A DNA stretch of 64,000 nucleotides. Source: Diabrotica undecimpunctata. Its lineage: Eukaryota; Arthropoda; Insecta; Coleoptera; Chrysomelidae. Below the pieces are notes generated by a model. That model worked only from the letters and a program-made list of their open reading frames with translations, made no database searches and was not told the origin of the DNA. Both the position numbers and the translations under genes were made by a program. This document shows positions 1 through 64,000 of this stretch, one piece after another; the stretch's first letter is position 1; each line of letters starts with the position of its first letter. The stretch is taken from NCBI RefSeq assembly GCF_040954645.1, contig NC_092806.1, positions 112,513,231 through 112,577,230 of the forward strand, in the 5' to 3' direction.

Positions 1-34
<34 letters not shown>
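1..34. repeat. (AT)n microsatellite
   Basis: A pure dinucleotide AT run at the window edge, so its true left limit is unknown. Confidence 0.95.
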
Positions 35-1680
<1,646 letters not shown>

Positions 1681-2099
1681 CTACTACACTGATCACTAAC
1701 CAATGCATTACTGCATTAGTAATAGCTTTGTAAGCCAAAAGCGCTCAGATCGGAATTAAATTTTTTACACATTTTAAAAAAACTGTACTGTAAACTGTAA
1801 ACTCTTATCAGTTTATTATGAATATGGTTGCAGCTTTTTCCTAGTTTTTATTTGGTAAATAGTTGCTTGCCGTTCTTATCGTCGCATTCTTTTAGTTTTG
1901 CTAGGTACTCGATACGTGCGTCATCCAATTTCACTATTTTGTATGTGCCCTAGTATAGACATTCCATACGCTATTCGAAAAAAATCCATTTCTGCTGCGT
2001 CAACTATTTTCTTATTCATTTTCCTTTTTTATTTGTTTCTCATACCCAAACATTTTTGTCTGCATTTCTGTAATGCCACTATGGATTTATAAGATATAG
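1681..2099. other. No gene recognised
   Basis: AT-rich sequence with only short open frames (for example 1898-2092 plus) that show no known motif. Confidence 0.4.
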
Positions 2100-2890
2100 A
2101 TTTATATAGATTTACATAGATATACATTTTAAAGAAAATAGAGAACAATAGAGATCCCTGTTTATAGCCATGTGTAACCCAAAATAATTCTAAAAGAATT
2201 TTCCATCTTTACGACACTGGTTTCTCATAGATGTTGTGTAGGATTCTGATATACATGGTTCTTAGGTCTGTTTTCCTCAAAACTTTATTTAAAGGTTTTA
2301 AAGATATATGAAGACAAGAGGGATAGCAAGATTTCTAGTATTATGTTTCTCTCATACAGGATATTTCTAGAACTCGGCTGTAGAACTTTCCCACCGAGTT
2401 TGCTAGCTAATGCCTCTATAATTATCGCAGTCTTAATGTTTCCTTTTTTCTTCAGAAGGAACTGGCATATGGTAGATTATAATCTATAAGAATGTTTTGG
2501 CCTTCAATTGCATTTTTTTCATTTAAGCATTTATAAGCATTTATGTAAACCATATTTATTAAAAATGTTGCTATAAAAAAATATCAACTATAACTCCCCT
2601 TCATTATTAATATTAACTTCGTCGATTTTTCCCAAAAATTCGTTCCTGTTTTCTGTCAACAGTTGGGTGTATATTTTTGATAAAGTTCTAAACTCCTAGA
2701 TGTCTCTCTACAACTTCACATTCTTGTTCCCAGAGTTTTTTTTTTCGTTTTTGACACCATTCTTTTGGCATATCTGATAATGTCTTTAAGTCTGTTAAAG
2801 TTTTTCTATTCCTAAAAAAGTTATATACATATGCCATGTTATTTTGATTTGCTATTTCTTTTAACTCATCTGTGATCTGTGAATTGTGTA
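2100..2890 (-). pseudogene. Heavily degraded LINE reverse-transcriptase remnant
   Basis: Minus-strand translation in shifting frames gives a linker-like stretch around 2700-2600 (KKLWEQECEVVERHLGV) followed by segments resembling the part of a LINE reverse transcriptase before the catalytic motif (IRILHNIYEKP, then YKQGSLLFSIFF near 2150, where other LINEs have RQGCxLSPLLF). Many stops and frame changes show it is dead. The catalytic YADD box was not found. Clade is uncertain. Confidence 0.45.
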
Positions 2891-3087
2891 AATTTATTTT
2901 TTAAGCTGTCCATATTGTATTTTATCGTTTTAGATTTGGATTCGATGAATACGATAAAAAAAGTATAGAAAGTGACTAAGCGCATACTCAAACCATCTGT
3001 AGTGCAACAATTTATTGAAGAGGGTGATTAAGTCCTAAGGACTGATTTTAAAACTGCCAATTGGATATTTTTTTAGGAAAATTAATA

Positions 3088-3190
3088 TTGAAATATTTCA
3101 CAGATACCCTGCATGGCGTAAGACTCCCAATAGGTATTGTTGCTGACCCTCAGATCACGTCTGAATGGGTTCTAGATGGCAACTAATTAA
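3088..3190 (+). pseudogene. Short PIF/Harbinger nuclease fragment
   Basis: Translation gives LHGVRLPIGIVADPQ, closely paralleling the Harbinger-type fragment at 6230-6746 (LHGNVRLPLGVAADPQ). The DNA of the two is also clearly related over about 80 bp. Similarity fades after about 3185. It is a small relic of the same or a sister family. Confidence 0.45.
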
Positions 3191-3339
3191 AATGACATTT
3201 AAAATTACAGTTTTTGAATAAATGCATGAACAAAGCAGTCAATGTAACCTGTAGTATGTGTCTTAATGTAAGAAGATATGGTCAAAGTAGAACTAATGAC
3301 AATATTCAAGGATCATCGTGGTAGATATCGTTAATAGGC

Positions 3340-3640
3340 TGTTGATTCATTGGCTAGACTTCATCGTATTACTGTTTTGAGACGTCTATATTAGAATTGT
3401 GAGTTAAATTCAATTGAATTAAATTTGGCTCAAATGAAGGATTACATTGTTCGAGAGAACGTAATTGGCGATTTTCAGCGCCTATCACAAACAAGTATAG
3501 ATTACATACATCTCTCAAATTTGAAGGATGCTGTTGCCCATGTCTTGAAAATAGAAGAGACAATGAGGAAGTTGGATAGGATACTGGAGATTGTTATTAA
3601 TCCTGTAATAGTAATAGTCGGCGCCAACTAGTCAAAGACT
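3340..3640 (+). pseudogene. Transposase DDE C-terminal remnant (Tc1/IS630-like)
   Basis: In one frame the sequence reads AVDSLARLHRITVLRR, a stop, then CELNSIELNLAQMKDYI and, about 40 residues on, KIEETMRKLDRILEIV and INPVIVIVGAN. This matches the end of IS630/Tc1-type DDE transposases, where a PPYHxxLNPIExxWA-like block carries the last catalytic acidic residue (the E of SIEL here) and a helical tail follows. The frame from 3425 to 3631 is open for 68 codons. The preceding catalytic part of the enzyme was not found, so this is a fragment. Confidence 0.6.
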
Positions 3641-4053
3641 CAATGTATTCCTAGGATCGGGGGATCTGATAAATACTTAGCCTCATTGCCCTATGGCGCA
3701 ACTATATCTCAAGAAAAAATCTACTATCGTATAATACATTATCGTAGACGGCTAATGTCAAAGTTCCAGCCAAATCGGGCTAGTAGTTTTGTTTGACCGC
3801 GTGTGAAAGTGGTCGTGTCCGCGGATTTTAGAACATTGGAAAATAAGCAATATCGGTCGGTGATTTGATTCTTGTTTGTGATTAACAAATTTTAATTTGC
3901 TAAAACGTATCGTGAATATATCTGTTATTATGGCTGACTCACTGTAAAGGATCGCATATTACTCATTAAAATGTACGAAGAGCTATAAAAATGGTGTGAA
4001 CCGATATTATTTGATCTTCACCTAGTACAAATAATATATCATTTTATATTTAA
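3641..4053. other. No gene recognised
   Basis: Contains a slightly G+C-richer stretch (3660-3850) without a convincing frame. Nothing could be named. Confidence 0.4.
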
Positions 4054-5648
4054 GGCTATGAGAGCAAGAGTGGGCTAACCCCAAACATTGAATAATGGAT
4101 TTACATGAACCAAGAATATATGCGTTTTTTTGAAATTTTATAAAATTAAAAGATGATGCCAAAAGGTAGTCATTGTTTATAAATCATTAACTAATAACAA
4201 AAAACTCAAAGATCTTGCAGTATATTTAACAAAAATATTGCATCAGCGTGCCCTTAAAAATTTTAATAGGAATGTGGATTAGACCTAGAGTACAATACAA
4301 TTAAGTATCAATGTTGAAAATATGCTTTATTAAAAAACAAAGTAACAAAAATACTTAATTTTCATCGTTAATGAACTCTTGTGTAAAATCAATGATGTAT
4401 TGGAGGTATAAATGAAGGTAATTCCAAAATATCTTTTTTTTTGCTTCGGTTATTGGACGTCCTTAGGGATAAAGATAATCTAGCTGAAGTATTTCCCTGG
4501 ATGTCATCTTTTTGTTATCTATTGAGTAAAAGAGAACATCTACATTATTGCTGTATTTGTAGTAAATTGTAAATGGATTTGTTTTCTTGTATTGCAAACC
4601 ACTGATTCTGTAACTATTGTACTTTTGATTTTTGTGTATCAAGTTTGCGATTTGTTATCAACTTCTTAGTAGAATAAAAATCGTTTTCTGTCATCTTAAT
4701 TACCGTAAAATATGCTTTATTTCGTGCATGTGCTATTACCTTTATCCAGTTGTCAGGTACGAAGATATCTTTAAAAATTTTTTTTTGCTTACTTATTACT
4801 CCGAAATCTTGGTCACAGGCAAGGTAAGAATGTCCTCTGACTAAAAACTTATGATCAATATTTTCCATAACAATATCAGGATGTAACAAAATAAAATCGC
4901 AAAGGACAGCCATTTTAATGTTATGGTTCTGCCCTCCGCATTGATCGGAATATAGTATTACATTTTTTGTTGTAACAACATTTTTAAAATAATGCAGTAA
5001 ACAGGATCCTATTTTTTGAGGTCCTCGTGATGCTTGTGTCTCGTTCTAAACATACATATGAGCATTATTAGTAGCCAAATTATGGACTCCTAAGCCGTAA
5101 GTCCACAACTGGCGTTTATAGTAAGAAATTCCAGTGCTGATAACTGATGTGGGCAACTTTCGCATCAAGTCAAATACAATCACTGTAATTTCTTCAGGAA
5201 TTTGTTTTGCATACTCTGCATCTTGTTTCATACCACATCTAGCACGGTCTGCTTTTCGTTGGTGAATCTCTAGTGTTACTTTAAATTCAAGTTATACAAA
5301 TCACATTTTTTGCACGAATCCGTAATTGGTGCATGGAATCCAATATTAAATTGGGTATTAAATATTACTAATGGAGGATGGTTAGCCCACTCTTGCATTC
5401 TTTTACGTATTTATGTATTGAACAATTTTGGTCTGTTCCACAACTTCGTGGGTTAGCCCATTCGTGTTTTTAAATATATTTTATTTTCTATAATGCAAAA
5501 TTACCTTACTGGCGAGATTTATATTATAATATACGACAATGTTGGTTAGACCGGTTTTGCTTTAAAACTTTAGGTCCTTAGAAGTGATTGCAATATATAA
5601 CTCAATTATCAACAAAATGTTGGTTAACCCACTCTTGCTCTCATAGCC
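4054..5648 (-). mobile_element. TIR-bounded element carrying a DUF7869-like gene
   Basis: Inverted copies of GGCTATGAGAGCAAGAGTGGG lie at 4054-4074 and 5628-5648. The match continues inward for a further 10-20 bp with a few differences. Between them lies the minus-strand gene at 4355-5345. The right subterminal region repeats a TIR-like motif at 5380-5396, 5451-5463 and 5543-5552, as transposase-binding arrays often do. No clear TSD was found at the outer ends. This makes a roughly 1.6-kb DNA-transposon-like unit of unassigned superfamily. Confidence 0.6.
4355..5345 (-). pseudogene. DUF7869-like protein, possible transposase, one or more stops
   Basis: From about 5345 downward: a CKKCDLYN block (5300s); VFDLMRKLPTSVISTG and YYKRQLWTYGLGVHN (5100-5190); MYV, an in-frame TAG where relatives have tryptophan, then NETQASRGPQKIGSCL (5000-5050); VILYSDQCGGQNHN (4924-4965); FLVRGHSYLACDQDFGVI (4800s); and a C-terminal AKKKIFWNYLHLY block, ending at a stop at 4355-4357. 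The order of motifs is that of the insect DUF7869 family. The conserved acidic residues in FDL and YSDQC could be parts of an RNase H-like catalytic site, which is an inference. The gene is nearly intact and sits alone between inverted repeats. Confidence 0.6.
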
Positions 5649-6229
5649 TCATTTATGAGTCACCCTCCCCAATTTCTTGTTAGAGTATAGCAAAAATTTT
5701 GGTGCAACAACTGTTATAGAATTAACTTATATCAATGAAAAACGACCAAAAGTAATGTTGGGTTCATTATGATTTTACTTGTAATCTGATTAGTTGTATG
5801 TCAAATAGTTTTTATAACTTATTTGTTGCAATCTTTGCCATTTTTATCAGTTTCTTTTTTTGGATCTAAGCTATTAAAATGAAGGGATACCTGGAACGGT
5901 AAAATGTCAATACTACGCCAAAGGCTGGGGTTCAATAGCTAGCGCCAGCAAAATCATCAAGATATTTTTAAAAATCCACAAGGAAATTGAAATTCCTGTA
6001 GTTGACTGTATACCACCAATCACAAAAGTTTACTTAAAACCCTTTATAAAACGTCTATAATTTAAAATCCCTTTCGGACTACATCACAGAATGTTTTCGG
6101 GCTAAAAATTCATCATCAGTGTTTTGTTACTAGGTGTAAATGAGTAAAGCCACTAAATACCTCGGTAAAAATCCCGTTAGATGGTACAACATTTATTATG
6201 TCTTACATTTTATTTAAAAATATATTGTA
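5649..6229. other. No gene recognised
   Basis: AT-rich flank between the TIR element and the Harbinger fragment. Segment 5880-6130 looks like dispersed-repeat sequence (mixed composition, no frame), but no partner was found in the window. Confidence 0.35.
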
Positions 6230-6746
6230 ATGTTTAAGTATTTTTCAGAAAACCTGCATGGAAACGTAAGACTTCCACTAGGGGTTGCTGCTGATCCTCA
6301 GACATCATTTGCATTAAAGACACACTTCCTAAAACTACTCAACAAAAATCAATTGAACTATGAACGTATGGTATTTAACTACCGCTTATCAAGAGCAAGA
6401 TGTAGTGTTGAAAACACGTTTGAGATATTGGCCAATAGATTTAAAATCTTTCATACTTCTATATATTTGAGAAACATGGAAAATATTGATACTGTTGGCT
6501 TATTGCTACTTGCAAAATTTTTTAAGATATAAGACAAGCGATACTTATATTCCAAGTGCATTGAACAGTTCAGATAGAGACCCAGTTCTGGAGCTGCGAG
6601 GCATAGTAGATCTTCAAGTGACTGCAAATCGGAACGATGCTAGTTAATTAGCAAAAAATGTGAGAAATCAGTACATACTATATTTACTAAACGAAGGAAA
6701 AGTCTACTGGCAAGATGAAGTAGTTTACACAACATATAAGGTATAA
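6230..6746 (+). pseudogene. PIF/Harbinger nuclease, C-terminal part
   Basis: The 6230-6532 frame reads ENLHGNVRLPLGVAADPQ and then MVFNYRLSRARCSVENTFEI followed by LANRFKIFHTSI. This is the end of the DDE_Tnp_4 (Harbinger) nuclease domain, with the conserved NYRLSRAR-VEN-FGILA pattern including the catalytic Glu of VEN. A second frame, shifted after 6532, continues as NVRNQYILYLLNEGKVYWQDE to a stop near 6746, as in the family's C-terminal tail. The N-terminal half with the first two acidic residues is absent. It is a truncated, frameshifted relic. Confidence 0.7.
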
Positions 6747-6914
6747 TTTTCTGTACCTTTTGTTGAATTTTTGTACAATATTTAAATTTAAAAAAGAGTA
6801 AAAAAATACGCTATGAATGAATGAAGTATTTACTTACTGTATTCTCTGGGTCATTATTATTCTCATCCGTTGTGTTGTTCATAGCATTTCTACCACCACG
6901 AACATCTTCGTATC

Positions 6915-7580
6915 ATTCTTCTTCTTGTATTGCCTATCCGTTTCGGATGTTGGCGACCATCATGGCAATGTGTATTTTGCAAACTGCAGCTCTAAAAAGA
7001 TTTGTGGTTGTTGTGTTGATCCACGTATGTAGATTTCTAGAAATTCTTCGCCTTCCTGGTCCGCGTTTTCTTTCTACTTTTCCTTAAAGAATTAATTGCA
7101 ACAGCCCATACTTTTCTCTGTTCCTCATGATGTAACCGAGGTATTCAATTTTGGCTGTTTTTATTGTGGTTAACAACTCTTTTCCTTTTTGCATTCTTAA
7201 TAAAACGTCCTGGTTAGTAACGTGGTCGGTATAGTATATCTTCAGAATTCTACAATAAAGCCACATTTCGAAAGCCTCAATTTTCTTACAGGTAGCGTCT
7301 GTTAGAGTCCACGACTCAACTCCGTACAACAGTATAGGAAAGATATAACATCGTAGTAACCTAATTTTTATGGGTACTGATAAATCGTCCCATTTAAATA
7401 GCTTAGCAATTTTTTGAAATGCAGATCTTGCTTTCTCTATCTTACATTTTATTTCTAGGGAATAGTCCCAATTTTCATTGACGTTCGTACCGAGGTAGGT
7501 GTATGTTTTTACTCTTTCTATTGGCTGACCATTCACAATGATTCTTTCACATTGCTGTTCCTTCTTAGAGATGATCATAT
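6915..7580 (-). mobile_element. 5'-truncated LINE with AAG tail
   Basis: The minus frame 7578-7084 gives the post-RT connection region: YTYLGTNVNENWDYSLEIK, LLRCYIFPILLYGVESWTL, FEMWLYCRILKI, then KIEYLGYIMRNREKYGLLQL. After a stop, the terminal GRRRIS...AMMVANIRNG ends at about 6933. A short (AAG)n tail follows (6917-6926). The catalytic reverse-transcriptase part is missing, as expected for 5' truncation during target-primed insertion. It interrupts the interval between a Harbinger nuclease and a MADF domain. Confidence 0.8.
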
Positions 7581-7584
7581 ATCA

Positions 7585-7880
7585 TCATACATCATCATCA
7601 ACAATAAGGAACGTGTATCATTAAGAAACATAAACAAATCGTAGTACCACAAAGATGGTTCATATATGTCACCAGTTCCGTCCCCGCTGTTAGTAGTCTC
7701 ATTAACCTTTTTTCGTTCTTTATTATAAGCAAATCGTAAATTGTTTATTTTGGCTTTTAATATTTTTATAGTTGCACCGTAATATTTTTCTTTCAATTTT
7801 GCAACCAAAACATTATAAGCAGCATACTTTTTGTTTATATTCTGGTATTGTGGATTTTTTTTGTTCCAAAGACATTAGTG
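7585..7880 (-). pseudogene. MADF (Myb/SANT-like) domain fragment
   Basis: Minus-strand translation gives KYAAYNVLVAKLKEKY, LKAKINNLRFAYNKERKKV and then YEPSLWYYDLFMFLNDTR. This is the classical MADF layout: a helix, a LR-x-Y-x-E-x-x-K helix, and a terminal SLWYYDxxxFL segment that binds DNA. The frame is open but has no plausible full-length gene around it. PIF/Harbinger elements often encode a Myb/SANT-like partner protein, and the nuclease fragment lies 0.8 kb away, so it may be the second ORF of a broken Harbinger. It could also be a host MADF pseudogene. Confidence 0.55.
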
Positions 7881-10350
<2,470 letters not shown>

Positions 10351-11331
10351 GTATTAGCCCGATGAAATATACAAATCTTTAAAATGACAAAATTTGTTAA
10401 AAAATAGACAACTTTTAAGAATTTTTCAGGTTGTTTATTTTGATTTTACTAATTAGAATAAGTCCCCCTTCTAAAGATCGTTATCTTCTTTTTATGTTCA
10501 AAATAATCTAACTGTAACGGTAACATTTAAATCGATTTAATGATGCACATCTGCCAATACAAAAAGCAGTCGCCATTTTATGAAATATTTTCCACAATGG
10601 CATCGGAGTTAATAAAAATACCTCGGTCGGCTCACCGCACTGGTTTCGAACATTCAAACATTTTATTAATGACAATGCAAATGCCTTTGACTCATCTTCC
10701 CCCTAAAACCCCTGCACCAAAGAAGATAGACGCTTAAGCGTCTATATTCTTTGCCTGCACATTGGGGTTGGTAGCTGTCTCACCTGCCCCAGGGTACGTT
10801 TTTCAATCAGTTAAAATAGGGCGGGATCGGGATTCTTGTGTAATATCGCATCGTTCGTACTATACGTATAAATAGACACAGACGTTAAGTACACAAAATT
10901 AAAAAGTTGTTTAATGTAGACTGATGCTCGATGAATTGCTTTTTGTTTCTTTTACTCGAAGCAATAATACTGCATAATCTTCAATAAGAAACATTGTATT
11001 TGCCAGAGTAGAGCGGTGGGAAGAAGACAAAGAGGAATGTATACACGAAACTCATTTTACATTTATACAAAAACCAAAACAAAACATTACTTTCTTTTAA
11101 TTACTTGTTATTCAGTTAAAAGGCTGGTGAATATTAGTTAATTCAAAAATAGAAGGTAAAATTAGATAGGTAAAAATGCTATAATTACTAGAGGCAGGAT
11201 TTTCAGTCACTGTGCTTTTTATAATATGCGTTTTTTATTATATGTTTTATGCGTATTTTAGTTTTTAAGCTTATTTATAGCTTTTTTTATCCTTTTCAAT
11301 AAAAATTTTACCTTATTAGGTTGAATTCTCG
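10351..11331. other. No gene recognised; one palindrome
   Basis: Intergenic-looking DNA. A G+C-richer patch at 10610-10800 contains the 36-bp palindrome listed separately. No open frame could be named. Confidence 0.4.
10718..10753. repeat. 36-bp near-perfect palindrome
   Basis: Core ATAGACGCTTAAGCGTCTAT is a perfect palindrome. It extends outward to CAAAGAA/TTCTTTG with one mismatched pair. It is flanked by a direct repeat of CCTGCAC (10711-10717, 10754-10760). It could form a strong hairpin; a link to a Helitron-type 3' hairpin is possible but no Helitron end was seen. Confidence 0.7.
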
Positions 11332-11698
11332 AATAAATGAATTTTAATCCAATAAAAGACAGATATCGAGCACAGTTTTTATTAAATCTTGCCAAAATAC
11401 TTTCGCTTCTAAAGCATCTTCAGGGGCATTTCGTCAAAATTAGGCTTTCCAAGAGAGAATCCTCTCTCCTGATGCCACCCAATATGTAGCTTCCTCGAAT
11501 TTTATAATAATTTTTAAAATGTTTGTACTTTGTGTCGTGTTGTGTTAATTTATCAGTTAATCTTAATGTCATTCATCATATATTGTTGGATAATTTTGAC
11601 AAAATGCTCCTGAAGATGCTCTAGGAAGCGAAAGTACTTGGGCAAGATTTAATAAAAACTGTGCTCGATATCTGCCTATTATTTGATTAAAATTTATT
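11332..11698. mobile_element. Foldback/MITE-like inverted repeat element
   Basis: The left arm (11332-11442) and right arm (11591-11698) are inverted copies of each other, with about 90% matching by eye. They share GCAGATATCGAGCACAG-like and TTTTTATTAAATCTTGCC blocks. A roughly 150-bp non-repeated spacer without a gene separates them. Long arms and the absence of coding capacity fit a non-autonomous foldback transposon. Confidence 0.8.
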
Positions 11699-11711
11699 TT
11701 ATGTTTATCAT

Positions 11712-13945
11712 TATCATTCTGGCTTTATAACACTCCGTGGGTCCTAGCCTCCTCAAGAATTTCTCTCCAGTCGTCCCTATCTATCGCCTTTCTCCGCCAA
11801 GCACGTATTTCCATATTGCCCATGTCTTCATCGATGTTATCAAGGAATCTTTGTTCTGGGCCTTCCTCTTCTTCTCTGACCAATGGGTCTACAAGGAGCG
11901 TTTTTCTAGGTGGGTCGTTTTGTTCCATCCGCATTACACGCCGTATCCACCTCAGATGTCGTATCTTAATATGTTTTACGATATTAGGTTCCTGGTGTAT
12001 ATTCTATAAAGTTCAAAGTTGTATCGTCTTCTCCACACTCCATTGTCATTCGCTGCTCCATTAGATTCGCCTTAGTACTTTTCTTTCGAAACATCCTAAC
12101 GTGTTTCCATTATTTTTTGTTAGAGTCCAGGTCTCTGAACCATATATTAGGACTGGGCGTATTATTGTTTTGCAGAGTTTTATTTTTGTATTTCTTGTTA
12201 GAATTGTGGATTTAAGGAGGAGATTGAGCTTAAAACAGCATCTGTTGGTCGTGCAAATTCTGCGGTTTAACTCTGCGGTAGTATTATTTTCAGTGTTAAG
12301 GAGAATTTCCAGGTATACAAAACTGTTCACTGCTACGATGACGTCGTTTTCTATAGCAAGTGATCGTAGGATTTGTGGTTGCGTGCTTATTTTCATATAC
12401 TTCGTTTTGTTGATGTTTATTATTAAACTCATATTTGTAGCTGGTTGTTTTAATGCTACATATGCCTCTCATACAGCGTTTTCCGTTCTCCCAACAATAT
12501 TGATATCATCAGCATAGGCCAGAATTTGCACTGATTTATTATATGTTGAAAAAGTGGTTGTGATTTGTGACATACGTATTACTTTTCCAGAGCCAGATCG
12601 AACAGTATACAGGAGAGAGAGTCTCCCTAGCGCAGCCCTTTACTTGGTTTAAAAGGTTTAGACAGTTCCCCCTGAATTCGTACTCTACATTTAACTTTTT
12701 CAAGAGTTAGTTTTGCTAAATTTACCAACTAATTTGGTGTTCCTAGCTCTTTCATTGCTTTGAACATTTCTCTTCTATTCACAGGGTCGTAGGCTGCTTT
12801 GTAGTCTATAAATATGTAGTGAGTATCAATGCCATATTCCGGCGTTTTTTCCAAAGTTTGTTTCAGGATTGCAATTTGATGAATTATCGATTTACCTCCT
12901 CTGAAACCAGCCTCTTATTTTTCTACTATCCGTTCTGCATATGGTGCCATACGGTGACATAGTACTGTGGAAAATATTTTATACGCTGCATTTAGAAGCG
13001 TAATTCATCTGTGGTTAAAGCATTCCAAGATATCTTCTTTTTTGTCTATGGTGCAAAGTATTCCAATATTCCAATCATTGGAAAAGGATTTCTGTGTCCA
13101 CATTTTTTTATAAGCTGCTGTAATGCCCTGATAGTATCATGGCCACCTTCTTTATATAGTTCAGCTGGTAGATTATCTATTCCAGGTGATTTGTTTCTGG
13201 CTAGTATTTTAACTGTATCTTTAACTTATAAGAGTCGTTGGTGGTTCCTCTTTCCTCGCGTCTATTTCCCTTACCTTATCTCTTTCGTCTTCCAGGTTTT
13301 CTTCTTCTTCCTCCATATTAAGTGACTGGTTAAGGTATTCCACTTATCTGTTCAATACATATTTCCTTGTTGTTAATAGGTCGCCATTCTAAATTCTGCA
13401 TTGTCTTTTATTTGCCTTGAATTCTTTTCTGTTGATGTTAACTTTCTTATAGAATGCTCTGAATTCTTTCTCTCTGTTGAGGTTTTCTATATATTTAAGT
13501 TCCTCATTTAGCTGGTTTTATTTTTTTTCCTTCTGCGTTTTCTCTTTTCTTCTCTTCTCTTTGTCTGGTAATTATCTACAGTTGCTCTAGTTTGTCGGGT
13601 AAACATCTTTCTGTAGGCTTCATTTTTTTCTTTTGTTACATTCTCGCATTCATCGTCAAACCAATGATTTTTACAGGCACAAATGTCTGTTCCTATTACC
13701 TCTTTCGCTGCTGCTTCAATGTCTTCCTTTAAACTGGTCCTGTAGGAGTCTACATTTGTCTGGCCTTCTTCATTTACATTTTGATTCCTTAGCATGTTGG
13801 TGATGTTTTCCGGGTACCGTTTTCCACATTCCATTTTTTTGTATTCATTTTATTTTTTCTTAATGGTGTTTGAAATTCTAGCACTTAATGTTGATATCAC
13901 TAGATGATGATCTGAGTCTATGTTTGCGCAATCTATTAGTTATAA
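11712..13945 (-). mobile_element. LINE, endonuclease end to C terminus, broken frames
   Basis: Reading down from 13945: an endonuclease-terminal DSDHHLVISTLSARI (about 13900), a Lys/Arg-rich linker open for 108 codons (13508-13834), PGIDNLPAELYKEGGHDTI (13190-13130), CSNYRGITLLNAAYKI-type RT start (about 13000), GFRGGKSIIHQ, DTHYIFIDYKAAYDPV (12810), GDSLSP (12640), AYADDINI (12500), NSFVYLEILL, RPVLIYGSETWTLT (12130), and a C-terminal RDDWREILEEARTHGVL with stop near 11725. The catalytic YADD is intact, but several stops and shifts break the frame. The 3' tail is an imperfect GAT/AAT repeat. It is 5'-truncated just inside the endonuclease. Confidence 0.85.
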
Positions 13946-14490
13946 ACTTTCTAATAATAAGCGCTTTTGGGGATCGAAATATAAATTTTACTATTGTCAT
14001 AACTATCGTACGGGTAGTAGCTGTAGATGTATAGTATCTGTAGTACCTGTGCTAGCTAAATTAGCTGTTTTATCTATTTATCTATTTATTTTAATTTTAG
14101 TAGCTTTAGTGGATCCAGTATTTATTACAGCCGTAGTCTCTCAATGTCCAAAAATTGTAAATCTTATAATTCTTTTATATATTTATTGTAGATTGTAGAT
14201 TTTAAAGACGTTTTTTCGCCTCGTACAGCTTTGCACACTGCGACCTGAACGATTTGTTATATATATTATTTTGCGCTGCTGTTGGGCCCCTTTTTGTACG
14301 AGACATTGTTTCAACAAATATTTGAAACTTTTGAAGTTATATTTCTATACGCGCGCTCCACGTTGGAAATTTGTATGGGAGTGAATCTGTGAAATCATTA
14401 CATACGTAAGATAATGAGTAAGAGAGAGACAGAAGATATATTTTCTCTCTCTTCCTCTCTCGAATATAAAAATGTTCCTTTTGTATATAT
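13946..14490. other. No gene recognised
   Basis: Segment 14290-14470 is purine/pyrimidine-patterned (GAGAGA and CTCTCT runs) and has higher G+C. It is otherwise unassigned. Confidence 0.35.
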
Positions 14491-14492
14491 AT

Positions 14493-14536
<44 letters not shown>

Positions 14537-14560
14537 GTATAATAATATATATATAATAAA
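14491..14560. repeat. Imperfect (AT)n tract
   Basis: A TA-rich tract with a pure core at about 14501-14535 and broken repeats on both sides. Confidence 0.85.
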
Positions 14561-14711
14561 ATATTTATTAATATTATTATTTATGTGATATGTTTTGTAT
14601 TATTTATTAAATGTTCATAATTATATTAGTCTTTTGTATTTTGTATTTTATAATCTCAATAAATCACTGTATGGCCCAGAACTGTCAATTTTGAAATACG
14701 TTTGTGTTATG

Positions 14712-14783
14712 TCCTTGGTAGTATAGTAGTCAGTATCCCCGCCTGTCATGCGGGAGACCGGGGTTCGATTCCCAGTCGGGGAG
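14712..14783 (+). tRNA. tRNA-Asp (anticodon GTC)
   Basis: A full cloverleaf can be drawn. The acceptor arm is TCCTTGG with TCGGGGA and discriminator G. The D arm is followed by anticodon stem CCCGC/GCGGG around loop CTGTCAT, with anticodon GTC. The TPsiC loop TTCGATT carries the B-box GGTTCGATTCC. There is no intron. A TTTTTT run at 14787-14792 is a normal RNA polymerase III terminator. One oddity is a G-A mismatch in the TPsiC stem (CGGGG against CCCAG), plus two G-T pairs in the acceptor stem, so it may be slightly weakened. It is the only clear host gene in the window. Confidence 0.93.
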
Positions 14784-14786
14784 GAC

Positions 14787-14792
14787 TTTTTT
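14787..14792 (+). terminator. RNA polymerase III T-run terminator of tRNA-Asp
   Basis: Six consecutive T residues start 4 bp after the tRNA 3' end, the usual distance and form. Confidence 0.85.
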
Positions 14793-14840
14793 ATTAATAT
14801 TATTACATGGTAAATTAAACATATGCGTAAGTAGAAAATT

Positions 14841-15044
14841 TATGTATATTATTGTCATTTTTAAATACTTATGAATAATGCATTTTAATTTGTATTGTAT
14901 TATTATATTGAATTATGTTGCACTGTATTGTAGTGTATTTATTATGTATATTATTGTCATTTTTAAATACTTATGAATATTGCGTTTTAATTTGTATTGT
15001 ATTATTATATTAAATTATGTTGCAGTGTATTGTATTGTATTTTT
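14841..15044. repeat. Two tandem copies of a 102-bp unit
   Basis: Copy one (14841-14942) and copy two (14943-15044) share TATGTATATTATTGTCATTT and continue in register to the end with only a handful of substitutions. It is AT-rich and non-coding. It begins about 50 bp beyond the tRNA terminator. Confidence 0.9.
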
Positions 15045-16330
15045 ATATTAATAACAAAATAAACAATGAATTTTACTGCAGAGCATGTGTAAAAAAAATT
15101 TTGCATTCAACTCCTTTCATACATATATTATATGAAAATAAAAATATACATTTTCATCAAAATATTGATTCAATCCTTCATTTACTATACTTTTATTACA
15201 GGTCAAATGTTGTTTATTAATTATTAGTAAGTTGTTATTAATTCTGTTTCTCTTTCTGATATGTCTTACCTATAGCATTACATATGTAATGATTGTGCAG
15301 ATTGACTCCCAAATAAATTTGTAACGGCGAATGCGTGTATAGAAGTGTAAAATCTACCGGTAGTCCCACTGGACTGCCACACCCGTTTTTCTCACTAAAC
15401 GGCTCCTTCTTGATCGTTGCGTCTCCAACAGCATCAAGTTCTATATGCTGATGTTTTTTTCTGATTTGCTTTGTTTGCTTATTTCGTTTCCCGTGATAGG
15501 CAAAGCCTAATGAACTAGGATATTTATTGATAACTAAAACACATAACACTATACACAAACAGGTAACATAACACACAAACAGGTAATCTATTTAATACAG
15601 TAACCACTAAGTAACCTCTTCAACCCGCAACATAGGTTCAGTGTTGCACCAAGCCTGTGGCTCACGTTACTCCACCACTGGTCGGAGCAGGATTTATTTC
15701 TGGTTTGTATTCACTTTTCCAGCCAATCAAGGCACGCCATCTCATCGGTAAGCAATATCTCATCAGCCACTTGTTTACTGATACGGTATATACCATTAAT
15801 GTTTCCACAAGCTAATATTATTTTTTGATTCTTGTAGCAGCCCTAAATAATGGTACATCTAGTATTGCATTTATTTGTTCAGTACTTTCTACTATGCTGT
15901 TATTTTTAATAAGACCTTTATTTGCCAGTATTAACATGAGCTGTTTAGAGACCACGGTTCTTTTTTAATACTTGAGTATTTCATCTAGTTATCTTTATCT
16001 AGATATATAAACAAGCAAAAAATTTTAATAAGTTCACGAAGAGGATTTTAAGAACCGGTGGAAAAAATTCTTTGATCATGGGTAACGAAAAATAAAACAG
16101 GTAAAGCAATTTTACCAGTTGATATCTATGGAGAAGTGTGTGCAGCTTTATAAGAGACAGTAGCCAGTTGGTTAACAGGTTTATTTTATTAGAATTATAA
16201 AAGTGGGTCAAATGATAGTATAATGGAAAAGAAGTATATTAGTACCTGTTTACAAAAACAAATAAGATGTTCAACAATGCAAAACCTATAAAGTTTTAAA
16301 ACTACTTAATAGCAACATGACAATATGCAA
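15045..16330. other. Mostly unassigned; one open frame
   Basis: Apart from the minus-strand frame at 15238-15576 nothing was identified. Segment 15600-15990 is of mixed composition and could be repeat DNA, but no motif could be named. Confidence 0.35.
15238..15576 (-). CDS. Unrecognised 112-codon open frame with hydrophobic start
   Basis: The product begins with a hydrophobic Cys/Val/Leu-rich segment (residues 1-16, CYVTCLCIVLCVLVI) that could act as a signal peptide or membrane anchor. A basic Gln/Lys-rich stretch follows (about residues 29-44), and then a neutral C-terminal half. I do not recognise it. No splice sites, promoter or homologous copy in the window support it. It may be chance, or part of an old retroelement. 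Confidence 0.2.
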   Translation of the reverse strand: MCYVTCLCIVLCVLVINKYPSSLGFAYHGKRNKQTKQIRKKHQHIELDAVGDATIKKEPFSEKNGCGSPVGLPVDFTLLYTHSPLQIYLGVNLHNHYICNAIGKTYQKEKQN

Positions 16331-16752
16331 GAGATTAATTAATTTAGAGCTTTATGTAAGGCAGATGAAACAAAGAACTGAGAAACTGTTACTAGCAACA
16401 GAAATGGACTTCTGGAGAAGAGCAGCAGGATCAAGAAGAGATCGGATACCAAATGAGAGAATACGAGATGATGGGAGTCAAGCATACAATAGTTGATGAC
16501 ATAAAAACAAAACAGTTAATATGGTACGGCCATGTACAGAGAATGCCAGATGACAGGATTCCGAAACAGATTTTGACGTGGACACCACAAGGAAGAAGAA
16601 AAAGAAGAAGGCCGAGAAGAAGCTCTAGAGAGGGAATTAAAAAAGAACTAGAGGAAAGAGAAATTCCTCCAGGCATATGGTTAAATAGAGAAGAATGGCG
16701 GTTAGGAGTCGGAAGGCGTCGGAGAACGCTGTAAACCGATAGTAGTAGTAGT
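16331..16752 (+). mobile_element. LINE 3' fragment with (TAG)n tail
   Basis: Translation gives LLLATEMDFWRRAAGSRRDR, then LIWYGHVQRMPDDRIPKQIL, a basic GRRKRRRPRRSSREG, and WLNREEWRLGVGRRRRTL with a stop at 16732-16734. This is the C-terminal region of the same LINE group as 8492-10350 and 42332-44021. A (TAG)n run (16740-16752) forms the tail. Only this end survives; the upstream limit is approximate. Confidence 0.75.
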
Positions 16753-19261
16753 GTAAGGTAGATCGATAAAAGATGAAACAGGCAGCTGATGGGAAAATTT
16801 AAGAATAAAGGAACATACGCTCATAAAGATTGTGAGAGATACGTATAAGGAAGTAGCAATTATTGTTAGAACAAGTGTGGAAGAAACTGATAAATTTCAT
16901 TTGAACGTACAATTGCTCGGGGCTGAATGTTTGGTCAAATCAGTTGAATCAGATAACAAGGAAATAACATGGTACATTCCCTGTATTCTTTTATAAAGAA
17001 ATAAGTTAATAAAATGGTTAATCATGTTCAACGTCAAGATAGTTATCATCTAATACGAAAATTTCTTAAATTGGAAGTTCCTGAAAGAAGTAGGAGAGGA
17101 GAAATCTGGTAGGTTAGAAATCTAAGTTTAGACAGGATATGTCTGTAAAGGGAATTAATATTGGTATGACTAAAGAAAGAACTTTATTGAAGAATGTAAT
17201 TAGAGAAGTCGAATTCAAATAGAAATAAAAATAGACACAATAATAATGGTCTATCCGTTGGAATTAAATTTAGAATTTCTGGATATGTGAGCATTCTCAT
17301 TATCGAGATAGTTATAATAAATAGTTTATGTAACAAAACTATTCATTACATGCTGTATATTCGTAAATTTAACTTTATCTTAAGTAATAATTGCTTTTTG
17401 TTATGAATTTAGTTGAAGGGCCCTTTCCAAATTCAATAATCAATCTTCGATACGGATGTTAGAGACATAAGCTTGCCTGCTGATATGCATCTAGTAAAGC
17501 TCTTAACTTAGTCAAATAACTTGAATCGAAGTCGAGATTAATGTTAAGGGGCAATTGCAAGTCATGTCCTAATTGTAGGCAGAGTAAGTGCTCTGTGCCT
17601 TTAGCATGGGCGTATCCCTGGAATTTCTAAAGAATTACTGGATAGATCATTTAATTTAGAATTTGAGAGTATTTAACATTTAGACTACCTAAGTAAAAAT
17701 GATTTAAAAAATTATTATTAATCAAGCGTACCTGCACAGTACTTGCAGCTAGAATCTGCGTTCTAGAAAGGGGTTTAAATACCAGCTATTTTCCTACGAA
17801 TTACTCATGACACGTCAGCTAAATAGAAAAAAATAAAATAGATTTAAAACAGTAAAAAACAATAAGAGAAAAATACCAGAACGTAATTGGATAAGATGTT
17901 AAGAATAGCAACCTAGATCTTGCTGAAACACCTGACAAATATTATTTCTAAAATAATCTAAACACTGTTAGACTTATAGACAAATACAATAATATAACAA
18001 ATAACATTTAAGAAAAATAGTGAGAAGAAATTGACCTTAAGTGCTTCGTAGTACTTTAGGTCTCCGGTTTGGAATATTTTTACTCCTTTTCTTTAGTACG
18101 GTATTAATACATCTTCTTTGTAGGTCATATTTAAACGCATACATCCATTTTTTCTAAGTCGTATTTTTATTAATTTGTTTTCTTATGCATTTTGTTGTAG
18201 ATTTCCATAACGTTCTTGGTACTTATCCCAACCAGCGCAATCTTTATGTTTTAACATAAAAAAAATTACGTTCGGCGTATGTAAGTTATGCCTATTTTCC
18301 TGTACTTTAATTAAATTATTAATTAAATATAATAATTTAATTAAGATATTTTTTAATTTTCTTGGTTTTCAAACATTGAATTCATTTTTTCTTTTTATTG
18401 CCCTTCCTCGCTAAGTGTCAGTTACAACATTGACCGAAGATCACCCATTATCAGCAATACAAGATAGTTTGAACTATGTATCACCAATCATTATATAAAA
18501 ATTCTTGTACTGGCCTGTATATATTTTGTTTATTTCTAATTTATTACAATTCAATAGATTATCTCTTACCAATTTGTGGGTTTTCACTTTGTCTGCTAAA
18601 TCAATTTTATGCATATTAATAAACACAGACATGTAATATTGGCATAATTACTATAACTTTTTTGATCTATATCTTTATAAGACAGCACCCTAATATGGGC
18701 TTTTTATAATTTCAGCATTTAATTTACTTTGTACCGCTTGATCTGAAGATACTTTACAAATTTTAGAAAGCGAAACCAGTCGTTTTGGGTAGTAAAATTA
18801 AATTGATTGTGAGTAAGTCTAATTTATTTCTTTTACCTATTTGAAATTGACTCAAACATGCAACACATTCATAATTTTTATAACTAAAGTATCTGTTTTT
18901 GTCGTTCCTACCATGCTCTCCAAAGCAATGTTAAAGACAAGTAGGGATAACGTATCTATGCATGTGAGATTTACTTCTTCGGTATTACCAGTTTTGCAAT
19001 GGCATTCCACAGCTCGAATCTTATGATACTATTATATACTTGCTTAACCTTTAAATGACTAGGAAGGTACACATATAACTATTGCTGTTAAAATTGTTTT
19101 TATTTGCCCTTTAGAAAAGATCCAGGTGATTTATTTCTTAAAAGAACTCAAAATAAGATACAAAAAATTTGGAGAAATATTTTCAGACTTTTTCAATTGA
19201 TCAACAATTAATGACCAATCATACTGGTAAAAAACTTAATGTAAATGATTTTTTTAGTGTA
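16753..19261. other. Long AT-rich stretch, mostly unassigned
   Basis: No intact frame was seen. A minus-strand segment around 19000-18850 reads DTLSLLVFNIALES, which resembles the GDxLSxLLFNIALE box of LINE reverse transcriptases. It is the only hint of an element and is weak. The rest (for example 17000-18700) shows nothing I can name. Confidence 0.35.
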
Positions 19262-21240
19262 AATAATAAACTTTCAATGTACAACTAAATTATTTGTACA
19301 ATGATTGCATGTTGGTCTGGTTATGGAACGGTAAAGACACTGGCTTTTAACAGATTTTGCAACATTTTCTTGTCTTTCTCTGTTTGTGATTTTTTTGACG
19401 GTATATGTAATAACTCCCAACCACAATGGCGTGTCTAAATTCGTTACGGCGTGGCCCTTTTTAAACCTCTGGTATTGTAGGTAGTAATAGTTAATGCCCA
19501 AGACACGCTTCTAGAGCCGTTTTGGTTAAAGTAATTTCCTATTACCTTAGAAAAGTTAGCGCGGGTCTGAATGGACGCAGTACAAAGTGAATTTGCGAGT
19601 TCTTTGAGAAACATTCAACGCTCGGATTTTTTTTTTAAATTTAGGATTATGATCTATTTATATAATATATGTGTCTAAAGCTGCCACGTCTAGGATGTTA
19701 AAAAAATATGCCAGCGGCCAACGTAGAGTTCCCCGCTTAGTGGTATGTTTCGACAACATTCATTGTATCAACTCTCCCTTTGGTTGTAGAATCATTTATG
19801 GTTTTACAGATAATATTTTTGATACTTTTGGAGTCTTGTGCATTGATAACAGCAATACCACCGATTTATTTATTTTGGGAACATTAGAGCAAACTGTTTT
19901 GAACTTTTTTGTCACTGTACCAACTAAACTTATATCCCAAAAATTCAATCTATGGGCCAATTGTAGTGTATTAAAAAATTGCAGTAAAACAGCAGTAAGA
20001 TAATAGCAACAGAGATGGAATGTCTGCGAAGATGCTGCAGAGTAACAAGAATGGATAGGAGAAGTAATGACGAAATAAAGCAAAGAAAATCAATAGAAAC
20101 AGACATACTAACATATATAGAACAAAAAAGACTAAAGTGGTATGGACATGTAAGAAGAGCTAGCGACAGCAGATGGATAAAAAGAATAACCGAATGGAGC
20201 CCCATAGGAAGGAGGAAAAGAGGACGACCCCGAAAATCCTGGAGGAACGAAGTAGACGACGCCATGAGTAAGAGAGGACTAAACGATGGAGAATGGAACA
20301 ACAGAGAGAGATGGAAACGGTTGAGCGAGGGAAGGCAGTGAATACTGTAGAATCCCTAAATATATATATATATAAAAAAATTGTCCGTAGTTACGTTTCT
20401 ACTGGATCCTTGTATTGATTCACCAAATTCAACACCATGTTTTTCCTAACATTTGCTTGCCATTCGCCACCTGGTGGCTTTCTAGTATATAATTGTGGTT
20501 GTAATGGGTAAACATCTTGCGCGTTGCATGCCCATAAAATCATAATACCATATTTTGCAGGCTTTGAGGGAATGCATTAAAATATTTTTTATATCTTCTG
20601 TATAGATGCTCATCTACAGTTTTATATTCTGAGGGTTTGTACCCTTTTATTAAATTACTTTTGAGCATAGTCCAGATGTACTGAATTAGAACAACATTAT
20701 CTGTTCCTTGTCGTTTAAAATGTGTTCGATAGTCATCAAAACGAATAATCTTCAATAGTAATTGAAAATGATCGCAGAGTATTAACAACACATACATGTT
20801 CTCAATTTGATTTATGTCACCCAACTTTAATAAAAATTCTCAGAAAAATTTGCCAATTCTTCTTTGGTGACGGGCTTGAAATTTTTTTCATTTACCTATT
20901 GTAAGAATTCTAAAATTTTGCTATCTGTTCAGTATTGTAGTGTTGTGTTATTTGATGACCTTTTCTATTGCTTCCTTTTAGAATAATATCGCACAATATA
21001 AGTTTAATTAGGGATTTGTTTTATCGTAAACGTGATTGAAGTTCGCTGCACCAGAAATTTGGCGTAAAATATTTTGTCAAGCAGCTTGTGTTTCACGGGA
21101 AAGAACATTTTGCTATACAGTTTCATCTTTGCTCGTCCACGTTAAATTCTCTTCGTCTACCGCTGCTCTTGTTTCACAATTTTTGACTTCATGTTCACTG
21201 TCTTTCATATTCAATTGTATGCTCTAATTCTTCGTCCGAC
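19262..21240 (-). pseudogene. piggyBac-like transposase pseudogene, split by a LINE
   Basis: From the N-terminal side: a degraded segment (21240-20860); IIRFDDYRTHFKRQ; YIWTMLKSNLIKGYKPSEYK; TVDEHLYRRYKKYF (20600s), equivalent to the family's TVDExL block; KPAKYGIMILWACNA; then the inserted LINE (19982-20373). Beyond it come QLAHRLNFWDISLVGTV, ILLSMHKTPKV, TLRWPLAYFFNILDVAALD (19670-19730) and a Cys-rich tail (CLYRSIT..CNHC, 19300s) like the piggyBac C-terminal zinc-binding region. Stops and shifts abound. No TTAA-flanked ends were recognised. Confidence 0.75.
19982..20373 (+). mobile_element. LINE 3' fragment inserted in piggyBac, 10-bp TSD
   Basis: Encodes MECLRRCCRVTRMDRRSNDE, LKWYGHVRRASDSRW, GRRKRGRPRKSWRNEVDDAM and ERWKRLSEGRQ, with a stop at 20339-20341. 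An AT tail (20359-20373) follows. It is bordered by TAAAAAATTG (19972-19981) and TAAAAAAATTG (20374-20384), a TSD with one length difference. The piggyBac reading resumes across it. It belongs to the LINE subfamily of 42332-44021. Confidence 0.85.
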
Positions 21241-21369
21241 TCTTCAGCTGCATTTTTGGTCGAGCCCAAGGTCATTTGTCTGTTAGCTATTGCGAATGCG
21301 ATGCACTTCATCACAAAAATAATCTTTAAAAAATAAAACCTTTTAAAGCTTATGTAGGTATAGTTGTAT

Positions 21370-23800
21370 CTAGTTCAAACTTCCTAGATGTAGATTATGC
21401 ACATGGAAGTCACCAGCTGACAATAATAACAAAGTAGTCAAAAATCAAATAGATTACATTATCGTCATAACAGAAGATATAGAAATTCTACAATATCATC
21501 CAAAAGTTATCCAGGAGCGGCATATTCTCCGATAACAATCCGGTTGTTTTGTCGATAAGAGTGAAACTAAAGAATATAAAGCACATAAGGCTGCTCAAAC
21601 AAGACAACACATAGGCAGAAATGAAACTTAAAATAAACGAAAACTTATAGAAAATTAAAGAAGATAATGCAGAAACTACGAAACGCAAAAACTATTGACC
21701 AAAAATGGGGAATAATTCAACATGCTCTTGTGTCAGTTGGAAAGGAACCCTCAAACCACTTGGGGAAAAAACAAAACCTTAAATGACAGTAGAAATTCTT
21801 GAACTTGTGGAAGAACGAAGAAAACATAAAGCAAACAACCTAAATAAATATAAAGAAATTCAGAAAAACATCAGAAAGAAAATTCGAGAGGCAAAAGAGA
21901 GGTGGATAAAAAGTATGATAGCTTTATTTTTCGCAAAAAAAATAAAAGGAATTACAGGTTCTAGAAAAAGCACAAGAACGAATATCCTTAAAAATGATAA
22001 AGGAGATATTATTACTGATATGAAGGAAAGATTGTGTCACTGGACCAATTACATCCAAAAGCTATTTAATGATGAAAGATAAGAACTATCATTAAAAACC
22101 ACAAAGGATACGGAACCAAATGTCGGTTATCTATGCCATCAAAAACACAAAAGAGAGCAAAGCTACCGGACAAGATGATGTGCCCATCGAATTATTAAAA
22201 CTTATTGATAAAGATGTTATTGATGTAATGGTTGAACTCTTTAATTTAATATATCAAACTTTCACAATCCCCAGAAAAAGTCTGCAATCAACCTTTGTGG
22301 CAGAACCCCAAAGTCAAGTGCAATATCCTGCTCAGATCACAGAACAAAAGCTTTAATGAGTCACACATTTAAAACATTTTTGAAAATAATACCCAGCAGA
22401 ATTGTTAAAAGTATTGAATATGAAATTAGGGACACACAATTTGGCTTTAAAAATGGTAAGGAGCATAAGAGATGCTTTATTCGGCTTAAATGTGCTGGCC
22501 CAGAGATGTATTGATATGAATCTTAACATGTACTTATGTTTTGTAGATTTTGAAAAGGCAGTTGATAAGAAATTTATTTAAAATCCTTTATAAAAGGTAT
22601 ATATTATACTCGGGCTATATAAGCTATATTGGGTAGAGCCCGATTGGGTATTTTAATTATATACCTTTTATAAAGGATTTTAAAAAAATTCTTTTTGATA
22701 CATGGTATACAGCCAGCTACAGGAACTGAGTTTCCTTGTGGATTTTGCACTTGATAAGGTTAAACAAAAAAAGCTTGTAGAAATATTAAAACTCAAAAAG
22801 ATTGACAGTCGTGATATGAAAATTATATCTAATCAATATTGGAATCAAACTGCTAAGGTAAGAGTTGACAACCAGAACACCCGAGATATCAAAATACAGA
22901 GATTAGTCCGCCAGGTTTGAGTGCTGTCACCACTACTCTTCAATGTCTACAGTAAAGGGATATTTCAAGAAGCACTCTCAGATTCAATAGGAGGTATATC
23001 TATCAATGAAGAAGTTTTGAATAACTTGCGTTTTGCAGACGATACAGTAATGATGACGGATAACAACAATGATTTACAGAACCTAATGCAAAGACTTAAT
23101 AAATGCTGTCATGAATATGAACTAAGGATGAATGTGAAAAAAACTAAATGCACGATAATGACTAAATCAGCAGATGCAAACATTGATTGTTAAAGATACT
23201 GTAATTGAGAGTGTGGATAGCTACAAATACAAACGTGGATAACATCAAATGTAAACCAAACCAAAGAAATTAGGACACGTATTGAAATACCACGTGCATC
23301 AATCGTTAAACCTAAAAAGTTTTTTTGTTGTCAGGATATAAGGTTAGGACTACACCTAAGATTGCTTCGGTGTTACGTTATCACTACTCTCCTTTATGGC
23401 TTGGAAGCATGGACATTAAAACAAATGCATCTAAATAAGTTGGCCGCCTTTGTATATTGGTGTTACAGAAGAATCCGACGAATATCATGGACTTAAAGAA
23501 TGTTAAACGCACAAGTGACTAGAAGAATAGGAAATGAAGCTGAAATGATATTGACTATCAAAAGAAGAAAACTTAAGTAGTTAGGCCATGTTATGAGAGG
23601 GCAAGGATACTCATTGTTGCAGCTTATTATGCAAGGCTAAATTCGAGGAAAGCAAAATGTGGGAAGACGAAGAATATCGTGGCTTAAGAACTTGAGAGAA
23701 TGTTTATAATGCAGTAATGCAGAACTATTTAGAGCAGCAGTCAACAGGGTCCGCATAGCCATGATGATTTCCAACCTTCGATAGAAGATTGGACTTAAAG
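21370..23800 (+). mobile_element. LINE, endonuclease end to 3' tail, interrupted by a MITE
   Basis: Translation in shifting frames: endonuclease C-terminal CTWKSPADNNNKVVKNQIDY (about 21395); linker frame 21783-22082; KATGQDDVPIELLKLIDKD (22150); LCFVDFEKAVDK (22540), then the insertion 22572-22738; KKLVEILKLKKIDSRDMKII; VRQV, a stop, then VLSPLLFNVYS (22915); LRFADDTVMMTD (23030), with the catalytic Asp pair intact; LLRCYVITTLLYGLEAWTL (23370); RRRISWLKNL; and AVNRVRIAMMISNLR near 23780. The 3' end shows AAG-type repeats. Multiple stops make it inactive. Confidence 0.8.
22572..22738. mobile_element. MITE with about 30-bp TIRs inside the LINE
   Basis: The left arm near 22575-22603 (TTTAAAATCCTTTATAAAAG) and right arm near 22655-22690 are inverted copies. 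The interior has a further short inverted GGGCT segment. Both flanks carry a GATTTTG...TTGATAAG segment of the LINE (22550-22571 and 22741-22762, the second copy shorter by several bases), consistent with a target duplication. It has no coding capacity. Confidence 0.7.
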
Positions 23801-24889
23801 AAGAAGGAGGTACAGGTGTATCTTTTACGTAATTTACATATACAAAAAATATCAGTAACATAAGGCTTAAAATCTATAAATAACAGGTGCAGATGTTTTG
23901 TTGTATTTCCAAAATGTTTCCATAAATAGCGGATTAATTTAAATCGAGATTCTCCTCTTCTATCTAATAAGGTTGTTTTTACAAGAACTACAATACGAGT
24001 AGAATAAATGGGAAATATACATTATAGCTTATACCTTACTTTTTGAAATGAAAATGCATTATTTCCGTATGTTTAATTACTGTGCAAAGTAGAAGTTCTT
24101 ACAGTATCTTTTATTTATTATTTTGCCACATCCGGCACTGGCCTCTTATAATGTTTGGGGTTCGATAGTATTGTGTACAAAATTATGTTCTACATTTGTA
24201 GCTGATGTAAAAGGACCCCGTGCCAGCAAGTAGGTTAACGTTTATGGCACTTGACAATCTGTTACGATACTTGCGTCTAATTTTGTTTATGTGTTTGAGA
24301 CTTTGATTTATGTTGATAAAGACGAGAAGTGCGTTGCGAGTTCTGAGTTGTGAGTAGGTGGTTTCAGCAGGGGATGTACTTTTGAAGTTTCTGCTAGGGT
24401 TACGTTAATTTCGTAATTGAGGTAAATTTAAGTCGAACTCTCGAGGAGTTAGGATGTTAGATTCAACAGACATAGAATATGTTTGTATATTTAATATGAT
24501 TCTAAAGCTGCTTTTTTGTGACATATTTACATTTACTAATACATTTTTTTATAAAGCCCAAATATAATTAAAATTACTTTACTTTTTATATATCGACTTT
24601 TAACTTGGAAATCTTTCCCAAAGTAAGTTTAATGAATTATTATAATTGTGGGTTATTCCCAAAACAATACAGCGGTTAACATTTTTATTTGATATTTTAG
24701 AATATCCTTAGGATACCACGATGTAACTTTTGTTTATAACCATCATCATTACAGCCTTATAATCTCATAGGATAAAAGCTCACCCCTCAGAGAGAATTTT
24801 TCCCATTTATTTTCTTAGGTTTTCAGTTTTCTGCTCCACCAACGCATTTATCTGTTATCTGTTACTCATCTTGGTTTTTATTGGGCAGT
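23801..24889. other. No gene recognised
   Basis: A G+C-richer region at 24110-24460 has no convincing frame. The rest is AT-rich. Confidence 0.35.
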
Positions 24890-26350
24890 TCTCCTGGTAT
24901 GATGTGGGAATTACTTCCTTAATTTGATCATTCTCCTATTCAATATCTATACATGTTTTGATATTATTAATTGTATCTTCTATCTTCACTTCCAAATCAG
25001 TTCGATATCCTTCCCAATTTGTACATTTCGGATCCGTGTAGCTAATTAAGATGGTTTATCAGTGTTTTATTTGCATATAAGGTAAAGTTAATGTGTCGGT
25101 AATCCGAGCTCATTGGCTCGTTGGCTGACTCACCAGTTAACAATTTTTTTGAGTACGTATAGTTATATCAATACCGTTCTGGCATTTATTGTTAACAAAG
25201 GTAGGTTCATTACCATTATTATTAAATATGAGCTCATCTCCTAGAATATAGTGAAAAAACTCACTTCGTTCATCGGTCTTGTCATCGATGATAACTTGTA
25301 GTCCATACCTTCTACAGTGTTCGATTACTTTTCGAATCGCTATATGAGGGGGTTCTGTTGCTGCTTTATCACCTAGAAAGTATGCCAAGCATACAAGTAT
25401 ATCCCGTCTGCCCGATTCCGCCCATATAGTGTTTAAGCTGCAATAAAATCTTCCGTGCAGAAATCTGAAAGTAGGATGTGATTAATATATTTCCTAAGTA
25501 CAATATACGCTCTGGGTTTTATCCCATTTGAGCAATACAGTACCTTAGTTGATACGGATTCTAGGCCACCAATTCAGCATGTCCCAGTAACTAAGGGCTT
25601 CTGGATTGTTGCTACGTATGTAGCTTTATTTGCGAGTCTTTTGCCAATGGTATACGAAGCAGCTTTGGCATGTTAAAGATTCGCCTGTATGAATTTATTC
25701 ATTGTTTTCTCTTGGAGAGTCTTTCTACTCACACCCTTTTGGAGGTAATTTGGTCTTTTCAGTTGCTTTTTCTTCTGTTTTCGCGGTATTGGGCTTTGTG
25801 AGGAAGAGGATGCTTCCTCTTTGGCCAGTCCGCTTAAATTTTTCGGAGATTTTGACTGTTTTTCCCTTTTTTCCGTTCTCTTCGGCATTTATTGTTCAGA
25901 AGAAAAAGATGCATCCTTTCTCCTGGCATCATTTGGTCTGATAATGTTCTGAATAAAGGCGAAGAAGGGCCTGAAATTTAATAATTTAATTTTTACAAGA
26001 CCTTCATAGATTTATTATAGATAGATCTATTGAGAACGTCAGGATATTTTCTGGACCAGATTTCTCGCAGTTGAGAACTTGCTCCATATGCCACGATTCA
26101 TCTTCCTTAGTTTGTTAAGAATTTTTTCAGCAGACATTGAAGTTTTTTTTTCTTCGTTAGGTATGTATGCAGTATAATTTTGAGCAGATCAGTTTCTTCA
26201 ACCTCCTTAAGTTTTGCTCCTTTTCATGGGTTAAGTCTCTTAGTCACCTTAATTATTCATTTGGAGCTTGTGTAGCTAACACATGTTACCTAAAGCCATC
26301 TAAGCTGATGTGAGCAGCCGTAGAATTTAACTTATGGTCCGTCTGTGAGA
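24890..26350 (-). pseudogene. LINE 5' half: ORF1 end and APE-type endonuclease
   Basis: From about 26100 downward: SAEKILNKLRKMNRG, a Lys/Ser/Gln-rich ORF1-like stretch (25888-25673), FIQANL..AKAASYTIGKRLA (start of the endonuclease ORF, 25680-25620), VLYCSNGIKPRAYIVL (about 25510), HCRRYGLQVIIDDKTDERSE (25310), GNEPTFVN with NGIDITIRT (25190), and CTNWEGYRTDLEVKIEDTI (24990). The order and motifs fit the endonuclease of R1/Jockey/I-type LINEs. It is the same kind of element as 60330-63010, whose 3' half survives there. There are several stops; no reverse transcriptase follows. Confidence 0.65.
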
Positions 26351-26469
26351 AGATCTTCGACGGCTTGCCTCACGCATAGGCGTGTAATAATCCTATTTTT
26401 TAATGATGGATTATTCCCCTTTGTTTATTATAATTGTATGTGCTGTGCTATGCTGTTCATTTTTTGAGT

Positions 26470-27190
26470 CCCTGTTTTTTAATTTAGAACCATAATGGCT
26501 TCTACGTCGTCTTCCAAGTCATATATCTATCTTTTTCTCAATCTGACTCTTCCTTTATGACATAGTGTAGTCCAATTGGTTATCCCTTGAAGCATGCCTT
26601 AATCTGGTCTTTTCAGTATGTGTCCAGTCCGTTCTAGATGTAGTAATTTGATATATTTGTTTATTTTTTTGTATCTGAGAAGTAAGAGAACCAACAACGA
26701 GAGCAACAAAAATAGTTGTCTGTCTAAACAATACCAGATGGCACAATAAAAACACTGACATTAAGACTTACTCGAGAATGTAGCTGCTATAAGGCCTATA
26801 ATGATATACACCACAGAAATTAGACTAAAAGCAAAGGATTCCCTAAAACATCTTGTCAACATCTTTCTTAGTTTTGTTGGAACCCCAAACTCCCTTAATT
26901 CTTCCCATCATTTTTGATCTTAATAATATTGTATCAAGGGCACTTTTGAATTCTATAAAAGCCACGTGTATTTCTCGATTATATTCTCTTGTATTTTGTA
27001 TTATTTGTTCCATTCTACTTAAGACGTTAATTGTCGATTTGCTTGATCTAAACCCATTCTGGGTTAGACCAGCTAGGTTTTTACTCAAGTATTTGTTATA
27101 TTAGTTAAGATCTTATAAGCAATGTTTAAAACAGTTATCGTCTTGTAGCTATAATTTTTTGTTTTATTCATCTTACATCATATTTTTCTA
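26470..27190 (-). pseudogene. LINE reverse-transcriptase fragment
   Basis: The minus frame 27088-26843 reads LAGLTQNGFRSSKSTINVLS and HVAFIEFKSALDTI, the Gly-Phe-Arg and (F/Y)xDxxxAxDxI boxes before the LINE catalytic motif. Downstream only degraded C-terminal-like pieces are seen (LLHLERTGHILKRPD near 26620, similar to RLxWxGHVxRxxD). YADD was not found. It is dead and internally deleted. Confidence 0.6.
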
Positions 27191-27385
27191 TATTAAACTA
27201 TATCATCTTCACCTGCTGCCTTACCAGTTTATAGTCTTCCGTCACCTTAATTTTGTGTTTCCTCCTTGATGTTTAATTCTCTTTTTTAATGTTCTTTCCA
27301 TATTCTCCTAATCTGTTTAGTTTCGAGTTCTATTTCTCCTTTTCGATAATTTAGTCTTCTTTAATTGGTGCGTGAATTGCTTTTA

Positions 27386-29515
27386 TTCTTCTTCTTCTAG
27401 TTATATGACCGTTATCGACCCTTTTATATCGTGTTGGCTACCATATTCGCTATCTTGACGGAATTGGTAGCAGCTCTACATAATGACGTAGTCGATTTTC
27501 CGTACCATTATCCTAAAATTTTCAGCCATGATGTTCTTCTTCTACAAGGACCACGTTTACTTTGGATCTTTCCTTGAATGATCAATGTAGGAGTTCATAT
27601 TTTTCAGGGTGTCTTATAATGGGATCAAAGTATTCCAACTTGCGTCTCTTTATTATATTGACCAGTTGTATTGTTTGGTTCATGTGTCTAAGGGCGTCCT
27701 CATTTCTAACTCTGTCTACCTAGCTTATTCGTAGTAGTCGTTTATATAACCAAATCTCAAAGGCTTCTAAGCGTTAAAGCATCGCCTCACTTACGGTCCA
27801 TACTTCCACTCCATACAGTAGCACTGGAAAAATATAGCAGTATGTCATTCGAACGCGAAGGTTAATGCTAAGATTGTGGCTGCAAAGTACGTTTCTCATT
27901 TTTACAAAAGTGGCTCGGGCTGTTCTATACGGCTTTTAATTTATACGGTGGATCTCAGCTGACATTGATAATACTGCAGAGATAAATGAGTTTCTCTACT
28001 CTGTCCAATATGGCACCTCCGCCTTTTATACCGTCATCCTGTATTGTTTACTTTGTATGTTTGTTTTTATTTTATTCATTAGATTTGAAGGTCTTCTCCG
28101 CAATTAACCAGCACTAATATCTAATATTATTTACGTTTACCATTAACAATAATACCTTCTGCTGTCTCCGTTAGGGGTTCCTTAAATATTTCTTTTGAAT
28201 ACTAGTTAAATAGTAAAGCCGATAGTATACAGCCTTGTCTCACTCCTCTTTTTATTTCATCCGACAGTTCTTGTTTAACTTTTGTTCTTGCCACTTGATG
28301 CCAGTATAGATTTGTAATTATTCGTAAATATTTATCGTCCAATCCAGCTGTTTTCAATACTTCTAGCATTTTGGTATGTCGGACCTTGTCAAAAGCTTTT
28401 TTAAGTCAAGTTACCCAAGCCACTCCTAAATCCGAATTTAGTATTAGTATTATCTTCTGTAATATCGTGTATATTCTGCTATGTATTACTCATGGGAAGA
28501 TCTTCAAAACGTGACTCATCTGACTTATTGTCCAATAATTACTGCATGTCGTTGCACGATGTTTCTTTGGTATTGTAACAAACGTCAACTTTAACTAATC
28601 AGTTAATAATATCCCACTGTTATAAATTCTATTAAAGAGACCACACAGTGCTTTAATTCCATTTTCTCCCAAAAACTTTAGTAATTCAATCAAATCAATC
28701 AATAATGCCCTTTTATTTCTCATTAAAAAAATACAATACAATATTCTCTTTTAGCGATATTTGTTCTCCTTAGCACATACCATCAGGAGGGTTGACAAAC
28801 AAATATTCTCTAATATACAAAAAATAACACTAACGCTCATTCTATCTAACAAGGTCATTAAAATTAATAAAAATAAATTAAGTAAATATTCATATCAATT
28901 TTATAGTAATAAACTAAATGTGTATATCTCAGTGGCACACCCAGAATTTTTCTTAGGGGGGAGTTTTGAAATTTTTTTATGCTACCTTCATTTTAAGTCC
29001 CTAAAATTTGGGTTTTAGTTTAATTTAAAGTACTAAAGATAGCAGTGCCAAAGATTCAGGTATCTATTATCCTGCCCACCAACTAAAACCACCCTCTCTT
29101 ACTTGTGCGCAGTTGACTGTCGCACGTACCATACTCCGAAAGTGGGGTGGCCACTGTAAGGCTGACGACATTTTATAGATGGACCTGTTATACCAATCGG
29201 TGTATAGTATTCTACTCTTTCATCTTCAGATAATTCAGAAACGTAGATTTTCCATTCTTTTAACTGTTCATTGATATCTAATATTCTGTGTTCGTTTTTG
29301 TCTTCTAAACTTTGGGATAGTTTTTTTTGTTATTCTGACGATCTCTTATAATTTCTTGTGCAGATTATGATTTTTTACTATAAAATTGTGCTTTTGCATG
29401 TCTTATCTTCTGCCTGACTATTGCCTGGATCCTCTTGTATTCGTTTTTATCTTTGTTTTTTAATTCTCTTCTTTGATCCATGAGTCTAAGTATTTTATCT
29501 GTCGCCCATTCTTGT
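27386..29515 (-). pseudogene. LINE remnant split by a 470-bp segment
   Basis: Linker part 29515-29190: EWATDKILRLMDQRRELKNK, RILDINEQLKEWKIYVSELS, ending in TPIGITGPSI. After a gap at 28693-29165, the RT part resumes as LLKFLGENGIKALCGLFNRI and STFVTIPKK-like sequence (28690-28560). It then passes through degraded RT sequence to CYIFPVLLYGVEVWT (27840), RLEAFEIWLYKRLLRIS and LEYFDPIIRHPEKYELLH (27620). The 3' tail is (AAG)n on the minus strand (27387-27399). There are frequent stops. About 25 codons between the two halves are missing. Confidence 0.65.
28693..29165. mobile_element. Unidentified insertion inside a LINE
   Basis: Fills the gap between two consecutive parts of one LINE reading. 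The left part is AT-rich. At 28931-28970 it holds GTGGCACACCCAGAATTTTT followed by a G run, a motif common in arthropod dispersed repeats as I remember them. No TIR or TSD could be fixed, so type is open. Confidence 0.4.
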
Positions 29516-29726
29516 TTTCTTCTTGTATTGCTTCTTCTTTTTCTTCTTCCTCTTTATAAGCAATTCTGCTTGTTCATTGGCGGATTAATACCTCTATGTA
29601 AGGTTGTCACTTCATCTTTCGCGAGGTCGTCCGATACTTCTTTTGCCAATTTGTGACTTATCTCTTGCAATTTTGACGGCACGGGTCTCCTCCATTCTGT
29701 TTATGTGGTTATTCCATTCCCTTTTT

Positions 29727-30244
29727 AGATCCACCTTCAATCGGATGGTGGCCTTCTTCAAGAGTCACAACCTCTCTCTTGATACAAAAGTAAGAATGCT
29801 GCGATGCTACTTCTTCTCTGTCCTTTTTTATGGTGTTGAATCGTGAACCTTGAACGAAGATATGTGCAGAAAACTGGAAGCATTTGAGATGTGGCTATAT
29901 CGGAGAATGCTTAAGATCCCGTGGACTGACCGAGTCACAAATGAGGAGGTCCTCAGAAGAATAAGTAAGAATCGAGAAGTACTGACCACCATCAAAGCTC
30001 GAAAGTTACGGTTCTTCGGACATATTATGCGAAATGAATCCAGATATACTCTCCTTCACGCTATCCTACAAGGAAAAATATTTGGAAAACGAGGTCCAGG
30101 AAGAAGAAGAACATCTTGGTTAAAAAACCTCAGAATCTGGTTCAATACAACATCTGTGCAGCTTTTCCGCGCTGCTGCAGATAAGATAAAGATTGCCATG
30201 GTGATCGGCAACATGCATAACGGATAGGCACATCAAGAAGAAGA
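29727..30244 (+). mobile_element. 5'-truncated LINE inserted antisense, 11-bp TSD
   Basis: Bounded by ATTCCCTTTTT at 29716-29726 and 30245-30255. Encodes RMLRCYFFSVLFYGVES, a stop, TLNEDMCRKLEAFEMWLYRR, RFFGHIMRNESRYTLLHAIL, GKRGPGRRRTSWLKNLRIWF and KIAMVIGNMHNG, with a stop at 30225-30227 and an AAG tail at 30230-30244. Only the region after the reverse transcriptase is present. It is well preserved (one stop at 29847-29849), so it is younger than its host. Confidence 0.9.
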
Positions 30245-30978
30245 ATTCCCTTTTTCTATTTTGTGTCCAGTCATTTATACACTGTACGTTACATTTTCTT
30301 CTAATGCCTTCACTTCTCTTTCGATCTCTCAGCGTATTTCCTGTAAATCTTCTCAGTACTCTCATCTCTGCCGTTTGCAGTAACCTTTGCTTTGTGGCTA
30401 CGTCGGGTCTTGTTTCTGAGGCATATGTCGTTGTTGGTCTTGCACTGGCTTTATAAATTCTTGACTTCATTTCAGTGTTAATGTGTCTGTTCCGCCATAA
30501 AGTGTTATTAAGGCATCCTGCCAGTTTATTTGCTTTTTGTACTTGATCTCTTACTTCTTTGTAAAGGTCTCCATAGCTGGACAGAGTAATTTCCAGGTAT
30601 TTTATTTTCATTACTTGTTCAATACTGATGCCATCAATTTCTATTTTACAACTGGTTGGTTCTTTGCTAACAACTATTGTTTTAGTTTTCTGAAATGAAA
30701 TTGTCATATTAAATTCTTTTACTCTTATGTTAAATGTGTGGATCAGTCTTTGGAGACTATCTTCATCTTGGGCTATCAATTTTGCGTCGTCTGCATAACA
30801 GAGTATCTTTATTTTTTTGTATCATCTTTCTTTGTTAACGCTTTTAATGATTTCATCCATGATTAAATTGAAGAGCATTGGGCTCAATGAATCCCCTTGT
30901 CTTATTCCGTTGCCTATTTCTATAGGTTGTGTAAGTTGTCCATCTATTCTGACTTCTATTTTGTTGTTTTGGTAGATG

Positions 30979-31123
30979 TGGACAAATTCGAATATAATTA
31001 TAAATTCGAATTGTTTCTAAATTCCCTTTGTCCGATTCTTCTCCATCGACGATGATAAATTGACAGCTACTGAATGATTACACTCGAGTTGTTGTTTATG
31101 TAAAAATTTATAATATATTGCGT
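30979..31123 (-). repeat. Left (3') LTR, partial
   Basis: Matches 32605-32778 of the right LTR at roughly 85-90% by eye. It lacks about 30 bp present there (around 32691-32720), a stretch that includes a minus-strand AATAAA polyadenylation-type signal. The remaining U3 part is not recognisable, so this LTR is truncated or recombined. Confidence 0.75.
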
Positions 31124-31177
31124 CCCAAACTAGCCCCGAAGCTATATTTATAATCTCACAAAAAATGCTACAATTCA

Positions 31178-32555
31178 TCAAATAAGTGTATTGCCCTCTG
31201 CATAGAACAAAATCTTTGACTTTTGAAAGCTAGTAAATATAATTTGAACCGAGGAAATGATTACAGTCCTCAATAAAATATTTGGCAATAGTTTGCAGGC
31301 ATTTTGGCTCTCTTGACATTCCGAAGATATCTGACTACATTGCACATAATGACAATCAACATAACAATGAATATAGTCACTAGTCCTATAGTGAAATGAG
31401 GAATCCACTGATGGTTGGCAATCGTTTTCCACGTGTGTTAGGACATGTCTTCTCTAACTGCTCTGCCTCAAGTACTATATTTAGCAACTCACCTCCCTGA
31501 ATGTCTATATTATGTCGGGGAATGTTGATCTGTTTTATTGTTGACTTCTGCATAAGCTCGTCAATGGGGCTGACGGGAATCTATAAGTAACTTCCAATTG
31601 CTGTTTGAAATCCATTACTGAATGTGAGCAATGTTATGTTCCGGGTCAGAGCAACGGATTTTGGTGACAGCTCTATAAACTCGTTTGATTTATCTTATGT
31701 TCAGATCGAGAACCATCGCACATTATAGCTAAATTTATAGCGTATGGTGGAATGATTAGCCATAGGTTCAGTGTGCTCATTTTCAGCCAACTGGCTTCCT
31801 TTATCATGTACTCGACTATATTGCAGGTGGTGTTGGGAGTTTTATCATATGCATTGAACATGCCAATTCTCCTTTGTTTAATTCTGCACACCTTTATTTA
31901 TCTTCATATGTCACTTCAAAATAGTGTAAATTATTATAATCTATCGCAAGTAGATTCATTGGGACTAACAACGAGCGAAAAACGCCACTTGTCGCCAATA
32001 ACGAAAGAGCTGTGGCTCTCAATAGGTTGTATCTAGTATTGTCAATTTTTAGGAAATAGCCAATAATGGCGATGTCTCTTTCTTCATTTTGTACAACCGT
32101 ATCTATTATTGGCTGCCTTATTATATTTACTATTTGTGGAAGGAACTTTGTAGCATTCAAGATAATTGACTCTATTTGGCCGGGTTTTATAATATCTATG
32201 AAGTGTCCATGATTCTTGTTTTCATATTCCATTGCACGGTCATAGACCGCTTCCATTTTCAGTCGTATGTACTCTTTTTCTAATGTGTCAGCTCTATATA
32301 TTTCCTTGATTCCTTTTATCAGTGCTTCTCGGAACCTATTTAAATGTCCATTTATTGTTTCTTCTGTAGAATTAATCGAAGCTACCATTTGTAACATCAT
32401 ATTCGTCTGATGTTTTGAATTTTTTATTATTTCCTTCTAATTTTCGTTCAAGGAATCGATGTCTCTATAAACTTCATCATTTACTCCAAATAATGATGTG
32501 AGGACTTTTCCTAGAAGTGCCCTTTTCGGCCTTCTTTTAACTTCCGAATCCAATG
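31178..32555 (-). pseudogene. env: Errantivirus-type env remnant (F-protein-like)
   Basis: Broken minus-strand frames (32400-31894 open for 168 codons; 31891-31673; 31432-31178) follow a basic RxKR-like cleavage motif (complement of about 32522-32536) and a Leu/Gly/Phe stretch like a fusion peptide. This is the order seen in Metaviridae/errantivirus envelope proteins related to baculovirus F. The surface-subunit half before the cleavage site is missing and several stops are present, so it cannot encode a working envelope. It abuts the tRNA-Tyr segment directly. Confidence 0.55.
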
Positions 32556-32565
32556 TTCGACTGTA

Positions 32566-32603
32566 TCCATAGGTCGCTGGTTCATATCCGGCTCGAAGGA
32601 CCA
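32566..32603 (+). other. 3' half of tRNA-Tyr in place of an 18-nt primer-binding site
   Basis: Reads as anticodon-stem 3' side TCCAT, variable loop AGGTC, TPsiC stem GCTGG/CCGGC around TTCATAT, acceptor 3' strand TCGAAGG, A and CCA. The last 18 nt (32586-32603) are a normal PBS complement. The match continues 20 nt further, to the anticodon loop; CTGTA just before (32561-32565) holds GTA, with positions 37-38 missing. The single departure from the expected sequence is T at 32585, exactly position 58, universally A (m1A) in tRNA. Confidence 0.8.
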
Positions 32604-32604
32604 A

Positions 32605-32869
32605 TGGACAAATTCGAATTTAATTATAAATTCGAATTGTTTCTAAATTCCCTTTGCCCGGTTCTTCTCGATCGACGATGATAAAATTGAAGTCGTGGAA
32701 AAAAATATAATTTTATTAACAGCTACTGAATGATTACACTCTAGTTGTTCTTGAGGTAAAAATTTATAATAGACTGCGATCGATATGTTTCACTATTAAA
32801 CACGGTGACATTCAGAAAATTAAGATTAATGTGGGATTACAAATTAATGGACTAATTTGTGATTAAACA
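32605..32869 (-). repeat. Right (5') LTR, 265 bp
   Basis: Starts 1 bp beyond the CCA of the tRNA segment and ends with the complement of TGTTTAATC at 32861-32869. The AGATG duplication follows. On the minus strand it contains TTAATAAAATTAT, a possible polyadenylation signal. Confidence 0.8.
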
Positions 32870-33710
32870 AGATGTTTTTGAGAGTTTTTATAATATTTAG
32901 GGAAACTTTTCTATTATACAGAAGATGGATTACATCTTTGAGTCTTACTTTGTCAAACGCTTTCTTTAGGTCAATCAGACACAGAAATCCTGGTCTATTA
33001 TACTCTAGTGATTTCTATTTCTCTGTAATTTGCTTTATAACGAATATTTCGTCTTTACACTATCTTCCACTTCGAAAACCCTGTTGTTCATCTGCTAAAC
33101 TTATCCTCTGATTTATTAGCTATTGTAAAATTTTAGTTGTAAGTTTTAGGGTAGTATTTAACAAGTTTATGTAGTTTTATGGCTCTTTTTATCTCCTTTT
33201 TTGAATAGTAGAATTAGTTCGCTCGTTCTCCATTCTTCCGGTATTTTATTGGGTTTTATAATTTTATTAATTAATGTTGTTAACTGTTCTGTCATTGCTG
33301 CTCCACAATATTTTACTAAATCTTGTTTTTACTGCACTTAATTTTGTTTCTTGAACGGTCTTTAATATATCTTTAATTCTCGTTCAGTTTTCCTCAGTAC
33401 TTTTATCTTTGCTTGATGTCTACTTTATTTTTTGTTCTAATACACTGGTAATTTCTTGTTGTACATTATCATTTGAATCTTTATTTGCCAATTTGCTTTA
33501 ATTCGCCCTAACTTATTTTATAATATTGTCTATTTTTCTCAAACTTCTTTTAAATTTTTGTTTATCCAGTCATTTCTTTCTTTTTCTTGTGGAGTTGCAT
33601 TGATCTCGCTTTTTCATCATTTTTCCTGTTTGGCTTTGATGGGTTCAACTATGTGATTCTGGTATGGTTTTTGTTACTCTTAATATTTGAAAATATTGGT
33701 AATACCAGTA

Positions 33711-34379
33711 TTTGTTTTTCTTGTTCATAATTAGTCGATCAAAATCAACGCAACACTAAAATTTTTGAATCATTAGGATGTGACGATATCTTTTCATGCA
33801 CTAGTTTTTCAGTTATATTTTGTTACGTCTCTGATAGTTGAATCCAGCAATAAATTTGCAAAACTTAATTACTTAAATTTAACAATATCTGTTTAACCTA
33901 TATTTCAACATTTTTGAATGAGACAAATTATGATAATTTTTGTAACTGGTGGCATCAAAAAAGAGAAATTTAGAGGAGAAGGAATTAATATAGGTATTAA
34001 CACTCCAAGACGAGTGATAATCGATGTTTAAGGACGCGTTTACGTAAACAGACTTTGGTTGCCACGTTTAATTAAACTAAATTCACCGCCAAAGTCGTAT
34101 AATCTAACGTAAATGCAAACTTATATTGGCAATTACTTAGGAAGAAACCATTCCTGCTTGAGTAGAATAGTTAGTCGATTTAACGAAACATTGTTGACGA
34201 ATTTAACAAAGCTTGTTACTCATATCTTGACTTGAAACTTTATAAACGTCACATTTTTGTTATTTTTGTTTAAACAAATATTTTTTTTCTATTTTAGTTG
34301 ATTTTAAATGTTGTTTTTTTTTCTGTTTTCTTTTATTATTTTTCGTCTAAAAATAGTTGGCGCTTAACTTTTTATCAAC
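33711..34379. other. No gene recognised
   Basis: AT-rich flank beyond the nested LINE; no frame or repeat could be named. Confidence 0.4.
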
Positions 34380-34870
34380 TAAATATTAGGTCTACTCATT
34401 ATTCTTCAATTGCAATTTTCATGTATTTTAGTTCTATTTCCATTTACTCTTCTAAACCTAATTCCATCTTTCATTCTACTAGTATATATCAGACTATCCG
34501 TTGTAGGTCCTCCATATCTGCTACAAAAGTCGTATCGTAAGTACATTGTACATTATTTACAGATATTTCATTTACAAAATCTTTTTCATTCTGCTGAGCA
34601 AGATGAAAACTATTTTTTACATATTATGTACTAAATAACAGTAGACAGAAAATACAGTCCTGTCTCATGCCTTCAATTATTTCCATTTGATCTCTTTAGA
34701 GACATTTGGCTCTATCATATTCACATATTAGTAAGTTCAAGAAAATTGTGTCCATCAAGACATTCAAGTAATTCACAAGTTACAACTTATTTTTCCTCGA
34801 CTCTTAGGTTGATAGACTATATTTGTGAATATACGTCTTACGTCTGTCTTTTATAATTTTGCCTGTTCTT
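34380..34870 (-). pseudogene. LINE reverse-transcriptase fragment
   Basis: Minus-strand translation reads EGMRQDCIFCLLLFST (about 34660, where LINEs have GVRQGCxLSPLLFN) and then YDTTFVADMEDLQRIV (about 34520, matching xYADDTVxxADxxEDLQxLV with the first Asp and Ala displaced). The catalytic box is damaged. It is a short, dead fragment. Confidence 0.5.
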
Positions 34871-34983
34871 TACTTCTGATATACCTATTTTTAGATTGAA
34901 AAATTTAAAAGTATATATTGCCTCGTTACGCCATTCCTGACTGATTTTACGTGAATCGATTTCGAAGATCTTTTTTATAAGCA

Positions 34984-35103
34984 GAAAGACGTTTGAGATT
35001 TAATTTCAATACAGGGCCACTGCCATCCACTTTAACATTTTTCGACATTTTTAGATATCCTCAGAATGCAGAAGCTCATTGAAATTAAATCTCAAACGTC
35101 TTT
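34984..35103. repeat. Inverted repeat, 28-bp arms
   Basis: AGAAAGACGTTTGAGATTTA near 34984 and its inverse complement near 35084-35103 flank a 60-70-bp spacer. The right arm is also the start of a longer direct repeat (35076-35330 and 35478-35672). Confidence 0.8.
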
Positions 35104-35672
35104 CTACTTTGTTTATATACTCATGTTTGGAGTATTAGAAACTAATTCACGAAGGATATTTGCCGTGGTGGACGACAGGTCGTGGAATACAAATTATAGG
35201 TTTTCCTTGTCGATAAATTCAACAATCTTTCTGCTTTATATATTGTAAAAAGCTCAGTAGACAAATATTTGAATTTTAGGTTCGCCAAGTAAAAAATCTT
35301 TGGATTTCTACTAATTCTGTTATTAGATGGCGTTGTAACGTCCGATATAATTAAATTATAATTATACTTTTATGACGAGAAGGATTTCCTTTTAATCTTG
35401 TGCTTCTACTTATGTGGCTCTGAGGAGATCAGAAGAAGGACGAAATACGTATAAGCGGATGGTAGTGGTCCTGCATTGGAATTAAATCTTAAACGTCTTT
35501 CTGCTTGGTTTATTTAGTCTGAGTATTAGAAACTAATTTACGAAGGATATTTGCTGTGGTAGATGACAGGTTTTGAAATGCAAAATATTGTAAAAAGCGC
35601 AGTAGACAAATATTTGAATTTTAGTTTCACCAAGTAAGAAATCTTAGGATTTCTACTAATTTTGTTTTTCCG
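35076..35672. repeat. Two direct copies of a roughly 200-250-bp dispersed repeat
   Basis: 35076-35330 and 35478-35672 share the segment from the CAAACGTCTTTCT arm through GAGTATTAGAAACTAATT, GAAGGATATTTGC, GTAGACAAATATTTGAATTT and GGATTTCTACTAATT. The second copy has a deletion of about 50 bp in the middle. It is non-coding; with the inverted arm at 34984 it suggests a foldback-type element, partly duplicated. Confidence 0.8.
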
Positions 35673-35699
35673 TCATATTCATCCGTCATTTTCCATCAA

Positions 35700-35906
35700 T
35701 TACTTAAGATACGCAGGCTATACTGTGGTACTGGCTAAATCGGAAAAACATCTTCAGACACTATAATGAATGACTAGCCGGAATCAATTGCCAGATCTAG
35801 ATCGAGAGATAAACTCTTCAAAAACCAAAACTCTACATTTTAACCAAAACAGCGCGAAAATAGTTATCGAAGAAACTAACATGCACACGTTCAAAGCTAC
35901 ATATAT
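35700..35906 (+). pseudogene. Short LINE RT fragment
   Basis: Reads INYLRYAGYTVVLAKSEKHL, a stop, and after a gap SKTKTLHFNQNSAKIVIEE. The catalytic box is YAGY instead of YADD, so the second and third residues of the triad are lost. It is cut at its right edge by the tail of the antisense LINE 35907-37285. Confidence 0.6.
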
Positions 35907-37285
35907 CTTCTTCTTCTTCTTATGGCGCCGTCGCCTTTTAAAGGTTGGCGATACAAATGGCAATTGTAGTTTTGGAAACTGCTGCGCGAAAGGTTTCTGC
36001 GGATGAGCGGTCGAACCATCTCCTCAGGTCTTTCAGCCACGAGTTCTGGCCTCTTCCTACTGATTTTTTGCCCTGTACTTTTTCTTCCAGTATAACTTGA
36101 AGTAATTCATATCTTTCGCCTCTCAACACATGACCCAAGTATTGCATTTTCCTCTTTTTGTTTACACATGCAACGAAGTACCTCAACATTAGTAACTCTT
36201 TGTACCCATGGAATTCTCAACATTCGTCTGTATAACATCTCAAAGGCATCTATTCTTTTTTCTATTTCAGAGTCCATTGTCCAACTTTCACAGCCATACA
36301 GTAAGACAGAAAAAACGTACCATCTGATCATTCGTATTCTAAGCTGTAGACTAAGGTCTGATCTTGTAAAAAATGTTTTCATGCTCATGAATTTTGTCCT
36401 TGCTTGTTCGATTCTTTATAGGATATCTTTTTTTGGATTACACTGACTATTGATATTTGCTTCCAAATATTTTATGGAATTTGCCCGTTCTATTATTTGA
36501 CCCTTGGCATACACCTGTATGTTTATTGGTGTCTTTGAAGATACTAAAGTTTTAGTTTTGGAAACGTTTAGATGTAAATCGAACATTTCGCTGTGGTGAA
36601 CTACCGCATTTATTATGTGTATTATATTTTGTAGTTCTTGTGCGTTGCTTGCTATTAAGACGGTATAATCAGCATATCTGATGTTGTCTATGCTGATTCC
36701 GTTAATCTTAATTTCGCCTTGGATCTCGTCTAATGCTTCTCTGAATATGAACTCCGAATACAAATTAAACAGTAGCGGTGATAAGACGCAACCCTGTCTC
36801 ACTCCTCGTCGGATTTGTATGTCTTCGGATGTTGTGTGATCTATTTCAATTGTTGCCGTTTGATGCCAGTATAGTTCTGTGATAAGTCTTGTTTGTCAAC
36901 TCCAGTTGTTCTTAGAACTTCGATCATCTTTTGATGGTTAACGCAGTCAAATGCTTTTCGATAGTCAATAAAACATGCATATCCATCTACATTCATGTCT
37001 CTGCATCGTTGCGTTAACACATTTAAAGCAAAAAGAGCCTCTCGTGTTCCCAATCCGTTTCGAAATCCGAATTGAGTGTCACTCATCTGGAACTCGCACT
37101 TCTTGTAAATTCGTGTATGGATGATTCTGAGAAAAGTTTTAAGCACATAAGACATCAAGCTTAATATTCGATAATCATCGCATTGTGAGGAATTCGATTT
37201 TTTTGGTAATGCTACGAATGTTGAATTTAGCCAGTCTGTTGGTATTTTACCTCTGTCATATATCTTATTGAATAGTGCTGTTATT
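35907..37285 (-). mobile_element. 5'-truncated LINE with mutated catalytic box
   Basis: Frames 37158-36841, 36802-36416, 36388-36107 and 36189-35938 together give QFGFRNGLGTREALFALNVL, GYACFIDYRKAFDCVNHQKM, RQGCVLSPLLFNLYSEFIFR, IRYADYTVLIASNAQELQNI, RMIRWYVFSVLLYGCESWTM, MQYLGHVLRGERYELLQVIL and SWLKDLRRWFDRSSAETFR. The second catalytic Asp is Tyr (YADY), so it is dead even without its frameshifts. The 3' (AAG)n tail is the complement of 35908-35921. The body is well preserved. Confidence 0.88.
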
Positions 37286-38791
37286 TATTATTATATTTTA
37301 CTATTATTACATGTATCCAGGAAAAAAAAATAAACACATAGCTGGACCACTCAAAGAGATTAGGAGACTCATTCAAATCGCGGGAATAGTCAAGCCGGGT
37401 TAGACGAAAAAAAGGCCTAACCTTGCGTAGCGACCTACAGGAAATTTTGTTATTCTAACCTTTAGGGGGGGAGGAGGTCAATAGTAGTGTCGCCATCGCG
37501 TTCTTGAATATAAAAGAGAACCGTTTTTGCTCAATATCTCCGCCATTTTCAACTTTTTGACAAAAATGATAAGGACTGAAACTATTATGATTGCGATTTT
37601 CCTAAATTTCTTATTTACAATTTTTGGGCAATATTTTCTAAGTTAAGGGGGAATACAGTGATAAATCGTAGTTATTGAATTATCTCGTTTATTATTAACT
37701 TTAAGACATAAATATATATATACAAAAATGGAGAGAATTTTATTTTATATAATTTTGATCTCTTTCATTTTTTGCTAAAATCAATATTTAAGGTCGTACG
37801 TTTTCCTTAGTCATTATTATCTGTTATTTTTGTAGCCCTAATTCTACATTTGTTACCTTCCCAGTGATGCAGTATCGTTTTTTTAAAGCAATTTTTAAAA
37901 TAGCGTATTATTTTCTCTGTTACTCCCATATTTAAGCCCATATTTTGAAGTACTGCCCAAGAAACTTTCAATATTCAACAAAACATCTCGAAAGCCTAGA
38001 TGTATAGAGAAAAAAAGACATAAACACTTCTGTTTAGTCATAATTTGGTTTTTAAGTTTATTTCCGTTCTATTTCTTGCCTTCATCCAAGATACAAGTAT
38101 TAGTTTTTTCAGTAGATTTCCCTTCCAGAATCTTTACTTTTGTCCCAGGACGTTTTGAACAAAGGAAAATAAAAACAAAAGTGTGTTTTAGTCACTTTAT
38201 TTAAAATAATATTAAAACTTCGTAACAAAATGTATATAAACTGGGGAATAGATACATAATCACAATAACGTAACAAAGTATACAATATAAAGAAAACAAA
38301 AAATGGTTTTACATAATCACATAATTATTAAAATACTAAATACTGCAAGTAAGAAAATGAAGTATATATTTTATTAAATAAATGGTTATGGTTTACGTAA
38401 ACAGAAACTTATGTTTGATATCAAGAAGTGCAGACTTTTGCGGCCAGTTTTATAATCGTACATTGTTTTTGGAGATTTTAGATCGTACTCTGCAGATATT
38501 TCTTTATGACATTATGCCTGCAACTGTGGAAGAAATTATCAATGACCTCTGTCTCTCTTTCACTGGTGGTCGTCGTCATGTTTGAAAATGCATGTCGCAC
38601 TAGCAAACGACACATTAATTTCAATAAATAATTTCAGACCATGAAATTAAATAATTTCAGACTATGGCTTATAAGTCCAGAAAATAATGTACCATCACGT
38701 TTTTTATCTAATTAATTTATAGGAATATCAATAAGAGATCAAATTCTAAGAAAATAAGGAGAAACGTAAAACGTAAGTATTAAAATTCAGT
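37286..38791. other. No gene recognised
   Basis: Contains a G-rich patch (37440-37500) and a 67-codon plus frame (38382-38585) of unknown nature. Nothing could be named. Confidence 0.35.
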
Positions 38792-39003
38792 GAGGGCAAT
38801 GTCCAATATGAAAATAAAGCAGAATTAGATACCCAATGGAAAAAGTATGTCTCTATGTATGAAAGACACATGGCATACAGTGAAAGGATGAGATCTTACC
38901 CGCCATCAGATGACAGCCACACCCTCAATTTGTTTAAAGAGCAAAGATTATGTGACATATCATTTGAAAAGCTATTAAAATCTGATTCCAGAAATATATT
39001 ACA
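38792..39003 (+). pseudogene. Open fragment of an unidentified repeated gene
   Basis: An open frame without an ATG at its start reads YERHMAYSERMRSYPPSDDS, HTLNLFKEQRLCDISFEKLL and KSDSRNILH before a stop just ahead of the AT tract. About 100 bp of it, roughly 38885-39003, has a diverged inverted copy at 46070-46200 where PPSGDSHTLNFFK and SFERL are still readable. The shared protein-level pattern suggests a coding mobile element. I do not recognise the family. Confidence 0.35.
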
Positions 39004-39005
39004 CT

Positions 39006-39009
<4 letters not shown>

Positions 39010-39054
<45 letters not shown>
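39010..39054. repeat. (AT)n microsatellite
   Basis: A pure AT run, directly followed by the 5'-truncated LINE 39055-39912. Confidence 0.95.
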
Positions 39055-39055
<1 letters not shown>

Positions 39056-39912
39056 TTTAATATAATCTTTAATAAATCTGTACAAGTGGTCGGATATGCA
39101 GATGACATAGACATTATTACTAGGTCTACAGAATCTCTAATCGAAGCATTTCGATCACTAAAGGCGTCTGCACTGAGAATGGGATTAAAAATAAACGCAC
39201 AGAAAACCAAGTATATGTATTGTACTAGATCAGACAACCAGATACCTAGACTACTAATTGATGATCTGGAACTGGAAGGTGTGGATACCGTCGTCTACCT
39301 GGGCTCGCTGCTGACCAAAGACAACAATATCAGTGAAGAAATTAAAAGGAGAATAGTGCTTGTCAATAAGTGCTATTATAGCTTGAGGAAACAGATGGCC
39401 CCAAAACTACACAGAAAAATTAAAGTTACCATATACAAAACACTAATAAGGCCAGTGTTAACATACGGGTCAGAAACGTGGTCACTTACACAGGACGACC
39501 AAGAATTGCTTAAACGTTTCGAGACAAAAATTCTAAGGAAAATATATGGAGGAGTCCAAGAACAGAGTTTGTGACGTAGGCGCTAGAACTTTGAGTTATA
39601 CAGAAGTTTTGGGGAACCTGACGTTGTAAAATGTATTAAATTAGCACGCCTTCGATGGATAGGACATGTAATTAGGCGAGATGAAGATGCAATCATCAGA
39701 AAAGTTTTCGACCGAAGAGGACCAGTGGGAAGACGAGCCTGAGGAAGACCAAAACTTAGGTATCAAGATAACATAGAGGATGATCTAAAATCCATCGGAG
39801 TTAAAGCATGGAGAAGAGTTGCCAGAGACAGGGGCGAATGGAAGATTATTCTGAAGAAGACTTTGGCTCATAACGAGGAAACGAGCTATAATGCCACTGA
39901 TGATGAATAATA
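39055..39912 (+). mobile_element. 5'-truncated LINE starting at its catalytic box
   Basis: The 39086-39574 frame starts at VGYADDIDIITRSTESLIEA, with the catalytic Asp pair intact, then ALRMGLKINAQKTKYMYCTR, VDTVVYLGSLLTKDNNISEE, TIYKTLIRPVLTYGSETWSL and FETKILRKIYGG. After a frame change come IKLARLRWIGHVIRRDEDAI and GVKAWRRVARDRGEWKIIL, with a stop near 39909. It is the same group as 11712-13945. The upstream edge is the AT tract. The downstream edge is the rosa-like element. Confidence 0.85.
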
Positions 39913-39914
39913 TA

Positions 39915-40385
39915 TATACAGGGTGATCAAGTTTTTTGACAAAGTTTGTTATATTCATTATTATAGGAGATACAAAAAAAGTTATTTACAAAAATAAAAT
40001 GTAGCTGTAAGATTCACATTTTAAAATTAGTTACAAATATATAGGGTCTTTATAACACTGTACCGGACCAGAGATATTTTTTTTTAACCAAACACCATAT
40101 ATTTTACAGTTTAATACATTTTTTTTTGTTTTATACAGGACATACAAAAAGTTGTAACCAAAATTCAATGAAAATCGTTACAAGTTCAACTTCCTTTATA
40201 ACTAAAAAAGAGTAAAAAAGCATCAGTTTTAGACAGTTTTTAATGATTGTTAAACTTCATAAAGATCATTGATTTTGCTAATACTTTTTAAATCTAATAC
40301 AGGGTAAGCCAAAACAGCAATTCATTATTTATTCACTATTCTTAAATACATAATCCTTTATTTTATATCACCACGATAAACTTAA
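39915..40385. repeat. Left long TIR
   Basis: An inverted match to 44395-44831, about 70-75% by eye with small gaps. It is AT-rich and non-coding. Confidence 0.75.
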
Positions 40386-40941
40386 CTCAATTTAGTTTAA
40401 TTTATGCTAAGTATTTCTTACGGTTATACTTAGTGGTTTTGGAGATATTTTATGATGTAGTGGATAAAGTTGTATTTCATAAATTAAATTTATTATTTTT
40501 ATTTACTTTAATATTTACAAATATTTTAAAGCAACACAAAAAAAATCAAAAACTAAATAAAGAAATTGGTATTTTTATTGTAAAAGGTGTTCCAAATGAC
40601 TTTATATATCATTAAAATGAAGGTGACTATGAAGCTATGTTTCACAAGTAGACAGTTGAGTTTTAAATTAAACTGTTTTGACACTGTCTACCAAAAGCAC
40701 CCATATCATATCCAGCGACACCAAGAATTGACGGCAAATGACTTTAAAAGAGTGACAGCTTTATGTGAATGAGTACAACAAAAAATAACTGCACAAAGAA
40801 ATTTTTTCGACTTAATTTTATTGGGAGATAACGCAACGCTTGACAAAAATGGATGTGTCAATTTCCACTATCACTCAATAACAAATATAATATGCTTAAA
40901 AATTGACAAATTAGTGAGTCAAACTAGGTACTTCATAAATA

Positions 40942-42215
40942 ATGGGTGTTTTTTTTAGGTATAGAAGTTTGAATTGGAATAAAATAAAGACGATGTTTTA
41001 AATTGACATGAAATTGACTTTATTTAAAAAACAATCTTTTGGCATTATAATTTAAATATGATTTCTGGTACATGAGCGCCGCGGCTGGCTCTGACGTAGT
41101 TTAATCTAGAGGTCCAATTTTCGATTACTTTTTCCAAAATTTGTGGCCGTATATCAACAATAATGCGGCGAATGTTATTTTCCACATGGACAATCGTTTC
41201 AGGCTTCTCTGCGTAAACTATCGACTTCACATATCCCCACAAAAAATAGTCTGGCGGTGTTAATCGCACGGTCTTGAAGGTCAATTCACGGGTCCTAAAC
41301 TTGAAAATATGCGGTTACCAAACGTTTCTTTCAATAAATCAATTGTGGCACGAGCTGTGTGACAGGTTGTTTATCACATCTCCTGCACATAATGGTTGTT
41401 CAAATGAGGAATAAAAAAGTCAGTAATCATGGCTCTATAGCGGTCACCATTAACTGTAACGTTCTAACCAGCATCATTTTTGAAAAAATACAAGGCAATG
41501 ATTCCACCAGTCCACAAAGCACACCAGTCAGTTTTTCTGGATGTAATGATGCCTTAATAATACATTTAATGGTTATCATTTCGCCAAATATGGCAGTTTT
41601 GTTTGTTGACATAGCCATTCAACCAAAAGTGAGTTTCATCGCTAAACAAAATTCGCTTATGAAAATCAGGATCAACGGCAATCTCGTTTATGGTCCATTC
41701 ACAGAATCTGCACCTTGCCAGGTAATCGTGCAGCTTCAACTCTTGCACGAGTTGGACTTTGTAAGCACGCAAACCAAGATCTTTCTGCAAAATCTTCCAC
41801 AAGGTGGATGGGCCCATATCCAACTTCTGTGCACGATGATAGCCTGATTCGGGTGTTCCTTTATGCTACGCTCTACATCTGCAACAACTTCTTCTGTACG
41901 CACTGTACGACATCTCTGTGGATACGTACTATCATTTAGAGTAAACGTGGTACCAAAACGTTTCATGGTTAGTCGAATTATTTGCTCTGATGGATGTTGA
42001 CCATAAAGTGGACGTAGTGCGCGATACGTATTTTGAACAGAACCATGATTTTCAAAATAAATTTACACAATTTGGAAGCGTTATTCAGGCGTCAGTCTAT
42101 TTTTGCTGAAATGCCAGACCAAACTAAACATAAATCACTTGATAGCTGTCAAAATGGACGCCAATTAAAAAAGTGTTGCCAACTTACATTTTTATATCTC
42201 TAATAAAACACCCTT
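40942..42215 (-). mobile_element. mariner element, 1.27 kb, TA target duplication
   Basis: TIRs ATGGGTGTTTTTTTTAGG (40942 on) and, inverted, AAGGGTGTTTTATTAGAG (ending 42215) are flanked by TA at 40940-40941 and 42216-42217. The length is typical of a full mariner. The single minus-strand transposase pseudogene fills it. Confidence 0.88.
41045..42130 (-). pseudogene. mariner transposase pseudogene
   Basis: N-terminal helix-turn-helix region: NTYRALRPLYGQHPSEQII (42040), then FTLNDSTYPQRCRTVRTEE and VVADVERSIKEHPNQA. Next come STLWKILQKDLGLRAYKVQL (41800), RILFSDETHFWLNGYVNKQN (first catalytic Asp, about 41650), CHTARATIDLLKETFGNRIF (second box, the preceding QQDG-type Asp lost to stops near 41380), and LTPPDYFLWGYVKSIVY (third Asp, 41250), ending RGAHVPEIIFKL with a stop near 41045. 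Several frameshifts occur. All domains of a full-length mariner are traceable. Confidence 0.85.
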
Positions 42216-42331
42216 TATTTGGTTTGGTATCTTAGGTTACTCTGTAAAGTCTTTTCTTCTTTGAGAAAACAGTAAAAGAAGAGGTTTATTTAGACGTTTT
42301 AGTAAATTATTTGCCATTTACTATTTTACTT

Positions 42332-44021
42332 CCTTTAAGGAAGAATAACAACGAAAAGGTCCAACACATATCAGAAAAAGAGTGGGAAGAGTACTATAAA
42401 GAACTACTCACAGAAAACCCAGAAAACCGCCCAGATTTCAGAGACAGACACAGAACAGGAACAACAACAAAATCAGAATGAAGAACAGATTGAGATAACA
42501 TTAATCAAAGTAAAGAATGCCATAAAGACTTTAAAGAACAAAAAATCAGGGGGACCAGGAGGAATCGTTAATGAACTAATTAAGTACGGAACGGACAAAC
42601 TATACAGAATTATACACGAAATGTTCAGTAACGCTATAAACCTGAACGAAATACGAGATGAATGGTCCAAAGCATATATAACCTCGATACATAAAAACGG
42701 AGATAAGAAGAAATGCGGGAACTACAGAGGCATCAGTGGGATAGCATGTATGGGTAGGTTATATGAAAAAATACTGAAAGGAAAACTGGAAAAATCTATC
42801 TCAAATAAAATCGAAGAAGATCAGGCGGGGTTCACGACAGAAAGATCTTGCATAAACCACATATATACACTATAACAATTAATTGAAAAAAAAAATGGCA
42901 AAAATAGACCAGTACACATGGCATTCATAGATTTAAAAAAGGCATATGACACGGTCCCCAGAAAGCAACTATGGAACGCGATAAAGGAAATCGGAATAAC
43001 TCAGAGGTTAATAGAAGCCGTAAAAAACCTTTACAACAACAACAAGGTAAGAGTTAAAACCGGCAATAAATACTCCAACGAATTTAAGACCACAAAAGGC
43101 TTATTGCAGGGATGCTCTACATGTCTGACACTGTTCAAAATATTCCTCGAACAAATATTAAAACCATGGAAAAGGAAATGTGAAGGGATGGGAATACCAA
43201 TCCGGGAATACCAATCCGGGACAACTTCTTGTACACATTAAACTTTGCAGATGACCAAGTGGTAACGGCTCAAGATGAAGAAGATCTGTGCTATATGCTC
43301 CGAAAATTAGAAAAGGAATACACAAAAAATGGACTGGAAATAAATCTAGAAAAGACCGAATATTTAACAACATAGCAAGAACCAGTGAGAAACTTGGAAA
43401 TGGACGATAATAGGGAAATTAACGGCACTGACAAATTCAAATATTTAGGATTCATAATCTCAAAAAATGGAACCACCGAACAAGAGATAACCAGCAGATT
43501 AGCACAGACAAGAACATGTATTAAACAAATGTACGGGGTACTGTGGGATAGACAGATTACCAGAAATACAAAGAAGAGAATTTATAACACCTTGGTACGC
43601 AGTATAATGACCTATGGGGCAGAACATTGGGTAATAGATAAACGAAACAGGTCCAAAATCACAGTAACTGAAATGGAGTTTATGAGAAGAAGCTGCAGAG
43701 TGACAAAAATGGATCTCATCAGAAATGAGGAGATAAAACGAAGAATGGCAGTAGAACAAGACATCGAAGAAAAACGTTTAATTTGGTATGGACATGTGAG
43801 AACAACAGGTCATACAAGGTGGATAGCAAAGATTTCGAATTGGAGCCCAATAGGAAGAAGGAAAAGAGGTAGACCCCAAAAATCATGGAGGGATGAAGTG
43901 GACGAGGCCATGGAAAGACGAGACCTTAGAGATGGAGAATGGCAGAACAGAAAGGACTGGAGACGTTGGCTGAAAGAAGGAAGGCGGCGACAGCTGTAAA
44001 AATCCTTATATAGATAGATAG
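42332..44021 (+). mobile_element. LINE inserted in the rosa-like element, 12-bp TSD
   Basis: ACTATTTTACTT lies at 42320-42331 and 44022-44033. Reading: KKSGGPGGIVNELIKYGTDK (42545), GNYRGISGIACMGRLYEKIL, EDQAGFTTERSCINHIYTL, MAFIDLKKAYDTVPRKQLWN (42918), TTKGLLQGCSTCLTLFKIF, LNFADDQVVTAQDEEDLCY (43240) with catalytic Asp pair, then frame 43385-43999 (204 codons): TDKFKYLGFIISKNGTTEQE, YGAEHWVIDKRNRSKITV, LIWYGHVRTTGHTRW, GRRKRGRPQKSWRDEVDEAM. A 14-bp tandem duplication near 43192-43219 breaks the RT frame. The tail is ATAGATAGATAG. The endonuclease is missing. Confidence 0.92.
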
Positions 44022-44394
44022 ACTATTTTACTTGAAAACGTGCTACTTAATGTCAAAAACATTATGATATTTACATGACGGAGCTCCTTCTCATCATAAC
44101 GCACTTATCCAATGTGAATTGAATAAAAAAATTGCTATCAGATGGATAGGCCGAGAAGGACCAACTCATTGGCCATCTAGATTATCAGAATTAAGTATAG
44201 TCAAAGTCTAGTTCTCCTGAAGCTATTTTAAAGATCTAGTGTAGCGTGAACCGCCAGCAACAATTAATGATATAAACGCCAGAATTAAAAACACATTTCA
44301 TAATGTTTCATATTTCATAAACGTAAGTAAATCATGTGAAAACCATCTTCAAGTCTGTCTTGAAGTTATATACGTTAAACTACATTGACTTTAG

Positions 44395-44831
44395 TTTATT
44401 ATGGTGATATAAAATACAGAGTGATGTATTTAAAAAATATAAAGAAAATAATAAATTTATGTTTTATTACCCTGTATTAGATTTAAAAAGACATCAGGTC
44501 GTTGCTTTTGTAGACCCTTTTAATTATACAGGGCATTGAACTTGTTACGACTTTTATTGAAATTTGGTTAAAACTTTTTAAATACTCTGTATAATATAAA
44601 ACAATTTTGTTTTTTTGTAACGATATAGTGAAGCGGATTTTAAATTTAAAATAAAGTATATAGTGTAAAAAAAACATTTGGTGTGGTACAAAAATATGGA
44701 GGACTCTATATATTTGTAACTAATTTTAAAATATAAAGCTAAAGCTTTCTCCTATTTTTTATATAAACTTTTTTAGTATCTCCTATAATAACAGATATAA
44801 CAAACTTTGTCAGAAAAGTTGATTTTGTATA
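44395..44831. repeat. Right long TIR
   Basis: An inverted partner of 39915-40385. It ends directly beside the Tigger element's TA duplication at 44832-44833. Confidence 0.75.
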
Positions 44832-44833
44832 TA

Positions 44834-46055
44834 CAGTAAAACCTCCGTTAACCGAAATAATTGGGGGGGAGGCCGTTTCGGTTAACAAGAATTTCGGTTA
44901 AAAATAACATTATCTTTTATAGTATTCTTGATCAAAGTATTGGTATTAAAAATACTTTGAGATGATTTTGTAATGTTTTCTAATTAGTAAATACAGAATA
45001 AAAAGTCATAAAATTAAGGAAAATGAACAAATTTAACATGCTTCTTTAAAGAATATTTCTATTTTCTTTTGCGCTTTCTTTTGACAACGATGTTTTGCAG
45101 CCATATCTCTCCGTCGTACATTTGCAGAACGTCATGAGTTTGTCTCATTCGATTGTTCGACGAAACGTAAAGCAATTTGAAAAGGACAAAACTTTATGCA
45201 ATGGCAACAAAAATTAAGAACCTAGTGGTGCCCCTAACTAATTAGGCCTACTGTATAAAATTCTTACCAAAAGAACCATCTGCCCTGATCGATGAATTCA
45301 CTTTCTGAGTCATCGGCTGCTAACCACTCACGTATTCTATCTCTTCTTGGTTAATTTCGTCACATCCCGGCAAATTTTTTATTAAAGGTTTAATTTCTTC
45401 TGTCGTTTCTTACCATTTTCTTCTTCAGGCTCGTCAATAAAAATCCCATCAAAAAGTTTGTTCCAGCATTTTTCCAAAGTTGAAGATTTGATCTTGGCCC
45501 ACGGCTCAGCACACCAATAAAGAACATGTTTCATTGTTAAAGATTGAGAATTTCGGGAACACTTTTGGATTTATTCGTCTCCTGTAATAACAGATGTCTT
45601 AAGAATGCTCCTCTATAATGTCTCTTAAATGTCTCTATTACTTCCTGGTCTAACGGCTGAATTAAGCTCGTGACTTTCGGTGGCAAAAATCTGACAATTG
45701 TCACTATTTTGTATATTTTGGGGGTGAGTTGGCGCATTGTCAACAAGCAACAATTCTTTGACGGGAAGGTTTTTTGATTTAAAAAAGGATTTTACACATG
45801 GGACGAATTCATTTTCGAACCAGTCTGAAAATAAAGTGGTCGACATCCATGAGCTTTTTGGCTTCTATAAAAAACTGTAAGTGCTCTTTCGGAAAAATTT
45901 TTAGAGCTCTTGGTTTTTTTGTGAGCTAAACTAATGGAATTGTTACGTTTTGCGATAAAAATTTACTTTTTATTGACGAAATTATTGAAACTGTCAGCCG
46001 TTTCGGTTAAACGACGTTTCGGTTAAAAAGGTTTCGGTTAAGGGAGGTTTTACTG
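44834..46055 (-). mobile_element. Internally deleted pogo/Tigger-like element, 1.22 kb
   Basis: Perfect-looking ends CAGTAAAACCTCC...TTAACCGAAA (44834 on, and inverted to 46055) are flanked by TA at 44832-44833 and 46056-46057. Each end carries three copies of TTTCGGTTAA in one or other orientation. The transposase inside is C-terminal only. Confidence 0.88.
45300..45880 (-). pseudogene. Tigger/pogo transposase, C-terminal DDE part
   Basis: Minus-strand frames give STTLFSDWFENEFVPCVKSF (45830), LPVKELLLVDNAPTHP (second catalytic Asp within VDNAP, about 45740), FLPPKVTSLIQPLDQEVIET (45680, last catalytic Asp in PLDQ), RHYRGAFLRHLLL, and a distal EIREWLAADDSESEF (45330). The DNA-binding N terminus and the first catalytic Asp are absent, with the right TIR following closely. 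It is a deletion derivative that could only be moved by a transposase made elsewhere. Confidence 0.85.
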
Positions 46056-46057
46056 TA

Positions 46058-47143
46058 TTTATATTATTAGGATAATATATTTTTGAACTCACATATTTAC
46101 AACCTTTCAAAGGAAGTGTTAATCCACTATTTAAAAAAATTCAGGGTGTGGCTGTCGCCTGATGGGGGTTCTTTGAAATGCCGAGATTTTGATAAACAAC
46201 ATTAAATTTTAAAAAATTAAGTCTTAGAACAAAGCACAAAGAAGAAATAAAACAAGTTAATTATAACCTTAAACAATATTCCTGATATTAGATTAAATAC
46301 TGAAATGCTTATTACAAACATAATAAATACTCTAAATATGTGGCGGTTTTATCAAAACCATAGCAAGGCCAGATTGTAAGTATATAAGCAATATTCAACA
46401 ATAGTGACAATTCCAATATTGGATAGAAGTTTCTACATCGCTGGTATTGTAAATGGACAGGCGGAGTGTGACGTCACGGCGGTCATATTGATATTATTAC
46501 TTTCCAAACAAAAGTTGAAATGTCCAATCTCAAGACTTTTTAATTTCTATAAAGTTAAGATTTGGCTTCCTCTGCTGTTTTTTCTTTTAAGTATAGTGTT
46601 TTTACGATAATACCATCATAATTCAGTGTTCTATTTCTATGAAATATAGTTTAAAAATTTAAATTAAAGAAATTCTAACCTTACTTTATTGATACATGCA
46701 TTTTATCGCTATTTTTATAAAACAAACTGCTTTATTATTTATACAACCTTGTTGTAGTAATTATTAGAATTCTTAGGTTTTGCAAGAAGCGGAAAGGTTC
46801 TGTAAAAAAAATGAAAAAATAACGAAAAATACAAATTATCCACACCAAACAAGGTTTGTTTTGAAAGTGAAACAGACAGATGTCAATAAAATCTACGTCA
46901 TTACTCCGGCAGTCCATTGTTCTCTCTTTTGAAAGCATCTGTCATATTTCAACTGTCAGTTGTCATGAAAATTGTCATTTGTAATGAATTACAAATAAAC
47001 TATCAAGTACAAATCATCTTAAGCTATCTTTATCATATTAGATCACGCTACTTCCTTCTTTACTGTCTTGTAAAAAATGTTACAAAACCTATAATATTAC
47101 ATATTGTGGGTTTTGAGAATATTATAGTAATCTGTAGGTTATA
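46058..47143. other. Mostly unassigned; one diverged repeat
   Basis: 46070-46200 (minus) is the diverged partner of the 38792-39003 fragment (shared CATCAGxxGACAGCCACACC). The rest, including a G+C-rich bit at 46455-46490, is unassigned. Confidence 0.4.
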
Positions 47144-47150
47144 GTATAGT

Positions 47151-47551
47151 CACAGAATAAATAACAATCGGAATGCCCACTCCTAGATGCCGCCTTTGAA
47201 GTTTGTCAGCACGCGATCGCCATATTTTAAACGGAAACAGAGACTCAAATTGAGAAATTTGTGACAAACTACGACAGAACTGTAATTTAAATTTTTAGAG
47301 ATTAATAATTTAGTACATTTGAAATAATTTAATCTACTTTTCAACTAAAAGTACGAATAAAATAGTGCATATTATGTCTATAGTTGCCGTAAATAAATTA
47401 AACCGGGTTAATTTTTCTATACACACCAGATAAAATGTCACTCAACACCACTGGTCCCGTTTAAAACATGGCTGATTCCGTCTGCGCGAATGAGATGCGC
47501 CTACTTATTTTTTCAACCAGAGTGGGCATTCTGATTGTTTATTATTCTGTG
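47151..47551. mobile_element. MITE, 401 bp, with 32-bp TIRs and 7-bp TSD
   Basis: The left end CACAGAATAAATAACAATCG, continuing GAATGCCCACTC, is inverted at the right end with two or three differences. GTATAGT lies immediately outside both ends (47144-47150, 47552-47558). Subterminal CCATATTTTAAACGG and CCCGTTTAAAACATGG form a second inverted pair. No coding frame exists; it is a non-autonomous element. Confidence 0.88.
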
Positions 47552-47558
47552 GTATAGT

Positions 47559-48599
47559 AGTAATCATATTGATGATAGAAAAATCGTGTGCTAAAACTTA
47601 AAATACCGAATCCGGTGGTAGAATATATGTCGCAAAATAATTATAATAAAAACGATATCCTTATTATGGTTCAATACGTTTTGAAAAACTTTTTACTTAT
47701 AATGCCAAATTAGCTTTTATTTACGTAAACCTCTTATATGGTGTGAAACATATTTTATTAAAAAATTATCTGAACAATATATTTAAATTTTTCACAATAA
47801 ATAGTTAAATATATAAAAGAATCCAAAGCTCTCATATCAAATTAAGATAGATAATATATTAAAGTATCTCTTCGATTTTGACAAAAGTAAACTAGTAAAA
47901 AATTGTTGTAGTAAATTTGTAAACTTGTGTAGTAAATTGATTGTTTGATCTTAAAACTCTAGATATATTAATTTCTGTTTTTGTTGCTTATGCGATCAAT
48001 TAATTAACTTACCAACGCGCATGCTCCATTCGCCAATAATATTTTAACCTACCTGTCCTTTTTCAAGTTCTATTATGTTCCTAAAGTTGGCAATTTTAAA
48101 GGTGTTACATATTATTTTATGATACTTGCGGTGATTGTTTTGACAATAGTACTAAGTGGTGAATTAAATATAACAACTTCTACAAAATACTAGTTTATAT
48201 GCCTAAACAGTTTAAGTTTACGAGAATGCGTATATTTTATATCAAAAGATAGCCTGAGTCGATGTGATTGTGATTTTATTTCTATGGTTCTCATAAAAAG
48301 TGCAAGTGCTATTTTATTTTTCTTGTCATCGGTACAAACTGAGCGAATTTATTGTCTTTTTCTTAATATTATATTCTTTCAATTATTTTTACCTTACATC
48401 ATAAGTTGCAGTAAAATATTTATTCTGCTTAACGTGTTCTCCAGTTACAAGGTTACCATTTTTAATAATCACAAGACCGTTTTTTTTTTGTAACTAGTGT
48501 GTGAACCTATCTCAACATTTCACTATCCCTCAGGAGCAGGGAAAGGCATGAGCCAAATTTATTCAAAAACTTAACAGATCTAAAGGCGTAAACCAATAT
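47559..48599. other. No gene recognised
   Basis: AT-rich; no named feature. The open frame 48284-48493 is low-complexity hydrophobic and unsupported. Confidence 0.4.
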
Positions 48600-48713
48600 T
48601 TGTGAAAAAAGAATAGCAAAGAATTGAATTCATGAAGACCAACAGAAATGAAAGAAATTAGCGGAGGCCTATGTTCGACTTCGGACGCAGAAGCCTGGAT
48701 GATGATGATGATG
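48600..48713 (+). mobile_element. LINE 3' end with (GAT)n tail
   Basis: GAGGCCTATGTTCGACTTCG followed by GACGCAGAAGCCTG and a GAT repeat (48698-48713) is the typical terminus of an RTE/BovB-like insect LINE as I remember it (WRxxxEAYV coding end, then short 3' UTR and GAT tail). Only this end is present. Confidence 0.6.
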
Positions 48714-48829
48714 AAATCAAATTCTCAACGTATCCAGAGGTGAAACGTAAATCTTTAAAAATCACAATCAGACAATCTGAACGTTAGCGCCTTGCTTAAG
48801 CTTACTCTTCTACAAGGAGTGGCTGCTCC

Positions 48830-49880
48830 TTTTTCTTTTTGGGAACTTTTGAGGGGGACGAGCAACGTCAGTTACGAGTGAGTAGGATTTTCGAGTGGTA
48901 TGCGGCTATAGAGCGGGAGCTTTGATAGTAGTAGTGTAGAAAAGTAGCGCTATGAGGAGAATAGAATATAGACTAGCCAACCAAGACATGAACTGAAGGT
49001 ATCTCCGGTGTTACTAGCAATTCTAGGAACAGCTCTGAATCAGCGTTTTTAGTGTACAGTTATTTTATCTGCGATATTTAAGGAGGTTATTGCAAGGACG
49101 TCGTAATACTCATCAGGAATTTCGTTACCAGCAAAGTGTAGAAACTTGGCTGGAGGGAATGAAAGTTTCATTTGAGGGAGCCTGGTGAGTATATGCCCTC
49201 GGCGGTGGCAAGGAGTCCTTAGAGTTTGCTTGGCTCTGTTGTTGGAGCTAGCTATTGTGCGAAGGACAATAGCTAGCTTTCTAGCTGAGGGAGCGGACTC
49301 TGTAATGTATTGATGGTAGATTCGCAATTTAGTGAATTAGTGCTGATGGATAGTCCGCACGTTTCCTCATGCACTTTCTGAAGATTTTCCTTTCTGTTAC
49401 CATAATGGCGTTGATTTGGCGATTGTCTACTGACGCGTATACACTTTTGATGTCAATGTCTTAGTTGAGAGTCCTGTTAAAATGAACACCCAAGTAGGAC
49501 ACTAAGTTTCTGAAAGCAAGATTTTCTCCTGGAGTGTTATCACCTGACAATTCTGTTCAACTGGGTTTGTGCTCTTTCGAATACAGACGCATGTCTCAGC
49601 GTCCTATTGTATGTTCCTGCAGAGAGAAGTGCAAGATCGTCAGCGTATAGTAATATTGACTGTGATGTAGTTAACGGGTGGAAGATGTCACTGTTGTAGA
49701 CTGTGTTTATCTGTAGCGGTTCTTATAAAGTTGGTGGTTCAGATCGTCGAATAGTATCGCGTTCTTTTAGATGGTGAGGGTTGTTGATAACGAGCACCGC
49801 GTCTGTTGGTGCGTTGCGTTTCTTGGCACGGTTCCTACGGACAGTGCAGAATTGGTTTCCAGATGGGGATAAAAAGGAGT
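48830..49880 (-). pseudogene. Degraded LINE reverse transcriptase
   Basis: From 49870 downward: NRAKKRNAPTDAVLVINNPH, a degraded gap, ILLYADDLALLSAGTYNRTL (about 49650) with the YADD box intact, SGDNTPGENLAFRNLVSYLG (49530), HFNRTLN-like sequence, AIMVTERKIFRKCMRK (49400), and a 92-codon frame (49327-49049) with no named domain, ending in VTDVARPPQKFPKRK near 48830. The VSYLGVxFxxxLxW pattern points to a Jockey/R1-type LINE. There are many stops. Confidence 0.6.
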
Positions 49881-51590
49881 TTTTCTCTCTATTTATATTT
49901 TCGGAATGTCGGTTTGTACCACTTAATAAATTTTTCTAAACAGAAGCAGGGGTTTTTAAAATTATGAATATTTTCAAACAGTATGGAATCATATTTATAA
50001 CCATTATTTCAATATGGAATGTTCTGTATCTTGGTAGTGTATCCTGCTCTAAAAAATTCCTGCGGTAGAAAATACTAGATCTAATGCATCTTTTATGGAC
50101 AGTTTCACCAATGTATACGTAGTCAAATAAGTATATCACGTAGGCATATGTGGTGGTTGATCTTTGGGAGAAGGTAGAAATTTGAAAACTTTTTGAATGG
50201 TCTTAAAGTGCGACTGCAAAATCCTTTTTTAAAAAGGATGAAAAAGAATGAAACTTTCTATGTCTGTAACAGAAAATATATGGATGGAATATAACAGATA
50301 TCAGAGTTACATGCACGTGGATATGTAGAAGGATTTAGATATAGATGGAAAATATTTTGGATTATGGACTTAGAGTAACCATTTGTGATAACAGTTTCTT
50401 GTAGATAAAAAAGTTGTTCTTTGGGGTTGTCTGGTTTTGAAATATAAACGACTTTATGGATGAGGCAATTAAGATTGCAAAATTTTTTAGGCTGGATGGT
50501 AATGTGATGAAGTATATAAATAAAGATTTCTACAAGTCGGTTTTCTGTACATCAAATGACTCAATCGACCATTCGTCCCATGATAGTTGGAATGTTCGCC
50601 ATTCATGCCACATGATAAAAGTATTATCCAAGTTTCACAAGCATACCTATGGTCTGACCACTTGTAATTTCATTTCACAGCAGGTTCCATGAACTATCAG
50701 CAATAACACGGAAAATTGGGGTTTGAGATACTTGTCTGAGGAAACTGACTGAAAAAAAATCGATTAAAAAAAGTATTGTTCTGCAAACTCGGCCAGATAC
50801 AAAGACTTGTTTTTATTGGTCAGATTATTAGGCAAAACAATGAGAGAATCTTAGATGCGACACAGTGTGAGTTTGCGTAAAACAGTAAGTATAGAACGAA
50901 GTGTCACCAGTTTAAGAATTAAATCGTTTGATAATTATTTTGCGAGACTGTATATTGTGAGTTAACGATATTGACAATAGAACGAAAGTGGACTATTTTT
51001 GCAAATTTTAGAAAGACCCTAAATTTTAAAGCAGTTACAATTTTTAGCAATTACACAATTTTGATATCGTCAGTGAAATTAGATTATTTGATGGAAAAAG
51101 GAGGTTTGCGTTTAATTTTAGGATAGTATTACAATTGATCGTATTGTATGAGCATAATCTATCCTTAATAATTCGTTAACATTCACTATATAGAAAGTGA
51201 TACAATGACAGTTTACCTGTATTCTATCACTGGAAGGACTAGTATCTCAGAAAGCGAACGAAGAATTTTCGTAGAGTTACGAATTCTTCGCGGTAAATAT
51301 GAGAAGTTGGTGATTTGGAGGTTTTAGAAATTTAGCGAATTCAAAACGGATACTATCTACAAAAATTTTAAAAACTGTTCTAAGCTACCTTTTGATAAAT
51401 TATGTAAATCTATGATTCCAATGTTATAATTACTTGTGTTTAATAAAAAATCCCTTCTCTTTAATATGTTACTTCCACATTACAGATTGAACTTGGGAAT
51501 AATAGTTTTCAAATTACCACATATTACAGCACATTATTCTGACAATAAATGCATTATGATGAGCATAAATGCCTATTCTAAATTCATCAA

Positions 51591-51594
<4 letters not shown>
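49881..51594. other. No gene recognised
   Basis: Open frames at 50456-50692 and elsewhere show no known motif. A small hairpin (GAAGAATTTTCG ... CGAATTCTTC, about 51258-51290) is present. Confidence 0.35.

Positions 51595-51663
<69 letters not shown>
51595..51663. repeat. (AT)n microsatellite
   Basis: Pure AT dinucleotide run, about 69 bp. Confidence 0.95.
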
Positions 51664-51664
<1 letters not shown>

Positions 51665-53227
51665 TCCATAAGGAGCAACAACTGTCAAAATCAATAAGCA
51701 GTGAAAAACAATAGGATTGGGTGAAATCCCTTTTACACTGTAACTTTTGAAAAATCTCAGTCAGATAAGAGGAAAAAATAAAAACAAGCTAAGATGTTAA
51801 CTATTCCATATATTAGTGGAAATTCGTTTTCTATTTACAAAACAGCATCAGTCCATACCTGTAAGAACAAAGCTGCTCTTAGAAGCAAAAACAGTTCTGT
51901 TAAATTAAAACGTGAATTCCAAATAAAAAATTGCATCTCACAATAGAGTAAAAAAGAAATAATTAATGAAAAAAGTGACTTACATGTGAAGTAATACAAT
52001 TCCGAAGGTAAACAAAGCAACCAAGTTTTACAAAAAATTGGTCGCAAAATCAAAAATTTACATCGTGTATCCGTATTTGAAAGATTTTTAGTAAAAATAA
52101 CTTAATCACGTTAACCACAAACAAATAGTTAAAAGAAGCACGTATCACATTTAAAGTGTTAAATTAAAAACCAATGTAGTAAAAACACAAAACTTTAAGT
52201 AGTAAATTTCTTAATAAATTATTAGATAAGATTAGAAAAGTAACCAACAAATTGAACAGGTGGGGAGAAATGACAGATGCCGCAAAAATTTAAAATGGGT
52301 AATGTATACAATACCGACACATCACGGTAAATAGATGTAATTATTTAATGTATGGTGAAAAAGTAATTAAAATGCCAAGATGAATTTGAAAATAAGTAGA
52401 GAAACATGGTAGCACGTAGTCCGTCCAGGTTTTCATAAACAATATGGTTATGGATCATTCTTCTGTAATGTTTTCTAAAAATTATATGTAATCAATCTAG
52501 TAATTGTGCAAAATCACGAAGTTGTTTAAGGTTAAAGAATATTTCAAAATTACAAAATAATAAAAAAGCAAATACCCCATTTAACAATTAATTTACTAGT
52601 ATTTTAAGAATTCAATATGTTATTCCTAGAAATATTATTTGTCTGCATACATTGTGCGTATTCTTGTTTTCTTGATTATTTCGATTGAATTGATTGAACT
52701 GCGAGATATAGAGAGCTTTGAATATTCTTTTTAGAATATTTTCTTCAATTTTAACATGTAGATCTAAAGATATTTATCGAGCCAAAAAGTAACTCTAAGC
52801 ATTTTGAATGCATAATTATCCGATTCCATAGTAAATTTTTATCAATTTTATATAATTTTCATTCACACTGATATTGTAACCCTGCTGCTAGTCCAGTGTG
52901 TTTGTTTTGTAATACGTTCAAGAGGCATGAAAAATAAGCACAGTATTTCTTTTTAAAAATAATTCATACAAAAAACTAATACTTAACCAAACCTTAGCAC
53001 AAAGAAGCATTTTTAATCAAATTACGAGTATTATAGTAATAGTTACCCAAAACTTATAACTGTTTGTTGATTGTAATTAACTGTTAAAAAAGATAAACGG
53101 TAAAATAAAATAAGTGAATTCGGTTCTTAAAAAAAAAATTAGAAAAAACCAAAAAAAAACTGCTTTGGCCACCAAATAAAATTTTAAAAATACTAACAAA
53201 AAGACAAAATTCACCCAAAAATTTACC
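51664..53227. other. No gene recognised
   Basis: Very AT-rich. A poly-A-rich patch (53100-53160) precedes the G+C-rich island. No gene was seen. Confidence 0.4.
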
Positions 53228-53575
53228 AAAACACGAAAATCCGGGCACGAAGGGCCCACATCCTCAAGCACCAAGTCGCCGAACGGAGACTAGAGGCCCG
53301 AGCAAGCAATTTCAGTTCGATGATACGTCCCTAGAGAGAGCAGGAAAAGAGCGCCTCTCGCTAGCCTGCATTGGTCGGGTTTGGATATTGTGTTGGAGTT
53401 CTTTTACCCAGGACTTCCACACGAAAAGCTTTGGCTGATAGTGAGCCCTATCGTGCATCAGAGTGCTATAGGAGAGAAAGGGACGGTCTGGAGCATTGGG
53501 GGAGTGCGGTGGAGGGATTCCAGATTACGCAAATCAATGAAACTCACTCCAATGACACCCAAATGTCATTCTAAG
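53228..53575 (+). other. G+C-rich island of unknown origin
   Basis: Abruptly G+C-richer than its surroundings. Readable plus-strand stretches (VAERRLEARASNFSSM near 53270, then RKALADSEPYRASECYRR and DGLEHWGSAVEGFQI) change frame once. Overlapping open frames 53371-53574 and 53381-53605 exist. It resembles the gag-leader or LTR of a retroelement in composition, but no LTR partner or PBS was found. Confidence 0.35.
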
Positions 53576-54780
53576 GAGTATGCAAGTCTCTCTGACTGGG
53601 TTTAATCAAATTGCTTGCTTGCTTTAGATCTTTTGTGTTTAATAATAAAACCATTACTGCTTCTATCTAGTTGTTGTATCTGTTGTAGCGTATTTTTAAT
53701 ACTTCAATATCTCCACGATTGTGGCATATTTTCCTGATTACTTGATATTCTTGATTTTTTTTAGGTCTTTTTAATTTCAAATTTATTCATTTCTGTGCTG
53801 TCCTGAAGACCAGAGTTGAAATTTTTATTTTAAATTGTGTAAAAATTTCCTGTATTGGTTTTTGTTTAAAATCATAGATCATAGTCGTCGTAGTCATTAA
53901 CATCTTAGCAGGTGGTTCATAATTCGTGGTCTGCCTCAGTATACTGTTTGTTGAGAAGCTTTTTTTTAATGTCTGCCCATTGCTGTGGAGATCTGCCGCG
54001 CTGACGTTGAGGTCTAAGGCCTCTCTTAGACCAACAACCGCACCATTATGTGATCGCTTCGATAGATATGACCAAAGAACTTTAAAATTCTAGAGTAAAT
54101 AGTACTAGAAAGACGCTGATTTGGTTTAATTTGATCTAGATGTTTTCATCTAGTTTAATTTCACTTCATTTCAATTTTCTAGTTTAATTTCACAATAGTG
54201 TGCCGTCCATGGAATTCAAAGCAGTTGTCTAAAACATTTCAAGAGCGTCTGCGCGTCATCTATCTGATTCATTGACTGTTTAGAATCATATTATATGCGA
54301 GAGTAATATTCCTGTGGTATTTGTATAATTTATTCTATACGATCTATTTTTGGTAAAGATGTTCTTATTTCGCTGTGTTACTTATTATACAGTTTTTCTG
54401 TCGGTTGTCTTTTTGTTTGTTCTAGGAGAGATTTTATTTTATTAATTAAGGTTTTGTGTCATGAGATATGTAAAACTGCTTTTTGGTTTTTTGAACGATA
54501 TTTCGTTATTTATAACATTTCCGTATATTTTTGCTCGTCTGTATGCTGTTAGTTCTGCCAGCCCGATGATATCATACTGTAAATAAATAATTCGTCTTTT
54601 AGTTTATTAACTTATCATCAATGTATTTTCGTTCATGAATCTTATATAGAAGATGGATTGCTAATCCGAACAGGATCATAACTTAGAATAGTACAATTAC
54701 TTTAAAAAGTAATCATTTTAGCTACTTACATATCTAGTATCGGCATTGTGAGCATAATCATAACCATAACCAAACAAACT
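53576..54780. other. No gene recognised
   Basis: AT-rich; nothing assignable. Confidence 0.4.
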
Positions 54781-54789
54781 CCACTATTT

Positions 54790-56938
54790 CCCACATGCAG
54801 AGAAAGGCATAGAAAAAATTGTTGAACGATGTAAACATGAAAGTCATAAGTATCAAGCGCAATTCAGAGACAAAAAGCAATTTCAAAAAATCACGACGGC
54901 AGCAAAAAGGTACAAACTGTGAATGAAGTGTGAATAATTCGCCTCAAAAATGGGATTTACAGGATTTTAGGTCTACAAAAGGAATTATGGTGCTTTATAA
55001 GAGGTTTAACAATGGAGATAAAGGCACTAGTAGACTCGAAACGCATAGAAAAAGATACATAGATTAGCTATCTAAAGAAGTTATATACAGAGAAAAAACA
55101 AATGACGTAGAACTGGAGATACCAGAAATTACCGCAAACGTAAAGAAATTAAATAAAAACACAGGAAGTTCAAAAAACTCTTAAAAAGCTGAAGACCAGA
55201 AATATTACAGGTGAAGACAGAATACCAAACTAACTACTGAAATATTGTGGGGCAATAACAGAACATATGACAGCATTAATTAATATAATTATAAAACATA
55301 ATAAAATGTCGGAAGAATGGAGAACTAATCGTACTATTTAAAAGCGGGATAAAAACTACAGAGTATAATAGATCAGCATTTCTGTGTCTAATTTACTTAA
55401 AGAAAGCTTTTGACAAAGTAAGGCTCAAAGATGTGATCCATCCTCTATACAATATGGAAGTTTCTTTAAATATCATAAATGCTATTGAAAACATTTACAA
55501 AAACAACAAAATGGACTAGGTATGGACTAAATGAACAACTTACAAAACCTATAAACATAGGCAACAGAATAAGACTCCTTAAGCCCTATGGTCTTCAATC
55601 TAATCCTAAATGAAGTCAAAAGTGTCAACAAAAGACCAGGATACAGAATGGAAACAAAAAAATAAAAATGCTTCTGTTGAAGAAATATTGATAGCCCCAG
55701 ATGAAGATAGTCTACAAAGACTAGTTCACAGATTTACCATGAGAGCCAAAAAATTTAAAATGACTACCTCAACTCAGAAAACCAAAACACTAGTAATCAG
55801 CAACAAAACCAAACAGATGGGATCTAGAAAAAAAGCTAATGTAAGCTAAGCTGATCAATATTAAACAAGTAATGGAATTAAAATACCTTGGAATTAGGTA
55901 GAGGTTTCCTGGTTTCCTGAAGAGGAAAATGAAAGTACAAAAAGCTGAGACTGGCAGGATGCCTTAATAACACTATATGGCGAAACAGACACATTAACAC
56001 TGAGATAAAATCAAGAATTTATAATGTCAGTGTAAGACCAACAATGACCTATGATCCAGAAACAAGACCTTCTTCTTCAAGTGCCATCTTCGCGGCGGAG
56101 GTCGGCAATCATCACAGCTATTCGGACTTTTGAGACGGCTGCTCTGAAAAGTTCATTTGATGTACATCCGTACCACTCTCTCAGGTTGCGCAGTCATGAC
56201 ATTCTACGCCTCCCTATGCTTCTCTTTCCTTGGATCTTTCCCTGCATAATCAGTTGGAGCAAGGTGTATTTCTCTCCACGTGTAATATGTCCGAGATATT
56301 CTAAGTTTCTTGTTTTTATTGAATTTAAAATTTCCATTGCTTTGTTCATCCTTCCGAGAACCTCTTTGTTTGTGACGTTCTGTCCATGATATTTTCCGAA
56401 TTCTTCTGTACACCCACAGCTCAAATGATTCCAGTTTTTTCATTGATGTCGCATTCAAGGTCCAAGATTCCATTCCATAAAATAAAGTCGAAAAAACATA
56501 GCACCTCGCCAACCTAACTCTTAGTTCCAGTTTTAAATCCCTGGTACATAGAACTCTTCTCATTTTGTTGAAATTTGCTCTAGCCTTTTCTATTCTTATT
56601 TTTAGAAACAAGACCCGACAGAGCCAAACACAGAGACTCAAATAACAGAGATGAGAGTACTGAGGAGATTTAAAGGAAATAGGCTAAGAGATCGAGAGGA
56701 TAAAAGAAAATGTAAGGTACAGTGTATAAACGAGTGGATAATAAAGAGAAAAAGAATAAAATAATAACATAAGCAGAATGGGAAGACTTGTGTGGTCAAA
56801 ATAGCAAGAGATAAATCACCAGCATGCAGAACTACCGGATGACAGTGCAAAAGACGGAGTGAGAGTCTTCCATAGAGTTATCAATCTACCAATGAATAAA
56901 CAGAAATGCTTATAAAGAGAAAGAAGAAGAAGAAGAAA
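54790..56938 (+). mobile_element. LINE of the 29.5-33.7 kb host family, also invaded
   Basis: Reading: linker pieces (KTRNITGEDRIPN, 55195), FLCLIYLKKAFDKVRLKDVI (55385), VSLNIINAIENIYKNNKMD (55470), EEILIAPDEDSLQRLVHRF (55690; the YADD box ahead of it is destroyed), QKTKTLVISNK. The inserted LINE (56070-56603) follows. It resumes as RPDRAKTQ-like, MRVLRRFKGNRLRDRED (56655) and CKVQCINEWIIKRKR (56715), ending near a stop and an AAG-rich tail (56915-56938). Stops are frequent. Motif by motif it parallels 29516-33710. Confidence 0.75.
56070..56603 (-). mobile_element. 5'-truncated LINE inserted antisense, 12-bp TSD
   Basis: AGAAACAAGACC at 56058-56069 and 56604-56615 borders it. Minus-strand reading: RLARCYVFSTLFYGMESWTL (56500), KKLESFELWVYRRIRKISWT, LEYLGHITRGEKYTLLQLIM (56290), RRMS...and an AAG tail at the left edge (complement of 56070-56078). 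It belongs to the same AAG-tailed LINE group as 29727-30244. Only the region after the RT is present. Confidence 0.9.
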
Positions 56939-57960
56939 CATAGGATTTTAAAAACTTAGTCGTTGCAACGCGTGATAGCACCGCTTTAATAATGATTATG
57001 AGTTTTTTATGAACTAGTAAATAAATTACAATTTCGAATACCAATACTTTAATTCCTCTCTATATGTTTAGTATGTGCCTGGTAACAAATGTTTGTGACA
57101 CTATTGATGAACTAACCTGATATTGTTTAATGGAAATCTCAGATATTTTATCATTTTTAAAGAGAAGTACTACATTTTGCTTTCATGTTAGTAGTTACAA
57201 ACGCACTGGACTATAATATATACTTTTTAAAGCCTCTATAATATTAATATAATATTTTCCTAACGAAGTATATACATTAGTTTTTATGTATATATAGCTA
57301 ATAATTACAAAAATGGAAGATTCTGGTTAAAAGACAAATGTGTTGCGACAATTTCTGTAAATAAGTGAGTTAAAGTTAAATGATCCTTAAACTATTGCTC
57401 CCTAAATATAAAAAGTTAGTTCTTGAGCAATCTGAAATTAACTTATATCTAAAGTATCGGTTAAATATTTAAGGATATTGCTATGGTGTATAATATAGAA
57501 ATGATACCAAAATCCATGCTTTTTTAAAAGAGTAAATGACATATTTATAGTTCTATAAAGACCTGGTAATTGTTCCTTTAGTTTTTCTAAATAAATATTG
57601 TATGCTATGAGAAAAATCACTGGTTAGTTCCTAACATATCGAAGAATAAAGTCGCAAAAATAGCAAAAAATAGCCGATTTATTGAAATGTCCAACATCAA
57701 TTTTTGTTAAAAAATATATTTTCTGGTCATTTTTATGACAATAATACGAATCGATTAAAACTATTGTGACCAGGTTTTTGGGTAAAAAGATATTTATTGA
57801 TCATCAGATCATCAAATTGATCATCAAATTGATCGGACACAAAAAGGAGGTGGTTCGACATACGAGCTAGCGAAGCGAGTAATATTATTTTGGTACGTAA
57901 CTAGGTAAAATTAAATTTGCATACATAGGTTAGGCTAGACTTGGTCAGGATTAACTAGGT
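56939..57960. other. No gene recognised
   Basis: AT-rich; a few TTAGGTTAG-like words near 57925-57970 are too few to be telomeric repeat. Confidence 0.4.
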
Positions 57961-57973
57961 TATGCAAGGTTAG

Positions 57974-59094
57974 AATTGTGAATTGTGATATATACGTATG
58001 CTTTATAGATTACCAGAAGGCATTTGACAGAGTAAAACATGACAAATTAATGACTCTAATGCAAGAAATTGGAATTGACAACAAAGATCTTAGAATTATC
58101 AGAAACATTTACTACAATCAAACGGCCAAAATCAAAATAGAAGACCAGTTAACTGATAAAATTGCAATAGAACGTGGAGTACGACAGGGCTGTATTTTGT
58201 CTCCATTGTTGTTCAATATTTATTCTGAATGGGTATTTAAGGAAGCTTTAGACGGTTGTGCGAAAGGAATACTAATAAACGGTGAATGGTTGAATAACAT
58301 TAGATATGCAGATGACACTATAGTTTTTGCCGATAATCTGAATGACTTACAGATATTAACAAATCGCATAACAGAAGTCAGCAACAGATACGGACTAGCT
58401 CTTAACATAAAGAAAACCAAATTTATGACAATTAGTAAAAAACCAATACTAAACGCTCAACTTACAATCAACCAACAGAATATCGAAAGAGTCGAGCAAT
58501 ATACATATCTAGGCACCAATTTAAATAGCCAATGGGACCACTCAACAGAAATTAAACAGCGAATAATAAAAGCAAAAGCAGCATTCGTTAGAATGAGAAC
58601 TATTTTCAACAGTCGAGACATATCATTAAAAACAAAATGCCGTCTATTGAACTGCTACATATTCACAGTTCTGCTCTACGGAATGGAAGCATGGACACTG
58701 ACTGTTGCATCTATGAATCGGCTCGAAGCTTTCGAAATGTGGTGTTATAGGCGCATCTTACGTATATCCTGGGTTGACAGAGTTACTAATGTGGAGGTCC
58801 TGCGTAGAATGGGGAAAGAATGTGAAATTCTCATGACCGTCAAAACTAAAAAGTTGGAATATCTAGGTCATGTAATGAGAAACCAAGAACGTTACGGCCT
58901 TCTCCAGCTGATTCTCCAAGGGAAAGTAAATGGTAAGAGAGGACCGGGAAGAAGACGCATTTCCTGGCTTCAAAATTTGCGAAAGTGGTATAACACGACT
59001 ACCACTGAACTGTTCCGCGCTGCAATAAGCAAAGTGAAGATAGCCGTGATGATCGCCAACGTCCGGAACGGATAGGCACTTTAAGAAGAAGAAG
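57974..59094 (+). mobile_element. Young 5'-truncated LINE, 12-bp TSD
   Basis: Flanked by ATGCAAGGTTAG (57962-57973) and ATGCAAAGTTAG (59095-59106), one difference. It ends in an AAG tail (59082-59094). It carries a single 365-codon frame with no stop. This is the best preserved retroelement in the window. Confidence 0.93.
57978..59075 (+). CDS. LINE reverse transcriptase, C-terminal 365 residues
   Basis: Residues 7-30 give VCFIDYQKAFDRVKHDKLMT (first catalytic Asp region), then RGVRQGCILSPLLFNIYSEW (about 70-88), NIRYADDTIVFADNLNDLQI (about 108-127, catalytic Asp pair), LNIKKTKFMTISKKP, VEQYTYLGTNLNSQWDHSTE, LLNCYIFTVLLYGMEAWTLT, MWCYRRILRISWVDRVTNVE, LEYLGHVMRNQERYGLLQLI, GKRGPGRRRISWLQNLRKWY and a terminal VKIAVMIANVRNG. 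The start is only the first ATG after truncation; the element lacks the endonuclease and the RT N terminus. It represents the consensus for the AAG-tailed copies elsewhere in the window. Confidence 0.9.
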   Translation: MNCDIYVCFIDYQKAFDRVKHDKLMTLMQEIGIDNKDLRIIRNIYYNQTAKIKIEDQLTDKIAIERGVRQGCILSPLLFNIYSEWVFKEALDGCAKGILINGEWLNNIRYADDTIVFADNLNDLQILTNRITEVSNRYGLALNIKKTKFMTISKKPILNAQLTINQQNIERVEQYTYLGTNLNSQWDHSTEIKQRIIKAKAAFVRMRTIFNSRDISLKTKCRLLNCYIFTVLLYGMEAWTLTVASMNRLEAFEMWCYRRILRISWVDRVTNVEVLRRMGKECEILMTVKTKKLEYLGHVMRNQERYGLLQLILQGKVNGKRGPGRRRISWLQNLRKWYNTTTTELFRAAISKVKIAVMIANVRNG

Positions 59095-59114
59095 ATGCAA
59101 AGTTAGCTTAGGTT

Positions 59115-59409
59115 CATAGACATATAATACATAGACAGCGTACTGCGATCTAAACCCGTTCCTCCAGTGCGACAGAGAAAAAAGATATGAGTAGTCCTTG
59201 CACCTCCTTTTAGTGGACGGGTTTATCGACCACGTGACTTTCTCACTGGAGATTGTTTGGTAATGGGAAGGTCACATGGTTGATAAACCCATTAGAAAGA
59301 TATGCAAGAACTGCTTGTATATTTTTTCTATGAATATTTTTTTCTCGCACTGGGAGAATGGGTTTAGATAGTAGATAGTAGCGCGCTGTCTAACTATCAT
59401 ATGTCTATG
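59115..59409. mobile_element. MITE, 295 bp, with about 60-bp TIRs and 8-bp TSD
   Basis: The left end CATAGACATATAATACATAG and right end are inverted copies, the match running through ATCTAAACCC and CCAGTGCGA with gaps. CTTAGGTT (59107-59114) and CTTAGATT (59410-59417) form an 8-bp TSD with one difference, as in hAT-type elements. An inner inverted pair (GGGTTTATCGACCACGTGAC near 59219 with its partner near 59270-59293) makes the whole unit foldable. It is non-coding. Confidence 0.85.
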
Positions 59410-59417
59410 CTTAGATT

Positions 59418-59700
59418 AGTTTTGATTAGGATAGGTTAGAAAAAAAGGAATTCATCATCTCTACTTATCTCAAACCCAATTTGTACTTGATTTTTATGTT
59501 CACCCACTCCGCAAATCAGACAGCATTTAAAGTTTAAGGGGTCCCTTTGATTAATATTTCGGAATCTAGAAACCAGATCACAAAAAAGGCTGGTAGAGTC
59601 GTAATCAGCGTCGTCAAATTGGCCAGAAAATATAATTTTTAAGCAAAAATTGCATAAATACATAATTAAACAAGCAAAAAAAGGTAAATACATACATGCG

Positions 59701-59704
<4 letters not shown>
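59418..59704 (-). other. Unassigned stretch with a partial open frame
   Basis: A minus-strand frame reads DLVSRFRNINQRDPLNFKCC and CGVGEHKNQVQIG before running into the AT tract; unrecognised and probably chance. Confidence 0.25.

Positions 59705-59775
<71 letters not shown>
59705..59775. repeat. (AT)n microsatellite
   Basis: Pure AT dinucleotide run. Confidence 0.95.
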
Positions 59776-59779
<4 letters not shown>

Positions 59780-60329
59780 ATTTATAGACATTCACCAGGT
59801 CGTCTTCCTTGGTTTATGTATTCCTTGATGTGTTTATAATAACGATGATAGTCTCAAATTTTGTCTAAATGTAGGTAATACTATAGTACCTGTTAATATA
59901 TAGAATAGATACTCAAAACTATTTTATTGATTTGACTGTCTGACAATTCTGACAAATATCTTTTTTGGGACAGTGTGAAACTTGTAAATGGAAAATAAAA
60001 TGACAATAATATAATTTGCATTACAGAGATTTTTCTTCCCGTGTCTTACTTTTCGCCTCTTCGCTAATAGTATCATTTTTTTTTGTGACATGAAAAACAC
60101 CGGCAAGCACATCCAGCACACCTAAAATATTGTTTAAATAGAGTGGAAGGGACGATAGGGCATACATTGGACCTAGATATGGCCGCCGAACAATTTTAAG
60201 AGGTTGACATGTCAGCGTTTGAAGACAACTGTCTGGAAATAGTGAGGAATTCCAACAGAAAAGTTCCCTGGTGAAATGACAACTTTGCAAATCAAAGGAC
60301 AAAAGTTAGACGAAAATTTACTTTCGATA
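59776..60329. other. No gene recognised
   Basis: Minus-strand frames (59924-60121, 60021-60302) have no known motif. Confidence 0.35.
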
Positions 60330-63010
60330 AAAGACTAGTTGAGTACGGCGATTATTGCAAAAGCTCTAACTGAATATAAGGAACTGAGAAGAGCAAAAAA
60401 AGAATCGTGGAGAAGGCGCTGCGAGTAGATAAAACAAGCTAAAGAAATGCCAAGGCTTCATACAGTTATATCAAAGGATCCTCAGATAAGTAGTTCCTCA
60501 CTCCAAAAGGAGTCCAGTGAATATACTCTGAATGGTAAAGATACCCTGAAAGAACTTTTTAGGGTGCACTTTCCTCAGTCTAAAATAACTGATACCATTA
60601 GACACATGGCAGTATGAACTGGATATCTTGACTTATTGTTTTAGATAAAACTGGCGTGTTTTAAAAGAAATGTTCTGAAGCTATTTTCTTGTGGCATTTT
60701 AAATTAATTTATATTTAAATGGGAATAAGCCACAATTAAAGGTTAAAATACGTTTATTGACGTTTCAATTTCCACTTCGGAAATCGTTCTCAAAATACAA
60801 ACACTAATGTTTGTATTTTGAGAACGATTTCCGAAGTGGAAATTGAAACGTCAATAAACGTATTTTAACCTTTAATTGTGGCTTATTCCCATTTAAATAT
60901 AAATTAATTTAAAAGAAATGGTGCTCCAGGACAAAATCAAATGGACAATAAACTCATTTGAGCCATAACATTATGTATGATACTGCAGATTGGCTTAGAA
61001 CTGGAATACATAGCAAAAGCATGGATGCTAATAAGAGTGGCTTTTATACCCAAACCTGTTAAAATTAGACAGGAAAAAGCTGCCTCCTAAGGCCAATGAG
61101 TCTGATGTTATTAGTAGTGAAGACTAGAAAAACTGCTCGATTGGCATTTTAGGGATGGTGTATTGATTAAAAATCCGATACATTAGAGACAATATGAGTA
61201 TCAAGCAGGAGTCTCTACAGAAACGGCACCGCATCATCTCTTACAGAAGGTGGGGTAAGTTCTGGAAACTTAAAAGGTGATGTTCGGTACATTTCTCGAT
61301 ATAGAACGAGCATATAACAACACCTCCTACAAAGCTATCACGGTTCATATAAAAGAAATAACTGAATGGAATGAATGGGCTGATAGCTGTACCAACCAAT
61401 GAAAGGTGTCTTGAGATGTGCGGATGACCTCATCATCTTAGCTCATGGCAAATTTAAGGCATAGTCAGAGTTAGAATGAAACAGACTCTGATTATAGTTA
61501 CAGAATTGACTTCAAAAGTAAATAGAATTCCAAAATAATTAAATTTACCAGAAAGAGGAATTAAAAAATTAAATTAAAAAATTAATTAAAAAATTTTGCC
61601 TTCTAAACCTAAATGTTACACATCTTAATCTGGCGAGTGAACTAAAGCATCTTGAGGTAATATTAGACTTAAGGCTTATTTAAAATCAGGAGAGAGAAAG
61701 AATATTTAAGAGAGAAATAACTACGTTAATGGTAGCCAGATTCATTCATGTAAAAATGTTGGGTTTAAAACCAGACATCTTACATAGGATTCATAACATG
61801 GTGTAAAACCAACAATTACATATGCTTCAGTGATAAGGTGGATGCAACAGTGCAGAAAAAATTAATCTTCTCAAACCAAGTAAGGTACAAAGACTTACTT
61901 GCTTGCTTCGAAATCACAGCGGCTTTTTTTCATAACTAGGTGGGGAATCTGCAAACAGGCGCTTGAAGTAAACATTTCCGACAACGTTGGAATCTTAAAC
62001 TAAAAAAAAATACCTTCAGAGCCACGTCCACCAGCTTGGCTCTGTGTCGGACCTCCCTACTTTGTGTAACTCTCATGTGACCGGAACCAGCTAAAACCCA
62101 CACCTATTATACTAGAGCATTGGGATAAAACCGTCTATTCCTGAAATCATGACGGTCAGAAGAGGTACGTATGTATGTATGCATAGGAAGGAAAGCAAAG
62201 GAGAAAATGTAGTAAGATAGAGGCGGACGTTGTGGCTGAGAAACGGGCAAAAGAATGGCATCGGGAGATATTATGTGACAACGGACGAAGTCACAGAAGC
62301 TATTAGGGGTACGCCTATGGAAGTCCTATTCACATTTCCCCGTTTACACATAATTATAAAGGGGGTGGCCAGAATGACATATTATAGAACTCCTTTATAG
62401 AAAACCTGAGCAACGTACCCGTTAGATCAGGATGCAATAAATGCACAAATAGCCAGGCAGCTGTGAGGGTACGCATAAGCCCTAGGGTGTACTCTAGACT
62501 AGTGTGGAAATTTCAATAGGAACTTGATAGAATAGCGAAATATATCAGTGTCACACTAGTGTAGGTTCTAGGTTACCGGGGTTCCAGATTACGGCAATGA
62601 ATGAGTTGACGCACTTGTCACAAGAGCATCAGCTAAAAAACACATCGGTCCATAGCCGGCCATGGGTGTGCCAAAACAACATCATCTGCGACCGGAAAAA
62701 AGCATGGATCTGAAGCAAGATAATTTTTACTATGAAAATATAGCCGGTCAAACATATGGTAAAATATATTGGAAATACATGTGCTAATAGGGCTGAAGTA
62801 TTGTGGAAAATAAGCAGAAATCACCTCAGAATTATAAAAGGCTTTCTTACTAGATGGGTGCCAGTCAGGGGATATCTGCATACAATAGGACTGTTTTAAA
62901 GGCAATAAAGACTTGAAATGCAGACTCTCTAGCAGGAAACCTAAAACAACAGGCGGTAAACACTTTTTAGAGGCAACCAAGTGACTCCAATTATGTATGG
63001 TACCCATTCA
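60330..63010 (+). pseudogene. RNase H-bearing LINE (R1/Jockey/I-type), degraded
   Basis: Reading in shifting frames: ALTEYKELRRAKKESWRRR (60370), NGKDTLKELFRVHFPQSK (60530), the palindrome insertion (60673-60907), NGAPGQNQMDNKLI (60918), GVSTETAPHHLLQKV (61212), GTFLDIERAYNNTSYKAI (61290, first RT Asp), CADDLIIL (61420, catalytic pair with Phe/Tyr to Cys), ITYASVIRW (61815), KVQRLTCLLRN; then the RNase H end SRLVWKFQ, VLGYRG, VPDYGNE, a stop, VDALVTRASA (62490-62637) and a terminal RIIKGFLTRWVPVRGYLHTI (62840). All boxes are in the expected order. There are many stops. Confidence 0.8.
60673..60907. mobile_element. Palindromic insertion element with 13-bp TSD
   Basis: TTTAAAAGAAATG occurs at 60660-60672 and 60908-60920 and the LINE frame resumes after it. 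The insert consists of 24 bp of unique sequence and a perfect palindrome with 107-bp arms (60697-60803 and 60808-60914, overlapping the right duplication) around a 4-nt loop CTAA. No mismatch was found in the arms. Confidence 0.9.
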
Positions 63011-63465
63011 CTAGACATGTATAAGCTGATACAGGATTATAGAATCCTGGAATGTGAATCATGAAGAAATGGAAGATATACAATAAGCTTATTGACTTCA
63101 GTCGTCCTATTTGTAACTAATGGCTTCCAGGTAAAAAAAGTACTTCCAGTATAATACAATTTTCTGCATACATATTTGTCAGACTCAGATATTTTTATCA
63201 CAACTTCGTCCTTTAATCTGAATTCATCTCATCTGCTGAATAGTGAAATTCAGTACATTTTATTGTTATTTCCATAACACGTTATAACGTGTTATGTAGT
63301 CCTGGACATTGTAACTCTTACACCAATATACTGCTAAGGCCTAATTTCAACAAAGAGCAGAGTTGTAAGTTCGTTCTAAAACAATTGTAGTAACAGAAGT
63401 TACTAAACTGCTCTAGTGAAATAGGGTACATTAAATATGCCCTAATATAACTTATCCATTAAGAT
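63011..63465. other. No gene recognised
   Basis: Probably includes the 3' UTR of the preceding LINE, but no tail could be fixed. A short inverted TAACACGTTATAACGTGTTA sits at about 63275-63296. Confidence 0.35.
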
Positions 63466-63801
63466 GTGTGCTTAGATATAAAGAAAAATGGCCCCATCAT
63501 GATCCGGTACTTTATGTATGAAGAAGATTTGTCGTTTAAGAACCTCAATACTGATTGCTCCTGGCGTACTTTCTGGAAAAGAACATGTGAGAATCATGTG
63601 AGTCTTGGTGTGAACAATGAATCCAAGGTAGATTTGACCAAGTTGTACGGGAAGTTTTTTACCAAATACATCTTGCAAATTTTATGCAGTTGCTTGGAAA
63701 GAAATCTATGCAGGCGGCAATCAGTTCCGCATATGAAGCTGAAAGAAAATCAATTCGGACAAAAGAACTGTCAGAGAGTCTCTAAACATTTAAAATATTA
63801 G
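63466..63801 (+). CDS. Unrecognised 111-codon open frame
   Basis: The product is Lys/Cys-rich with no signal peptide or membrane segment; a central KLYGKFFTKYILQILCSCLE is the most structured-looking part. No motif known to me. No partner copy in the window. It may be a fragment of a mobile element extending past the window or a chance frame. Confidence 0.2.
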   Translation: MCLDIKKNGPIMIRYFMYEEDLSFKNLNTDCSWRTFWKRTCENHVSLGVNNESKVDLTKLYGKFFTKYILQILCSCLERNLCRRQSVPHMKLKENQFGQKNCQRVSKHLKY

Positions 63802-64000
63802 GGTACTAAATTTTAAGGGAGCTTATTGATTGGAGAGAGATTAGATCTGTGTATCCAGGACAAATAAAACTCTCCATAACAAATCTGAATGCTTTTATCT
63901 ACAACACAGAATTTGTTGGTGAAGTTTGATAAAAGAAAACAACTACTGTCTCATCTGAAGAGAATCAGAAGATAATAGCCTTATTAATGAAAGACAATAA
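63802..64000. other. No gene recognised
   Basis: Last 200 bp; unassigned. Confidence 0.35.

Follow-up and report, generated by a model that had tools for sequence, protein, structure and literature searches.

The window analysed here, by which we mean the whole stretch of 64,000 nt, covers positions 112,513,231-112,577,230 of the forward strand of NC_092806.1 in the Diabrotica undecimpunctata assembly GCF_040954645.1. Its minus strand carries a retroelement which reads, in order, 5' LTR (32605-32869), a 1-nt spacer, an 18-nt primer-binding site (PBS; 32586-32603), a tRNA-derived tail (32559-32585), an env remnant (31275-32562, end approximate) and 3' LTR (to 30979). The element sits in the reverse-transcriptase ORF of a LINE on the same strand, upstream of the insertion at 32875-33000 and downstream at 30120-30973, where the RVT_1 match (E 8e-6) falls slightly below the Pfam cut-off. 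The sequence CATCT stands on both sides, at 32870-32874 next to the 5' LTR and identically at 30974-30978 on the 3' side, bearing out an initial sequence-only reading of a retroelement flanked by a target-site duplication, and in-silico excision of the element between them joins the flanks (LNIIKTLKNIYQNNKIEV) into an uninterrupted LINE reading frame. Elsewhere in the window there is a full tRNA-Asp(GTC)-like gene at 14712-14783 (ARAGORN, Rfam), and repeats, both inverted and direct, cluster at 34979-35669, with 74-nt arms that are 82% complementary and an 85-nt direct repeat whose copies are 92% alike.

Both LTRs appear abbreviated. The 5' LTR, of TG...CA form and 265 nt long, is without ~235 nt of U3 that are present in copies such as L003, with its 517-nt LTR. 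The portion of the 3' LTR alignable to it (30979-31122) has 10 differences over 144 sites plus indels of 29 and 1 nt, and by-eye comparison with L014 indicates that the start of its U3 and the env tail have seemingly been lost. We considered an origin of the 5' LTR by intermolecular transfer, suggested by the differing U3 of the two LTRs, and rejected it because the LTRs of other copies, ~480-520 nt long, contain the stretches unique to each window LTR (a comparison made partly by eye); the window copy thus seems to have lost different parts of its two LTRs.

The env remnant runs through several frames and is missing its upstream portion, its joint with the tail falling at the codons SR(T)LD, a short way ahead of a furin-like RRPKR. 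A 180-aa env piece has a single protein match at E <=1e-3, an uncharacterised Diabrotica virgifera protein identical at 72/118 positions; the env frame aligns to the Diabrotica protein from SR(T/A)LD onward, with 32/41 residues aligned. The alignment of the D. virgifera segment MISRALDLEVKKGSKRGLLG to the window's GYSRTLDSEVKRRPKRALLG places the start of env homology at the AGT codon, and AGTC is also tRNA sequence. Among viral contigs, four pattern matches to env were obtained and none was confirmed as a relative. The window copy itself is without a Peptidase_A17 domain. Such a domain (PF05380; E 2.9e-6, above the Pfam cut-off) lies in a Pao-type pol ~540 nt past the PBS of L012, a copy with 83% LTR similarity to L003, and L013, like L012, runs into the Pao peptidase region ~540 nt on; L002 and L024 enter an aspartic-protease-like frame ~240 nt on, matching PF13650 below the Pfam cut-off (E 2.9e-4, L002). 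Judging from the frames of these four copies, the family is probably BEL/Pao-like. BEL/Pao elements make target duplications of 4-6 bp, and the window copy has their combination of TG...CA LTRs and a short target duplication, CATCT.

What distinguishes the window copy is the sequence between LTR and env. The PBS pairs without mismatch with positions 59-76 of tRNA-Tyr, CCA included, and the complementarity continues beyond it, so that the plus strand from 32559 to 32603 reads GACTGTA--TCCATAGGTCGCTGGTTCATATCCGGCTCGAAGGACCA, a copy of 45 nt of tRNA-Tyr from CCA to position 30. Against the eight tRNA-Tyr genes read from this genome, it departs only by T at 32585, which is position 58 (A rather than T in element sense), and by two bases absent at 37-38 within the over-extension from 58 to 30. 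The coordinates and identity first read from the sequence, a tRNA-Tyr-derived PBS with an extension at the LTR, hold up, as do the T at position 58, where all eight genes have A, and the loss of 37-38, although a gap at 36-37 fits the alignment equally well; the proposed extended tRNA copy also stands, but its length was underestimated at 38 nt. The last four copied bases, AGTC, are common to tRNA and env. We dropped a reading in which the tail ends at 38 and ACAGTC belongs to env, since in L020, which shares the 2-nt deletion, tRNA sequence resumes after it and goes on to 27. A chance match is ruled out because the 45 nt stand in register right after the LTR and include a CCA that seven of the genes lack. 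Nor is the stretch a tRNA gene or pseudogene: it has CCA, is missing the 5' half and adjoins the LTR directly, whereas the sequence-only reading would have given way to a pseudogene standing independently of an LTR. Rfam returned two matches for the tail, both at chance level; the PBS and tail patterns had no match in viral contigs or in the genome contigs searched, and the tRNA-Tyr strings none in paper text.

The tRNA-Tyr genes themselves were collected with an exact pattern for positions 45-73 in which 57-59 were left open. Of its 30 genome matches, 22 were read (19 fetched, plus L001, L020 and L023), and eight of these proved to be tRNA-Tyr genes; each has A58 and an intron between G37 and A38. 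For the eight genes read, this disposes of the possibility, recognised from the start, that the genes of this species themselves have T at 58. None of the seven genes read to their end has CCA; the stretch with the eighth (L050) is cut short of that point. With A58, an intron at 37/38 and no CCA in the genes, the copies derive from processed RNA. In total 16 of the 30 matches were counted as genes, namely the eight read and eight unread ones in two C8 clusters whose read neighbours are genes.

Further copies were gathered in two samples. The query for sample 1, window positions 32541-32700, had at least 44 matches, with 40 of 949 candidates scored; 17 of the 44 were left unfetched, 16 of them beginning at query base 62-65 and so covering LTR only, and one beginning at base 53, inside the L023 stretch. 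Twenty-seven loci (L001-L027) resulted, of which 24 have a PBS-like 18-mer and 22 are distinct, the window copy included; L015, L025 and L026 were left out as having no such 18-mer within four mismatches, L013 and L024 as belonging to the same events as L012 and L002, respectively. Among these 22, 18 extend past position 58 in register from the CCA beside U5. As the query holds a tail with a changed base 58, sample 1 gives no rate; the share of copies with tails is biased in it, and to a slight degree also the mix of bases. Sample 2 consists of the 14 non-gene matches of the 45-73 pattern, which is blind to bases 57-59 and to everything below 45, and it shares L001, L020 and L023 with sample 1. 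The extended PBS had been taken for a singular fossil; it is instead recurrent, and the further copies with an extended PBS and a changed base 58 that this reading proposed to look for turned up in both samples. L061, L064, L065 and L066 have the same tail signature with other sequence beside CCA, which suggests that tRNA-Tyr priming with over-extension is not confined to a single LTR family of this genome.

Two members of sample 2 have unusual surroundings. At L063, a tRNA-Tyr 3' half (38-76, T58) lies between AAATGTTTTGTATAAA on both sides, and a second GGTCGCTGGTT stands to the right; the second GGTCGCTGGTT favours tandem duplication over a LINE-type insertion with duplication of 15 nt, which we also considered, and the flanks were not used. 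L052 (with L067) has palindromic arms on both sides of the tRNA copy. Both were kept in sample 2; without them, position 58 is changed in 9/12 copies and 6/12 end at 38.

Position 58 is the one base at which the tails depart systematically from the tRNA. The element-sense base there, in the 18 tails of sample 1, is A in 12, C in two, the unchanged T in three (L011, L014, L017) and deleted in one. When the 17 gap-free tails are tabulated (L012 being excluded for a one-base deletion that shifts its alignment), position 58 is changed in 14 and the other 34 positions together in 30/570, with at most three changes at any site (Fisher p=1.2e-14). In sample 2, selected blind to this base, 10/14 copies are changed at 58 (tRNA sense T in seven, G in three) and L052, L056, L058 and L059 are not, compared with 0/14 at 57 and 1/14 at 59 (Fisher 6.6e-6); in the worst case, if all eight unread pattern matches were copies with A58, the fraction would be 10/22. 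Pooling both samples, 22/29 over-extended copies are altered at 58, one of them by deletion. The misreads are T or G in tRNA sense, never C, matching the misread signature low in C that an excerpt of PMC4787781 gives for m1A followed by A. L002 and L024 stem from a single event and yet have different bases at 58, and therefore later mutation also acts there. According to passages of PMC13191261, the primer tRNAs of retroviruses and of some LTR elements carry m1A58, which is held to set the 18-nt PBS of HIV-1, and loss of the A58 methylase permits over-extension in that virus.

The tails also tend to end at one place. By our own reading of the alignments, eight tails of sample 1 end at 38 (L004, L007, L009, L014, L019, L022, L023, L027), two at 39 (L005, L011), one at 40 (L006) and one at 46 (L017), while L001, L002, L012, L018 and L020 continue past 37 and L003 is ambiguous between 38 and past 37; the copies ending at or before 59 are L008 and L010, at 59, and L016 and L021, within the PBS. 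For L004 an inserted A at 37 was dropped, the following sequence resembling LTR R, and for L007 and L023 we read the automatic ends as chance gapped extensions, so that all three were taken to end at 38. In sample 2, the end is likewise at 38 in eight copies (L023, L052, L056, L061-L064, L066), and otherwise at 27 (L020, L058), 30 (L001), ~44 (L059), ~42 (L060) and ~41 (L065); eight ends of 14 at a single position has p=1.3e-7 if all 19 positions are given equal chance. Those passing 37 are mostly altered at the lesion: two nucleotides are lost in L001 and L020, A replaces C in L002 and L018, L012 is less clear and L058 is unchanged. The expectation of a skip or stall at 37 is thus right about trouble at this position, with the skip being rarer than a stop that leaves the tail end at 38. 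Human or bovine tRNA-Tyr carries m1G37, as stated in part of PMC7200024. HIV-1 strong-stop synthesis in vitro gives a minor product stopping at modified A37, according to an excerpt of PMC13191261. The tails ending at 27 stop beside position 26. We take insect tRNA-Tyr to carry both m1G37 and m2,2G26.

A stop at m1G37 is not the only way to arrive at 38. The template could have been the 3' exon of tRNA-Tyr (38-76, set free by splicing endonuclease cleavage) or the 3' half of a tRNA, position 38 then being a run-off end; the intron of the genes lies exactly between 37 and 38, as pre-tRNA introns do according to a passage of PMC12313893, and makes 38 the natural 3' exon end. Yet L001, L002, L018, L020 and L058 hold intron-free 5' exon sequence across 37/38, and mature tRNA must therefore have served at least there. 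Moreover, two tails end at 27, where there is no exon boundary, and the changes at 37 would be left unexplained. We therefore regard such a template as a doubtful general source of the tails.

The junctions beyond the tails differ from copy to copy. Seven copies reach env, at window-element positions 310, 352, 382, 450, 729, 951 and 1188; as L016, the one at 450, stops within the PBS and is therefore tailless, these amount to six env-joined tails. The tail of L004 adjoins LTR sequence, and pol-like, LTR or host DNA stands at the junction of other tails. Six joints can be compared with a homologous copy that reveals the partner (L003, L005, L014, L016, L020, L027); 0-4 bases are shared there. 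L009 (=L034) consists of LTR, PBS and a 39-nt tail, from LTR start 422 to tail end ~940, in a LINE ORF whose joined flanks read through; neither an LTR within the following 6 kb nor an evident target duplication was seen, and the copy looks like inserted plus-strand strong-stop DNA. Among 20 larger stretches (6.9 kb each, one of them 5.7 kb), a 3' LTR lies downstream in only three (L005, L020, L023), and a target duplication was demonstrable for no copy except the window's. With so few 3' LTRs and no duplications, clean integration as a complete element is established for the window copy only, and the partner of several tails may be host DNA, or an element that was truncated at a later time. 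In L002 (=L028) and L024, LTR sequence stands inverted beside PBS and tail; this arrangement, with the palindromic one of L052, may point to fold-back self-priming.

This diversity bears on whether the long PBS might simply be inherited, an ancestor having fixed an extension to 38 with A opposite 58 beside which deletions arose later. Many ends do coincide, 12/18 tails have A opposite 58, no normal full-length copy was identified among the copies read, and lentiviruses and spumaviruses have a primer over-extension sequence, as described in a portion of PMC13191261. However, base 58 is also C, T or deleted, the ends range from 46 to ~21, L008 and L010 have 18 nt only, and L061 and L064-L066 show the same changes with other sequence beside CCA. 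The post-tail sequence differs among the distinct copies read, and each deletion would need to begin exactly at the tail end. We judge inheritance of a long PBS to be improbable. Still less credible is a deletion made after integration, through recombination of a provirus already in place with a tRNA that was reverse-transcribed on its own; such a model has been published for tRNA-Gly in HIV-infected clones, as an excerpt of PMC12220202 describes, but the over-extended tRNA copies of sample 1 begin at CCA in register with the PBS beside the LTR, and the window copy retains its 5-bp duplication and the LINE frame. Ordinary decay unrelated to modifications, in the form of a random substitution at 58 and a small deletion at 37-38 after insertion, would be consistent with the 10/144 differing LTR sites, which predict 1-2 substitutions in the tail, but is scarcely conceivable when 58 is changed in 14/17 and 10/14 tails and its neighbours are not.

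The window copy is thus very probably a defunct, deleted copy of a BEL/Pao-like element with env, which arose when strong-stop synthesis read through m1A58, stalled at 37 and left an end that was mis-joined. From the sequences, base changes, tail ends, junction diversity and state of the tRNA genes, we infer an order of events, joining during reverse transcription, and the presence of both m1A58 and m1G37 in the tRNA-Tyr of this insect. The element would prime with tRNA-Tyr, and reverse transcriptase making plus-strand strong-stop DNA would pass m1A58, usually placing dA and sometimes dC opposite it. On reaching G37 it would mostly stop, with 38 as the last copied base, and would sometimes pass with a change or a 2-nt deletion, in two copies to end at 27, beside position 26. 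The over-long 3' end would be unfit for the normal 18-nt second strand transfer and would be joined elsewhere, with 0-4 shared bases where this can be judged, the partner being internal element DNA or LTR, and for one copy or more a stretch of the chromosome. For the window copy, an end at position 30 would have been joined to env, with gag, pol and upstream env lost, and the product integrated with a 5-bp duplication. The core of the sequence-only reading, read-through of m1A58 with misincorporation, trouble at 37 and a join to env, now finds good support in the diverse junctions, the hot spot at 58 and the ends at 38.

A broader proposition can be built on this read-through of m1A58, to which we would give about an even chance: over-extension at m1A58 may be a regular failure of reverse transcription in this element group and a main source of its deleted, non-autonomous copies and of one-LTR insertions such as L009, with the genome archiving the modification state of the tRNA (m1A58, m1G37, m2,2G26) as misreads and ends.

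The recurrence, the hot spot at 58 and the main end at 38 are new relative to the sequence-only reading. Within the open-licence literature, none of the matches listed, as excerpted, describes a genome in which primer copies are repeatedly over-extended and changed at modified positions. A genomic record that preserves many events of read-through, misreading and arrest, linked to the formation of deletions, is rare, and what follows when m1A58 is passed has otherwise come to light mostly through studies of HIV-1. Such a record makes it possible to infer former tRNA modification from DNA, and to test the origin of deleted retroelement derivatives. It lies just beyond the PBS, unlike the PBS mutations of endogenous retroviruses, for which a review (PMC7472051, in excerpt) found no match to tRNA modifications.

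Compared with known systems, the window copy shares with env-bearing BEL/Pao elements (Belpaoviridae) the LTR, the 5-bp duplication and, in a copy with the same LTR and PBS, the Pao peptidase domain, and differs in having lost gag and pol. The primer over-extension sequence of lentiviruses and spumaviruses is likewise primer tRNA complement beyond the 18-nt PBS, but it is a consensus that lets transfer work, whereas here length, base 58 and continuation vary by copy. Reverse-transcribed tRNA joined to viral DNA is also found in a circular murine leukaemia virus DNA that carries tRNA-Gly (Colicelli and Goff, cited in PMC12220202) and in HIV proviral deletions; those are single cases with a non-primer tRNA, the HIV one involving a deletion, and in the present copies the tRNA is the element's own primer, in register and with position-specific changes. 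The copies described here have the properties of over-extended strong-stop DNA, starting at CCA, continuing in register past 58, and changing or stopping at positions modified in such tRNAs (the hot spot at 58, the ends at 38 and 27). In copying past m1A58 and stopping at a modified position 37, they resemble the over-extended plus-strand strong-stop DNA of HIV-1 ('P5', with its stop at ms2t6A37). As excerpted from PMC13191261, P5 is a minor in vitro product and not an active template; its counterpart here is genomic DNA, present in many copies of an insect BEL/Pao-like element, copied from tRNA-Tyr and mis-joined.
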